Position numbers and translations under genes: made by a program. From Mermis nigrescens (Eukaryota > Nematoda > Enoplea > Mermithida > Mermithidae), in assembly GCA_036768485.1 (NCBI GenBank), contig JAVLUZ010000154.1, forward strand, positions 23,284,685-23,348,684: a DNA stretch of 64,000 bases, read 5' to 3'. This document shows positions 1 to 64,000 of this stretch, piece by piece. The notes under the pieces are model-generated. The model saw only the letters and a program-made list of their open reading frames with translations. It was not told where the DNA came from and made no database searches. Within the stretch, counting starts at the first letter, position 1; each line of letters begins with the position of its first letter.

Positions 1-740
1 TAGCGATTTATGCTACTCTTTTGCTGTTTTGCTTTTTTATGCCTAGTATATAATAATTATTTAATGTTTTTTGAGTTAAGCAAAGTCCTATGTTCATTAG
101 CAGACCTTGATTTTATTCTTTTGTAAATTTTTTCAGAAATTAATTATTCCTAAAGAATAATGTATGGTTGCCAATATTTCAAAAGCATTCCCAATTTTAA
201 AATTTGTGATCTTGTCGTCAAATAAAAAATCAATGAAGTATTAATGCTATTTAAATTTATGAGAAAACTGGGTAACACTAATAAAAAATGATTTGTTTGG
301 GTGCGCATGGTGCAATATTCGGAAAAAAATTTGAAAACTAAGGAAGGCATGATAAACTAAAATCATAATTTAATCACGAAAAACAAGATATACTGACCGG
401 CGAAATCCATGTCTATCCAACTAGATGCACAATATATCGTAGAAATCTTTGAATTTCAATCAGCAGAATATCGAAACTTGCTCCGACCGGTATTAAAGCT
501 CGTTTTGTCCACTGAGCTTTTTATCCTACGAGATTAATTTGCATTTTCTCTATTCATGGGCGGTGACCATTTTCAGGAACGTACCAAATTTATTTTTAGA
601 GCTATAGGTATTTACGCATTATATTTAAAAAAACAACGCTTTATGGCAAACAATAGAATGGGCGTGTCAAGCGCGCAGTTGGCATTTTTATACAACACAT
701 TTCAAATTTGTATAATATTTAGTCCTACAATGTTCGTATA
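1..740. other. AT-rich stretch without a recognisable gene
   Basis: No open frame here looks like a protein. The longest ones are low-complexity and start or stop at random. I see no transposon end or tandem repeat until about position 745. Confidence 0.5.
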
Positions 741-744
741 CTTT

Positions 745-1150
745 GTCGTACCTCGTACTTTCGAAGAGATGGGACATTCAATCAGATGGGACATTCGAAA
801 AGATAAGACATTCGAACAGGTGGGACATTCGAAGAAATGGGATTTTTTGATAGAATTATTTGCATTTTGTGTCTTTATTCGAAGAAGTAGGACTTGCAAA
901 GAGATGGGACGTTCGAAGATGTGGGACATTCGAACAGGTGGGACATTCGAACAGGTGGGATTTTTTTCTTAGTTAATTTTCATATTACATCACTTTGCGA
1001 ACACCTGGGACATTCGAACAGGTGGGATTTTTTTCTTAGTTAATTTTCATATTACATCACTTTGCGAACACCTGGGACATTTGAACAGGTGGACGTTCGA
1101 AAAGGTGGGACATTCGAAGAGATGGGACATTCGAAGAAGTGGGACTATGC
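745..1150 (+). repeat. Degenerate 15-17 bp minisatellite (TGGGACATTCGAA unit)
   Basis: Imperfect units of the form TGGGACATTCGAA followed by (G/C)A(G/A)(G/A) repeat many times between about 750 and 860 and again from 900 to 1150. Inside the array a roughly 68-bp segment containing TTTCTTAGTTAATTTTCATA is duplicated directly (about 940-1007 and 1008-1076). A 138-codon open frame overlaps the array, but it only reads the repeat and is not taken as a gene. Confidence 0.8.
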
Positions 1151-1594
1151 CGGCTGTCATAGGGTCTGCCGTTTTGGGAGGGGACCAGGAGAGACCATAA
1201 CAAAATTTCTAAATTTTTAGGAACTAAAGATTTTTTAAAAAGAGATTTTGGGCTTCAATCGAAAAGGAAAATTAGTCGATAACACGTCACACTTTTAAAC
1301 TAAAATGTTGACGGATGATTATTTATATTTCACTAGTAGAATGAAAGTTTTATTATAACTTTCTAAGAATGAATATTTTTGCCAAAAAACTAGCCTTGAA
1401 ATGCTAGTTTTTTTGGCAAAAAACTTGCCTGCAGTCAACAAAGATTGTGAGAAAGCGTAAAATTTGTATAAGCCGTTTTTTATTTGACTTAATTCTCATA
1501 AACTGATGGAAAATAAACTTTGTTTGAGTGTTAGATTAGCAAAAAGGAACTAATGCATCACATGTCTTCAATTAGCGTCGCTTTTTGTCTATTT

Positions 1595-1662
1595 TTGTGG
1601 CACCGGCGCCGGTGCCGATGTGCCATGACACCGGTGCCGGTGCCTGCGCCATTCCTACTTTG
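1595..1662. repeat. GC-rich GGTGCCGGTGCC palindromic cluster, probable hAT subterminal relic
   Basis: A short island of GGCACCGGCGCCGGTGCC-type sequence stands out in AT-rich DNA. Similar CCGGT-rich subterminal clusters mark both ends of the hAT elements elsewhere in the window (13.65, 15.5 and 29.0 kb). This is probably one solitary end. No partner end or target duplication was found. Confidence 0.4.
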
Positions 1663-2096
1663 AAGATTGTGTCGCGAACAGGGGAGATTTCCTCGAAAAA
1701 GTCAAATTAAGGCCATAAATGGATGAATATCAAAAGTTGGCTGAAAATGTTCGTGAAATTAATCGGACTGTGATTTAACGTAGCTTTTAAGCTGTTTTTA
1801 TCATTTATACATGCCGTGCATGTATGGTCGCGACGCGACCAGACATGCACATGGGGGTTTGGGGGTCTAGCTAGACCATAGATGCACAGCGTGCATGGTC
1901 GGGGAGAGAGGATCAAATGTTGAGTTTTTTGGGCCAAAATTGCTTAAATGCTAAAGTAGCTTTAAAACTTTTAATTCACAGTTTCTGGTCAATTTCAATT
2001 ACTTTTCAATAAAAATTCTCGTTTTAAATTTTAGCTTTCATTTTACCTGATTTTTTCAATAAATTTCACAATTCTTCCATTCTGAGGGGTCTAGAC

Positions 2097-2338
2097 CATA
2101 GGTGGGCAGCACTAAAATTCTGGATGGGTGCAATATTTTTAAGGTCAAAGAATGGTGGTTTGGCAAAAACACGCCATTTTTCAACGTTTCTCAGCAAGCA
2201 CTATGCATAGGCATCAAAAAATCGCGGAAAAAATTTGAAACAATTTTAAAAATTGAATTCTGGAGGGCGATATTTCGGTTTGGGGGTATTCGGCCTTTTG
2301 GGGGTGGATCCTCCCCGAAACCTCCACGCCCACGTATG
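2097..2338 (+). mobile_element. Family-A hAT MITE, target duplication GTCTAGAC
   Basis: The ends are CATAGGTGGGC and GCCCACGTATG, which are inverted repeats of the family consensus CATACGTGGGC. The 8-bp direct repeats GTCTAGAC flank it exactly at 2089-2096 and 2339-2346. An 8-bp duplication and short inverted ends are hallmarks of hAT elements. There is no coding capacity. The interior carries the family's GGTCAAA, the ATGG-TTTGGC region and a G-rich end. Confidence 0.85.
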
Positions 2339-2346
2339 GTCTAGAC

Positions 2347-2611
2347 CATAGATGCACAGCATGACCGATCTGGGTCAGCCGGTCCACAGGGTGGGTCAAA
2401 AATATGAGCTTTCTTGGGCCAAATTGACCTCAAAAACTGGTTTAAGCGCTAAAATAGCGTTACAAACAACTACATTATTATGCAGTTTCTGGTCAATTTG
2501 AAGCACTATTTAGAAAAATTTTGAATTTTTATCCGATTTTAGCCTTGATTTTGCCTAATTTTCTCTATGAAATTTTCCATTTTTCCATTCTGCCCCCAAA
2601 GTCTATGTTTA
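2347..2611 (+). mobile_element. Family-B MITE sharing the GTCTAGAC target
   Basis: It starts CATAGATGCACAGCATG directly after GTCTAGAC (2339-2346) and ends just before another GTCTAGAC (2612-2619). Its interior (TTTCTGGTCAATTT and CCATTTTTCCATTCTGCCCC) is shared with copies at about 1690-2088 and 4265-4510. It is non-coding. Confidence 0.65.
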
Positions 2612-2649
2612 GTCTAGACCCATAAACCTCCACATGCATGTCTGATTAG

Positions 2650-4095
2650 ACCACACGTGAGATTACAAAAAAATTGGAACGAAATTTATAATACCCCTTG
2701 AAGATTACGGTTGCCCTCCAGAATTTTGATGAAAATCAATAATTTATGCAAAAGTATCATGGTTCTTACGCTATTTTAGCATTTATAGCAGTTTTGAAAT
2801 CATTTTGCCTCAGAAAAAGTTTTCTAGCTGAGCCCCAGGCCGACTATGTTATGCACCTACGATCACGACCAGATGGGAATCGAAGTCTACCTAAAAAACA
2901 AAAAAGAAAAGTTTTTGGTGAAAATAAGTCAAGAGTAAAGTCAATAACGGGCAAAAATCACAATTTCTTGCAAAAAAGCTCAAAATCGACCTGAAGCTGC
3001 CCGTTTTAGCAATTTATAAGCTATTTAAGCTTTGTACAGATTCAAAAGCTATTTTAGTCCAAAAAGACTGCTGTGCATCTACCATCGCTCCGCGACCATT
3101 TGTGCTCAGCTTAGAGTGGAATCAGCCAGACTAAATTGTGAATTAAAATTATAATTGTTCGATTATCGTGCAATAACTATTAAGTGATGTAAAAATTGAA
3201 ACGAAATTAACAATTCGTTGTCGATTTTAAGCATTTTCACTTCAAAGAGAGAAATGTCGAGTCACCCGAATAGTAGAGGTTGATAATTTCAGAGCAATTT
3301 AACCCGATTTCAGCTTTTGTTAGGCTCTTTTATTGGCATTTGCTAATGAAAAAAGCTTAAATATTGGATTTGTGGCCTTTTTTACTCTTTTCATGCTTAA
3401 TCGCTCCTCGGCTTTGCACCTTCTCTATCCACTTTCCGCCAAAGTGAGTCTTTTGCTATACCTACCTATTGCATCGGGCATTCAGCGAACAGTTTGCTTC
3501 CGCGGAATGATGAATTAATATAGTGATGTAATACATTTCAAGCGACTCATTCTAGGATAAGCTGATTTACTTAATCAGTTTTACAGATAACTATAAAATG
3601 ATTAATTGTTTCGACATCATGCCTTAGCACAATTAAGTCTTTTTTGCTTTCTCGTATAAAATTTTCTTTGATATACTTAGCATGTTTGTTTTATAATTAT
3701 GAAGTTATATCTGCTTCATTCACTTTTTATGATAAAAGAGTTTCATACATTTTTGATTACTTTAAACTATTGCCAGTATGCTACGAAAAATTCTAACTTC
3801 GAAATTTAAATATTAATTGAGAAAGGGCTTCAATCGCACAAAATGGGTGCATACAGCATCTTATTGCACAGCGGCGATGTCATTCGTTTTCAGTTTTATA
3901 TTTTTATCGAGTGTCGTATCGTTGCCTTCCCTTTTTTTGTTCTCACAATGTGATACCGAATTATCTTCATTATTGTACGTTCATTTGGAAATTTGCAACT
4001 TATAAATTATCCTTCGTTTCAAATTGCATTGAAAATTAATTATGCGTAAAGCGGCTTATACAGGCCGCTGAATTTTAAGAAGCGACTAATTTCGT
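2650..4095. other. No gene seen; scattered repeat fragments
   Basis: This stretch contains further diverged family-B fragments near 2830-3120 (ATGCACCTACGATC and TGTGCATCTACCATCGC). Otherwise it is AT-rich sequence without a credible coding frame, splice-site pair or tandem repeat. Confidence 0.4.
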
Positions 4096-4135
4096 ACAAT
4101 CGTGAGCAAAGGACATATTCTTTGCTCACGATTGT
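4096..4135. repeat. Perfect 16-bp inverted repeat (hairpin)
   Basis: The arm ACAATCGTGAGCAAAG (4096-4111) is perfectly complementary to 4120-4135 with an 8-nt spacer. No poly-T tract or transposon feature adjoins it, so its role is unknown. It could be a young small palindromic duplication. Confidence 0.8.
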
Positions 4136-4264
4136 CTCGTGACAACCTTACTTAACCCGACATCCGACCGTATATAATCTTAGGAGTTCGGCGAGTTTTT
4201 CACCTGGTGCAAAAAGGTTTTTATGTACGTAAAATCGTTAAATTTTTGGGACATCCCAGACCGC

Positions 4265-4515
4265 GCACGCCCATAGATGCACATCATGGCCGCGATCTGC
4301 TGTGAGGGTTCAGCTGGTCTTAGGAGTCGAAAATTGGGCTTTTTGGGCGTTAAAAACTGGTATAAATGCGATAGTATCTTTAAAACTGTGTTATTTCACA
4401 GTTCCTGTTCAATTTCGAGCACTTTTGAATAAAATCTTCGATTTTCATCCATTTTTAGCGTTCATTTTGCCTCATTGTCTTCAGAAAATTTCCCTTTTTC
4501 CATTCTGCCCCTTAA
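4265..4515 (+). mobile_element. Family-B MITE copy (diverged)
   Basis: The segment from ATAGATGCACATCATGG through TTTCCATTCTGCCCCTTAAG repeats the interior order of the copy at 2347-2611: a GTCAAT-type block, a CATTTTTAGC block, then TTCCATTCTGCCCC. The ends are degraded and no clean target duplication was found. Confidence 0.6.
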
Positions 4516-5690
4516 GTTCATGTCTGCTCATGCCTGTTTATATCTGCATTCGACGCGAATATTCAAAGTATTATAGACCAGGTACGAATTAAATATCTCA
4601 AATCTGTTCTCTAACCGAATCCGAAACATCACTAAAATATCATTTTTATCCATGAAATCGGACTCATACACATTTGTGCTCATTCCAATAAATCATACAT
4701 TTTCATGTTCATAATATTTAAGCGGTGTTATAACATGAACTATAGACTTCTATCGATCAACATGGCAAATTGCGCGTACTGTGTATAAAACCAGAACCGG
4801 AACCGGTATCAGGTATCGAACCGAAACCGGAAACGATATTTCTTTTATGCTATACGCCCAGTACATCATTCTTGTGCACCTATCTTGAGTTTTATAACAC
4901 GTCTGTTATTAAACCCGCTGAAAATTATGCTGAGTTCTCTGATTTGCCACAAAATAACACATTTTTACGGTGAAGTTGCGTATTCAAATATTTCTATTTT
5001 ATACGAAACAGAATTCGGAAAGTCTTATAGAAATTAGGATATATATTAGTCAATCATCTCGAAGCAGCTAGATTACCACACGATACGCTGACGATAATTT
5101 ATTAATAAGTTCATGGTAAGGTATGATATTCTATTATAAAAGCTCGGATTAGTGCCCACTGCTCAACTAAAATTTTCTTGAATAATACTATATTGCAAGT
5201 GGAACGAACCTTCGAAATTTATGTAATGTATTGTGCATTGACATTAGAAATCCGAAAAAGTCAAAAATAAACAGATGATGCGTGCAGCAATCTTAATTAT
5301 TAATCTTGAAAGTCAAATTTTGATGTCAAATTTATAAATAACATTCATCGGGTTTTGCATAGTCTTGTGTTCAAATAAAACATTTCAGCCTAAGAACTGT
5401 CAGTCGTTTTTTCCTTTATGTGCAGTTTTGAACGGTTAAGCAGGTTGTTGCAAGGACTTTTGATGCTGCAGAGGTTTGTTGGTTGGGAAAACTTGCATAA
5501 AAATGAGAATAGTTTTTGTATTGACTTTTCCTTTTTCCCTTCTTGTTGAAAGAATCTGTTTTGGTCAAGTCATGACGTGAATATAACATGACAGGAAAGT
5601 CAAATTTTTAGCTATGCTTTCTCTACAGTGTGTAAAAAAAGAAGGATTATTTACCAAAGTTTCTTAAGTTTCACTGATTCATGCTTGCAG
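4515..5690. other. Upstream region of the BED gene, no gene seen
   Basis: This is AT-rich DNA with a short ACCGGAACCGG cluster at about 4790-4835, a relic of a hAT subterminal repeat. No coding frame is credible. A promoter or leader exon for the BED gene could lie here but cannot be recognised. Confidence 0.35.
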
Positions 5691-5703
5691 AGAAGTCGTC
5701 ACT

Positions 5704-5886
5704 ATGCTCAGTGTTCGTGACCTAAAACAACAAATCATGTCAGGAATCAATAACGGTGTACTGAGCGTGGTTGATCAAACTAAAATTAAATCAGATCGAA
5801 GCAGATCTGACGTGTGGAATCGGTTTAGCCGGGTTTACGACGGCGGAACTCCATTGAACTACGTAGTGTGCCGCTCATGCGATACT
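5704..5886 (+). CDS. BED zinc-finger protein, coding part of exon 1
   Basis: The ATG at 5704 opens 61 codons. It lies 12 bases after a good 3' splice site (CATGCTTGCAG ending at 5691), so an untranslated leader exon is likely upstream. The last residues hold the first half of a BED finger: SDVWNRFSRVYDGG followed by the zinc pair CRSC. The frame ends at a strong donor, ACT followed by GTGAGTAG at 5887, in phase 0. BED fingers bind DNA and occur in chromatin-boundary proteins and domesticated hAT transposases. The second zinc pair is supplied by the exon at 21512, also phase 0. Reading past the donor meets a stop after 19 more codons. The joining of exons is inferred from phase and motif fit. 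Confidence 0.7.
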
Positions 5887-6954
5887 GTGAGTAGTCAACC
5901 GAGGCTCTGTGGAACATGTTTCCGTGTTTACTCTATTGCTTTTTAATAAAAATTCGTCAATTCTTGTCCATTGTCGTTTAAACTAACGAGACAAAAAGAG
6001 CACTTTGTTATAGTCTGGCGAAATTTCAATTGACTGTGTCATTCCTCATCAAATGCGTTTGGTGAGGCAACGATTTCGGGATCGTCTCCATACTAATTCA
6101 GAAATTTTCGGGTTTCGAAATTGTAAAACTGTTGTATTTTCCCTGATATGCTGATTAATTTTATGTACCTACAATGATTGTTGAAAAGTCCTCAAATTGA
6201 CTTTAAACTTATGAAAATCTTAACTTTTTCGTACTTTTTGCTGATTCGCTTGTCGTTTCTAAAAGTAGGGATTAAAAAATAGAGGAAAAATGGTATGCTT
6301 GTCAATCGTCGAAAATCCGAAAAATAAGTAAAGAAATCGGATGGACGAGTTGTTAAAGGATTATTTTCTGTACTTCTTAAAATAATTGTGGATTATGTAC
6401 GAAAATTTTGGATACCCACCGTCTTTGTACAAACGTTAAGTCACTTGCACAAAAGTATAAACTATGTTAAGTAATTTGGTTCGTTCTGATTGATGATCCG
6501 AAATTACGGCCCTGTCTAATACCTTCTTGTTTTTGAACGGGTTTCTCGCTCGTACCTTTCATCAGCGCTACTTCAATTGCTCGCGGTTTAGCCCGATTGT
6601 TTTCTCAATGAATATAATCTTAATTCTTTCCTGTTGCAATCCCTAATTCTACTGCTCGTAACATATATACATTTCGGCATCCTTACTTCGATAACTAATT
6701 ATTTTTGCTTCCTACAAACGCTCTGATTGCAGAACAGTGGCGCAAATGTAGCACTGATTATGATTAGCGAGTTCCATGTTTCTGCCGTCACTTGATATTT
6801 AAATAACGATTTTTGTAAGCTTCCTAAAGTAGTCTTTATGGCTAGTAGCTAAAAATTATGTGCGAATAATAGAAAAATCGACTATCCGCTATCGTTTTTA
6901 ATTTTTTGACTAATATCTTTCCGTTCACCAGCTCATTCTAGTGATAGTCTTATG

Positions 6955-7209
6955 CTCACGTGGGAGGGGGTTAGGGGGTATGCACCCCCCAGAAGACCGA
7001 ATACCCCCCAGAAACCAAAATACACCCAGAATTCGATTTTTGGAAATTTTTTTTGTTTTTTTCGCAATTTTTGATGCCAATGGATGGTGCTCGATTAGAA
7101 ACGTTTAATAATTGTGTTTTTAAGTCATACAACCATTTTTAAGATCATTTTTGACCTTTGAAAAATCTTGCACCTCCCTCCTCTAGAATTTTGGTGCTGC
7201 CCACCTATG
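6955..7209 (-). mobile_element. Family-A hAT MITE, target GTCTTATG/GTCCTATG
   Basis: The ends are CTCACGTGGG and GCCCACCTATG. The flanking octamers GTCTTATG (6947-6954) and GTCCTATG (7210-7217) differ by one base, as expected for an older insertion. The interior is the reverse complement of the family-A order, with C-rich runs at the left end. Confidence 0.75.
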
Positions 7210-7949
7210 GTCCTATGCATGAACATTTAGAAAAAGGACCGTGTGTGCACAGAACGATCGATTTGTTTTGTATAAAATTTAATTTTATTGAGACAAAGTG
7301 ACCTCTGCTCACAGTTGCACAGAGATTTCTAGTATTTTTTAAAAAAAAGTTTTGTCTATTGTCCCTTTTCGGCCCTAATTTGGCCTTATTTTCATGAAAT
7401 TTTTCATTTCATCACAAGGCTTTTCTGAATCCCATCATGAATAAAATGTCTTCGTTATCTTAACTCTTTAAGTGGACATTAGCAGGAATACGTCCGAATA
7501 ATCATTTTAGTCTTGTCTGTAAATTTTTCCTTTCTAAAGTGATATATTAATCTTATGTCAACTGTACAAGATTAATTCCAAATTTCAATTTTTAAGCTAG
7601 TGCTGCGACTTTTCAAGACTCGATATTTCGCATTATATTCTATTAACCTTTCGCTTGAAAATTTTAAATCTTAAAGGCGAATAGTCAAGCAGATATGCAA
7701 GTTCCGCTCGATCGGCTACCATTCTATAATTCCGAGCTGGAAGGCAGGACAAAAGATCCTATAAACTCACAACATTGTTAGATCCTAAATCAATTTTTCG
7801 TTTTAGCATATGTTTGACTAATGTTTTAGTAGCGGCTAAGAATGTAGGTACCTACTCAATTTTTGCTAACTGATCCAAAAGTGCATATTATGTTTTTAGG
7901 TTATAATCTTGTATAAAATAAGAAATAATGGAAAAACATTTTCAATAAA

Positions 7950-8430
7950 TTTGGGATAAGGAGAGAAATACAGGGAGGAGATCGATTTCAGTTTGTAACC
8001 AAGCCAGTGTTTTTTTGTACAAGGTCCGTTTGTACATGTAAAAATATGGTCCCCAAAAGTCTGTACATTTTGTACACACAAATTTTTGGGTACTAAAAAA
8101 TATGGTAGCGATTTTAATGTTGTAAAAACAGTTGTTCGACTTTTGGTAGTAAATTTTAGCTAATTTCTGGGTCTCTAAAGGCAAAAATCACTAAGAATCG
8201 TCCTATAACGGCGCGAAGCGCCGAAAAATTTGACATTTTTCCTCTTGAAATGCAATTTCTGCCATTATAAAGATGTATAGAACACACAATTACTCATTTC
8301 GGCTCGAAGTGCCGAAAATTTTTGCGAATTTTAGACTTTTTTTGTTGCAATTTTTCTTTTCCCAAAAATCTTTGTACATGTACAGAGGCAAAATCTTTGC
8401 CGAATACAAAAAACCGTGTTGGTAGCAGGC
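7950..8430 (-). mobile_element. Family-D hAT MITE module (partial copy)
   Basis: It shares the internal order of the complete copy at 14068-15139: a GTACAAGGTCCGTTTGTACA block, the TTTTAGTGATTTTT-like block, the hairpin GGCGCGAAGCGCC (about 8210), and CTTTGTACATGTACAGAG before CCGAATACAAAAAACCGTG. Outer ends are not recognisable. It is non-coding. Confidence 0.65.
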
Positions 8431-8599
8431 ATTTATATTTTCGCACTCTTATATATTTGCTGGTTATCACTTTGTGCACTGAAATCCTTCACCTGCTCAA
8501 GGTTTTCTGTAGATACCGTCTATTACTTTGGGCAGCTATTGCCTTGCAATATATTGCCCAATAGGTGATAATACTGAAGCTCTCTTTTACGGCAATGTC

Positions 8600-8770
8600 G
8601 ATTCACGACGATCACGACCAGACATGCACGTGGGGAAGGTTTGAGGGTTTAGGATTTTATTCGTTCCTGAGTTCGTTTTGACCCAGAAAGCTCAATTTCT
8701 TATCCTTTAGATTAGCTGACCCCACTCAAGATCGGCATTGGTGTTCATCTATGGTAACGACGACTCACAA
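8600..8770 (-). mobile_element. Family-B related fragment
   Basis: ACCAGACATGCACGTGGGG followed by a GGTTTGAGGGTTT-like stretch matches the left end of the element at 1843. Downstream, a degraded end (GGTGTTCATCTATGG) precedes other DNA. It is non-coding and no clear target duplication was found. Confidence 0.4.
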
Positions 8771-9034
8771 GCGTACGTGGGCAGCAGCCCTTTTCTGGGA
8801 GTCCAATGGAGCTATATTGCCAAAAATAGCTCCGAAAATCCAATCTGAAGATCTATTGATTTTTGGGGGATCTATCGTATCCTGGGGGTCCAGCAGACCC
8901 TTCCCAACCATGCTAGTATGTTCTCACGGGTTATTTTGTAGATTTTTACTCTAGAATGTAATCTGCAGAGAGCTGAATCATTCGACTTACCGCGATTATT
9001 TCTGTCCATTGCCTAATAAAGCTTCATAGAGCAC

Positions 9035-9424
9035 CGGGCATGCACAACATAAGATTGTGGGGGAGGGTCAATTTTAAAGTGCCTTTTTGGGCCCAAAAAT
9101 GGTGGATACGCGTCAAAAACATTGTTTTTCGGCATATCTGACGATGTGATATCTTTCTAGAACTAAAAAAATTCGGAAAAAATCAAAAAAATTCGAACAA
9201 ATCGAAGAAATATATACTTTAAATATGAGTATATGGCGCGACGCGCCGAGAATTTGACACTTTCAAGTAAATAGATAGCTAAAAGCGCTTAAAACAACGC
9301 CTTTCTACGAATTTTTATAGGGATTTTGGAAATTTTCTGTAAAATCGCGAATTATAGGTGAGGGGTGTGAAAATATTTCTGAGGGGGCGAAAACACCCTT
9401 ACCTTTTCCCTAAGGTCGTGCATG
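9035..9424 (+). mobile_element. Family-C hAT-like MITE, target TAGAGCAC
   Basis: Exact octamers TAGAGCAC flank it (9027-9034 and 9425-9432). It begins CGGGCATGCACAACATAAG and ends GGTCGTGCATG. The interior has ACGCGTCAAAAACATTG and the hairpin GGCGCGACGCGCC at about 9235. Relatives lie at 13241-13635, 22364-22720 and 26690-27075. Confidence 0.75.
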
Positions 9425-10580
9425 TAGAGCACTTTGATTGACATTTGGAATTAGTTTACCATTGTCATATAAACACTTTTCATTCACTTTGCTAATCACA
9501 GTCGACGAACACGTATAACAAACGATTATGCTTTGTGGTTTTGTCAAATCCACATTCATTTCTTTTCATCGTTTTTGTTGAATCCTTATAAATTGCGCTC
9601 GAAATATTTATGTTCAACACTGGTTTTTAGCGCGGCGCAGAGGAAACCTGTCCTGCGCTAATAAGACATTTCGCACATTAGCGCCATGCGCAAAGGCTTT
9701 TTGGACGAAAAAATAGAAATTTGAGCATTTTTACAGCATTCTTGTAGAAAGTTTTCAAAATATTTTCGGTGCGTCGCGCCGAATATAATAAAAATGTATT
9801 CTTTCTGTTTTCCCATCACTTTTCTTTTGTTTCAATATCAGGGAGTACCTACTTTAGCAACTTTGCAGAAAGGTACCCATGTTTTTGTGACGATTTGCGC
9901 CAGATTAATTGTTTTTATATTATGTTCGTCTTGTAAACAACCCAACCTTGAGCTAGACTTGGAGAAGATGCCAAAGTTTTTGGCGCTCTGTCTGCGCCCA
10001 GTTATTAAATTTGTGTATTGTTCTTTTTCGAATGCAAAAAAATTGAGTGCAATGACAGCTTAAAGAAATCACTCAGTCTAGCATGGATCGCATAACGAGA
10101 AATCAGTCGTTTACATAGATAGCTTAAGCATTAGATGTTTTGTATCTGTCGAAAGAGGTGAAAAATTTTTTCAAAATTTATCGTCAGTACTTTATAGAGC
10201 TCATTAAAAACGCTTAAAAATGACCTAATTCTTGCCTGTCCCCTAACAGATTTACGTTTTTTTGGTGCGCTTATGAGAGATTGAGCGTGCAAACGCTCTA
10301 TCCTGGACATTAGCGGCCGCGCAGATGGCAATGGCGCTAAAAAACACCGATGTTCAATATTTGACGATGCAGACTAACTATCCTTCCTGCTCATATTCTA
10401 TTAGACAGTAGTGCCTCATTACTTATTTGTGCTTTTTGAATCGCTGTTATGAACCATTTCGTTTAATTTTGTACATTAATCTACTTTAGGGCTGTTTTCT
10501 GTGCGTATGAATACATAATCGGTAAAGACTTACTTGGTTTCAGTCTAGATAGCAATTTTTGAATACTTGTATATTTCTAT

Positions 10581-11048
10581 ATGCCTCGCCGATCTTCCGG
10601 TAGATCTGTCGAGCATATTGTAAAGGGCAACAAAAATAATAGTGAAACGGTGCGCGAAGATCAGCAGTCAGGGACAGAAATTGATCCTGCTTTAGAAGAA
10701 TGTAACGAAAATTCGTCAGTGAATGATAACGAAGAAGACTATGAATCTAGGTCACAAGGTGTCACCGATCTAGATCAAAGTGGTCCTAAAAGGATACGGA
10801 GTTACACTTTCCGTCCTTATTGGTATGACAAATTTAAATGGCTTCGCGTAATTAATGAAGAACAACGATTAGTGATTTGCAAAGTTTGTTGCGATGGTTT
10901 TGCCAATAGCGCCTGGGCGCACGGAAAACAGCTGCCTACTTGGAGAGTTTATCCATTTCAGTATCACGAAGAAAGAGATAAGGCCCATTTAAGAGCCGTT
11001 GCCGAACAAAAAACTCGCCCAAAAAGTGTTTTTGCTTCTTTGGCTGAG
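10581..11048 (+). CDS. Zinc-finger protein coding exon inside the BED-gene intron
   Basis: The ATG at 10581 opens a frame of 164 codons to a stop at 11075. The first 75 or so residues are polar and acidic. Residues about 77-140 form a TTF/BED-like finger of the kind seen in hAT-derived proteins: FRPYWYDKFKWLRV, then CKVC, a tryptophan, and a final HEERDKAH. Good donors GAG-GTAGTA (11049) and GTA-GTAAGTG (11052) near the end suggest that the last residues are intronic and the exon continues elsewhere. Both donors are in phase 0, the phase of the BED exon at 21512. It may be a separate nested gene, a domesticated transposase exon or an alternative first exon. The exact partner exon is not established. 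Confidence 0.55.
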
Positions 11049-11299
11049 GTAGTAAGTGAAAAGACTTCCCAATAATCTTCGCCTAACGCTCAGTGTCATG
11101 CGAATAGCTGTCAATAAATTTATTGTATTTTCACTTCACTTAACCTCATATACTTATTTTGGTTGCAATTTTTTCGCGATTCGATTCCAGTTAAGATTCT
11201 TAGGATACAGAATTTCGATTTCGGTGTTCGTTCTTTCAAAACTTGTTATTAGTAGCTCGAGTTCCAGTCTTACAACTTAGGAACTGTACCTGTTATTGT

Positions 11300-11560
11300 T
11301 CAAAGCATGTAAGTGAATTTTTAGCGCGCACAAATGTAGCTACAAAAGTCCTTTTTCGAGATTGCTACTGTAACACAATTTCACATGAAATAGTTTGCAG
11401 TCGTTGTTCCACTTCTGTGGTCGATTTTTACCGATTAGGAAATCGCCCGCGATACGCAAAGGTTTTGTTAGATAAACTACGGTTCGCAATTATCTCGCTT
11501 TACGCGACATGTTTCTATTAGCTTTGTTTTTCCCAACAAGAAATCAGATTTTTAATTGAA
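11300..11560 (+). mobile_element. Diverged relative of the MULE-type MITE at 27803
   Basis: The order GTGAATTTTTAGC, ATGTAGCTACAAAAGTCC, ACTGTAACACAATTTC, GAAATAGTTTGCAG parallels the interior of the elements at 12572 and 27803. A 92-codon frame through it (11243-11521) is therefore not taken as an exon. Confidence 0.4.
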
Positions 11561-11694
11561 GAGACATGGTAATCATCCTTGACACAAGAACCAGTTTAAA
11601 AAATAATGCTTGGATAGGCGTCAATTTCCATAGGCATATCAATAGCATACAGCCGCGCCGTCTTATTCTCAAAGAGTCAGACTGTCATTTCAGT

Positions 11695-12460
11695 GTTTTT
11701 TTGTACTCGGCAAAAATTGTTCCCGATGTACAAAGACTTTTCGGGACCGTCTTTGCACATGTACAAAGATTTTTAGGAAGACAAAAATTGCAAAACAGTC
11801 TGAAACTCGCAAAAATTCTGGGCGCTTCGCGCCGAAATAAATAATTGTGTGTTCTATATATCTTTATGATGGTAGAAATTGCATTTCAAAAGGAAAAATG
11901 TCAACTTTTTCAGCGCTTCGCGCCGTTTTAAGACGATTTTTAGTGATTTTTGTCCTGTAGAGACCCAGAAATTAGCTGAGATACACTACCAAAAGTCGAA
12001 CTACACTGTTTGTAACACACTTTAATCGCCACTCTACCATATTATAGTACCCAAAAATTGGTGTGTACAAAATGTACAAAGATTTTTGGGAAGACAAAAA
12101 CTGTAAAAAGGTGTAAAATCACCAAAAATTTTCGGCGCGTCGCGCCGAAATGAGTAATTGTTTGTCCTTTGTATCTTTAAAATGGCAGAATTTGTATTTG
12201 CAATGGAAGCATGTCAAATTTTTCGGCGCTTCGCGTCGTTTTGAGACAATTTGTCGTGATTTTTGGCGTCAGAAACCCAGAAATTAGCTAAAATACACTA
12301 CCAAAGATCGAAAACCCTGTTTTACCTTCACTAAGATCGCTACTGTACTATATTATCGAACACAAAAATTTGCGTGTAAAAAATGTACAAAGACCAGTGG
12401 GAACCATCTTTGTACATGTACAAATGGACCTTGTACAAAAAAACACTGTGTCCTTTGCTG
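11695..12460 (+). mobile_element. Two head-to-tail family-D MITE modules
   Basis: Each module runs from TGTACAAAG-type palindromes to a GGCGCTTCGCGCC-type hairpin pair and then GACCCAGAAATTAGCT and TGTACAAAATGTACAAAG. The first covers about 11695-12085 and the second about 12085-12460. They are inverted relative to the copies at 7950 and 14068. No coding capacity is seen. Confidence 0.6.
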
Positions 12461-12571
12461 TCTCCCGAAATAGAGAACGAGGGTGATTTTTTGCATAGTT
12501 TTCGGGGCGCAATCGACAATAAATAATAATATACATATTTCAATGAAAAAATGTGACACTAAATATTGTCT

Positions 12572-12807
12572 AGTTCACGAAGGTTTGTGCGTGAGAATCA
12601 AGTTTTAGCACTCAAGCGAATGGCTACAAAAGTAGCTTCTAGGCTTCCTACAGTAATACGATTTTGCATAGCAAAACTTCATGGCTCATCAATTGCCATA
12701 CGCAGTGTCATGTTTGCTGCTTCAGTTTAAAGCGCTTTTGTAATCGATTAATGATGGCCGAAAAGTTTAATTCATCCCCAAGGTTCGTGAAATAGACTAT
12801 ATATCCT
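12572..12807 (+). mobile_element. MULE-type MITE, second copy
   Basis: The ends GTTCACGAAGGTTTGTGCG and CCAAGGTTCGTGAAATAGAC are inverted copies with mismatches. The interior matches the element at 27803 (ATGGCTACAAAAGTAGCTTC and GCATAGCAAAACTTCATGG). No clean 9-bp duplication survives. Confidence 0.6.
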
Positions 12808-12869
12808 GGATTTTAAAGATTTCATTCTCCAAGATATTAACTTTCTTGCGTTTTTTTATTGAATGGTAA

Positions 12870-13232
12870 ACAGTTGAAAAAACGGTCGAGTAACATAACT
12901 TTACATGTATTAGCGGAAAAAAGTGCATCCGAAAACGTTATTTAATTATTGATTGCTGAAATAGCTGATCAATTTTCATTGATTTAAATTTCTTCAGTTC
13001 TATTTGCTATTCGACTGCTTTTGTAATCTATTTACTATGTAGCGAAAAGCTATGTACGATAATACCGTATATATTATTCAGTAATTTGTCATATATTTTT
13101 TTGACTCCAGTCGTATTTTATTTTCGAAAGTTTTTTTAATAAAATATTTATTATAAACAGGAGATATTTCCTGATTTCGAAAGCACAAATTTTGAAAAGC
13201 ATTTCAGTCAGATGCCATTTAGTAAATAGGTA
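12870..13232. other. AT-rich spacer without gene
   Basis: No coding frame, transposon end or tandem repeat could be recognised in this stretch of the long intron. Confidence 0.4.
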
Positions 13233-13240
13233 GTAGGTAC

Positions 13241-13635
13241 GTACATTATCTTGGGGGATTAGGAGTTTTTACTCCCTCCCCAGAAAAATTTTAACTGCCC
13301 CCCCCCCAAGAAATTTAGTTCACCTCCCTTCCAGAATTCGCGATTTTTCGAAATTCACGGAACTTTTCTACAAAGTCGTAGAAAAAGTGCTTTTTAAGCG
13401 TTTTTAGCTATATATTCGCTCAAAAATGTGGAATTTTCGGTGCTTCGCGCCATATACACATTTTTTACCATATTGTGTTCAATTGGTTCGACTTTTTCGA
13501 TTTTTTTGGAATTGTCCTTTTGTTTTTATGCTCGGGAAAGGTAGAGCATTGTCAAAAACGCCGTAAAACGGTGTTTTGACGCGTGCCCACACTTGAAAAT
13601 CCCTCCCTCAGAATCTCCATGCTGTGTATGTCTGG
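13241..13635 (-). mobile_element. Family-C MITE, target GTAGGTAC
   Basis: Exact octamers GTAGGTAC lie at 13233-13240 and 13636-13643. Read on the minus strand it starts CAGACATACACAGCATGG, which matches the family-C start at 22364. It contains a degraded hairpin (GTGCTTCGCGCC at about 13440) and C-rich ends. The right-hand duplication is also the left duplication of the hAT element that follows. Confidence 0.7.
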
Positions 13636-13936
13636 GTAGGTACTAGGGATGTTCCGGTTCCAGGTTTTTCAAAAAAATCGGTTCCGGTTCTTTGAAAACA
13701 ATAATTTCGGTTCCGGTTCCGGTTTCGGTTCTTGCGTAAGTTGGAACCGTCGGTTCCGGTTCTCGGTTCCTGTGTTAAAGTATATACGCTCTTGATAGCT
13801 TGACTTCACCGGAACATGTGACGTTGTAATCGAAAGATAAATTATTCAGGAAGTCGTTTCTATCTGGCAACTAAACGTTCAAATAAGTTTTACGTCTAGT
13901 TGACAATTTACTTAAAAATCACTGAGTATTATCTAT

Positions 13937-15283
13937 GTGTTTCTTAATTGGAGGCTTGTACGAAATCAGAAATGCTTAATTCATGACGAAGATCTGCTGC
14001 AATGGTGGAAAGAGAAGTCGAAGAATTTTCCGATTCTCGCGTTTATAGCTAAGCAGTATCTTGCAGCCAGTGGCGGATCTAGGATTTTCCTAAAGGGGGC
14101 AATATTCCAACTTTTCCAAAAACGGTCGAAAATAGGTCCAAAAATTTGCCCTTAACGCGCGAAACAGCGTTTTTTTCGGCGTTTTGCAATGTATACTTTT
14201 ACATTAAATCACTTTTGACGCAATATTTTTTTCTTGAAATTTTAAAATTTTCGACAATTTTGTGCTAAAAATCACTAAAATTCTTTGACTTCATCAGAAT
14301 TCTGGCGTGAAGCAGTCTTTTTTGTACAAGGTCCGTTTGACATGTACAAAGATGATCCCTAAAAGTCTTTGTACATTGTGTACACTCAAATTTTTGGGTA
14401 CTATAATATGATACAGTAGCGATTTTAGTGTGGTAAAAACAGAGATGTTCGACTTTTGGTAGTGTATTTCAGCTAATTTATGGGTCTCTAAGGGCAAAAA
14501 TCACTGAGAATCGTCTTAAAACGGCGCGAAGCGCCTTAAAATTTGACATTTTTCCTTTCGAAATGCAGTTTCTGCCATTATAAAGATAAATAGAGCACAC
14601 AATCAGTCATTTCGACGCGAAGCGCCGTAAATTTCTGCGAATTTTAGACCTTTTTAGTAATTTTTGTCTCCAAAAATCTTCGTACATGTACAAAGACGGT
14701 CCCGAAAAGTCTTTGCACATCGGGAAAAATCTTTGCCGAATACAAAAAACCGTGGCGCGAAGCGCTCGGAAATTTTTAGAGATTAAGACGCATAGACGTC
14801 AAGATGCATGATTTACAGCTTGATTTACTATATTTATAGCATTTTATGTGAAACATCGAAATTTTTAATTGAAAATAGAAGAAAACTATGCAAAAAATAG
14901 CTGTTTCTGCTGCTAAAATTGTTTTGAAACCTACATGAACAGAAAATGGCTTCCAGGTGGCCAAGAAAGTAAATAAATGTCATTAATAGGTATCATTCGG
15001 CGCGTAGCGCCGAAAAAATTTGGGAAATTATGGTCACTGAGGGCCAAAAAATAGTTGCAAATTGTATATCCATTCTTTATCTCGCCAAATATTTTTGGCA
15101 AATTGGGGCGGCCCCCCCGCCCTCTTAGATTTGCCCCTGCTTGCAGCGCCAGCTACAAGCGTTCCATCGGAACAGCTGTTCAGTTGCACTGAAATCATTT
15201 ACGACCCTCTCAAAAACAGGCTACATGGCGAAAAAACAGAACGACTGTTATTTTTAAAATATATTTACCCGGAACAATACTAA
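13937..15283 (+). pseudogene. hAT transposase C-terminal dimerisation region, split by a MITE
   Basis: The left part (to 14067) reads DLLQWWKEKSKNFPILAFIA, the right part (from 15148) reads PATSVPSEQLFSC and ends LLFLKYIYPEQY before a stop at 15281. Together these are the conserved hAT C-terminal dimerisation motifs (WW, then PATS-PSER-LFS, then the LLFLK helix). The family-D MITE at 14068-15139 plus its 8-bp duplication add 1080 bp, a multiple of three. The catalytic N-terminal and central regions are absent, so this is a remnant. It is not expected to have activity. Confidence 0.85.
14068..15139 (-). mobile_element. Complete family-D hAT MITE nested in the hAT transposase
   Basis: The ends CAGTGGCGGATCTAGG and AGATTTGCCCCTG are inverted copies, and the 8-bp target duplication CTTGCAGC is exact (14060-14067 and 15140-15147). 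It is 1072 bp and non-coding. The interior carries several GGCGCGAAGCGCC hairpins (14523, 14618, 14755, 15000) and CTTTGTACATGTACAAAG-type palindromes. It serves as the reference copy for the partial copies at 7950, 11695, 18600, 23240 and 36395. Confidence 0.88.
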
Positions 15284-15798
15284 GTTTTAGTCTGTAAACT
15301 TTTGGGTAATAATAGGTTGAATTGCTGCTTCATGTCTTCACTAAATTTTATGACGTTAGATTTTTAACTCTAATTTTAAAAAAACCGATAATCGACTCTA
15401 AAAAAGATGGGTTCCGGTTCTGGTTTTTAGAAAATGAAAAAATCGGTTCCGGTTCCGCTTCTTAGAATATCAAAAAATCGGTTCCGGTTCCGGTTCCAAA
15501 AAAATGGTCGGTTCCAGCCGGTTCCGGTTCCGGTTAACCGGCACATCCCTAGTAGGTACTGTATTCATTGTACTGATGCAATATTCCTCATGATGATTTA
15601 TTTTAGTCGTCTGGAAATAAATTTCAAAGTCAAAGCCAAATTTTTAAATAAGTATATATGGAGAAAATTTGACTAGCGAAGGATTTGCGAAGAAATTATT
15701 ATTAAGTACTTAATTGTCTCCATAGGATGAGATAATGTTTGTGAAAAATAGTCGAAACGGGCATATTTTGCTAGTGATGTAAATGCTCACAGTATGAT

Positions 15799-15935
15799 CA
15801 CACGCGGGCGTGTACGAGGGGGATTAAAACACCGCATCTGGCAGACCTCCAGAATTGAATTTTTACCACGCTTTTTGGATTTTCGCAGGTTTTACACCGA
15901 TTAGACCCCCAGAATTTGAATGCTGCCCATGTATG
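15799..15935 (-). mobile_element. Short family-A hAT MITE, target AGTATGAT
   Basis: The ends CACACGCGGGCG and GCTGCCCATGTATG are inverted copies. The octamer AGTATGAT is exact on both sides (15791-15798 and 15936-15943). At 137 bp it is an internally deleted copy. Confidence 0.8.
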
Positions 15936-16197
15936 AGTATGATGATGCTGCATAGTAAAGATGTTTGATACAAAAATGTGTGTTGTTTGTCGAGAATGTC
16001 AAGTTTCTGCGAGTAGTTTAATTTTAAGTCGGTGTTATTGGTTTGTAAATACGAAATACGAGGACAAAAATGGTGTCAGGAGTTTAATTAAGTGGCCCGG
16101 TCAACGCAGTCGCTTTGAACAAATTTCAATTAATCTTCACACACGCACACTGGGGGTATGGGTATATCCCCTGCCACAACTACTGATAGGCATACCC

Positions 16198-17432
16198 AGT
16201 GAGCGACCAGGTACCCGGGCCCGGCCAGTCAGGGCAGGCCCGGGCCCGGCTGATAAGGCCCTGGGCCGGATTAAAAACATAGTTTTAAAACTTTTACTTG
16301 ATTGGTACCATCATGTTAGCGAAATTGGTTTCTGAAAATGGATTAAAACTGCTAGTGCAGACTATTTTGGGCCTTTTTGTACACATCTGATCATCGTAAT
16401 ATCCTCCTAGCTCTACACATCGAGTTCATATTTACTTTTTATTTCAGCACTTCTGTGTTTTTATGCGTCATTTCACCATGAATTACTGCAGTGCAGCCCA
16501 GCTAAGAGTGATATGTATTTATAAATGTAAATACTGTGCAGCATGAATAGTGATCGATCGTTGCAGTATATGTATCAGGTGATGGCACTGCAAAGGTTTA
16601 TAACCAAAAACTTTTTATCAAGTCGCGGAACTGCAGTAGGAGTCAGGTAAGGTTTAAGATTTATTATAATTCGATAAGATTTCTGTCACACTCAATCACA
16701 AACTAAAATTATTCTAGGACATCTATTACTCAATTTAGTAGCTAGCCATATTCTCACGTTTCCTGCCATGAAACATTTACTGCAAGTTCTTTACAGAATT
16801 GTGCTGACCGCAGGCATCAGTGGATCTATAATTTGTTAGAATATCAAGTCGAAATTGCAGGATGCAGCAGGAATTAGCTGATTTAATGAGTGCTTAATAT
16901 TTATTTTGCCTTTTTATGACAATGTAACATAAAACAGCGCTTAAAATTCGGATAGTCCAAGCAAAAAACGCTAGAATCACTCAAATTAAGCCGCTGGATC
17001 CTTTTTAATCATGCACGATGGAATAAAATTTGCTGAGAAAATGAATTTTCTTATAATTACTTTGATGTCTGTGGAAACCGAAGCTGCTTGTTTGTGTCAA
17101 AAATACTGCTTATGAAAAATGAATTTAATTATTCTTTAAGCTGCAGTCAAGATCATGGATGGTGAAAAATGGTCGCAATCCTTAGCATCGATCGATCACC
17201 TGGCGTATAGCTAATCTGAATTTAATTTTAAAATATATACTTAAATAAACTCTTCTGCTGAATTTAATTTTAGAAATATATACATAAATGGCATACTCTT
17301 ATAATTGAGCATTATCTTGCCATTATGATAATATCTTGTTGTCATAACCTAACTTGAATCTTTAACTCAAATTTATTTCAAAATTTTGCAGGTATTTTTG
17401 TCTTACTATATCTGTCTAAACTTGGTATATAT

Positions 17433-17481
<49 letters not shown>

Positions 17482-17625
17482 TATTGATGTTTATACTAAT
17501 TATACACATGTATACAGGCTATACGTAAACATAAAGTCGTCAGACCTTAATATAAACCTATATTAGGTATATATCTATGCACATATGTAAGCCCGGGCCC
17601 GGTGTTTTTGAGCCCGGTCGATCAC
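16198..17625. mobile_element. Probable non-autonomous hAT element
   Basis: The left end CAGTGAGCGACCAGG and the right end CCGGTCGATCACTG are near-perfect inverted repeats, each followed inward by GCCCGGGCCCGG clusters. The flanks contain GGCATACC on both sides, but the right copy is displaced by seven bases, so the duplication is not clean. The interior is AT-rich without a transposase. It includes the (TA)n tract at 17437. Confidence 0.6.
17437..17477. repeat. (TA)n microsatellite
   Basis: About 20 uninterrupted TA dinucleotides. Confidence 0.95.
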
Positions 17626-18599
17626 TGGGCAATGGGCATACCCCCTCAGGCTATTTGCGGCCCAAAACCTACTGCTGGAATTATGAAAGAGCGCCAAACG
17701 ATGCCCAGCAGTATAATCTGAAGTATTTTTCAAGTAGTAGTTTGTCCATTCATTCATTCAGACTTTTTTGTCCATTATTCTGTCCATATTTGATAGTCGA
17801 AGTCATTCCATTCGTCCTTATGATCATTAATCACGAATATTCAAAAAGAAAGAAGAGTAAAATATAAGGAGTTGAAGCATTTTTACGGGTTGTGACCAAT
17901 GATCGGACCGAGGGTACTTTTTGGACCCTCGGCCGAGGCCGAGGCGACTTGAAATCCTTGCCTCGGCCGAGGCCGAGGGTAGTGCCGAGGGTCAAGCTTA
18001 TATACCTATACCCATAAATAGTACTCTTAGAATATTTTGTATGCACATGAGCTAAAGAATAATCGTAATATTAAACACTTCATCGAATGTCAAACAATTC
18101 ATTTTTATTTTCAATAATAGGAGATTAAATGCGTGAAGGATTTATTGAATAAAGTCAGCAGCATGAAAGCATACTTAATTTACCAAGTTGCCGTTGATGA
18201 AGACCTGGAAAAGTTGATAAAAAATATGGCTGAACAAGCACTTTAAAACTTTTATTACTATAAGTAAGAAAACAGTGTCGAAGAAATAAACGAACAAACG
18301 AAATAAGCTAAGTAAAGACAGAACTGTAGCCATTGTTGTGCTCGCTTTTGCAGTAATGCATGTTTAAACACGCTTTTTCGGTCATCCAATTCTGGTGTGG
18401 CAGGTAATATGACGGAAACTGCACTGTACCTTCCGATCATAGTTTCCCAAGGTCCAGAGTTGAGGGAAGGGTGAAATCCCAAAATGGAGGACCAGTAAAT
18501 TAAGTAGTGTCTTTGTATGAGCGAACAAATTTTTGTAGATTTTTTATATAAATATATTTTTAAACATACACATTTTTACATACTGCCAGTGTGTGACCT

Positions 18600-19020
18600 G
18601 CAACCGGCATGCAGTCCTAAACAGTGTTTTTCTGTGCAAGATACCTTTTTGCGTGTACCTAGATGGTATCCAAAAGTCTTTGAACATTTTGTACCTGCAA
18701 ATTTTTGTGTACTATTATAGTATGGTACAGTAGCGATTTAGTGTGGTAAAACAGGGTTTTTTGACCTTTGGTAGTGTATCTTAGCTAATTCCTGGGTTTC
18801 TGAATATTTGACATTTTTCCATTCTAAATGCAAATTCTACTATTTTAAAGATATATAGGACGGACAATTACTGATGCGCCGAAAATTTTCGGAAATTTTA
18901 CACCTTTTTACAGTTTTTTAAGGTCCAAAAATCTTTGTACATGTACAAAGACGGTCCTGAAAAAGATTCTTTACATTATGAAAAATCTTTGCCAAATGCA
19001 AAAAACCGTGGCCCTAAATG
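18600..19020 (-). mobile_element. Partial family-D MITE
   Basis: The order TTTGTGTACTATTATAG, GTGTGGTAAAACAGGG, TAGTGTATCTTAGCTAATT, TCTTTGTACATGTACAAAG, GCAAAAAACCGTGG follows the reference copy at 14068. The GGCGC hairpins are largely decayed here. No ends are visible. Confidence 0.6.
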
Positions 19021-19428
19021 TGATAATTCGGCTTGAATTTAGTTGATAATATTAGCCGCGCCGAAATTTTTATCAGCTTTTGATGAAATTTACACATAAA
19101 ACTCGACTGAGAAAGCTAAGACAACTTGTACTTCAAATGTAATAAGCACTACTGTGCTTAGAAATCCAATGCAACATCAGGATAAATTAGTCAATTTTAT
19201 CTTTGAACGGCAAAAAAGTGCAAAGTTATTAAATAGTACTTATTTTGCATAAAATTTTTAAAAACAGTATAAATAGATACAAGAGATATTTAAATCTGCA
19301 TAAAGATGCCTAGATTACACAAAAATTGATTTTGGAGTGCTATTTCCCCTGCTTCAATCTAAATACAGTATATTAGCGATATTTTGCGCGAAGCGCCGAA
19401 AAATTTTTTGAAATTTCCTAAAATATAT

Positions 19429-19794
19429 TGAAAAACGATATAATCAATATCACTTTGTCCAAGAAAGTATTTTAACATTGTATAAAAATGGCTCCGAAAA
19501 AAATGCACGAGCGGAAATTGATTTTTGGCAAAACCTGCATTTATTGGCCATTTTTAGGTGCGTTTTTGCGATTTTCGGCCGAAAATTCGTGATCATTTAC
19601 CCCCACTCCACTGAAAAACGATATAATTAATATCACTTTGTCCAAGAAAATATTTTAACATTGTATAAAAATGGCTCCAAAAAAATGCACGAGCCGAAAT
19701 TGATTTTTGCAAAACCTGCATTTATTGCCCATTTTTAGGTGCGTTTTTGCGATTTTCGGCCGAAAATTCGTGATCATTCACCCCCTCTCCCATA
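19429..19794. repeat. Tandem duplication of a 183-bp unit
   Basis: Two adjacent copies share AAAACGATATAAT, CACTTTGTCCAAGAAA, TTTTGCGATTTTCGGCC and GAAAATTCGTGATCAT with few differences. It lies inside the hAT element at 17897. Confidence 0.85.
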
Positions 19795-20642
19795 AAAATG
19801 GCCGAAAACCATACGTGTAACAGGGTTGGTTCGGGGAATTCCCCATCCACCCAGGGTTGGACGTTTTCCCCACACCCTTACCTCCAATTTCAGAAAATTT
19901 TGACCCACCCTCCCCATTGTTGGCGAAAATTTGCGCTCTGTTGGCTGTTTTTAAGTGCTTTTGCCATTTTTGACATAGAATTAGAGTCCCTGATCCCCCC
20001 TCCTTCTAAAAATGGTCAGGTACCCCTACCCGAAATTTCAAGCCGTTACATGTATGCCGAGGAGCCCCTCCCGAAAATTTTGAGCCGTTGCATGCATGTT
20101 TTATAGTGATAGTTAGTCTATTCACTCTTGCTTACATTCAAAGATACTGTATCACTTCGTGAAATTCTAATAGTTAGCTGCACTTTTGCCACAGTAAAAA
20201 TTAGCTTCAAAAATTATTCGAACGGTTTTCACCAAAAATCGTCTGACAGTGACTTGAGTCTTGTACCCTGAGAGGAGGGTAATAACCCTCCCTCACCCCC
20301 CACCCCCCTTGGGAATGCGTGTTTCCGATCCATGTAGCGAGCATGAGAATTAAAACTTAGTCATCACATGAATAATAAATTGGCACTTTGCTGTATGTAA
20401 TTTGGTGTAACTGGGTACGCGACTGAAGCCATAAGAAAAGTCTATAGGTAAAAAATAGCCTGTGTACTGCAGATGCATTCTAAATAGTTAATATTAAACG
20501 GATATATTAAACTTTTTCAAATTTGATTTTAACCCTCGGCGCCTCGGCACTTTTCAGCTTCGCCCTCGGCGCCGAGGCCGAGGCTCCAAAAAACGCCGAG
20601 AATTGCCGAGGCCGAGGCCTCGGTCCGATCACTGGATGTGAC

Positions 20643-20887
20643 CATAGGTGTGCAGCACCGAAATTCAAGAGGGGGGGGGGTGAAAAAATTTTCAAAGGTC
20701 AAAAAATGGTCTTAAAAGCGGTCGTATGGCGAAAAAACACTATTTTTCGACGTTTCTCATCGAGCACTATCCAATGGCATCAAAAAATCGCTAAAAAGCA
20801 AAAAAAATTTCAAAATTTGAATTCTGGGGGTATTTCAACTTCTGAGGGGGTGCATACCCTCTCAAACCCCCTCCACGCCCATGTGTG
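20643..20887 (+). mobile_element. Family-A hAT MITE (first of a head-to-head pair)
   Basis: The ends CATAGGTGTGCAGC and GCCCATGTGTG sit between GATGTGAC (20635-20642) and GTTGTGAC (20888-20895). The left octamer is the right duplication of the hAT element next door. Interior as in other family-A copies, including a G-run. Confidence 0.8.
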
Positions 20888-20895
20888 GTTGTGAC

Positions 20896-21157
20896 CACAC
20901 CTGGGCGTGGGGGGATTTGGGGGGGTATGCACCCCCCAGAAACCAAAATACCCCCCAGAAATCAAAATACCCCCCCCAGAATTCAATTTTTGAAAAATTT
21001 TTTCCGTTTTTTCGCAATTTTTTGATGCCAATGGATAGTGCTTGATGAGAAGCGTCGAAAAATGGTGTTTTATTGCCCTACCACCATTTTTAAGGCCATT
21101 TTTTGACTTTCAAAAAATCTTGCACCCCCCCCAGAATTTTTTTGCTGCCCACGTATG
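20896..21157 (-). mobile_element. Family-A hAT MITE (second, inverted)
   Basis: The ends CACACCTGGGCG and GCTGCCCACGTATG are flanked exactly by GTTGTGAC (20888-20895 and 21158-21165). It lies in the opposite orientation to the adjacent copy and shares a target octamer with it. Confidence 0.85.
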
Positions 21158-21511
21158 GTTGTGACCCCAGGGGGTAAGGAACCATCAAAATATCTGAAAA
21201 TATCAACATAAACTCATCGTTTAAGTGTCATAATTAGCCATAAAAATTAATCATTAAACCCCTATTCCCTCACGAGGAAACTCGGTTCACCCCTCCCAGA
21301 ACTTTTGACTATGTGCATGAATGATCTTCTTTAATTTTCAAAATCGCTGACATTTAAAGCGCTCTCCTATTCGTTCGCATTTTATGAATGGAATCGCAAT
21401 ATTTTTTCATAAGCATGCAAAATGTTTTTTAGTCATCTCCATTTTATTTTTGTAGTGAAATTCGAATAGCTAGCTCATGCTATATGAATATAAACATGCC
21501 TTCCTTTCCAG

Positions 21512-21917
21512 ATTTACGCGCACGAAATGAAAAACGGAACCTCTTCGCTGATGAAACACAAATGCTTATCAGAGGCGTCTGAGGAAAACAAAAACGGAGC
21601 GTTAGGCGATAGTAGCGGCAAACTAGGTCTATTTCACGATGATGACGTCAGTGATAGCGGCAAGATTGTCGAATCATTCGACCCTGATAATTATGATAAT
21701 GGCGAAGATGAAGACGATGAACAAGCCGAAATGGCATGCCTAAACGATTTGCGTTCGAAAATGACGGCGAACGATCGTTTACATTCCTTGGATGACCGTA
21801 TGCCAGTGTTCAAGGGTAGTTTAAAACGCAAGGCCTCCAAAAATCAACCACATAAAATAAAACTCACAAAAACTGATGACGACGATGGCCAGTCGGGATT
21901 AGACACGGATTATGCAG
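21512..21917 (+). CDS. BED zinc-finger protein, exon 2
   Basis: This opens at acceptor TTCCTTTCCAG and reads in phase 0 as IYAHEMKNGTSSLMKHKC, the classical second half of a BED finger. The H and C of the HKC end would complete the zinc site begun by CRSC in exon 1. Then comes a long acidic linker (for example NGEDEDDEQAE) and a lysine-rich patch (LKRKASKNQPHKIKL) that could serve as a nuclear localisation signal. The exon closes at donor GCAG-GTAATT, phase 1. An ATG at 21527 could start a shorter product but would leave half a finger. The C-terminal exon at 28572 has the matching phase. Confidence 0.7.
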
Positions 21918-21924
21918 GTAATTT

Positions 21925-22059
21925 GTACGTGCTTTATATCACGATGTAAATCTGTGGAATTCGCTTCCAAATGATGTTGTAAATTCACCTAGCCTGGAAA
22001 TTTTTAAACGCAAACTCAATACTTTCGATCTGTCTATTATTTTAAACGGGCGTGCGTAA
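21925..22059 (+). pseudogene. 5'-truncated non-LTR retrotransposon tail (CR1/jockey-type RT C-terminus)
   Basis: Forty-four codons read NLWNSLPNDVVNSPSLEIFK and KRKLNTFDL before a TAA at 22057. This is the conserved C-terminal signature of many non-LTR reverse transcriptases (LWNSLP-VV-S-SL-FK-LD). It begins abruptly eight bases after the exon-2 donor of the BED gene, as expected for a 5'-truncated insertion, and may continue as 3' UTR to about 22310. Confidence 0.7.
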
Positions 22060-22363
22060 GTTGTCACTTTTGTGACTGCGTGTCCCTATTGCTAACGTTA
22101 TAGTCGTATATATGTTGTCATGTGTGTCATTTAAAAACTCGTCGTCTTTTTTATCGAAAGTTGCATACTCTTTTGTATTTGTGTTTTTTACCGGACGTTG
22201 CAATAATTGCTTTGATTTTATTTGGAGTTCCGTTCAACTTCTACATTTAAATTTGCGATTTTACAACCCTTTTAGCTTTTCTATCTTTCCCTTCTTTTTC
22301 ACTTGAAGTGCTTGTTCGAATTTCCTCCCATCTCCACTTTAGCGAATTTCGGCACGTCGTAGA

Positions 22364-22720
22364 CAGACATGCACAGCATAAGAATTCTTGGGGTGGCTGG
22401 GTGAAATTTTAAAATGCATTCGTGGGCTCAAAAACGGTACATACGCGTCAAAAACTTCATTGTCGACTTTTCTTACGATGCTCATCTTTATTGAGCGTAT
22501 AAACAAAAAAATTTCGAGAAATATCAGACAAATAGTCAAAAATGAGGAAAGTTTGACACTTTTGAGCAAACAGATATCTAAAAAGTTTAAACGGCACCTT
22601 TCCTTCGAATTTTGTAGAAATTTTTGGGAAATCGCAAATTACGGCGGGGGGTAAACAAATTTTTGAGTGGGTGGGGTGATATATTTTCTGGGGGTTGAAA
22701 ATTCCCCCGGATCATGTATG
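22364..22720 (+). mobile_element. Family-C MITE copy
   Basis: It starts CAGACATGCACAGCATAAG and ends GGATCATGTATG. The interior ACGCGTCAAAAACTTCATTG parallels the copy at 9035. No exact 8-bp duplication could be confirmed. Confidence 0.6.
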
Positions 22721-22854
22721 AATTATAATCGTAGGGCATTGAAATGCACTAACACATGCTCGCTATTCTACGCGTTGTTCATTTGTACTTAATATCAATC
22801 ATTAATCCGAATAGCCAGGTCAAACTTCTTCTGCTGCTATAATCGCGTGATTAT

Positions 22855-22887
22855 TAATATTATTATTATTATCGTTATTATTATTAA

Positions 22888-22931
<44 letters not shown>
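22855..22931. repeat. (ATT)n microsatellite
   Basis: About 25 ATT units with a few interruptions. Confidence 0.9.
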
Positions 22932-23144
22932 TATTGTCCACATTATCCCTGTAACTGAGTCGGCACATCGCAGCATTTTAGCTCAAAGGCGTACACAAGC
23001 ACATAGAGTGGGGTACCCTTTTCCCTGAAGGGGGCGATTTTGAGCTGATGGAACGTTTTTTGCATCATTTTTGAGGTCAAAAACAGTAAAAACGTCAAAA
23101 TTTTTCCGGCGCTTTGCGCCAGATTAGTACTTTTCAGTACTCTG

Positions 23145-25278
23145 TAGGGTTGTGCCAGGTCCACTTTTTTCGAAAATTCGGGTCCGGGTCCAACATTTTA
23201 AGAAAGTCGGGTACGGGTCCGGGTCCAAAATTTTTATCAACCCCTGGGGGGAATGAGGGGGCCGGACCCCCCCCCCCCCAAATTCAGAAAAATCGGAAAA
23301 ATATGACTTTTTAAACATTATTCTGTGCTTTTTTGGCCCTTATGGGCTTAGTCCCTCCAAAATTGGTGTTGGCCCTCCAAAATAGGACGGCCAGCTAAGT
23401 GCCTAATTCCAACTTTTCCAAAAACAGTCAAAAATAGGTCCAAAAATTTGCTCTTAACGCGTGAAATATCGTTTTTTCGGTTTTTTACATCGTATACTTT
23501 TACATAAAATCCATTTTGACCACACATTTTCATATGGGGTGAGGGGGAGTATTACCCCACCTCGGGGTCCAGGACTTGAATCACTGTCAGACGATTTTAA
23601 GCTATCAAACATTTTCTGCATGATTTTTGGGTACAAGAGCAGCGAAGATGTTAAAATTTTTCGGCGCTTCGCGCCAACTAATACATTTCTGTTTTGTTTA
23701 CCCATAAAATACCTAGAATGAACTAAGAATCATCTGAAAAGTCAAAATTTTCGATGAATTCTTATATTTTTTACTTACAAGCGTGACGAAACCGTCAGAA
23801 TGGGACAAAAAGTAGTTAAAAATGCAGTTTTTCACATTAAAACATGATATATAGGATGTTTTAGCCGTTTTTCATATTTGACCTGCAAAAAGGGCTAGAC
23901 TCTAAATTTAGTGGTCCTAAATTTTTGGGATTTCACCCCCCCTGAACTTTCGACCTTGGGAAACTATGCTTTTGACGCAATATTTGTTCTGAAAATTTTG
24001 AAATTTTCGACCATTTTGTGCGAAAAAAAATTAAATTTCTATAACTTTAACAAAAATCTGGCGCGAAGCGCCGGAAAATTCGTGAAATCGAGATGGATAA
24101 ACGTCTAGAAGCATGATTTACTGCTTGATTTCCTGTATTTATAGCATTTGATGCGAAACATCGAAATTTTTAATTGAAATTAGAAGAAAACTTTGCAAAA
24201 ATAGCTGTTTCTGCAGTTAAAATTGATTTGAAACCTACATGAACAGAAAATGGCGTTGAGGCAGTGTTTTTTTGTACAAGGTCCGTTTGTACATGTACAA
24301 AGATAGTCCCTAAAAGTCTTTGTACATTTGGTACACACAAATTTTTGGGTGCTATGATATAGGACGGTAGCGGCTTTAGTGTGGTAGAGTTGTTCAACCT
24401 TTAGTAGCGTATTATAGCTAATTCCAGGATTAACGAGGGCGAAACTCATTAAGAATCGTCTTAAAACGGCGCGAAGCGCCGAAAAATTTGACACTTTTCC
24501 TTTCGAAATGCGATTTCTGCTATTATAAAGATATCTAGGACACACAATTAATCATTTCGGCGCGAAGCGCCGTAAATTTAAATTTCTGCGAAGTTTAGAC
24601 CTTTCTTGCGGGTTTTGACTTCCCGGAGATCTTTGTACATGTACAAAGACGGTCCCGAAAAGTCTTTGTACATCGGGAAAAATTTTTGCCGAATACAAAA
24701 AAATCGTGCTTTCAGATCGCCAAGAAAGTAAATAAATGTCATTAATAGGTATCATCCGGCGCGTAGCGTCGGATAAATTTGAGAAATTATGGTCACTGAC
24801 GGCCAAAAGTCATTGCAAATTGCATATCCATTCTTTATCTAGCCAAATATTTTTGGCCAATGGGGGAGCGGTCGCCCCCCCCCCGCGTTCTGCTAACGCG
24901 TGTTACTAAAAGTGCATCTATAAATTACTTAAGCCATGCTATATATTGCTATTGTGTCACGCCCAAGAGACATAGCTACAGCTTTAATATACCGTGTCAC
25001 CTCAAATTTTAATGTTTGATGAGGCCATCAGTTTGTTGCTGAGTTGATTAAAATGTTGAAAATGATCCATTTGCCTGTTTTTAAGCCTACGTCATTTTTC
25101 GTTGTTTTTCAATATTTCTGCAATGCAATATGCGTGTATTATATATTTGGACCCGGACCGGGCACCACATTAAAGGCGGGTCCGGGTCCAAGTTTACGGA
25201 TACAGCCGGGTCCGGGTCCGATCCAAAATTTCAGCCGGGTACCCGGCTATTCGGGTCCGGGTACCCGGCACAACCCTA
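23145..25278. mobile_element. hAT element, target GTACTCTG/GTACTTTG, with inner MITE
   Basis: The ends TAGGGTTGTGCCAGGTCC and CCCGGCACAACCCTA are inverted copies, each with GGGTCCGGGTCC subterminal clusters. The flanking octamers (23137-23144 and 25279-25286) differ at one base. The interior from about 23240 to 24890 is a family-D MITE copy and its flanks. No transposase remains. Confidence 0.78.
23400..24890 (-). mobile_element. Family-D MITE copy nested in the hAT element
   Basis: The order CCAACTTTTCCAAAAACAG, the hairpins GGCGCGAAGCGCC (about 24060, 24468 and 24557), CTTTGTACATGTACAAAG and TCATTAATAGGTATCAT follows the reference copy at 14068. An extra segment with a GGCGCTTCGCGCC hairpin lies at about 23660. 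Exact ends are uncertain because of flanking C- and G-runs. Confidence 0.6.
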
Positions 25279-26099
25279 GTACTTTGTACTCAAAAAGAGC
25301 CTAAAATTGATAAATTTCTGCAGTTTTTGGTGTTAAAAGTTATATAATGCAGTCGAAATGAATTGAAAATGCTTTTTAAATGTGGCATTACCTCGGAAAC
25401 ACATTTTATTGACTATTTTGACCATTTTGCTCGTTAACACAGCAAGCAGATCGTGATTGTCAAATTTACTGTTTTGGATTTTGGATTTCACTCCCCTCCT
25501 GCCGACCCTGACCTTGTGCACCTATGCTTAAAGGGCATTACATTAATATGCTTTATTTCAGTTGCACAATGTCAGGATCGGCAGAGATTGAAATCCCAGA
25601 CATCCAAAACAGTAAATTTAACACTCATAATTTTTTTCTGTTTAAAGCCCATAAAACGTTTTTTCGTTGTAATATCGCATTTTGAAATCATTTTAATCCA
25701 TTTTGACTGCATAATATCACTTTTAACGCTAAAAAATATAGAAACTGATCAATTTTGGGCGCTTTTTTGAGTAAAAAGTAGATTAAAGTACTGATCCGGC
25801 GCAAGGCGCCTGGAAAATTTTAACATTTTTACTGCGTTTGACCTCAAAAATGATGCCAAAATCGTTCCGTTATCTCGAAATCGCCGGACAGTACCTGTCT
25901 GGCTGACCCTTCAACGGGGGGTAACACCCTCACCCCCTATATACATTTATGCTTTATATCTTATCATTGTCTTGCCTTCTTCGTTGTTTTTTAGACTAAG
26001 AGGCTCAGAACCAAGCAATTTTCAGTTAGTACGTAAAACAGATTATATTTATCGCTTAATTTATGCTATATTGGTTCCTTGAAAATTTGCTTTAAATAA

Positions 26100-26670
26100 T
26101 CTGTTTCTTCCTTGAATTCATTCCATATAGGTATTTTCAAGTGGCGAAATTCAGAAGTCGTTCATGGCCTCGAAAATACTCGGTGAAAAATTGTCATCAA
26201 AAAGCCAACTCTAACTCGATATATTTTGCACCTGATATGACTAGCTTCTATATACATGCATATGTTAACTATCAAAGAAAAATGCTCCGTTTCCTTGACT
26301 TCCATGATCTTATGCATCTATGGTTGGCATCAAGCTTTGACTGTTCCTTTAATCTTAAACATGATGAGCATAACTTATCGCTTAAACTTATACCGTGCTC
26401 AGTCGATTTCGCTAAGAGAAATTCATTTTTAGCGACCATTTATTGATATTTCATACGATGCAGCGAGTAGCTATTCATATTGTGCCACTACTTTTGTTAT
26501 AAATTGTTTTGTCTATTTATGTTTAGTTTTTATTACACGTTGATGTATTAGCGGTTTTCCTTAGTTAAATTTGCTTATTCCGTTAGATGATATCATCTCA
26601 TTTGTTGTTTTGTGGCTAATTTATCAAAACTTAATGAATTATATAATTCCATCTGTGGTTGCATGGATGA
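26100..26670. other. No gene recognised
   Basis: A 101-codon open frame (26141-26446) has no recognisable domain, no supporting splice sites and ordinary intron-like composition. I do not call it. Confidence 0.35.
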
Positions 26671-26689
26671 CACAGTGTGTACCATACAT

Positions 26690-27075
26690 GTACAGCATGG
26701 GAGTTATGGGGGTCAAGTCTCTGACATTTTTTAAACAAGTGCCTTTTTTGGGCTAGAAAACTATATGTACACGTCAAAAACACTGTTTTTGACGTTTCAG
26801 ACAATGCTCGCTCTTTCAAGAACATAAAAACGTAAAAGAAATCTCAAACAAATTTGAAAAAATTTCAGTAAATTTAACAAAATTTAGTCAAAAAATGTGC
26901 ATATGGCGCGAAGCGCGAGAAATTAGGAATTTTTGAGCCAAAAATAAGCTAAAAACCCTGAAAAGGCACACTTTTTACAACTTTTACCAACTTTTATAAA
27001 AAATCGACAATTCTGGGGGCCGCAGCCATTTTGCGGGAAGTCAAAACCCCGCGAACCTCTCCCCCAAGAAGGCGT
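26690..27075 (+). mobile_element. Family-C MITE copy, possible target GTGTGTAC/GTGTGTGC
   Basis: The start CATACATGTACAGCATGG, the interior CACGTCAAAAACACTG and the hairpin GGCGCGAAGCGCG (about 26905) match family C. The flanking octamers differ by one base but belong to simple GT sequence, so the support is modest. Confidence 0.5.
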
Positions 27076-27802
27076 CTGGTGTGTGCAGGAGAAAATAATT
27101 GTCAACTTGCAGAAACACAAAGTGAGATTAGCTCAGATTTAACGAATTCCCAGACTTTCTCATTTCCATTTCTTGTATTAAATTCACTTCAGGCACTTAA
27201 TAATAAAAGCATTGTATCGTTGACTTCAATTTCATGTTAATGGTCAGTCTAAGGGAATTTAGTGTCGAAGCTTGATATTTCCTTTCCCTTAGAGCTTAAT
27301 TTTTGCTTATTGAAATGTTAGCTTAATTTTTAGATATTGCATTGTTGATCTGCTTTAAAGAGTCAATTTATATTCAACGTAGAGTCCTACTAGTTCTGTG
27401 GGTATTGATGGCGGCTTAACATCGAAGTTAATGTTACTGCATTTAAATCTAAATCTGCGACTTAACAGTCGTTCGGCCCAATGCTCGCTGCATTCTTAGC
27501 TTTCTGGCTAGTGAACATGACTTTTTTTATTTCGAATTTTTTCATTTTTTCATCTTGGTTTGAATTTGACATTATTTCCATATTTAACCCTCCGTTTACC
27601 TTGCTTTTTTCCAGTCGAACTTCATCATGATACATAGGACGCCGTTCTAGCCTTTGTTAGTCTATACCTGCTTTACATATTCTGGCAATTTTTAGATTCA
27701 TTGCAAGAAAGAAGTAGATTTCAGTCATGTTAAACACAACAAGGGGATGCTAACATATACCTATTTGAAAAGGAATAGACCACTAAGTTTTTTATTAGAA
27801 CC

Positions 27803-28043
27803 CTAAGTCTATTTCACGAAACCTTGTGCATGGAAATCAATTTTGAGCACTCAAGCTAGTAGTTACAAAAGTAGTTTCTAGGCAGCCTACTGTAATAAAA
27901 TTTTGCTTAGCAAAACTTTATATGCTAATAAGTTGCTACGCACAGTATCCTGACATTTGTTTCATTCTAAACCGCTTTTGTAATCGGTTTGCACTAATTC
28001 AGAAATGGTGATCCATGCACAAGGTTTCGTGAAATCGACTATA
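27803..28043. mobile_element. MULE-type MITE with 9-bp target duplication ATTAGAACC
   Basis: The inverted ends of about 30 bp share ATTTCACGAAACCTTGTGCA and its complement. The 9-bp direct repeat ATTAGAACC is exact at 27794-27802 and 28044-28052. A 9-bp duplication with long inverted ends points to Mutator-like elements and away from hAT. It is non-coding, with related copies at 12572 and, more distantly, 11300. Confidence 0.85.
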
Positions 28044-28079
28044 ATTAGAACCAAAGTGAGGCTAGATAATGTTCTTGAC

Positions 28080-28348
28080 CACACCTGGGCGTGGGGGTAT
28101 GCACCCCCCCCCCCGAGAAACCGAAATCCCCCCTCCAGAAATCAGAATACCCCCCACCCCCGGAATTTAATTTTTAAAAATTTTTCCGTTTTTTTCGCAA
28201 TTTTTTGATGCCAATAGATGGTGCTCAATGAGAAACGTCGAAAAATGGTGTTTTTTCGCCATACCACCACTTTTAAGGCCATTTTTGACCTTTGAAAAAT
28301 CTTACCCCCCCCCCCTCCACCCCAGAATTTTCTTGCTGCCCATGTATG
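28080..28348 (-). mobile_element. Family-A hAT MITE, target TTCTTGAC
   Basis: The ends CACACCTGGGCG and GCTGCCCATGTATG are inverted copies. The octamer TTCTTGAC is exact (28072-28079 and 28349-28356). Long C-runs lie near both ends. Confidence 0.85.
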
Positions 28349-28571
28349 TTCTTGACACAGAGTTGAGAAGGATCAGAAAAAATATGCCGAATTAGTTCAT
28401 TGTAAACGGAGGGTTTAAGCTACCTTGTATTTTTACGGTATGAGCTCGCAATTTATGCACGTATAGTGCAACGTGCTTTCCGTGGAATCCCCATTCCCTC
28501 AATTGTATTCATTACAATTTATCAGCAACGCGTTTATTGGTTGCTGCTCGCTATATTGACACTTTTTTTAG

Positions 28572-28861
28572 TGGAGCAGCAACAGGTCAGGCGATGTAAA
28601 GACAGCTCGGTGGCTTGTTCAATGGACAATGCCGCTATAAATTTGCCGAATCGAGTGCAAAAGGCGAATTCTACGCCGCTCTCTGCTTTGGAGAGAGCCG
28701 AAGTTCGGAGCAGGATTTCTAGGAACGAGGCAGAGACTCGTTATTGGAGAACTATGACGGCTAAAGTTGAGGAAGAAGTTAAAAAGTTGTTGCTCGAGCA
28801 AATAAAACTGCAAAGAGAGCTGGGTTTGTTGCCAGATGAAACAAGAGACGCTGCCGAATAA
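28572..28861 (+). CDS. BED zinc-finger protein, C-terminal exon
   Basis: The acceptor is the polypyrimidine run CTTTTTTTAG ending at 28571. The frame entered in phase 1 matches the phase-1 donor at 21918. It encodes 96 residues: a polar start with two cysteines, then TPLSALERAEVRSRISRNEA and a charged, leucine-rich segment (VEEEVKKLLLEQIKLQREL) that should form a C-terminal coiled coil for dimerisation. The stop codon overlaps an AATAAA signal (GAATAAATAA at about 28856). The whole predicted protein would be about 292 residues. Residues upstream of 28572 in the same open frame are hydrophobic and best read as intron. Confidence 0.6.
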
Positions 28862-29004
28862 ATAATTGATTTGCACTTTTTAGTAGTTCACTTTTTTGCA
28901 ATTCGTACTGATATTGTAATAATGCGGCGCATTTTGTTTTGACTCACTGCAAGAATAATTTTTGCCTCTTATGCGTAGGTTCAACTGCGCTCATATAGGT
29001 ACTA

Positions 29005-29090
29005 GGGGTGCACCGGATACCGGCGCCGGTACGAGGGTACCGGTACCGTTGTCGGTACCACCCTGGTACCGGCCGGTACCAATATTATAA
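29005..29090. repeat. Solitary hAT end (GGTACCGG clusters)
   Basis: TAGGGGTGCACCGGATACCGG followed by repeated GGTACCGG motifs has the form of a hAT end with its subterminal repeats. No partner end is seen nearby. Confidence 0.45.
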
Positions 29091-29444
29091 ATTTTATTTC
29101 CTATGCTAAAGCATTGCTGAAGTGCAGACTACACTAAAGTTGTTATGAACATATAACATTGGAGGTTGAAAATTTCGTCTCACCATTTTAAACACATCAA
29201 CCCATTTTAACCAATCTATCCATGCGTGGGCAGCAAGAAAATCCTTGAGGAGTGGCTCTATCCCTACTTACTGTAGGTCGTTTGGAGATCACTGTAGCTA
29301 CATGGGAAGGAAGGGTTTTTCGATAAAATTCTTCATGGCTTCTCGTCATTCAGCAGTTCATGCAATTTGCTGATGTAAGTTACGCATTCAGCTTGTCATA
29401 AATTGACCGTTGAACACAATAGACTACAATTTTGAACTTCGCCG

Positions 29445-29515
29445 CAAACTTCCGCTTAACTCAGTAGTAGAACGCCTGATTGTCATCGAAGCAACACGGG
29501 TTCGATTTCAGCTGA
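29445..29515 (+). tRNA. tRNA-like A/B-box region, probably a SINE head or tRNA relic
   Basis: TTAACTCAGTAGTAG resembles an RNA polymerase III A box, and GGGTTCGATTTC, 40 bases downstream, resembles a B box and T-loop. The intervening sequence does not fold into a convincing anticodon arm and the acceptor stem is not complementary. A functional tRNA is unlikely. Confidence 0.25.
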
Positions 29516-29561
29516 TTTATTTAGTGAACTTCCCGTATTAGTATGTCCCAGCACTGTTTAA

Positions 29562-32500
29562 GACACGATTTCCTATAAAATCGACCTCTGTGTACACAAG
29601 TCATGATAAGATGAAAAAAAGTTTCCCTGAAATTTTGATATATGAATCAGTTTTTCGAGCTAAAAATCATGGCGACATTCATTTTTCATAAAACCGGATA
29701 TTCATCGAGCTACAGTAAACCAAAGTTTGAAAATTTGGTTATTCTACGAAATTTTTGTACTTTTGTATAAACTCAGTTTTCTACCGTTACACTAATGACA
29801 GAGCAGTAAAATTTGGTGTGATCATAGGGCCATATGTGCTTAATAAGAAAAATTTAAAATTAGAATTTTTTCGCATTTTATGCACTTTACATAAAAGTGT
29901 AAAGTCGAATTTTTCGGTTATATTTTAACATTTTTTTACATTGATCGTGCCCAGTCAGTCAATCTTTGAGAAGCACTAAAAATATTTATTTTGCACACGT
30001 GCGCACATGTCCCCAACATATGTGTAAAGTTTAATAAAAATTGCGATACCCTTTCTATATGAAGTTTGAACATCAAGTGAACAGTTTTCCCCGATATTTT
30101 CGAAAAATTCATTTTGATGTCAAGTTTGTTTTTGTATTATTTGATACCGAGCAGCAATTTTTGATGCGAATATAGAGTCATGCATGATCATTCATAAATT
30201 CATAGAATTATAGCTTTTACGCGCTTGTTGCACTTTACACAAATGTGTAAAATCAGATTTTTGCTTAATTTTTAAATTTTTTGTAACATAAATTCAGCCC
30301 ATACAGTCAATTTTTAAGAGGCACTAAAAATATTTATACCGATTACATCTACACATGCCCCCAACCTACGTGTAAAGTTTAATAAAAATTGCAATACCCT
30401 TTCTGTGAAAAGTTGAACATCAACTGAACAGTTTTACGCAACCTATCTCAAAAAACTTATTTTGTTGCCAATTTGTTTGCCCAACATTCGATACTGAGCA
30501 GCAATTTTTGGTGCAAATATAGAGTCATAAACAATCTGACAGAAATTCATTGAATTTTTATTTTTTTACATTTGTTGCACTCTACACAAATATGCAAAGT
30601 CAAATTTTTACTGAATTTTTTAGTTTTTTTGACATTAAGCCTGCCCATGCAGTTTAATGTTCAAATATTCTTACTCGTTCATTATAAAATACAATGAAAG
30701 ATATAGAATTAAGAATTTTATGCATTAGTTGCACTTTACTAAAGTGTAAAGAAAAATTTGTGTGGCAATACAAAGCTATAGTTCACATTTGGAATCTGTA
30801 AGGATCACGCCAGAAATACCTGAGATACAAGAAGCATTGGAAATCTTTTATGAAAGTGATGATTTGCACAAAATGCCTCAAGGGTGGGCATTAAAGCAAC
30901 CACGAACATGCAAAATTCTGTCACCCAAGCAGCGCCATTTTTTGCTAGAAAAGTATGATGCAGGAATAAATCGAAGGCAAAAATTCGATCCAGAAATTGT
31001 TGCACGTGACATGAGACGGGATCCAAACTTTTCTAAAGAAGATTTTCTAACATCTCAGCAAGTGAGTAGCTTTTGGTCAAGAGAGGCGAGCCGTCGAAGA
31101 CAGGAACAGGAAACCTACTATACTGAAGTACTAGATGATCGTTTATGTGACAATGATGATGAAGTGTTTCAAGACCCAGCTATGTTCGATTCACACCTTG
31201 AACTTGAAAGTGACCTGTTTAACAGTGACTGTTTCAGTTAATTATGTGCGATTTCTCCAAGCTTTGATTGTATCTAAATTTCTTAAAAATTGCCCATCGA
31301 AATAAACTCCACGCTTGTAGTTGCAATATATTTTTAAATGCTCGCTGTTTCCCCTAAAAATATTTTTAATGTTACTATAGTCTGTTTCTGAAAACATTTG
31401 CAGCGAATTTATGTAAATTGTGTGTATGGTTTGCAATGCAGTTGAAGATCAAGCTACCAATTGTAGCTGCAAGGTTTTGGGAAACAGAGTGTATAAGCTA
31501 TTCGAATTTCGATGATATCTCGATTCACTGTTAACTTGTGTAAATGAAAAAATATAAATTTTGAACAGGCTATGGACTAATTAACGTAAATTTAATTCCA
31601 AAAAACCGACTGAAAATGTCATAGCTTAAAGAGCATATCACAATTTTTTAAACTTTGTACATAGTTATATGTATTTTTAATGCAAAGTTTAATAAAAATA
31701 TTTATAGGGTAGTGTATATAAAAATATTTATACATGCACTAAATATTTTTAGTGCAATGGGCTGAATTAATGTCAAAAAAAACTTTAAAAAATTCACTAA
31801 AAATTTGACTTTGCACATTTGTGTAAAGTGCAACAAATGTAAAATAAAATTCAATGAATTTCTGACAGATTGTTTATGACTCTATATTTGCACCAAAAAT
31901 TGCTGCTCAGTTTCAAATGTTGGGCAAACAAATTGACAACAAAATGAGTTTTTTGAGATAGATTGCGTAAAACTGTTTAGTTGATGTTCAACTTTTCACA
32001 GAAAGGGTATTGCAATTTTTATTAAACTTTACACGTAGGTTGGGGGCATGTGTAGATGTAATCGGTATAAATATTTTTAGTGCCTCTTAAAAATTGACTG
32101 TATGGGCTGAATTTATGTTACAAAAAATTTAAAAATTAACCGAAAATCTGATTTTACACATTTGTGTAAAGTGCAACAAGCGCGTAAAAACTATAATTCT
32201 ATGAATTTATGAAAGACCATGTATGACTCTATATTCGCATCAAAAATTGCTGCTTGGTATCAAATGATACACAAACAAAATTAACATTAAAATGAATTTT
32301 TCGAAAATATTGGGAAAAACTGTTCACTTGATGTTCAACTTCGTATAGAAAGGGTATCACAATTTTTATTAAACTTTACACATATGTTGGGGACATGTGC
32401 GCACGTATGCACAGCAAATATTTTTAGTGCTTCTCAAAGATTGACTGACTGGGCACGATTAATGTAAAAAAATGTTAAAAAATAGCCGAAAAATTTGACT

Positions 32501-32832
32501 TTACACTTTTGTGTAAAGCGCATAAAATGCGAAAAAATTCTAATTTTAAATTTTTCTTATTAAGCACATATGGCCCTATGATCACACCAAATTTTACTGC
32601 TCTGTCATTAGTGTAACGGTAGAAAACTGAGTTTATACAAAAGTACAAAAATTTCGTAAAAATAACCAAATTTTCAAACTTTGGATTACTGTAGCTCGAC
32701 GAGTATTCGCTTTTAAGAAAAATGAATGTCGCCATGATTCTTAGCTTGAAAAACTGACCCATATATCAAATTTTCAGGGAAACTTTTTTTCAACTTATCA
32801 TGACTTTGGTCGACCCTCTCGGAAATCGTGTC
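29562..32832. mobile_element. Fold-back DNA transposon with TTAA target duplication
   Basis: The ends GACACGATTTCC and GGAAATCGTGTC are exact inverted copies, each flanked by TTAA (29558-29561 and 32833-32836). The arms are more than 1 kb each (29562 to about 30750, and about 31740 to 32832). They are themselves built of roughly 325-bp tandem units that begin near TTTGTGTAAAGTGCA and include ACTAAAAATATTTAT and GTGTAAAGTTTAATAAAAAT. A unique centre of about 1 kb holds a coding exon. TTAA duplications occur in piggyBac and Kolobok elements, and arms made of tandem repeats are typical of Foldback-type elements. The family assignment is open. Confidence 0.8.
30773..31241 (+). CDS. Helix-turn-helix-like protein exon in the fold-back element
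   Basis: An open frame to a TAA at 31239 has no ATG near its start, so it is probably a terminal exon or a decayed gene. The exact 5' boundary is unknown. The core reads GWALKQPRTCKILSPKQRHFL, then DPEIVARDMRRDP, then FLTSQQVSSFWSR. I recognise this conserved pattern (GWALK, SxxQ-FL, VA-xMR, FLTxxQ-xSF-SR) from uncharacterised invertebrate and fish proteins that resemble a helix-turn-helix DNA-binding fold. The tail is acidic. AATAAA follows at about 31300. It may be a transposase-associated DNA-binding protein or a captured host exon. No catalytic motif is present. Confidence 0.55.
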
Positions 32833-32930
32833 TTAAATGCTTGAATTGAGTTCATACAGACAGTTTAGTGCATTTAAAATGAAAAAATGACACCTGCTCG
32901 CCCCTACGCAACTTTTGTGTCGACTTACAG

Positions 32931-33268
32931 TAAATCACTTAGTTAGGCATACTGTAGCCTTCGAACGAATTTGCTGGAAAAGCTCTCGAATAAATGAAAC
33001 AGACTATAAGTGTAATGCAGCTGCTATCAATAATTTAATCGTAACTAAAAAATGCGACAAAACATTTGGTAAGGTTAGAAACCGCTATGTACAGGTAAAC
33101 CCATTTCTGTCTATTTTTCATTCATAGCCTCAAAATCGTAGCACAGCAAGTTGTTGTAAGTGCAAGGGTGTGACAAGTTTACAACATATCACGTGCACCT
33201 CGTGTTTGGTCTGTAAGAGGCTTAGCCAAAGTGGTTTACAAAGCCTAGATGGTCCTAAAAAATCGTAA
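32931..33268 (+). CDS. Small cysteine-rich protein, two exons (32931-33094, 33128-33268)
   Basis: A splice acceptor at 32930 (CGACTTACAG) opens the first exon. It ends at donor CAG-GTAAAC, and the next exon begins after TTCATTCATAG at 33127. The intron is only 33 bp and ends in an in-frame TAG, so splicing is needed to read on. The joined frame is in phase and gives about 101 residues, with a Cys cluster: CCKCKG, then CTSCLVCKR. TAA at 33266 is followed within ten bases by AATAAA. This looks like the 3' end of a real gene. The upstream exons and the family are not recognised. A zinc-binding role for the cysteines is inferred. Confidence 0.45.
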
Positions 33269-33289
33269 ATATTAAAATAAAGGAGTGCA

Positions 33290-34200
33290 GCTTCTATACT
33301 TGTTTTCAAGTATATGCCTCTTCAAACTTATTTTTGGACTAAATTTTTCTTTTTCAGCCAGCAAAGCTCGCCATTTTCCATTCTGGAGAAGAGATGCAGA
33401 TTGGAGGATTTGGGCCTAGCATTGATACTCCGAACGATCGAGGAAAACATTTCTGAATAAATGAGGCAAAATTAATGTCAAAGACTGACAAAAAATCAAT
33501 TTTCTTACAAAAGTGCATGAAATCAATAAGAAACTCGAAATTGTAGCTTTATCGCTACTTCGACGTTTCCACAAATTATTATGACGTTTCATCTGAGTGT
33601 AGCTCATCAGCTAACCCTCAGTCAATTTTGTTGTGATTGACAGTCTGTTTCGAGTTATGCAACTCGATAATGCTTTAGAGTTTCTTTTTACAACTTAACC
33701 TCCAGGGTCAATCTCTGTGACAATGGTCTGATTACACATTCTAATGATTTCCCCCAAAAATGCCGGCACTGTAATGAATTATCTACTTATATGTATGTAT
33801 AATGGTACGGGATGACCCGAGCCGGCTGTCTAGCAGTGAGAAAATTGAAGTTTAAGCACTTCTGATTACCGATCGTTTTCATGCACTATGTATGTATGTA
33901 TGTAAAAAAAGAGTCGCTGGCGCGCATGCTCCCTTTCGTTAATTTTTCGAAGTTAATAAAGGGTACTTTTGCTCATTTTGGTATAAATTCAAATTTGTAT
34001 CGAGCGAGAATACACGGGGAAGATTAATTCTTGTCGCACCTTAGGTTAAAAATTGGACATGAGCATAAATGTTATGATGTGATGTCCATGTTTCTTTACC
34101 CTCCTGTTACCAAGGGGTCACGCAGCCTGCGAGAGTTGTAAACCAAGATAAACTTAAAGTTTAAACTGACCATTAAATTATAAAAGAGAATTATAAAAGA
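33290..34200. other. No gene recognised
   Basis: Mixed sequence with a short GTAT repeat (33890-33905). No credible frame on either strand. Confidence 0.4.
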
Positions 34201-34229
34201 TTTAAAACTATAAGAAAATGAAAAAGGTG

Positions 34230-35455
34230 GGATTTTAGTAAATTAAAACAAATTTAGAGGATATGATGAAACATTATTGTTGAGAATAGTACGATCACGT
34301 GCTATGTATAACGACTCCTTGATTAAAAGATCAAAAGAGTTGGATGCTTGACTAATAACCTTGAAGCAATCTGATGTAATTAAATGACTGCTATTTGAGA
34401 TATGTTTGTGAATAGCAGATAAGCTATCACCCTGAATTGGCTTTCCTGTGTAGCAAATGAGATGCCAGTATGCTCTGCAATTCTACTCTCAAAATGTCGG
34501 CGAGTTTCGCCAATGTAACTATCCATACAGCTAGAACACGTATACTTATATACTAAATTTGAGAGTAGCTTAGCAGGTACAGCATCCTTGTTCTTGAAAA
34601 ACTGGCTTATAAACGTGACAGATTTGTAAACAAACCTTACTCTTATCTGAGGGTAAAATGCAGATATAAGCTTTAGAATTCTGCTGTGTACATTTCAGCC
34701 ATGCACACCAGTGTAAGGCAAAACAAGAGAATAGCATAATTTATCACAACCGACTTTTATTTCATCACTCTTATTATACACCTTTGTCATAATGTCTGAT
34801 ATGACCTTATCAATCAAGCCAAGGGGATACTCATTTTGCAGTAGAGTCTGCTTCAGCTTGTCAATATCAGAGACAAAAGTCTGATATGTGTTACAAATCA
34901 TGTAAATGCGACTCACAAGTGTCCTTATTAAACCAACTTTATAGGCAAAAGGAATGAAGCTGGACAATTTGGCATAAAGGCCAGAAAATGTAGGTTTCTG
35001 ATATTATGATGTCACAATATCATCGGACTTCCTTTCAACAAGAACATCAAAGGAAATTTAATTTCTTGTCACATTCAGTTTCAAATGTGAACTTCATATT
35101 AGGATGTTGCTGATTCATATAATCACAGAAAACTGTGTAGGCTGATATCTGTCCGAAAACACTACAAATGTGTCATCAACATAACGTACATAAAACTTGG
35201 GTCTGATCTTATTATTACAGTCTCTGAGCCACTTTGTTTCATGATAGCTCAAGAAAATGTTGGCAAGAACTGGGCCAAGCGGATTACACATAGCAACACC
35301 ATCTATCTGTTGATAGATTTTACCATTGCACGTAAAGTAACACTCACTGCAAGTTCTAGAAGCAGTTATTTACTAACATGACATTCTGATCATCAAATAG
35401 TTTCCTAATATATATGTCAATGGTCTCATTGAGTGGAATATTAGGCGGTTGGCGA
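34230..35455 (-). pseudogene. Penelope-like retroelement: RT and GIY-YIG remnant
   Basis: Read right to left on the minus strand, fragments in order are NIPLNETIDIYIRKLFDDQN, DGVAMCNPLGPVLANIFLSY and FYVRYVDDTFVVF. The YVDD is the RT active site, at about 35170-35190. SSFIPFAYKVGLIRTL follows at about 34960, and VYKYTCSSCMDSYIGETRRH at about 34510-34560, the GIY-YIG endonuclease start. RT followed by GIY-YIG is the Penelope-like arrangement. Stops and frameshifts break the frame several times and the 5' end is lost where the LTR-type element at 35466 begins. It is inactive. Confidence 0.85.
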
Positions 35456-35465
35456 TATTCGTGAG

Positions 35466-35879
35466 TGTAGCAGGAGTGCTACTACACGGCTAAAATGCCA
35501 ACTTTGAAGTTTAACCCGTGACGTTGATGTTTCATTGTTTCTCAATTTATTCAATACTTTGCGCAGTTGTGAGCAAGAGCCCGAGTAGTCGATTAGTACT
35601 ACACACGCGAATCAGAGCGGAAGATCCGGGGAACCGGTGCGGGTAAAATTTTGCTCACGTAACGGTGGGAGGCGGCGCCCCGTTACATATTGGAGGTCCC
35701 AGAGTTCGTTCTCTGGAGTTGTCTGCGCTTACGCTTCCTCCTAGAGGGGGATTGTAGCAGGAGTGCTACTACACGGCTAGAAATGCCTACTTTGAAGTTT
35801 AACCCGTGACGTTCATGTTTCATTGTTTCTCAATATTATTCAATACTTTGCGCAGTCGTGAGCAAGAGCCCGAGTAGTC
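35466..35879 (+). mobile_element. TRIM-like miniature LTR element
   Basis: A direct repeat begins TGTAGCAGGAGTGCTACTAC at 35466 and again at 35753. The first copy ends GTTACA at 35687 (222 bp, TG...CA). It is followed after three bases by TGGAGGTCCCAGAG, a plausible primer-binding site starting with TGG. A purine run AGAGGGGGA immediately precedes the second repeat. The internal region is only 65 bp. The second LTR stops at 35879, where another hAT-like end begins. Two LTRs with a primer-binding site, a polypurine tract and no genes is the TRIM design, which is uncommon in animals. Confidence 0.7.
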
Positions 35880-36394
35880 CAGGGCCGGTCGCAGGATTTT
35901 TTTCTGGGGGGGGGGGGGTCTGACCGGTACATAGTTTATTCACAATTTATCGACCCTTTTTGTGTGTATAAACCAGCCAGGAGCATAAAATAACGTCGTT
36001 TTTGTCCATTTCTGATCATACCGCATCTTTTTCAGCCAAAATATAATATTTTTTCAAAATTTTTTCTCAAAAATATTTGTGGTTTTTTAATGTAAAATAA
36101 CCTTTTAAATACATAAATCCAATTTTTAAAAACAAACCATCGTTATAGAGACAAACCTTACACAGCATGCAAATTTTTTAACAAACGTATAGATCAAATA
36201 CAATTTAGATATTGCGCTTTAAGTTCCAAAGATAAAATGCCTAAAAGTCGAAAATTGCTAATAAAAGTGCCGAAACCATGCCAAGGATTCTCCTCTAAAA
36301 AAATGCCAAAATGGCATTAAAAATGCTAGTTTGGCAAAACTGACAATGACATTTGTGTTACAGTATATGGTGCTTAATCGGCATATACAATGAG
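35880..36394. mobile_element. hAT-like relic, left end only
   Basis: CAGGGCCGGTCGCAGG begins at the truncated LTR and is followed by a long G-run, like other hAT MITE ends here. No right end was identified before the next element at 36395. Confidence 0.35.
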
Positions 36395-36984
36395 CAGTGG
36401 CAAAATCTAGAATTTTCCTGAGGGGGCGCGGTATCCCAACTTTTCCAAAAACAGTCAGAAACAGGTCCATAAATTTGCCCTTTACGCGCGAAATAGCGTT
36501 TTTTCCTGTGTTTTACATTGTATACCTTTACATAAAATCACTTTTGACGCAATATTTCTCCTAAAAATTTTAAAATTGTAGACAATTTTGTGCGAAATAA
36601 AATCGTTAAATTTCTTTGACTTTAACAGAAATCTGGCGCGAAGCGCCGGAAAATTCGTGAAATTAAAGCGGATAGACGTCTAGAAGCATGATTTACTGCT
36701 TGGTTTCCTTTATTTTTAGCATTTGATGCGAAACGTCGAAATTTTCAATTGAAAATGAGAAGAAAACTATGCAAAAATAGCTGTTTCTGCTGTTAAAATT
36801 GTTTTTGAACCTACATGAACAGAAAATGGCTTCCAGGCAGTGTTTTTTGTACAAGGTCCGTTTGTGCATGTACAAAGATGGTCCCCAAAAGTCTTTGTAT
36901 ATTTTGTACACACAAATTTTGGGTACTATAATATGGTACAGTAGCGATTTTAGTGTGGTAAAAACAGGAGTTGTTCGACTTTTG
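36395..36984 (-). mobile_element. Family-D hAT MITE truncated by the assembly gap
   Basis: The left end CAGTGGCAAAATCTAG resembles CAGTGGCGGATCTAG of the reference copy. The interior follows: CCAACTTTTCCAAAAACAG, the hairpin GGCGCGAAGCGCC at about 36635, then GTACAAGGTCCGTTTG. The sequence then runs into the N block. Confidence 0.75.
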
Positions 36985-37084
36985 NNNNNNNNNNNNNNNN
37001 NNNNNNNNNNNNNNNNNNNNNNNNNNNNNNNNNNNNNNNNNNNNNNNNNNNNNNNNNNNNNNNNNNNNNNNNNNNNNNNNNNNN
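36985..37084. other. Assembly gap (100 N)
   Basis: One hundred ambiguous bases. They interrupt a high-copy MITE, a likely cause of the assembly break. The true gap size is unknown. Confidence 1.
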
Positions 37085-37379
37085 TAAAACATAGGCGACA
37101 TGACCGCTATTCGCGTTACGCCTGTGCAGAAAACGGAAAAATCCATGCGCAAGTAGCGCCATTTCTTGTCATAAAATTATTATCTCTTATTTAATTCTTA
37201 CTGTGATTCCCCCTCAGCCATAATTAGTTCGCTGGAGTGGCGTTGATGCTTTTTTATTTCCTGGTGTGTCTTCTTCGACTTTGTGAGCGCCATAGTCTGT
37301 ACATTTGTAAGGTGTAGATAAAACTAGGAAACCAGCTACCTAGAGGTGCATTTTATCACAGGTAGATTGGCCAGCCTCG

Positions 37380-38900
37380 ACTTTGCTATCGCCGGAGATT
37401 ATTTTGGGTAGAACCTTTTTCATAATACTTTTCTCAAAATTCTTCAATCCTTTTTCGAACTAAAAAACTATAAAATTATTACATAATTTTTATAGAAGAT
37501 GACAGCCCGGACTAGAGCTCTTTGTTGTTGTGATTATTGTTCAGTGTTATTAAAACCGAAATTCGTAATTTGTTTCGCCTTAAGTATTCTAGTGCAAATC
37601 CTCTTGGTTCTTATTGCGAAAAATATACTTTTGGTCAAAAATAGGTCTGAGGACCTCGGGCTAATACCAGGGCTATCTAATTTCTCCTTTGTTGGGTACT
37701 GTGGTCGGAATTTCCTCCCGCAATCTCCATAGGTACCGGACCTGCTACGTCCATAGAGATTTTAGGTAATAGGCATTTAGAGTCGAGAGGTTGAATAAAG
37801 GCTAATTGCCGTAGCACCCAGACCAGCGCTAATTGTAGCAAGGTACTTAGGTAAGCCCTAAGGGTACTTATTGTGGGTTGTTGTGTTTGTAGTCGTTTGT
37901 GTGTTGGGTGTCTTCCCCTACGGCATGCTGTCGGTTTAGGTATCCGTACATACTGCAAGTACTTACTCAGCAAGTCCCTAGGCGCGCGATAAGAGAACTC
38001 CATAGGGCGCCCATAAGTTGCAAGTATATTCTAACATCAGTAATTTACATATATTACCACTGTAAACTTCTAGAACATTCGATTTGGTAAAAAGTTATCT
38101 TAATCGTTGTTAAGTTCTTTTTGTTGATATTGCTATTGCTTTACTGTAATCATCCTAGTAGGATATAGTCAGTCGGAGTTCTGATGAGTGGGGTTATTTT
38201 TCGTATGTCGCGTCTTCACGCATTATTGTTGTGTGCCGGCTTGCACAGCCGTGCGTTGTACATTTTGTGTAATAAAAGTGGCAAATTAACCACCCAGTGA
38301 TAAGGTATATTGAGGGTTGGTCGGGCAACGACAACGATTAATTTATATTGGATTTTCGACTGAGTGAAAAAGGTAGAGAATTTATGATCATATCTTTTAT
38401 TTGTTTTGTGGAAATTCTCTTATCTTTTCTCAATCCAAAAATAGCTAAAAATATATTTAATATTTTATAATGACTGACCAGTTGAGAGCTCGCTGTTGTT
38501 GTATTCGAAATTTAGAATGCTACACAAATTAGGAACCAAAAACATTTTCGAATTACCCGGACCTCAGAAAATAAGTTAAATTATCAACTTGAGTTTGTGG
38601 GTTGATATAGGTCAACTGACCTTGCGAGCATTCCGGGATTAAGTAGGTACAAGTGTTATGAGTTAGGGCGTAGCTGCTGAGACTCCCAACAAGAAGCGGT
38701 CAGCAATATTAGGACCGAGGGAGTCGAAGCTGTAGGTCTACAAGGGACAACGGGTTTAGAGTCGCCCTGCAATCTTGCGAACCTGGCCAGCGCTGAGATT
38801 AGTATAAGTACCTAAGTAAGTCCTGAAGGTATTACTAGGTCATGTCCGTATCGCATTAGTAAACACGGACCGGCCCATTATTTACGCTGGAACGTCCCCC
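37380..38900 (+). repeat. Diverged tandem duplication, unit about 0.97 kb
   Basis: Matching landmarks occur in the same order in both halves: TATAGAAGATGAC and TATAATGAC (37494, 38464); a TGTTGTTGT run (37521, 38495); GCTAATTGTAGCAAGGTACT and GAGATTAGTATAAGTACCTA (37834, 38794); TAAGCCCTAAGGGTA and TAAGTCCTGAAGGTA (37853, 38818). The copies are strongly diverged. They could be tandem genes, or the LTRs of a small element. Confidence 0.5.
37499..37732 (+). CDS. Possible small membrane protein or first exon
   Basis: The ATG at 37499 opens 77 codons: a CCC-rich start (TRALCCCDYC), then a hydrophobic segment (FVICFALSILVQILLVLIA) that could cross a membrane. The duplicate at 38469 preserves the start (MTDQLRARCCC) but stops after about 20 codons. 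This start with a cysteine cluster before the first membrane segment recalls small nematode multi-pass proteins, but the family is not recognised. It may be a chance frame. Confidence 0.25.
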   Translation: MTARTRALCCCDYCSVLLKPKFVICFALSILVQILLVLIAKNILLVKNRSEDLGLIPGLSNFSFVGYCGRNFLPQSP

Positions 38901-39767
38901 TTTGAGGTTGCTAGCTACAACTGACCTGGTCAGTCATCTTAAAATTGGTTATAACATAAAGTACACAAAAAAATTTTCCGGTGTTGTTTATCTACGTTTT
39001 TGTCTTCTGGCCCGCTCAAAACCGCTCAAATTCGAGCTTGACTTTCAGAATATGTTAATTTTTTCGGCGCTTTGGGCCGAATCATTTATTACCTGCATAA
39101 TTTTCCTTAAGCACAAGGATTAAATACAGAGACGGGAGATGAGAAATTACTCCTGAATTGAATGATGAGAAACCGGTTGCGCACATAGCTTAAATGATGA
39201 ACTTTCTGTATGTCAATATTGAATGTAGTGGAAAATTTTTTAAAATTCATTTTCGCAATTATTCCTCCCCATTGTATAGAGCTCGCCAAGATACGCTCAA
39301 AACTTTATTTTCGCTTATCTCCTAATAGTTCTCGAGATATTTGACTTCAAAATTTCGGACTGTCCCTTCGCCCGAAAATTTTTACCTGAATCCACTAGTT
39401 ATTATAACTTACGATTAATCATTTTTGGAGTTGCAACTTTGCTATGCCTTTCCTGCCTCATGACCGATAGAATTTTCAGCTCGTCAACATTACTCCCGAT
39501 AAGCACCAGAAGGTTTGGGGTCTCGGGTACACAGCATTGACAGTCGAGTCAGCGTAACAAAAGCTCACAATAAAAATGCAGACTTACCCATGTAGGGTAC
39601 TGTCTACAATTTTATTTCATCAATACGCCTGCAAAGTGCATTTTCAACATGAATCAAAAGAAACTTCGTCAAAATATAACCTACCAAATATCGTAAGAAA
39701 TAGGCATTAATACTGAAAACAATTTTTGTCTTTGGGCAGATAACGAAGATGTTTTGTTGTTTTTCCC

Positions 39768-39999
39768 CATAGGTGGGCGGCACCAAAATTCTGGGGGATG
39801 CAATATTTTTCAAAGGTAAAAAAATGGCCTTAAAAATGGTGGTATGGCGAAAAAACAGCATTTTTCAACGTTTCTCATTGAGCACTATCTATTGGAATAA
39901 AAAATTGCGAAAAAAACAAAAAATTTCAAAACTTGAATTCTGGCGGTATTTTGGTTTCTGGGGGGATGTATACCTCCAAACCCCCACGTCCAGGTTATG
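39768..39999 (+). mobile_element. Family-A hAT MITE (no clear target duplication)
   Basis: The start CATAGGTGGGCGGCACC and the end ACGTCCAGGTTATG frame the family-A interior (GGTCAAA-like, ATGGCGAAAAAACAGC, TTTCTCATTGAGCACTATC). The flanking octamers do not match. Confidence 0.7.
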
Positions 40000-40650
40000 C
40001 TTTTCATTCCCCCGCTCCCCCACAAATCAGGTTTAGTTTGATGAACCGAAAGTGTGATTCTTTTTCAATTAAATGTCTATTACTAACTGCTTTGTCAAGT
40101 GTGGATTTAATAAAACATCGTTTTACAATCTGTCAGCAGCGTATTTCATAATTTGTAACTTAGGGCAATCAGAAATCATAACAACTTCCTTTGCATTTTG
40201 TCTGCGACAAATAATGTCTAGTGATCTTTTATTGGTATGACGAAATTTTCGTCGATATCGGAATCATTACTGTTATTTAGCTTTGTAAATATGCGCACAT
40301 TAAGATTAATATCTGATTAGGTAGAACCATATTCTATTTTTGTACGCGTAGACAGCGTCTCAGCATGAAGTTTTATGCAAAAATACGTCGATGGTGCAAG
40401 TGAAACATTTTTATTAATCATGATTATAATTACATTTGGTCGTAAATGCAACATTACAACCTGATGCTTAGCAAAAAACAAGGCAAGACGACTTCAAATG
40501 CCTCATCAGCTATTCCTTTTTCGGCGGCGTCAGCCGCCGATATATATAAACTTCACTTGTCTTATTCCAAATTCAATTTGAACTCCCACTTAACGTATGC
40601 CTTCATAGTTACCGTTCTATGGCTAATTTAGATAGCTTTTTACGAGCTAT

Positions 40651-41638
40651 TTGGGTATGTTGCAGAATAGGTCGAACTTTTCCAACGATTACGTATTGCC
40701 TATGCAGGCATTAGAAACGCATAAGACGACTGGCCATTATGGTCCATTTGCCTACGCAATTGCCGGTTCGGCCGCCTTGACCTTTGACCTCTTCATAATA
40801 ATCGTACACGTTAAACAGAATATTTTATTGAAATCGAACGCTTTGATATTATCATTATGCGTTGGTGACCTTTTGTACGGCGCCGGATTTCTCGGGGCTG
40901 GCGTAACGAGAATTTCGGCCAATCAGTGCGGTCGTTTGTCTCATTGTCCTGCGATAAATATACCGGTTTGGCAGTGTTTCTGGAAATTCTCGGCTTTTTG
41001 GTTCACTGGCGTTCGGCTGCAATCGGCCAGTATCGCATTGATCGGCTTGGATCGGTTTTTGGCTCTAACATTTCCATTGCAATATTACAAGTGTCCGAAA
41101 AGGTCGATGAAACAATGGAGGTGTGTCGGGGTCGCCTTTGCAATGTCCATCTGATCAACCGTTATCATATTTTTAACGTTGGACTGGGCAAAGTCGATTA
41201 ATCGGTTTTTGCTATACCTAACTCTTTCCCGACTCATTCTCATTTGTTGGGTCACTACGGCCTTAATGTGGTGTTTGGTCTTTTTCCTGCCTTTTGTCCA
41301 TCTGTGCTGGGTTCGTGTGTTACGTGAGAGGTCGAGGAGCTACTTCGGATATCGTCACCAGGAGGCAAGTGAAAATCAGCATACGCCTACTATGCATAGC
41401 CGCCAGTGATGTCATTATGGTAACTACCCCGAATGTTTTACTACTTATGCTCTCCTTTTGTCACTTGGATATTGATATGAACGCATTGGATCTCATATCC
41501 GGTTTCCTCATCTGCGTTCGCTGCCTTATTAGCCTGCCGATCAATTTGATTCTAAGCCTAGAGTTTAGGAACGCGTTCTCGGATCTGATCAGATGCAATT
41601 CGGCACGAGTTTTCCCCCAATCCGTTGTTTGCGGATGA
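40651..41638 (+). pseudogene. Rhodopsin-like receptor pseudogene (paralogue of 53119)
   Basis: The first 167 codons align with the intact receptor at 53119: SNALILSLCVGDLLYGAGFL, GVTRIS, CFWKFSAFWFTGVRLQSA and GLDRFLALTFPLQYYKCPKR. A TGA at 41152 then interrupts the fourth membrane segment. The same frame continues as TVIIFLTLDWAKSINRF, and near 41285 a frameshift moves the rest (LSICAGFV, RQVKISIRLLCIAASDVIMV, GFLICVRCLISLPINLIL) into another frame ending at 41638. The copy is clearly derived from the same family but is disabled by one nonsense codon and one frameshift, unless these are sequence errors. Confidence 0.82.
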
Positions 41639-41804
41639 ATGATAATTCTATTTTTGCTGCGAAGTTATATCTTAAAAATGCGCTTTGTTTGTCAAATTAG
41701 TCGCTCTTAATTGATTGACGAAATAAATGAAATAATTCGACATGTAATAAAACATTAATAAAGAAATGTGAAATATTTGTTGAATAGCATAAGAACTTCA
41801 TAAT

Positions 41805-41816
41805 AATAACAATAAC

Positions 41817-41850
<34 letters not shown>

Positions 41851-41880
41851 TAATAATCATAATAATAATGATAATAATAA
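41805..41880. repeat. (AAT)n microsatellite
   Basis: Interrupted AAT/ATA repeats, about 25 units. Confidence 0.9.
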
Positions 41881-42435
41881 AAAAACTGGTTATCTGAGAT
41901 GTATGTTAGTCAAATGTAATAGCTGCAAGTCAAAAAAAGGAAGATTATCAGATTAGTAATAGACTTTTTCATAAAGAATTAATTTACCAACACGTGTCAC
42001 AGCTTACAAATGGACGGTCGGAGTTAAAATGTAAAATAATAATTAGAAGGTAAACCATCAGATTCAGATTGGTACGAATCAGATTTCCTCAGTTCAAAAG
42101 ACCCGATAAATTGTTTGTTGTTAATCTTTGAAAACTGAAATGTTGATTGCATGTGAAAATGAATTTTTTTGTAGCATATTTTCACCTTAAGTGCAGATTT
42201 TATATTTGGTGACAAGAAAATAAAGATTGAGATTCTAAAAAAATTGTGCCCTCGGAAAGAGAAGAAACAACTCGTCATAAAATGAGAAAATGATCATGAA
42301 ATATCAACATGCTACAAAATCGGCTTAATATAACTTTATTCATTCGTCCCCTAGGCTCAGTTGGACAGGCGACGCTTTTGCCTCAACTAAATGTAAGGCA
42401 CCTCAACATTTTCTCCTAATTTAAATGATTAGGAG

Positions 42436-42699
42436 TATACGTGGGCAGCAAGAAAATTCTGGGGGAGTGCAAGGTTTTTTGAAGGTCAAAAAATGGCCTT
42501 AAAAATGGTTGTATGGCGAAAAAACACCATTTTTCGACGTTTCTCATCGAGCACTATCCATTGGCATCAAAAAATTGCGAGAAAAACGAAAAAAAATTTC
42601 AAAAAATTGAATTCTGGGGAGGGTGGTATTTTGATTTCTGGGGGGTATTTTGGTTTCTGGGGGGTGCGCATACCCCCAAACCCCTCACGCCCAGGTGTG
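42436..42699 (+). mobile_element. Family-A hAT MITE, target ATTAGGAG
   Basis: The ends TATACGTGGGCAGC and GCCCAGGTGTG. The octamer ATTAGGAG is exact (42428-42435 and 42700-42707), so the insertion is fairly young. Confidence 0.88.
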
Positions 42700-42719
42700 A
42701 TTAGGAGTCTCATGCGAGT

Positions 42720-44330
42720 CTACTAGCACAACTGTCGAGTTGAAGTAGTGCATCGAGAGAAACAGGAGAAGCCCAAGATTGTATTTCGAGATGATTACTA
42801 GTGTTCTATTATCACCAGTTAAACTTAGAAAACAGCAAAACGTGAAAGAAATAGAGTCAATATTTGACACTAGAACGCGGAGCGCACCTAAACAGAAATT
42901 TAAATATAATCCTAATTTCACGTGCCCAGCAAACCACCCTCGCAGTTTCTGACTTTTGTCCAAAATACAACAAAAATAATCAGCGAAAAAGTATATTTCT
43001 TCACTTTTTTAAGATTTTTGTATTATTGAAATTTATTCTTCACGTCTAGTTCACGCCTTGCTGCAACTCTTCGCATGCGCAGATTATATTACGTAAATTT
43101 CCTTTTTCATCATTTTTTCTTATCCCACGCGAGAAATCATGCATTGACTTGGACAAGGAATAATGCAAAGGACGGCTTTGCATATCTTTCACGTATTATG
43201 CAATTATGCGTTACGCATTAAGCGGAACTTTATTCATTCAACATACTTTGTAGGCAACTTTAAAAGATGCATTCATTTGACTAGTTTTTACATTATTCTG
43301 AATGATTCTTGCGATACTGATCTAATCTTTTTTACTGAACACGAAATTAAGTTCAAGGCGCATGACTGCTGAGCGCGAGAATGCTTTGAGTCATTAGATA
43401 TTATGCGTTTAGTTTGCATCGCACTTTTTACAGAAAAACGTTACAAGCATTAAGAACTTTTTTACTGCAAAATTCTAGGAAACATAAAAACTCTTATCGG
43501 CCTTGCCATACCCACTCGCGGGTACAAATCTTTAATATTTAATCTTGTATCGCAATCTTCGCTCGCATTCCTACTAAATATTCGTGTTTCGGAGAGCTGC
43601 GTTTGCCGTATCAACATTATGTAATATTGGCATTAAACAAATTACCGTAAAACCACAACGCACTTTTATATTATCAACCATGTACCCTCTCTATTAATAT
43701 CATAGCCCCTAGCTTTTTGATAGAAATCGTCTGTAGGAGGGTAAAAATATGTAGAAAATAGTTGGAAAGTACTGAAGTCTCGGAGTTCCTCTATCGAAGA
43801 GGCGGAAGTTTTCTGTGAATTAACTTGCCCAAATTTCTAAATTTCATGCAATTTTCTATAATTTTCAGTTCAAATTTGGGGTATATTTGTCAAAAATTAC
43901 TTCAAAACACAAAAAACATGATAATTTTGCATAGTCTATTCATATACTCCACAATCTCTGATAAAATATGGCTAGATTTTGCGTGACTCATTTGATTCAT
44001 TTACTTTGTGGAAAGAACTATGTTTGTTTCACACGGTATTTGAAGAATTATATGACAGGCTGAAGCAAACCATACATAAATATCAATGAAATTCCATGGC
44101 TATGAGACAAACACTAAGCCATTTGTGTACGTGCAGAAAATACATGCAATTTTCTCAAATTTAAATCTAATCAAGCATTTTATACTGTGAGGAACATGAC
44201 TTTATTCAAGTAGATCATTTCGGGATATTGACCATTGTCGAGTTTTTGTCATTTTTCTGCATTCTCTGTATGGTAGTGTATGTATAGCCCACAAAATTTG
44301 TCAGCAATCCTGGAGCAATGCCATATTAAA
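42720..44330. other. No gene recognised
   Basis: AT-rich sequence. The frames present (for example 42864-43049 and 43163-43372) lack recognisable domains or splice support. Confidence 0.35.
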
Positions 44331-44334
44331 TGAA

Positions 44335-45590
44335 GATTATCCAAACATTGCAAGAAATCTTCCAAATTTTACAAAAAATTTTCCAAACTCAACGAAAAAT
44401 ATTCCGAACTTAGCAAAATTCCTATGCTTAAGCAAGCAAAATTTATTCCAAACTTTACAAAAAATATTCTAAACTTTACAAAAATATTCTACCCTTTACA
44501 AAAATATTCCAAACTTTACAAAAAATATTTTAAATTTACAAAAAAATATTACAGACTTTACAAAAATTGTTGAAACTTTACAAAAAATTTTTGAAACTTT
44601 AGAAATTTTCAGATCAATACTGATGACACAGATGAAGTTATGTATTCATCAATCGCTTATGTGTGAAGGTTTGAAAAGTAAACCCTAGCCTCAGGGCTTA
44701 AGAATTCCACCCCCTAGTTAAACAGTAGGCATAGATCGCCCTTTTCTCGGCGTGTTAATGCATTATATACTAAAAGTGATGATTTAAAGGTGAAACCTCA
44801 TATGTTTGCAGGTTTGGCGAATTGAGGGGTCCGCATTAATCTTTGCAGATTTTATCAACTGACGATAAGGAAATGAATGTATGAAGTAGAAGAGATTCAT
44901 GGATTAGTCTACAAATTTCGCAATGTGACCTTTATAGTGTTTACAAGCAAAAAATCAATCCTTACAGGTGCAAAAGAGGAGCATGCGTTGCACCGGGCAT
45001 ATAAAATAGAGTCAACGATGCTTGAGAAATGCAGATTAGATACATAAAATTTGACACTTTACAAAACAATTCCTAAATTTGACAAAAAATATTCCAAACT
45101 TTACAAAACATATTCCAAACTTTACAAAAAACATTCCAAACTTTACAAAAAATATTCCAAACTTTACAAAAAATATTCCAAACTTTACAAAACATATTCC
45201 AAACTTTACAAAAGTACTATGCTTAAGCATGTAAACTTTATTCCAAACTTTACAAAAAATATTCCAAACTTTACAAAAAATATTCCAAATTTTACAAAAA
45301 ATATTCCAAACTTTACAAAGAATATTCCAAACTTTACAAAAAATATTCGAAATTCTACAAAAAATATTCCAAACTTTACAAAAAATATTCCAAACTTTAC
45401 AAAAAATATTCCAAACTTTACAAAAAATATTCCAAACTTAGCTAATTTTTAGATCAATACTGATGACATGGATGAAGTTACGTGTTCATTAATGAATTTT
45501 GTGTGGAGGTTTATAAAGTAAACGCTAGCTCAGGGTTTAAAAATTCCCACAAGCTGAACAGCAGGCAAAGATCGCCCTTTTTCAGGCGTT
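44335..45590. repeat. 21-bp minisatellite (ATTCCAAACTTTACAAAAAAT) in a duplicated block
   Basis: Units close to CCAAACTTTACAAAAAATA recur at about 44340-44605 (degenerate) and 45054-45440 (about 18 good copies). Both arrays are followed by the same segment (GATCAATACTGATGAC, then ATCGCCCTTTT), so a block of about 0.84 kb has been duplicated. The 21-bp unit is a multiple of three and keeps an open frame of NFTKNIP repeats on one strand and KFGIFFV on the other, which I regard as a by-product. Confidence 0.88.
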
Positions 45591-45764
45591 TTCTGATAAA
45601 CCTTGATAAGCTCAAAATAGCATGATAATTAAATTTGAAGCAATGTTTGCCTATACTAGTTGCTCATTTTTAGGCAAAAATAATCCCTAATGGCATCATT
45701 AGACAGGTACTGCTAAAAAATCAAGCATTGTAAAGACAATGCAAATAAAAAATCAGCATAAAGT

Positions 45765-46795
45765 AGGTCGTGTGCTAAAATTTTGTACATAGGAGAGCTA
45801 AGGTTTATATATGATATCCTGAAAATTTGAACAAAATCCGGCTAGCGGTTCTGGGAATATAGTGCTATGCGGGAAAGTGTAAAGTAAATTAGTATACTGT
45901 ATGCTGCGCTCTAAAATTGTGTACATAGCACAGCTAAGGTTTATACGTCATATTCTGAAAATTTGAACAATATCCGGCTGGTGTTCCTTGGAATATAGTG
46001 CTATATGAGAAAGTGTAAAGTAAACTGGTATACTGTAGACTGCGCACTAAAATTCTGTACATAGCACAGCTTAGGTTTATACGTCATATTCTAAAAATTT
46101 GAACAAGATCCGGCTGTTGATTCTTGGAATATGATAAAGTGTAAAGTAAACTGGTATACTGTAGACTGCGCGCTAAAATTCTGTACATAGCACAGCTTAG
46201 GTTTATACGTCATATTCTAAAAATTTGAACAAGATCCGGCTGTTGATTCTTGGAATATGATAAAGTGTAAAGTAAACTGGTATACTGTAGACTGCGCGCT
46301 AAAATTCTGTACATAGCACAACTAAGGTTTGTACATCATATCCTGAAAATTTGAACAAAATCCGGCTGGTGATTCTTGGAATAGAGTGCTATACAAGAAA
46401 GTGTAAAGTGAACTGGTATACTGTAGACTGCGCGCTAAAATTTTGTACATAGCGCAGCAACAATTTATATATCTTACCCTGAAAGTTTGAGCAAAATCCG
46501 CCCTATAGTTCTTGAGATACAGTGCTATATGAGAAAGTGTAAAGTAAATTGGTATACTGTAGACTGCGCGCTAAACTTCTGTGCGCAGCATGCCTCGCCT
46601 ATATACATCATATCCTGAAAATTTGACTAAAATCCGGTCATTGGTTCTTGAGTTATGCAAAAGTGTAAACTAATGCTGGTATACTGTAGGTTGCGCGCTA
46701 AAATTTTGTATATATCATACCTAACATATACTTAACATTCTCAGAAAATTTCAGCCTGATCCGAGTGCTGGTTCTTGAGTTATAGTTATTTCAAG
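45765..46795 (+). repeat. Satellite array, eight units of about 130 bp
   Basis: Each unit contains CTAAAATT(C/T)TGTACATAG, a (T)CTGAAAATTTGAACAA block, CCGGCTG and AAAGTGTAAAGTAAACTGGT followed by ATACTGTAGACTGCGC. Units start at about 45775, 45909, 46037, 46170, 46300, 46434, 46570 and 46697. The third and fourth are almost identical, which suggests recent local expansion. Confidence 0.9.
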
Positions 46796-46797
46796 TT

Positions 46798-46990
46798 TTC
46801 CCCATGGAAATTTCCCCATGGAAATTTGCCCCATGGAAATTTCCCCTCCCCTGGCCCTGGGCCCCTGGCCCTGGGCTGGCGCGCGCCCCTCCCCGGGCAG
46901 GTCCGGGCACGCCCGACCCCTCCCTATGCTTAAGCACAGCCTATGCTACAGCATTGCTCCCTGAGAAAAGCTAGGGAGCAGATTTTACAT
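46798..46990. repeat. GC-rich island with CCCCATGGAAATTT triplicate
   Basis: Three copies of CCCCATGGAAATTT are followed by CCTGGCCCTGGGCCCCTGG and other C/G-rich sequence that is out of character with the AT-rich surroundings. A TTATGCTTAAGCACAGCC-like palindromic motif follows. Possibly an element end. Confidence 0.5.
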
Positions 46991-47039
46991 CCTCGCCTAT
47001 GTTATAACATAGGCGATGTTATCTTCATTGCGCGCTAGG

Positions 47040-49350
47040 AAACACGGTATACTACTGGCATGCCCAATGAAATGTGTAGAGGGCAGAAAAACCACCAAAA
47101 ATCGGTATAATCGCTATGCCAAAATATTGCACGCTCAATTCAAACTGACTATCGAGTGTAAAAAAGTCTGTAAGAACCTAACCTGAATTTACAATATTGG
47201 TTGAATTTATTCTGATCTTGTGAATAACATGCGATTTTTAAGTTTTTTAGCAGTAATGGCTTGTAATTATTGGGCAACAACAAGGATAACCATCATGATC
47301 TTTGAAGTTGGTACCTTTTAAGCCCCCAAAATTCGCGATTTTTAATAATTCGCAGAAAAACTTTATTTCTAAGCGTTTCTTTTCGACAACACATGTTCAA
47401 TTCATTTAACTCGATTTTTCTGTAGATTTTTTAAGGTTTCTATTCATGTTTTCATATTCTAGAAAGATTAAGCATTGCCATAAATGCCTGAAAATGATAA
47501 AATAATATTTTTGATGCGTACATATCTACCGTTTCCAAGCTACAAAAAAGATATGAAATTTTTCTCCTCAAATTCATTGCAACACTGCATTTAAAATTTA
47601 AATTAATCCCGCGACATGCGTTAACTGGTCACCTGCAGTTTGTCTTAATCAATTAACCCCAAAAAAGCTAATGCAAACGGGCTGTGTTTCCTATCTTGTA
47701 ATTAGCTTTTGTGCAATAATGGAACACGAATTGGCACTTGTTTTTCAACGATAGGATTTTTCAATGGTTGTATTGTATGCTGCGGTATAGGCGTATCAAC
47801 TCGTGGGATTTTCGCCAAAAGAGCAGCTGTAGAAAAATAATGATAACATTCCTACGTTTTGTGCGTTTGTTTCAGAAAACATTCACAAAATTTGTTCTTT
47901 GGTTAAGGCGGACATTGGATACGCATATAATTCTTTGAATATCTGATAGTCATTGTTAGGCTTGAATATTCAAGTTAATCACGCTTCAAAAAATAGCATC
48001 GGCAATTTATATTCAAAATAAAATAACTAATAAAGGATAAAAAACTTAGTGTATAATTTCCATACATTTTTCATAATTTAAGACAATGTTCGTGCTTAAA
48101 AGGCGATTTAATTCAGGCATTGGAAAAAAATTAAAAAGATGACGAATTGTATTCTAATGGCTTTTGCGCACGAAATGTGAAGTATCAATGTTGATCTAAT
48201 TGTTTTTATAGATCATCATTTTTCATTTCATGTGCAGTTAACGATTTCGAGATGCTTCTAACTGCTTAAAAGGATTATAATTTTTGCGTCGTAATTTGGG
48301 GACGAAGGAAAAGACACCTAGGATTCATTGTTTATTAATTATGTGCACATAGGCATTAATTTCTAATGCGCATCTTTGAAATTGCCTTCTTTTATTATCG
48401 TTACGATTACCTACTTTGACAGGAGATGACTTAGCATGTTAAGTTAAGAGCATGTTAACAGATTAATTAAAAACACAAAAGTCTGTTTCAGCTCAATTGG
48501 ACCAATAGTTATTATTTATACTGGCTCACGACTTTTAAAATATTAATTGTTAAAACTAAAAGCTAATTTAATAACATTTTGCTCTTTTTTGCTAATATAT
48601 TCCAACAATCGAATTAATTTCCGGCTGAGTCATAATAGCACGCAGTCATACAAGATATAATTAACCAGTCGGCTGCTTAATATTTCACTTCAGAATTCTT
48701 TTTCAACCCATGTTTTATGTATTGAAAATATCGGTATTTCCGATTGGCTCGTTTCCTTCTCGCTAAAGGGACCAAAGCGTGGAGTCTATGCTAATTTTAG
48801 TCATTTATGTAATAAATTTTTGGCTCAGACGCAAGCTTTCGGAAGCTTAGTCGTCATTGGACGGGCGTTGACGGAATTAATTCGCACTTAGGCTACCTAA
48901 CCTGTTTTTCGATCTGCTCGTTTCGCCCATATTATTTATGTACCTGTTTTATGGTAGGTAACCCTTATCTTAGCATAGACATTGCCTAAATTCTATAAGT
49001 CCAAAAATTATTTAAATGTAGAAAAATGTCAAAATAGTTAGAATAGGGGCAAAAAGCATCAGATGTTTCTAATTGAGTTCTATCCATTGACATCAAATAT
49101 CGTGTAAAAACGAAACTAAATTTAGAAAATTTAATTTTCCTAGTCTGGTAGTATAGTCCAACCACAGAGACCCACGGTCATGTATGAATAATAATACCTA
49201 TGTATGTCAGAAGAATGGATAATTAAAAAACAATGATTAATTAATTACTTAATTAATCAGCAATACTGGGGCACTTCTGTATTAAGCGATATATTTTATA
49301 AGATAGATAATAAAAAATTCTATGTAGCCATTTTTTAATTTTTATTTTAC
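47040..49350. other. Unique-looking AT-rich region, no gene recognised
   Basis: No credible coding frame, transposon end or tandem repeat is visible. This is the longest stretch in the window without obvious repeat signatures. Confidence 0.4.
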
Positions 49351-49359
49351 ACTTCTATT

Positions 49360-51310
49360 CGGGGTGTAAAGACAGCATAAAGTTTTAATGTAATGTTATA
49401 ACATATAGTTTTTTTAAATTTTGGTCGATCACACGACCTTTCTAACCTCACTTTTGCGTTCTGTTTAATCTGATTTTTTTAAAATGTAGACAATTGAGTG
49501 AAGTCAAAATTATTATTTTATCTTTTTGAAAAATGACCTACTTCCGTAGGAACCGTGTAAAGAGTGTAAAGAATCTGATGGTGAAAAACACACATTGGCC
49601 TTTTTAGTGTGCCAACAACTCCGGTTTTTAGTCCAAAAAAATTTTTTTGCCAGAAATGTACTTCGACTCAAGGGCTGCTTTTGGCTTATCTGCAAACTTT
49701 TTTATACACTCAATATGGATTTAGATCCAGGGGATTAAACTTTACACACTAGTGGACCATGCAAAAATGGGTTAAGTCATAGATTTCTCCGACAACTTCT
49801 CCTCTTATAAGTCGAAAAAATTAAATGGTATAAAAATAAAGCACGTTTCAAGGGCTACACGTCGCAGCAAATTGCGTTATAAAACTCAATATTGACTTAC
49901 TTATAGATGTGTAAAGTTCAAAATCAAAGGCGTAACATCGGGCAAAAAACACGTTTTCATCCCTTTTTTGATTGGTCAATATCTCAAATATTTTGCGTAA
50001 CTAGAAGTTTTTCACATACAAACGTACTACAAGTCAAAGGCTACAAACTGACGCAAACCGAATTTCATTGCACCCAATGGGGAGTTAGGTTAAGATTTTA
50101 AAGTTAATAATGTGTTGGATGATGTTTTTGTTTTTGTTCTTGTTCGTTTTCGTTCACTACTTTCTCCGTTTAGAAGTCGGGATAGGTCGAATAGCATAAA
50201 AATAAAGCGCTTTCTTAGGGGTACACGTCACATCTAATTGCATCTATTTACATCAAGATTTAGGTTTTCCGGGACAAGTTGCTTGAAACAAAACTAAAGC
50301 ACATTTTTCAGGGCTACACGCTGCAGCAATTAGCGTTTAAAAAACGCAATATTGAGTTATTTTTGGAGGTGTAAAGTTAGAAATTATGTGTGTAACATGG
50401 GGTGGAAAAACACGTTTTCTTCCCTATTTATCAATATCTCAAATAGGTTGCGGAACAGAAGTATTTCACAGACAAACGTACCACGATTCAAAGGATACGA
50501 AGTGGCCCAAACTAAATTTTTTTAAAACTTAACGGGGATGCTAGATTCAGATTTTTAAAGTTTACAATATGAAGGATGGGGGAAAAATACGTTTTTGTTC
50601 CTTATTTTGTTCGCCAATTTCTCCGTTTAGCAGTCGAAATAAGTCGAGTAGAACAAAAATAAAGCACTTTCTAAGGGGTACACGTCACAGCTAATTGTCT
50701 TTATTTACATCTATATTGGGCTTTTTAGATAGTGTAAAGTCATAAATCGGGAGTGTTAAACGTGTTTCTGTCTTGTTTTTGTTGTTGTTAACTTCTTTGG
50801 TTATGAGTCTGGACATGATCATAAATCTAAAAATGTACCTACCAGGAGTCAAACGTCAAATGTCAGTTGGGCGCGTTTGTGTAACTTGTTTTCAGAATAT
50901 TCTGGAGAGTTAATTTTGTCATAAATATTGATCGTAATATCAGAGTAATATCAGAATCACGAATCCGGCTAAATTCTTCTTTACACTCGGTAGTTATTCA
51001 AAGTTTACACTTAAAATTAAGTTTAGCTCTAGGAGCATTGCAGATGCTTAATTATTTTCAAAATGTTGTATGTAACGTCAGAATTACGAATCTGATTCTT
51101 AGTTTTCTCCACACCCAGTAGTTGTGTGAAGTTTGTACTTCAAATTTATTTCACTTCCAGACCGTTGCAAAACTTAAATGTTTTTCAAATATGTTCCGTA
51201 AGGTCAGGATTACTAATCTGACTCTATGTTTTCTTTACACCCAGTAGCTGTCAGTGTTCTTTACACCCGAAAATTGTGTAAAGTTAACGCTGAAAACTTT
51301 TGATCTGTTT
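49360..51310. repeat. Long-period repeat block with GTGTAAAG motifs
   Basis: AAAAATAAAGCAC followed by a GGGCTACACGTC(G/A)CA-type stretch recurs at about 49832, 50205, 50288 and 50655. GTGTAAAGTT precedes each AAAAACACGTTTT block. Segments of about 370 bp repeat with strong divergence. Further GTGTAAAG motifs continue to 51300. It is non-coding. Confidence 0.6.
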
Positions 51311-51969
51311 AAACAAGGTAAGGTTGTCTTGTTTAAAAAAGATCATGCTGATGTTTAGAACAATCTTGTTTTCCGCGTTCTTGAACTGTCATTATCGTAG
51401 ATCTTACCGATGCGTTTACTGGCTGATTTAATCAAATCTTGCTAATTAAATGTAGGGTACTAGCAAAGAAAAATGCTACGATGGAACAAAAAGGACGAAT
51501 ATGCTTGGAATTACGGATCATTAAGGACATAAAAAGGAGGGGGACTGAGGCGAGAGTTACCTGTGTATGTCTAAAGTTGTAAGAATCCACTAAAATTAGA
51601 CTCTCCGCTGAAAAAGCAAAAACTCGAAGTATATCCGCGGCTTCTGGAAAAAGCGGGCCTTCACAAGACATTGTTCACTGGCTCAGAAAAAGAGATTTGA
51701 AGTAAGCTTTCATGTGTTTTAATATAATCGATTTGGTTTCTTATCAATATCAAATTTCTCTTTAATATCTAACCAATATTTAGATAATTAATAATAGCTT
51801 CAGAAATGAATCGTGACAAGCACACCATCTCCTTAATCACTTCACCATATCAATTCGTGCCATGCTACCGTAATAATGCACATTAATCGCTTCTTTTCTA
51901 GGAATACACAATTCATGCTATTTTTCTTACGTTGAAGGTGCAACTCCTTTCTGCAGGCCGCATGATTTC

Positions 51970-52218
51970 CACACGTGGGCGTGGGGGGTTGTGGGGGGGG
52001 TATGCAGCCCCCAGAAGTTGGAATACCCCCAGAAATCAAAATACCAGCCCCCCAGAATTCAATTTTTGAAATTTTTGTTGGTTTTTTAGTGATTTTATGA
52101 TGCCATTGAATAGTGCTCGATGAGAAACGTCGAAAAATGTTGTTTTTTCATCAGACCATTTTTTGACCTTTGAAAATTTTTTCACCCCCTCCCAGAATTT
52201 CGGCGCTGCCCACCTATG
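51970..52218 (-). mobile_element. Family-A hAT MITE, target ATGATTTC/ATGATATC
   Basis: The ends CACACGTGGGCG and GCTGCCCACCTATG, with octamers that differ by one base (51962-51969, 52219-52226). Confidence 0.8.
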
Positions 52219-52226
52219 ATGATATC

Positions 52227-52935
52227 CCTCCGTTTACCGTGTCCTAGGATGAGAAATTATAGGCAGTAAGAAAGAAGCATTTTTTGTCCTATCTACAGGG
52301 ATGTCACAAAAACTCGAAATAGGGAAATATGGTTGTAATAAAAAAATTCAGTGGTGTGCATCCCCTGGTTGTGTTTAACACAACAGAAATCTACTTTTTT
52401 CTTGTTTCTGCATGGATGTCCTCCAAGTGCCTTAGTAATAGTATTTTAGTGGTATCTCTTCCTGAGTAATTTTCTTAAAATGTAACGTACATATTTAGAA
52501 AGAGGATAAAAAATTGCGTTAAATGAAAGCAGTAAATGCCAGAGTATATAAAGATGGTGAATTAACCCTCCGTTTACTGTGTCCTATGCCGGAGGCATAA
52601 TTAATCATTTTATATACATTTTTTCTGTTCTTCTTCATCCATGTATCCAAAACTTTGTCTAGCCTCGTTTTGGCTTTAATTAGATCGTTTTTTATGGGTT
52701 AGCTTGATGAGAAGTCATAGAGTAGTAAAAAATAAGCATTTTTCAACCTATTTACAGTGATATCACAAAAACTCAAAGTTGGAAAATAAGGATCTAATAA
52801 AAAATTTAGTGGCTTATTTCTTTCCAGCTTTTCATATGCAACTCCTGCTTGTGTTACATGCGACAGAAGTCTATTTTTTCTTGTTTTTGCATTCAGCAAA
52901 ATAGAAGCAATTACCGTAAAACATAAGTACTGAAA
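52227..52935. repeat. Diverged direct duplication
   Basis: CCCTCCGTTTAC(C/T)GTGTCCTA occurs at 52227 and 52566. Each is followed by a segment with AAGCATTTTT, CACAAAAACTC and TCTA(C)TTTTTTCTTGTTT. The units are about 340 bp. They do not code for a protein. Confidence 0.6.
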
Positions 52936-53118
52936 GTGAAATATCACATTGGTCAGCTCGATCACGTCGTCTAGACTTAGTATATTTTGTGATAAGTATT
53001 TGCGTTTTTACGTTTGACCTGGCGATCTCTTAATACTAATGCTAATTGTTTTTGCCGGATTTTTTAATTGTTTAGTTCAGAAACAAGTTATTACATTTAC
53101 GACTGCTCGCGTACGAAA

Positions 53119-54054
53119 ATGGCCGACGTCCAATTCATTCGGACAACGGAAATAAATAGCGCATCAGGTTCGCGAGCTTACATTATTACGGGTTCAATCG
53201 TCTTGACCTTTAACCTTCTTATCATTATCGTTCACGCTAAGCGACCGGTTCGATTTAGATCGAATGCTCTTGTACTCGGCTTGTGCACTGCAGACATTTT
53301 GTATTGCTCCGGATTCGTAGGAGCCGGTGTAACGAGGATTTTGGCCTATAATTGCCGACCATGGCCCCAATGTCTCCCGTATAACATACCAGCTTGGCGG
53401 TGTTTTTGGAAATTCTCGGCCCTGTGGTTCACCGGCGTACGGCTACAATCGATTTGCGTCGCTTTGATAAGCTTGGATCGATTTTTGGCCCTAAAATTTC
53501 CAGTCCGATATAGCAAGTGTCCAACGAGGTCATCGAAACAGTGGAATAGCGTCGGAGTCGCTTTTACTCTGTCCATCCTATCGACCCTTATTATATTTTC
53601 TACGCTGGACTGGTCGAAGTTAGTCGATTCATTTTGCTACCCAAACACTTTTCTGACTCACTACCACTCCGTGTACCAATATGCTACAAACATGAGCTTT
53701 AGCCTCGTTTCTTGCGGCTTGTCCATTTGCGCCGGCTGGAATTTTTATAGGAAGAGCAAAGCCATGGCTAGTTCAGTGAACTTTGAACTCGGCGAACAAC
53801 TCAAAATTAGCCTCGGTTTACTCTGCGTCGCCATCTGTGATGTTATTATGGTTGCTGTTCCTAATCTGTTACTGCTGCTATTGTCCTTTACACACTTCAA
53901 CTCTCACGAACAAACCATTAATCTCGCATCCGGTTTTCTGATCTGCGCTTGTTGCCTCGTCAGCTTGCCGATTTATTTGATTTTTAACCGCGACTTTAGA
54001 CTTAATTTTTTTAACTTAGCGAAATGTGGACCAACGCGGGTTTCGCCCTTGTAA
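53119..54054 (+). CDS. Rhodopsin-like chemoreceptor, Srsx-like, single exon
   Basis: The ATG at 53119 (AAAATGG context) is the first real start. Upstream codons of the same open frame include no other ATG. The 311-residue protein has seven hydrophobic segments at about residues 21-42, 50-75, 96-118, 146-164, 187-208, 229-257 and 267-290. LDRFLAL at 119-125 takes the place of the DRY motif after segment 3. Cys95 and Cys173 are candidates for the extracellular disulphide. The pattern LGLCTADILY in segment 2 and the short loops recall nematode Srsx chemosensory receptors. It would act at the plasma membrane through G proteins. The ligand is unknown. A disabled paralogue lies 12 kb upstream. Confidence 0.82.
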   Translation: MADVQFIRTTEINSASGSRAYIITGSIVLTFNLLIIIVHAKRPVRFRSNALVLGLCTADILYCSGFVGAGVTRILAYNCRPWPQCLPYNIPAWRCFWKFSALWFTGVRLQSICVALISLDRFLALKFPVRYSKCPTRSSKQWNSVGVAFTLSILSTLIIFSTLDWSKLVDSFCYPNTFLTHYHSVYQYATNMSFSLVSCGLSICAGWNFYRKSKAMASSVNFELGEQLKISLGLLCVAICDVIMVAVPNLLLLLLSFTHFNSHEQTINLASGFLICACCLVSLPIYLIFNRDFRLNFFNLAKCGPTRVSPL

Positions 54055-54059
54055 CGTTC

Positions 54060-54358
54060 ATTTTGCATGTAACGACTTCGGGTTTTCTAGCGATGCTGTC
54101 ATGGTGCATTGATTACGAAATCGTAGTTTTCTATTCGTAAAATTTACAAGATTAGAAAATGAATCAGAGTATACAGGCTTTGCCAACTCTTTAATTATAA
54201 TGTTTCTCGCAGAATTATTCAAATTTGAAATAAATTCAGTGAAAAATTTTTTTGTTGGCAAATGCATAAAAAATGGAAAGGAACCCGGCTATTGAATGAA
54301 AAATAAATACGTACATATTGCCTACTAATTTGATTCATCCAGTTTACTTACCTCGCGG
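54060..54358. other. Downstream region of the receptor
   Basis: AATAAA signals occur at about 54224 and 54300. No other feature is visible. Confidence 0.4.
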
Positions 54359-54366
54359 TACTGGAC

Positions 54367-54618
54367 CATAGGTGGGCGGCTCCAAAGTTCTGGGGGTGGG
54401 GTGCAAGATTTTCTCAAAGTCAAAAAATGGCCTCAAAAATGGTGGTATGGCTGAAAAACACCATTTTTCAACATTTCTCATCGAGCACTATCCATTGGCA
54501 TCAAAAAATTGCGAAAAAAAACAAAAAAAATTCAAAAATTGAATTCTGGAGGGGTATTTTTAATTCTGGGGGGTATTTTGGTTTCCCGGAGGGTAAATAC
54601 CCCCCGCGCCCAAGTACG
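54367..54618 (+). mobile_element. Family-A hAT MITE, target TACTGGAC
   Basis: The ends CATAGGTGGGCGGC and GCCCAAGTACG. The octamer TACTGGAC is exact (54359-54366 and 54619-54626). Confidence 0.87.
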
Positions 54619-55604
54619 TACTGGACGCAAAATTTGAGAAAAACTGTGCTTCATAATGTAGAGATGGCTCTACACCCCATTTTCGTTGCGTTGGTTCAAC
54701 GCGAAATTCCATTCGTTTTGTGCTATTTGGTATATACATGCCAATGACTGTTTGCCCTAGATGCTCAATTTCGTGCTTAATTTCCATTTGCACGTACGCG
54801 ACCACTCAGCGTAACGCTTTAGTGTGTCGCCCGGGACCACCTTCCCTCTTAAAATTATCATATCTTCATTTCCTTTCCCACACATATTTTCAATAAAAAT
54901 CCGGGATAGGAAAATGGGCACTCGGGCTTAATGCGACTTGAGTACGAATTGGTATGTGTGCTATCATATCATACCTGTGTTAAAACTCCATATGTGTGTG
55001 TCTCATATTCGTGTCTAGTTCGTTTGTACATTCCTTACCGTAAGCTTTGCCCACAGGCCTATTGTTATTCTCATAGATCCATTCCGCGTTTCTTTGTGCG
55101 CGTTTGATACGCCTCTTTTTCGTATCGCTTAAAACTGCGTGCGAGCGCAGTTTTGACGACATTACGATCATTCCCACTTTACGACTTTATCATTTTACAT
55201 TGAGCTTCCCCAGTTTTTCGCCAGCTTGTATGCTGTGCCGGTTTTTCTTTTCCGTGCAACGTATTTTTCCGCATGTAGTCTCCCAGTATTTTCCCCTGCT
55301 GGCTGCAGGAAAATCTTGTCGTATATCGTCGCGTAGTGGGCAGGCTTTTTTGCCCTTACGCATTTATTGTTTTATTTGTGTGCCTTCATGGCCTTAGTTG
55401 TATGCCGTTGGCGGGCTATGTGCCCTTGTAATTATAGTGTTTGTTTTTAACCAATTAGCGTAACACGACAGTCGGCCGCATGCATCTTCATGCTGTCGCG
55501 TTTTTTATTGTTTCATAATTTTCTGTCCAAAAATATTGTAAAAATTAATTATTTCATTAACGATGATTTGGACTCGGCTCGGTTCCAATGTAAGCTTTAC
55601 ACTT

Positions 55605-55625
55605 ACATTGGAGGTCATTCACAAC
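55605..55625 (+). promoter_or_regulatory. Probable LTR end and primer-binding site
   Basis: ACA at 55605-55607 is followed by TTGGAGGTCATTCAC, a TTGGAGG start like the one in the TRIM-like element at 35687. It lies about 0.5 kb upstream of the gag start at 56114. The 5' boundary of the LTR could not be fixed because no second LTR is present. Confidence 0.45.
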
Positions 55626-55795
55626 GACCGGCCGAGCTAACATCGTTTCATTTTCTGCCTGAAAATTTTCAAAAATTTTTCCACTTTGTGTAACCATATT
55701 GTGTTCGTGTGCATTCTTAACATTTGACTGTTCGTGTTTTTTGACTCTATTGTGTTCGTGTGCATATTTTTCTTGGCCGAGATTGGGGTTGTGAC

Positions 55796-56065
55796 CATAC
55801 GTGGGCAGCAAGAAAATTCTGGGGGGAGTGCAAGATTTTTTTGAAGGTCGAAATATGGCCTTAAAAATGGTGGTATGGCGATAAAAACACAATTTTTCGA
55901 CGTTTCTCATCAAGCACTATCCATTGGCATCAAAAAATTGCGAAAAAAACGAAAAAAATTTTCAAAAATTGAATTCTGGGGGGGGGGGTATTTTGATTTT
56001 GGGGGGGGGGGGGGTATTTTTGGTTTCTGGGGGGTGCATACCCCAAACCCCCAAGCCCAGGTGTG
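55796..56065 (+). mobile_element. Family-A hAT MITE in the LTR-element leader, target GTTGTGAC
   Basis: The ends CATACGTGGGCAGC and GCCCAGGTGTG. The octamer GTTGTGAC is exact (55788-55795 and 56066-56073). The G-runs at about 55977-56018 are exceptionally long. Confidence 0.9.
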
Positions 56066-56113
56066 GTTGTGACATAAATTTTTTGTCCTGATCTTAATCC
56101 CAATTTGTCTGTC

Positions 56114-58054
56114 ATGCCAGGCAAAAAAACTAGCAGGAAAAATGACCAAAACACCCCAGATAAGTCGCCTAAGCAGGCTAATACTCCTAAATCATCTAGA
56201 AATGTGTCAAATGACTCAGATTCAGATAATAGCGCCAGTGCACAAAATCGTGCAAGCATAGACAGCGTTGTGAATACAACTCAAACGCTAGGTGTCCAAA
56301 CTCAGGACAACAGTGTTGACTCTCCGATAGATAATCAAGTTGCAAACAATGACAATATCACTCTTCGTCAGATTTTGAACAAAACTACGATTCCAAATCC
56401 GCAAAGATCGGTTTCCGACACAAATGTGAATCGGATAGCTGAAAATGGCAATTCAAATAATCTCTTGAATGCGATGTTCAGCGCATATGCAAGATTTGGA
56501 AAATCGGCTTGAACGTATAGCTGTTGAACATGTGCATGCACAGTTGCAAAATGCAAACTCTGCAAACCCTGATTTGCAACCTGTGAGTCAACGTCACTGC
56601 AAATGCGGACCAGCAGCATTTAGCTCGCTTTGCAAATGCTGACTCGGATTCGTGCGTGCAGCTTGCAGCGTCAATGCCAGTCCGTCGTTCGTCTATTCCA
56701 GTGCTTCCTAATCAGCAAATCGCGTCACGTTTATTGCGTCCTACCGTTTCTGTAAACGCTGAGCAGCAACATTTAACTCGTTTTGCAAATGTTGAACTGT
56801 CTCAGCGAGTACAGATTGTTTCGCCAGCCGTTCAGCCGGCCGGCGAACCAAGCTAATCCGTTAAATTCTGAACTACCGCCACTTCATGCGATGCATATTC
56901 CGCCAGAATCAAATTTTTGTGCCAAATACAGGTGCATCGATCCCGCTGGATCAGAACCATACGTGGGCAGCAAGAAAATTCTGGGGGGGGGGTGCAAGAT
57001 TTTTTGAAGGTCAAAAAATGGCCTTAAAAATGGTGGTATGGCGATAAAAACACCATTTTTCGACGTTTCTCATCAAGCACTATCCATTGGCATCAAAAAA
57101 TTGCGAAAAAACGAAAAAAATTTTCAAAAATTGAATTCTGGGGGGGGGGGTATTTTGATTTCTGGGGGGGGGTATTTTGGTTTCTGGGGGGGTGCATACC
57201 CCCCGAAGCCCCACGCCCAGGTGTGATCAGAACCCACCTCAGAATCAACAGAACCGAAGAGTTCACTATCCGGATCAAGCTACTGACTCTCCGCCGGAAA
57301 GCCCCAGGCGTCATAGATCTTCTTCAAGGCGTTCACGGCGTCAACATCGTGACACATCGTCTGATAGCTCAGAGAATACAGGTATTCGATACCTAGCTGA
57401 TTCTATAAATAGAGGTCCATTTTTGCAACAAATTCAGTACACGATAGCCATTAAGAAGGTTTTTCAAGGTGAAAAAACAGATATCTGTGGATTTTTTCAC
57501 AAACTTGAGCGATTAGCAAATGGCTATAGAATTGATGAAAGATCGTGTCTAGATTTGTTGCCATCGTTTTTTGATACCTATACGACTAGATTGTTTCGCT
57601 CCTTACCTAACGACGTTCCGCGAATCTTATGAACTCACGAAACAAGCATTAATTGCAGAGTTTCGACCTATCGACTCAGATACATTGTTTGATAGATTTC
57701 TTGAGCAAAAACAGCACCCATCTGAGTCTGTGAACGCTTATTTTTTGGCGTTACGCGAAGATCTCATTCGAAGCTCAACCAGAAATTCAAGTTGACTCGA
57801 TAGCTTTTGTGAAAATGCTCCGTCATCAGCTCAGAAAAGGGATGAACCCAGATATCGCGAGAAAAGCTTACAAAAGAGCGCCTGAAGCACCGCTTCAAGA
57901 TTTTCTTCATGCTGCGCGTTGCATAGAGTTTGCGAACCTACAGTATGCTTCAGCTAAGCAGCCTACGCCATATTTACCAGCAACTACCGCTGCAGCATCC
58001 AGTAGTATACCCTGCGTCCCTAGGTCCTTATCTTATAGCGTTGTAGTGTTATAA
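56114..58054 (+). pseudogene. LTR-retrotransposon Gag, broken and interrupted by a MITE
   Basis: From ATG 56114 the first segment is a polar, disordered N-terminus (KKTSRKNDQNTPDKSPKQAN). A frameshift near 56480 moves to a helical segment (MQDLENRLERIAVEHVHAQL). After the MITE at 56958, an Arg/Ser-rich linker leads into a capsid-like region (FFHKLERLANGYRIDERSCL, a frameshift near 57600, then FDRFLEQKQHPSESVNAYFL and LREDLIRS, another frame change, then MLRHQLRKGMNPDIARK). This is the Ty3-type retrotransposon gag fold (PF03732-like). No zinc knuckle, protease, RT or integrase follows, so the element is truncated and dead. Confidence 0.78.
56958..57225 (+). mobile_element. Family-A hAT MITE inside gag, target ATCAGAAC
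   Basis: The ends CATACGTGGGCAGC and GCCCAGGTGTG. The octamer ATCAGAAC is exact (56950-56957 and 57226-57233). It is nearly identical to the copy at 55796, which suggests a recent burst. Confidence 0.9.
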
Positions 58055-58059
58055 CATAA

Positions 58060-58455
58060 CCGGAAGCTGCTCCCTGGCCAAAAATCGAGGTTGCGCCAGG
58101 GAGCAAATGGGTTGGGGACCAACCCGTAAGCCTAAGGAGTGCCTGGGGACCACTAGTCAAGGCTAGGGGGTCCTGAAAAGGGGGTTCCTCCGCATTTTAT
58201 CGATTTTTTACAGTAATAGCTGGTTCCGAAACAACTTGTTCCGAAACAGAGGCAATATAAGTTGCCCAGTCCTAGGGAGTATTGTTGTATTTTGTGGGGG
58301 GAGACTAGTGTAAAGTAGTGTAAAGTGTAAAGTAGTGTAAAGCAAGCTTAGGGAAAAAGTTTTTTCCTACAATTTTTAGAATGTTAATGCATCAGCTTCA
58401 TTTTTTACAGTAACAGTGGGTTCGAAACAACTTGTTCCGAAACAACATTGTCAAG
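58060..58455. repeat. Short direct repeats beside the LINE
   Basis: TTTTTACAGTAATAGCTGG and a TTCCGAAACAACTTGTTCCG segment occur at about 58207 and again, slightly changed, at about 58405. A GTGTAAAGTAGTGTAAAG cluster lies at 58308-58345. No gene is present. Confidence 0.5.
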
Positions 58456-58487
<32 letters not shown>

Positions 58488-58490
58488 GTG
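58456..58490. repeat. (TG)n microsatellite at the LINE 3' junction
   Basis: About 17 TG units with one C interruption directly abut the poly-T (poly-A on the minus strand) tail of the LINE. Confidence 0.9.
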
Positions 58491-58669
58491 TTTTTTTTTT
58501 AATTAGAGAAAATCGGTTCGCGCCATGAAGAGAAGGGGCGCTTAACAATAAAGTTAAGAGGGGTTAGTATAAAAATTAATAAACCGTACGAACAAAAATT
58601 ATATACAGTAATACGATAAACGCTGCAAGGGTTAGTAAAAGCACAAAATAGTCACTAAATAGCAATTTT

Positions 58670-61282
58670 TTAAATTTCATTGAGCAACAAATCTTTAATT
58701 TTAGCTGTAATATCATTACGATGAATGCGTTTCCACCAGTGAAAATAATTCTTTATTATTGTAACAAAATATCTCCAAATATCAACTAATTTGTCATTCT
58801 TTTCTAAATCATTTCTTGTCACCCAAATACAAGTATGCGCTAATTGTATAAGGATATTTAAACATTTTTCTAATAAATTATCTGATATGATATACCCAAA
58901 AACTTTATTTTCTACACAAACTTGTAAATTATTTCGCATCAAAATACCAGAAAATTTTTGCCAAAACATTTGAAGACGTTCGCAATCTAATAAGGCATGA
59001 ACATTTGTTTCAGTAAAATTCCTCCCAATAAATAAACAATACTTACAAGAAGACGTAACATTTCTCCATCGACTTAATCGGTCACGAGTTTGTAATGCAT
59101 TATTTAAAAAACAAAAATGTATATCTTTAGCATATCCTTTAATTTCTCTCGGAAAATTCAGCTTAGAGTAAGAAACAAAATTAATTTCATATCCTAAAAA
59201 ATTATTCCATTTATTTAAAAGCTTTTTAATTGCTAAATAAAAAGATTTTTTGATAATATTTGAATAAATGAATTTTGTTGAAATTTTGTTTAAATCATAA
59301 ACCGAACCTTCTAAATTAAAATGAGTCTGATTATATGAAAAATGATATTTTTCTTCCACGTATAAAAGTTCCTTAAAATAAGGCGTAAAATTTTTGAATT
59401 CCAAACACACTGAATCCATTAATTTCAATTGCATATATTTTAGCATAAAATAATCGTACCAAATTTGATTTTCTAGCTTATGTAACTTAAATAAAAACAT
59501 AAGTCTCATAGCATCGACTTTTTTCTCTATATTTTCTATACCAATTCCTCCTGATTTCGCAGAATTTTGAATTATCTCACGTTTAATTTTTGGCTTACGT
59601 GCAGGGTACCATAAAAACTTTTGAACCGCTTTATTCGCTAATTTAATTATCTTATTTGGTGGTCTAATGAATGTTGCGATGTACCACATTTTTGAAAAAT
59701 AATATGTATCGATAAAATTTGCTTTAGACTCTAAAGAAAATTCACAATGCGGTGTTGACTTTATCAACTTATGCAAAACGCTTTCAACACTTTTAAAATT
59801 AGAATTTTCCGCAAAACCTGTCTTATTAAAAATTATTCCATAAATTTTTATTTCATCAACCAGATATTTTTTATAATCTTCAGGAACATTATGATTCTCA
59901 CGAATTATTAAAATTTGTGTCTTTTCTAAATTTAAGGAAGCCCCACTAGCCTCACTAAATTTGTCATATTCTTCAAAAATTTTTTCTACAGAAGCAACAC
60001 TTTTTAGTATAAAATTAGTATCATCAGCATAATTACTCAATTTAATTTCATCATTTATTAATGAAATTCCGCATATATCAGGATTATTTCTAATTTTATT
60101 ACAAAAAAGTTCTGCAACTAATACGTATAAAATTGGTGATAATGGACAACCCTGCCTTATCCCTCTTCCAATTTGAAAACAAGGAGATAAAAAACCATTA
60201 ACTAAAACTGATGAACAAACTTTCCCTTTTTTATATATAGCATTTATGATAGTACGAAATCTTATTGGAAAATTAAAATACTCCAAGGTTTTTTCCAAAT
60301 AATTCCATTCTATTACATCAAAGGCAGATTTCTGATCAACTGATAAAATCAAACCTGAACATTTATTATCATTTATTGCTAATATAGACGAAAATATAGC
60401 ACAAATTCCATCTCTTATATTCCTCGATGGAACTGCGCATATCTGATTAAAATTAACTAATTTAGGAGAAACTACCTTTATTCGATTATACAAAATTTTT
60501 GTAAAAATTTTATAATCAACATTTAATAAAGTAATAGGTCTCCAATTACTTAGTAAAGCTCTATCTCCTTTTCCTTTATATATTAGACTAATTATTCCCT
60601 TATACATTGACGGTGTTAATTCACCTATTACACAAATACTATTAAAAACTTTATATAGGATCGGTATAACTTCATCTAAAAACATTAAGTAAAATTCAGC
60701 AGAAATTCCATCACTACCTGGCGATTTTCCCATTTTTAATCCTTTAACAGCAATTTTAATTTCATCTTCACTTATTTCAGCTTCTAAATTATTATTATCT
60801 TCATTTAACTTAGGGTAATTCTCACAGTCCATAAAATATTTGATAGCATTTTTATTAGTACCAAATTCCTTCATAATAACACTATATTGATTTTTCACTT
60901 CTCTCAGAATTTCAAATTGATCATTAATTACTGAACCATCTAATTTTTTAATGCATGTCATACGCCTAAAAGAAGCCGAAGATTTTTGCGCTTGCTTAGC
61001 CGTTATCATTGTATGCCTATCTAAGATCAAATTTTGATAATGCGTCTTATGAAGACGAGAATTTATTTCAGCTAGTTCATAATCACTCATTACTTTTAAT
61101 TTCTGATTTAACTCTTTCATAAGCATTAAATTATTTGGGAAAAAAGAAAGCTTTTCTTTCAAAAATTCAATGTCTTTTTCTAGAAAAAATCTCACTTTCT
61201 TTTTTCGTCTAGAAACTTCAATACTAATTTGCTTACATTTTTCTGCGATCTTAATTTTCATTGATTCCCATTGTTTTAACAA
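58670..61282 (-). CDS. LINE ORF2, reverse transcriptase and C-terminal zinc finger
   Basis: About 870 codons in this frame, the first without an ATG. RT motifs (residue numbers from 61282): NWRPITLLNVDYKIFTKIL at 246-264, SVDQKSAFD at 314-322 with the first catalytic Asp 316, GIRQGCPLSPILY at 374-386, and YADD at 418-421. The C-terminal zf-RVT site is C746, C749, H762, C767 in SCKYC...HALLDC. The order and the KGKGD-NWRPI form fit the L1/Tx1 group. The protein copies the element's RNA at the nicked target. The frame begins by overlapping the end of the endonuclease frame (stop at 61276), shifted by one base. Confidence 0.9.
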   Translation of the reverse strand: MLKQWESMKIKIAEKCKQISIEVSRRKKKVRFFLEKDIEFLKEKLSFFPNNLMLMKELNQKLKVMSDYELAEINSRLHKTHYQNLILDRHTMITAKQAQKSSASFRRMTCIKKLDGSVINDQFEILREVKNQYSVIMKEFGTNKNAIKYFMDCENYPKLNEDNNNLEAEISEDEIKIAVKGLKMGKSPGSDGISAEFYLMFLDEVIPILYKVFNSICVIGELTPSMYKGIISLIYKGKGDRALLSNWRPITLLNVDYKIFTKILYNRIKVVSPKLVNFNQICAVPSRNIRDGICAIFSSILAINDNKCSGLILSVDQKSAFDVIEWNYLEKTLEYFNFPIRFRTIINAIYKKGKVCSSVLVNGFLSPCFQIGRGIRQGCPLSPILYVLVAELFCNKIRNNPDICGISLINDEIKLSNYADDTNFILKSVASVEKIFEEYDKFSEASGASLNLEKTQILIIRENHNVPEDYKKYLVDEIKIYGIIFNKTGFAENSNFKSVESVLHKLIKSTPHCEFSLESKANFIDTYYFSKMWYIATFIRPPNKIIKLANKAVQKFLWYPARKPKIKREIIQNSAKSGGIGIENIEKKVDAMRLMFLFKLHKLENQIWYDYFMLKYMQLKLMDSVCLEFKNFTPYFKELLYVEEKYHFSYNQTHFNLEGSVYDLNKISTKFIYSNIIKKSFYLAIKKLLNKWNNFLGYEINFVSYSKLNFPREIKGYAKDIHFCFLNNALQTRDRLSRWRNVTSSCKYCLFIGRNFTETNVHALLDCERLQMFWQKFSGILMRNNLQVCVENKVFGYIISDNLLEKCLNILIQLAHTCIWVTRNDLEKNDKLVDIWRYFVTIIKNYFHWWKRIHRNDITAKIKDLLLNEI

Positions 61283-62178
61283 AAAATGATAATTATCTTT
61301 TTCGAAAATACCTCTAAAATATCTAATAACGATTTTTTTAATTCATTGTTTTGTTTCAAAAGTAAAACATTCATCTTCCAAAAAGATGGACCTATTAAAG
61401 CAGATTTATCCGATAAAAAATTAGCAATAACTGCTTTATGTTGCAAAAAACTTATATTAATAACATAATGTCTTATTAGATTTTTCCGCATATAATCGGT
61501 ACAATATATTCTATCTATTCTAGATAAACTATGCTGTGTCGACGTAAAAGTAAAGAATTTTTCCCGCTTATGTTCACAGAGATCTACTACTAAAAAATCC
61601 TGTTTAATTTCATCAAATTCTACTTTCCCTATTTCATTTCTTCCAGTCCATTTAGGCATTCTATCCTTTTCTGAATCTTCTACAAAATTAAAATCACCGG
61701 CAAAAATAATTTCATCGTAATGTTCATATCTCATTAAAATGTTCTTTAAAAATTTAAAAAATTGAACTCTTTCATTTCTTTTAGCAGGAGCATATAATCC
61801 AATTAATGAAAAATCTATTCCAACAATCTTCAAATTAAAAGCAAGACAACGACCGGGAATTTCAAAAAGCTTATCACATTTTTCTATAGAAAATAATTTA
61901 TTTATCAATAAAGTTATACCAGAAAAACGCTGTTCTGCAAAACTATGATAAATTTGGAAATGTTTTTCAAAAACATTATCAAAAAATAAACTTTCTCTTT
62001 TATTATAAAAATGTGTTTCTTGTAAAACAATTAAACTCAAATTTTTGAGTATTTCAAATAAATCAATTATTTTCTGTCTCCTATTCTTGAATCCACCTAC
62101 ATTTAATGTTACTACAGAATACGAGTCAAATTTCTGTTGCTTAATTTTAAAGCTATATAATGACAGAAAAATGTAAAT
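61276..62178 (-). CDS. LINE ORF2, apurinic-type endonuclease part
   Basis: This frame follows the ORF1 stop directly, in the same frame, and is open for 300 codons. It begins with KQQKFDSY, then LNVGGFKN, the usual N-terminal strand and Asn of LINE endonucleases. Further motifs are LQETH (catalytic Glu), FAGDFNFVED (Asp and Asn), SRIDRIYC and the final His in LQHKAV. The enzyme nicks the target DNA to prime reverse transcription. No ATG occurs before the essential Asn and Glu, so initiation at an internal AUG would lose the active site. The frame ends at 61276, about 14 codons past the point where the RT frame begins (a run of five A near 61304). Confidence 0.85.
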   Translation of the reverse strand: MYIFLSLYSFKIKQQKFDSYSVVTLNVGGFKNRRQKIIDLFEILKNLSLIVLQETHFYNKRESLFFDNVFEKHFQIYHSFAEQRFSGITLLINKLFSIEKCDKLFEIPGRCLAFNLKIVGIDFSLIGLYAPAKRNERVQFFKFLKNILMRYEHYDEIIFAGDFNFVEDSEKDRMPKWTGRNEIGKVEFDEIKQDFLVVDLCEHKREKFFTFTSTQHSLSRIDRIYCTDYMRKNLIRHYVINISFLQHKAVIANFLSDKSALIGPSFWKMNVLLLKQNNELKKSLLDILEVFSKKIIIIFC

Positions 62179-63597
62179 CTACGAATTAAGTCTTTTACGA
62201 TTTTCGTCTTCACCGTCCGAAGCGCTATGCGTTCTTTTACTCGTGCTGATAAAATTCGTCGATTCGTTTATTTCTTTTACCTCGTCCAAAAATTCTGATC
62301 TAGACATCATCTCATCTCGTAAATCAGTAAGCATTGACCCCATAACGTTTTCTCCTCTCCAATAAAACGGATTATTAACACGTCGATCAGTTTTTCTCAA
62401 GCCGACGCCCCAAAATAAATCGCTAGGGCTAGCCTCGACTAACAATTTTGGCGACGTTTCGAATAAAAATTTCCGCAAATCTTTATTTTGGTAAAATTTT
62501 GCCTCGTTCGCAATCAAAAGTTTACTTTTCGCGAAATCGCGCCAGCTCGTCAAATCTGGCCAAACGACCTTTTCACCAATTTCCTTAGCGTATCGCGCTG
62601 CTCTATTATTCATTATCCGTTTACATGCTTCGGTATCACCTTGATGTTTCGCTTTTTCACTGAATAAATATTGTTCCGTGGTACTATATTTGTTGTTATC
62701 TACGGTAAAATCGCATTCGTAATGATTCGATAAAACATCGGTTTTAGTATAGAAAGGGAAGATCTTTTCGTCGATGCTCGCTGATTTCGAACCACTGTTT
62801 GTGTTGACGTTAGGGGCAGACAATTTCAATGGCATATTTTTGCTAAATAATGTTTGCGTATCATACTTATTGGATAAAATTTCCGCGAAAGATGGCTTCG
62901 CAACCGCATCTGATTCACGTCGATTTCGCAGAAAAGATGCAGCATTCGCATACGTTTTAATCGCGGGTCTATCAATAGTTTGTGTACAATCCTTCGAAGT
63001 ATGACCTTTGGTCATACAACGTCGACAATAAATGGGCATATTAACGTGCCATAAAGCAATTTTTCGAGCAGTTTTGCATGAATCACTACTGTACCATACA
63101 AAACCCGGAATTTCAATATTTAAATCAGATTCGATAATTACAGATCTCCCACCGTTGCGAATATCCGTATCCGCATAAACAAGCCATCGAAAATCCGATT
63201 TAACAGTTAATTTCAAAGTTTTTTCCAGATAAAAAGATATTTTTCGCGTATCTTCCGTAATAGGCATACTGTATATATAAATTGTCCGATCGCGTCGTAT
63301 CGGTTTCGGATGTTCGACAATGACTCTCACATCGAAAATAAGTAGACCTTCTGTAGCTGCATATTCTCTAGCCGATTCATTTCCAAATATAAGTTTCAAC
63401 GTTTGAGCTGCAGTTCTAAAGATATATAATGGCTTTCTATCAGTCGAATTTGACGCACTTATCGATCGAATAATATCAATCAATTTTCTATCAGTCAATT
63501 TATTACGTTCCAAATTCAAAAAAGCCGATACTCGTGTAGATTCGAAATTTTCGTCTTTGTTATCGATTTGAATATCCGTATTTTCAATATTTTCCAT
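62179..63597 (-). CDS. LINE ORF1: CCHC zinc knuckle fused to a NADAR domain
   Basis: The ATG at 63597 opens 472 residues. The N-terminal 50-180 region resembles an RRM-like ORF1 fold (EHPKPIRRDRTIYIYSMPI). A CCHC knuckle follows at C191, C194, H199, C204 (YCRRCMTKGHTSKDC), which binds nucleic acid. Residues about 279-430 form a NADAR domain (PF08719): FYTKTDVLSNHYECDF, YSTTEQYLFSEKA with Glu308, a conserved Trp352, AKFYQN, LVEASPSDLFWGVGL with Glu388 and Asp393, and NPFYWRGENVMG. These key positions look intact. NADAR proteins, including E. coli YbiA, cleave N-glycosidic bonds and are reported to remove ADP-ribose from guanine in nucleic acid. A role in the element's RNP is inferred. A basic tail (KRTHSASDGEDENRKRL) precedes the UAG. 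Confidence 0.9.
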   Translation of the reverse strand: MENIENTDIQIDNKDENFESTRVSAFLNLERNKLTDRKLIDIIRSISASNSTDRKPLYIFRTAAQTLKLIFGNESAREYAATEGLLIFDVRVIVEHPKPIRRDRTIYIYSMPITEDTRKISFYLEKTLKLTVKSDFRWLVYADTDIRNGGRSVIIESDLNIEIPGFVWYSSDSCKTARKIALWHVNMPIYCRRCMTKGHTSKDCTQTIDRPAIKTYANAASFLRNRRESDAVAKPSFAEILSNKYDTQTLFSKNMPLKLSAPNVNTNSGSKSASIDEKIFPFYTKTDVLSNHYECDFTVDNNKYSTTEQYLFSEKAKHQGDTEACKRIMNNRAARYAKEIGEKVVWPDLTSWRDFAKSKLLIANEAKFYQNKDLRKFLFETSPKLLVEASPSDLFWGVGLRKTDRRVNNPFYWRGENVMGSMLTDLRDEMMSRSEFLDEVKEINESTNFISTSKRTHSASDGEDENRKRLNS

Positions 63598-63604
63598 TAT
63601 ATTA

Positions 63605-63840
63605 AATCAAAATTGACAAAGTTCAACGCGAAATCAAATATGCTTGCACTTATTTTCCAATGTATCCGGCGCATGAAATAGTACACAAACAATTGGAATG
63701 ACGGAAATGTACGCACACACATAAAATTATTGAGCAATAGTCAAAACCGACCGAACAGCGTGTGGTGTCCACAAGCGCCACCCACACAAGCGCCACCTCC
63801 ACAAGCGCCACCAAGGTCCACAAGCGCCACTTAGGTTCAC
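63605..63840 (-). repeat. LINE 5' region with GCGCCAC repeats
   Basis: CCACAAGCGCCAC and close variants occur about four times between 63770 and 63832, just upstream of ORF1. They could be part of the 5' UTR promoter or a short tandem repeat at the insertion site. Confidence 0.45.
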
Positions 63841-64000
63841 TATAGCCATTATAGCAATTTTAGTATGGGGTTCATTAAAGTTACGAAAGAAGTCAGCTAT
63901 TTCGTCATCAGATCGTAGCGATTATTATCTACGCGCAAATTAATTATTTTGCCGGCCTTTGGCCCTTCATAAAACAAAATATTGTCCGAGTAAACTTTAA

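What the first reader, a model, noticed from the sequence alone, without database searches (positions are those of the whole stretch)
62179..63597. A LINE whose ORF1 carries a NADAR (YbiA-like) domain
ORF1 joins a CCHC zinc knuckle to a NADAR domain with all signature motifs intact (YSTTEQYLF, LVEASPSDLFWGVGL, NPFYWRGENVMG). NADAR proteins act on N-glycosidic and ADP-ribose-guanine linkages in nucleic acid. A retroelement that brings such an enzyme in its RNP could remove ADP-ribose marks placed by host PARPs or toxins on its RNA or cDNA. That would be a mobile-element counter-defence, or an aid to cDNA repair. The domain and fusion are read from the sequence; the role is inference.
Basis: partly seen in the sequence, partly recalled or inferred. 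Interest (0 to 1): 0.92.

Follow-up and report, generated by a model that had tools for sequence, protein, structure and literature searches.

The report
LINE retrotransposon carrying a NADAR enzyme
A jumping gene, probably of a nematode worm, carries in its ORF1 protein, predicted to bind RNA, a NADAR enzyme domain with its known catalytic residues present, which likely lets it strip ADP-ribose-type marks off its own RNA or DNA copy; similar elements have already been reported from oysters.

Summary

The fusion is in print (Genome Biology 2025: oyster Tx1 LINEs, Ectocarpus Gypsy elements). And two pyrophosphate-binding arginines of the solved NADAR-ADP-ribose complex are replaced (Glu in 12 of 13 and Lys in 1; Ala in 13 of 13), so the substrate may not be plain ADP-ribose-guanine.

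Endonuclease and reverse transcriptase lie in different frames, so this copy may not be autonomous. Other copies in its genome could not be counted: the genome search did not complete.

The parts
62182..63597 (-). ORF1 protein, 472 aa: RRM-like, RRM-like, CCHC, linker, NADAR (stop TAG at 62179-62181)
63322..63528 (-). first RRM-like fold (predicted), ORF1 residues 24-92
63049..63294 (-). second RRM-like fold (predicted), ORF1 residues 102-183
62980..63036 (-). CCHC zinc knuckle, ORF1 residues 188-206
   Evidence: Pfam 14 bits, below cut-off; C191, C194, H199, C204 invariant in 12 of 12
62302..62763 (-). NADAR domain, ORF1 residues 279-432; active-site positions E308, K315, W352, E388, D393, W396
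61276..62178 (-). endonuclease reading frame (Exo_endo_phos), begins right after the ORF1 stop in the same frame; first in-frame Met only at residue 149
58673..61342 (-). reverse transcriptase reading frame (YADD, GCPLSP), in another frame than the endonuclease
58456..58500 (-). likely 3' end of the element: run of ten A, then an 18-unit CA repeat with one variant unit, on the sense strand
   Evidence: sequence, repeat; boundary inferred

Best explanation
This is a LINE retrotransposon whose ORF1 protein joins predicted RNA-binding domains to a NADAR domain with its known catalytic residues present, and that domain likely acts as an enzyme inside the element's RNA-protein particle, cutting a ribose-base bond to clear ADP-ribose-type adducts from guanines of the element's own RNA or first DNA copy. 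Shown: the LINE gene order, the NADAR sequence and fold match, the conserved catalytic positions and the conserved architecture across relatives. Inferred: that the RRM-like and CCHC parts hold the element RNA and so bring the enzyme to it in cis; that the adduct is ADP-ribose or a close analogue on guanine; that the benefit is protection from host ADP-ribosyltransferases or toxins. The replaced pyrophosphate contacts predict a substrate preference different from that of YbiA or the DarT1 antitoxin.
Against: R79, a pyrophosphate contact in 8bau, is Glu in 12 and Lys in 1 of 13 LINE proteins, against R or K in 85 of 86 comparison NADARs; R93, another, is Ala in 13 of 13 against K or R in 70 of 86; Y84 (adenine stacking; F or Y in 85 of 86 others) is lost at its own column, though W346, one residue away, is invariant in 12 of 12. 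YbiA and phage NADARs act on guanosine-ADP-ribose in vitro yet did not rescue cells from DarT1, so activity in a tube need not be the role. The same virus paper also suggests that viral NADARs may prefer soluble ADP-ribose derivatives. No activity, expression or mobility data. No guanine ADP-ribosyltransferase is known to me in the likely host, and none was searched for. Relatives were found by searches that favour NADAR-bearing proteins, so LINEs of this family without NADAR could have been missed.
Confidence: 0.45

Rival explanations
1. The domain is an active N-glycosidase with a changed substrate: a soluble ADP-ribose derivative, an NAD-type RNA cap product or a non-ADP ribosyl compound, rather than ADP-ribose on guanine.
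For: Glycosidic-centre residues kept while two basic pyrophosphate contacts became Glu and Ala in 12 and 13 of 13 LINE proteins; best curated family is the riboflavin-intermediate N-glycosidase TIGR02464; PMC9503650 suggests soluble derivatives for viral NADARs (passages).
Against: K315, K338 and W352 near the pyrophosphate are kept; a lysine at 359 (11 of 12) and Trp 346 could compensate. Nothing ties the element to a soluble substrate, whereas ORF1 carries predicted RNA-binding folds.
Confidence: 0.27
2. The domain is a hook into host RNA processing, as in the nematode trans-splicing protein SNA-3: it would tie element RNA to the spliced-leader or cap-binding machinery.
For: SNA-3 is a nematode protein with three NADAR domains needed for SL1 trans-splicing; changing catalytic-type residues in NADAR 2 or 3 impairs it; it contacts CBC-ARS2 (PMC9303266, abstract and passages). 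LINE NADARs group with a nematode NADAR, P0019. The likely host is a nematode.
Against: The same fusion is reported in oyster LINEs, while SNA-3 is described as nematode-only. P0019 is a helicase fusion, not SNA-3, and SNA-3 itself was not in the trees. The SNA-3 authors note that their changes might act through folding.
Confidence: 0.15
3. The NADAR protein is a separate gene or part of another element that happens to abut a 5'-truncated LINE (insertion or assembly join).
For: Base composition changes at the ORF1/endonuclease border: GC 0.374 and CpG observed/expected 2.04 in ORF1, 0.257 and 0.93 in the endonuclease part 61345-62178, 0.267 and 1.04 in the RT part 58673-61275. No in-frame ATG starts the endonuclease frame.
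Against: RRM-like folds plus CCHC are usual LINE ORF1 content (recalled); order, strand and spacing fit; the endonuclease frame follows the ORF1 stop directly; oyster Tx1 LINEs have NADAR in ORF1.
Confidence: 0.07
4. A catalytically dead leftover or pure binding module.
For: Altered substrate side of the pocket.
Against: Both catalytic glutamates and both tryptophans invariant in 13 of 13; the domain is as conserved as the zinc knuckle and more than the RRM-like folds.
Confidence: 0.06

Closest known systems
Tx1 LINEs of the Pacific oyster with a YbiA-family NADAR domain in ORF1 (reported in PMC12477816; passages and section 5 part 1 of 2 read)
   Same: LINE; NADAR in ORF1; YbiA-type
[quoted passage not shown]
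   Same: Retroelement that captured a YbiA-family NADAR
   Different: LTR element, other position; that paper's blastp hits for it were almost all bacterial, so likely a separate capture (inference)
NADAR hydrolases: P. nicotianae NADAR 8bau, E. coli YbiA, DarT1-associated NADAR
   Same: Fold match to 8bau and YbiA and catalytic-site residues
   Different: Two basic pyrophosphate contacts replaced; fused to predicted RNA-binding domains in a mobile element
NADAR domains in polyproteins of animal positive-strand RNA viruses (PMC9503650, passages)
   Same: Genetic parasite with an RNA stage carrying NADAR with its polymerase genes
   Different: Virus, not integrated LINE; in the polyprotein, not a LINE ORF1
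Nematode SNA-3 (PMC9303266, abstract and passages)
   Same: NADAR in an RNA-process protein of nematodes
   Different: Three NADARs, host gene, trans-splicing role; sequence not compared here
Human LINE-1
   Different: No NADAR and no CCHC in human ORF1 (recalled); two RRM-like folds here

Membership tests
NADAR superfamily | Significant profile match over most of the domain | tested here: met
   PF08719 E 2.6e-33, profile 9-162 of 163
NADAR superfamily | YbiA-like fold | tested here: met
NADAR superfamily | Catalytic Glu, Lys and Glu (E43, K50, E125 of 8bau) | tested here: met
   E308, K315, E388; in 13 LINE proteins E 13, K 10 with R 3, E 13
NADAR superfamily | ADP-ribose pyrophosphate contacts R79 and R93 of 8bau (not universal in the superfamily) | tested here: not met
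   E342 and A356 in the window; E 12 K 1 and A 13 in 13 LINE proteins. This bears on substrate, not on superfamily membership, since R93 is neither K nor R in 16 of 86 others
NADAR superfamily | Guanine ADP-ribose hydrolase activity | not testable with these tools
   needs an assay
LINE (non-LTR retrotransposon) | Reverse transcriptase of non-LTR type | tested here: met
   PF00078 E 8.7e-30; LINE-1 ORF2p E 2.3e-55
LINE (non-LTR retrotransposon) | AP-type endonuclease upstream of RT | tested here: met
   PF03372 E 2e-8, no PDB sequence match at E 0.1; TLN, QET, GDFN present, no SDH, the place reads LQH in this copy (motif names recalled)
LINE (non-LTR retrotransposon) | ORF1 with RNA-binding domains | tested here: met
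   RRM-like folds in the predicted model and CCHC residues; RNA binding itself not tested
LINE (non-LTR retrotransposon) | Target-site duplication and dispersed copies | tested here: inconclusive
   No exact repeat of 9 or more bases between 58380-58660 and 63598-64000, 5' end not known; no second copy in the window by blastn or tblastn; genome search did not complete
Tx1 clade of LINEs | RT phylogeny placing it with Tx1 | not tested
   No Tx1 reference sequences on hand; only an L1-like affinity was shown
TIGR02464 riboflavin-intermediate N-glycosidase | Score above the curated cut-off | tested here: met
   119.4 bits against 73.7; the family name does not prove this substrate

The most novel reading that the evidence does not exclude
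LINEs of nematodes and their kin carry a NADAR hydrolase retuned for the retroelement particle: the ribose-cleaving centre is held fixed while the pyrophosphate grip was rebuilt (Arg to Glu, Arg to Ala), making a cis-acting de-modification enzyme for a base mark on retroelement RNA or cDNA that host cells place as an anti-transposon defence and that has not yet been described in animals.
Probability: 0.15. Interest if true: 0.9.

Novelty: new member of a known kind. Interest (0 to 1): 0.58.

Why it matters
If the domain is active, retroelements, like RNA viruses and phages, carry their own eraser for nucleic-acid ADP-ribosylation, which would imply that animal cells mark retroelement RNA or cDNA. 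It adds a likely second animal group beside the oyster to the published fusion, shows that the domain is maintained with its catalytic site across diverged elements, and gives precise positions (E308, E388, E342, A356) to change in an assay.

Tried and rejected
Own-genome copy count: the same genome search (ORF1 against the window's assembly) was sent and did not complete ('busy'). So copy number, boundaries from other copies, catalytic-residue survival in the host, and host NADAR or ADP-ribosyltransferase genes are open.

Search with the N-terminal part alone (residues 20-262) returned nothing, not even the known full-length relatives P0001-P0011, so it says nothing about LINEs lacking NADAR. 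The alignment search scored only the 7999 candidates that share most words.

Endonuclease against PDB sequences: no match at E 0.1. Rfam on the window at gathering scores: none. Target-site duplication: none found.

Rejected: chance similarity; dead domain thought unlikely. Bacterial capture directly into this LINE is not favoured, since the LINE NADARs sit beside a nematode NADAR in both trees (100/96, 99/93); but the only named eukaryotic rows outside the LINEs were that one nematode protein and, one oomycete fragment, and P0019 is a long branch in the second tree, so origin stays open.

Rows dropped: tree one used 30 of 80 genome-contig loci drawn at random; tree two 15 of 80, and left out L005 and L007 as long branches; 106 of 107 domain hits passed the 120-residue limit, the loss being viral locus L003. 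The 86 'others' (80 genome-contig loci, P0012-P0016, P0018) leave out 6 viral rows, P0019, 8bau and YbiA, which are listed apart there. P0017 is in the counts of 13 but not in the 12-row alignment.

Full report
What is there. On the minus strand three long frames lie head to tail: ORF1 62182-63597 (472 aa, stop TAG 62179-62181), an endonuclease frame 61276-62178 and a reverse-transcriptase frame 58673-61342. Pfam gives NADAR at E 2.6e-33 for ORF1, Exo_endo_phos at E 2e-8 and RVT_1 at E 8.7e-30. The RT matches human LINE-1 ORF2p in the PDB at E 2.3e-55 and R2-type proteins only at 8.8e-16 or weaker, so it is L1-like; whether it is Tx1 proper was not tested. Past the RT stop the sense strand runs about 170 bases to ten A and then an 18-unit CA repeat with one variant unit, the likely 3' end.

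State of this copy. ORF1 is intact. The endonuclease frame begins directly after the ORF1 stop in the same frame, without an in-frame ATG before the first endonuclease motif (first Met at frame residue 149), and where SDH is expected it reads LQH (motif names recalled). Endonuclease and RT are in different frames that overlap at 61276-61342. Either translation is unusual (readthrough, re-initiation, frameshift) or this copy is damaged in ORF2; one copy cannot decide. Blastn with the element and tblastn with the three proteins find no second copy in the window, and the own-genome search did not complete.

Relatives. Two protein searches returned 19 different proteins, P0001-P0019, each with a NADAR match. 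P0001-P0011 are full-length relatives of 455-510 aa, 32 to 44% identical to ORF1, from unnamed assemblies (sources jgi and lgn). P0017, 254 aa, is from the mermithid nematode Romanomermis culicivorax and has a CCHC motif plus NADAR (the CCHC read from the sequence). The window itself carries two Srsx-type chemoreceptor genes (E 7e-10 and 2.1e-6), a family best known from nematodes (recalled). The host is therefore probably a nematode, not proven. The DNA around P0001-P0011 was not available, so that they sit in LINEs is inferred from their likeness to ORF1.

Constraint. Over the 66 pairs of 12 ORF1s mean identity is 52.2% in NADAR, 51.8% in CCHC, 43.1% in RRM2, 36.2% in RRM1, 19.5% in the linker and 30.1% in the tail. 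The searches favour proteins that kept NADAR, so this speaks to constraint among NADAR-bearing elements, not to how many LINEs have it.

Active site. PMC11543638 section 12 (read whole) names the residues of the 8bau-ADP-ribose complex. By the alignment, with chain numbers two above the paper's (all eleven residue types then agree), E43, K50, K75, W89, E125, D130 and W133 are E308, K315, K338, W352, E388, D393 and W396. Across 13 LINE proteins they are E 13, K 10 R 3, K 13, W 13, E 13, D 12 N 1, W 13. R79, Y84, D86 and R93 are E342, P347, L349 and A356. For R79 the 13 LINE proteins have E 12 K 1 against R 82 K 3 Q 1 in 86 others; for R93, A 13 against K 42 R 28 C 10 G 4 S 2; Y84 is variable against F 75 Y 10 P 1. 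The nematode P0019 has S, C and H at these three. The tryptophan at 346, one residue before the Y84 column, is invariant in 12 of 12 and might replace the stacking residue. So the ribose-cleaving side is kept and the pyrophosphate side changed. That is the strongest point against plain ADP-ribose-guanine hydrolysis and also the most testable.

Descent. In a tree of 56 NADARs the 13 LINE domains form one side of a branch (95/95) and join P0019, a Meloidogyne javanica NADAR-helicase protein (100/96). With 8bau and YbiA added and other bacterial rows drawn (41 rows) the same grouping returns at 88/95 and 99/93. A single capture within this set is favoured but not shown, and oyster and other animal NADARs were not on hand.

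How it may work. NADARs tested so far remove ADP-ribose from guanosine in RNA (PMC11833690, abstract and passages) and on DNA-type oligonucleotides (PMC11125620, section 5). ORF1's predicted RNA-binding parts would place the domain on the element RNA in cis (inference). ADP-ribosyltransferases that modify guanine exist in animals such as butterflies and clams (pierisin and CARP-1; recalled, search listing). ZAP, also called PARP13, restricts human LINE-1 (PMC4441479, abstract), but that action is not known to me to involve base ADP-ribosylation. In nematodes the NADAR protein SNA-3 is needed for SL1 trans-splicing, and changing catalytic-type residues impairs it, though its authors allow for a folding effect (PMC9303266, abstract and passages); this makes an RNA-processing role a serious rival.

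Known or new. PMC12477816 (Genome Biology 2025; passages and section 5 part 1 of 2) reports NADAR in Ectocarpus Gypsy elements and, from Repbase, in ORF1 of several oyster Tx1 LINEs, and suggests a role in processing the RNA intermediates. So the fusion is known. Searches with 'NADAR' (40 of 3,020 papers listed), 'NADAR, retrotransposon, reverse transcriptase' (18 papers), 'YbiA, LINE, retrotransposon' (1 paper) and 'NADAR domain, transpos' (4 papers) showed no title or abstract start that reports it in nematodes; of those papers I opened only the ones cited here and PMC11540331, where the word was an author's name. Subscription journals are mostly missing from the library. I file it as a new member of a known kind.

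Composition. ORF1 has GC 0.374 and CpG observed/expected 2.04; the endonuclease part 61345-62178 has 0.257 and 0.93; the RT part 58673-61275 has 0.267 and 1.04. In 42 stretches of 1.4 kb before about position 58,800 the CpG ratio averages 1.04, sd 0.19, maximum 1.33. ORF1 as a whole, not only NADAR, stands out. This could mean a module swap between elements, or be read as a point for the chance-neighbour rival.

Noticed in passing
window 62179-62181 and 58673-63597: GC and CpG content change sharply at the ORF1/endonuclease border: ORF1 CpG observed/expected 2.04, endonuclease 0.93, RT 1.04, host mean 1.04.
   Followed up: partly
P0019 (no window coordinates): A Meloidogyne javanica protein joins NADAR to an IGHMBP2/UPF1-type helicase (weak to the curated helicase family); it is the nearest non-LINE NADAR found and also lacks the two pyrophosphate arginines.
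   Followed up: partly
window 56948-57234, 55794-56065, 54365-54606, 51969-52218, 42437-42704, 39767-39971, 28071-28352, 20632-21167, 6974-7214, 2097-2339: A dispersed repeat of about 200-290 bp occurs at these ten places in both orientations, at 20632-21167 as an inverted pair; the copy read (56948-57234) has runs of G; looks like a short non-autonomous transposon.
   Followed up: no
window 57159-58054: Plus-strand remnant in two frames that to my eye resembles an LTR-retrotransposon gag, just beyond the LINE's 3' end; no Pfam match for either frame.
   Followed up: no
window 40639-41151 and 53071-54051: Srsx-type chemoreceptor genes, which point to a nematode host.
   Followed up: partly
window 58456-58500: The sense 3' end has ten A followed by an 18-unit CA repeat; a microsatellite tail or a microsatellite target.
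   Followed up: no
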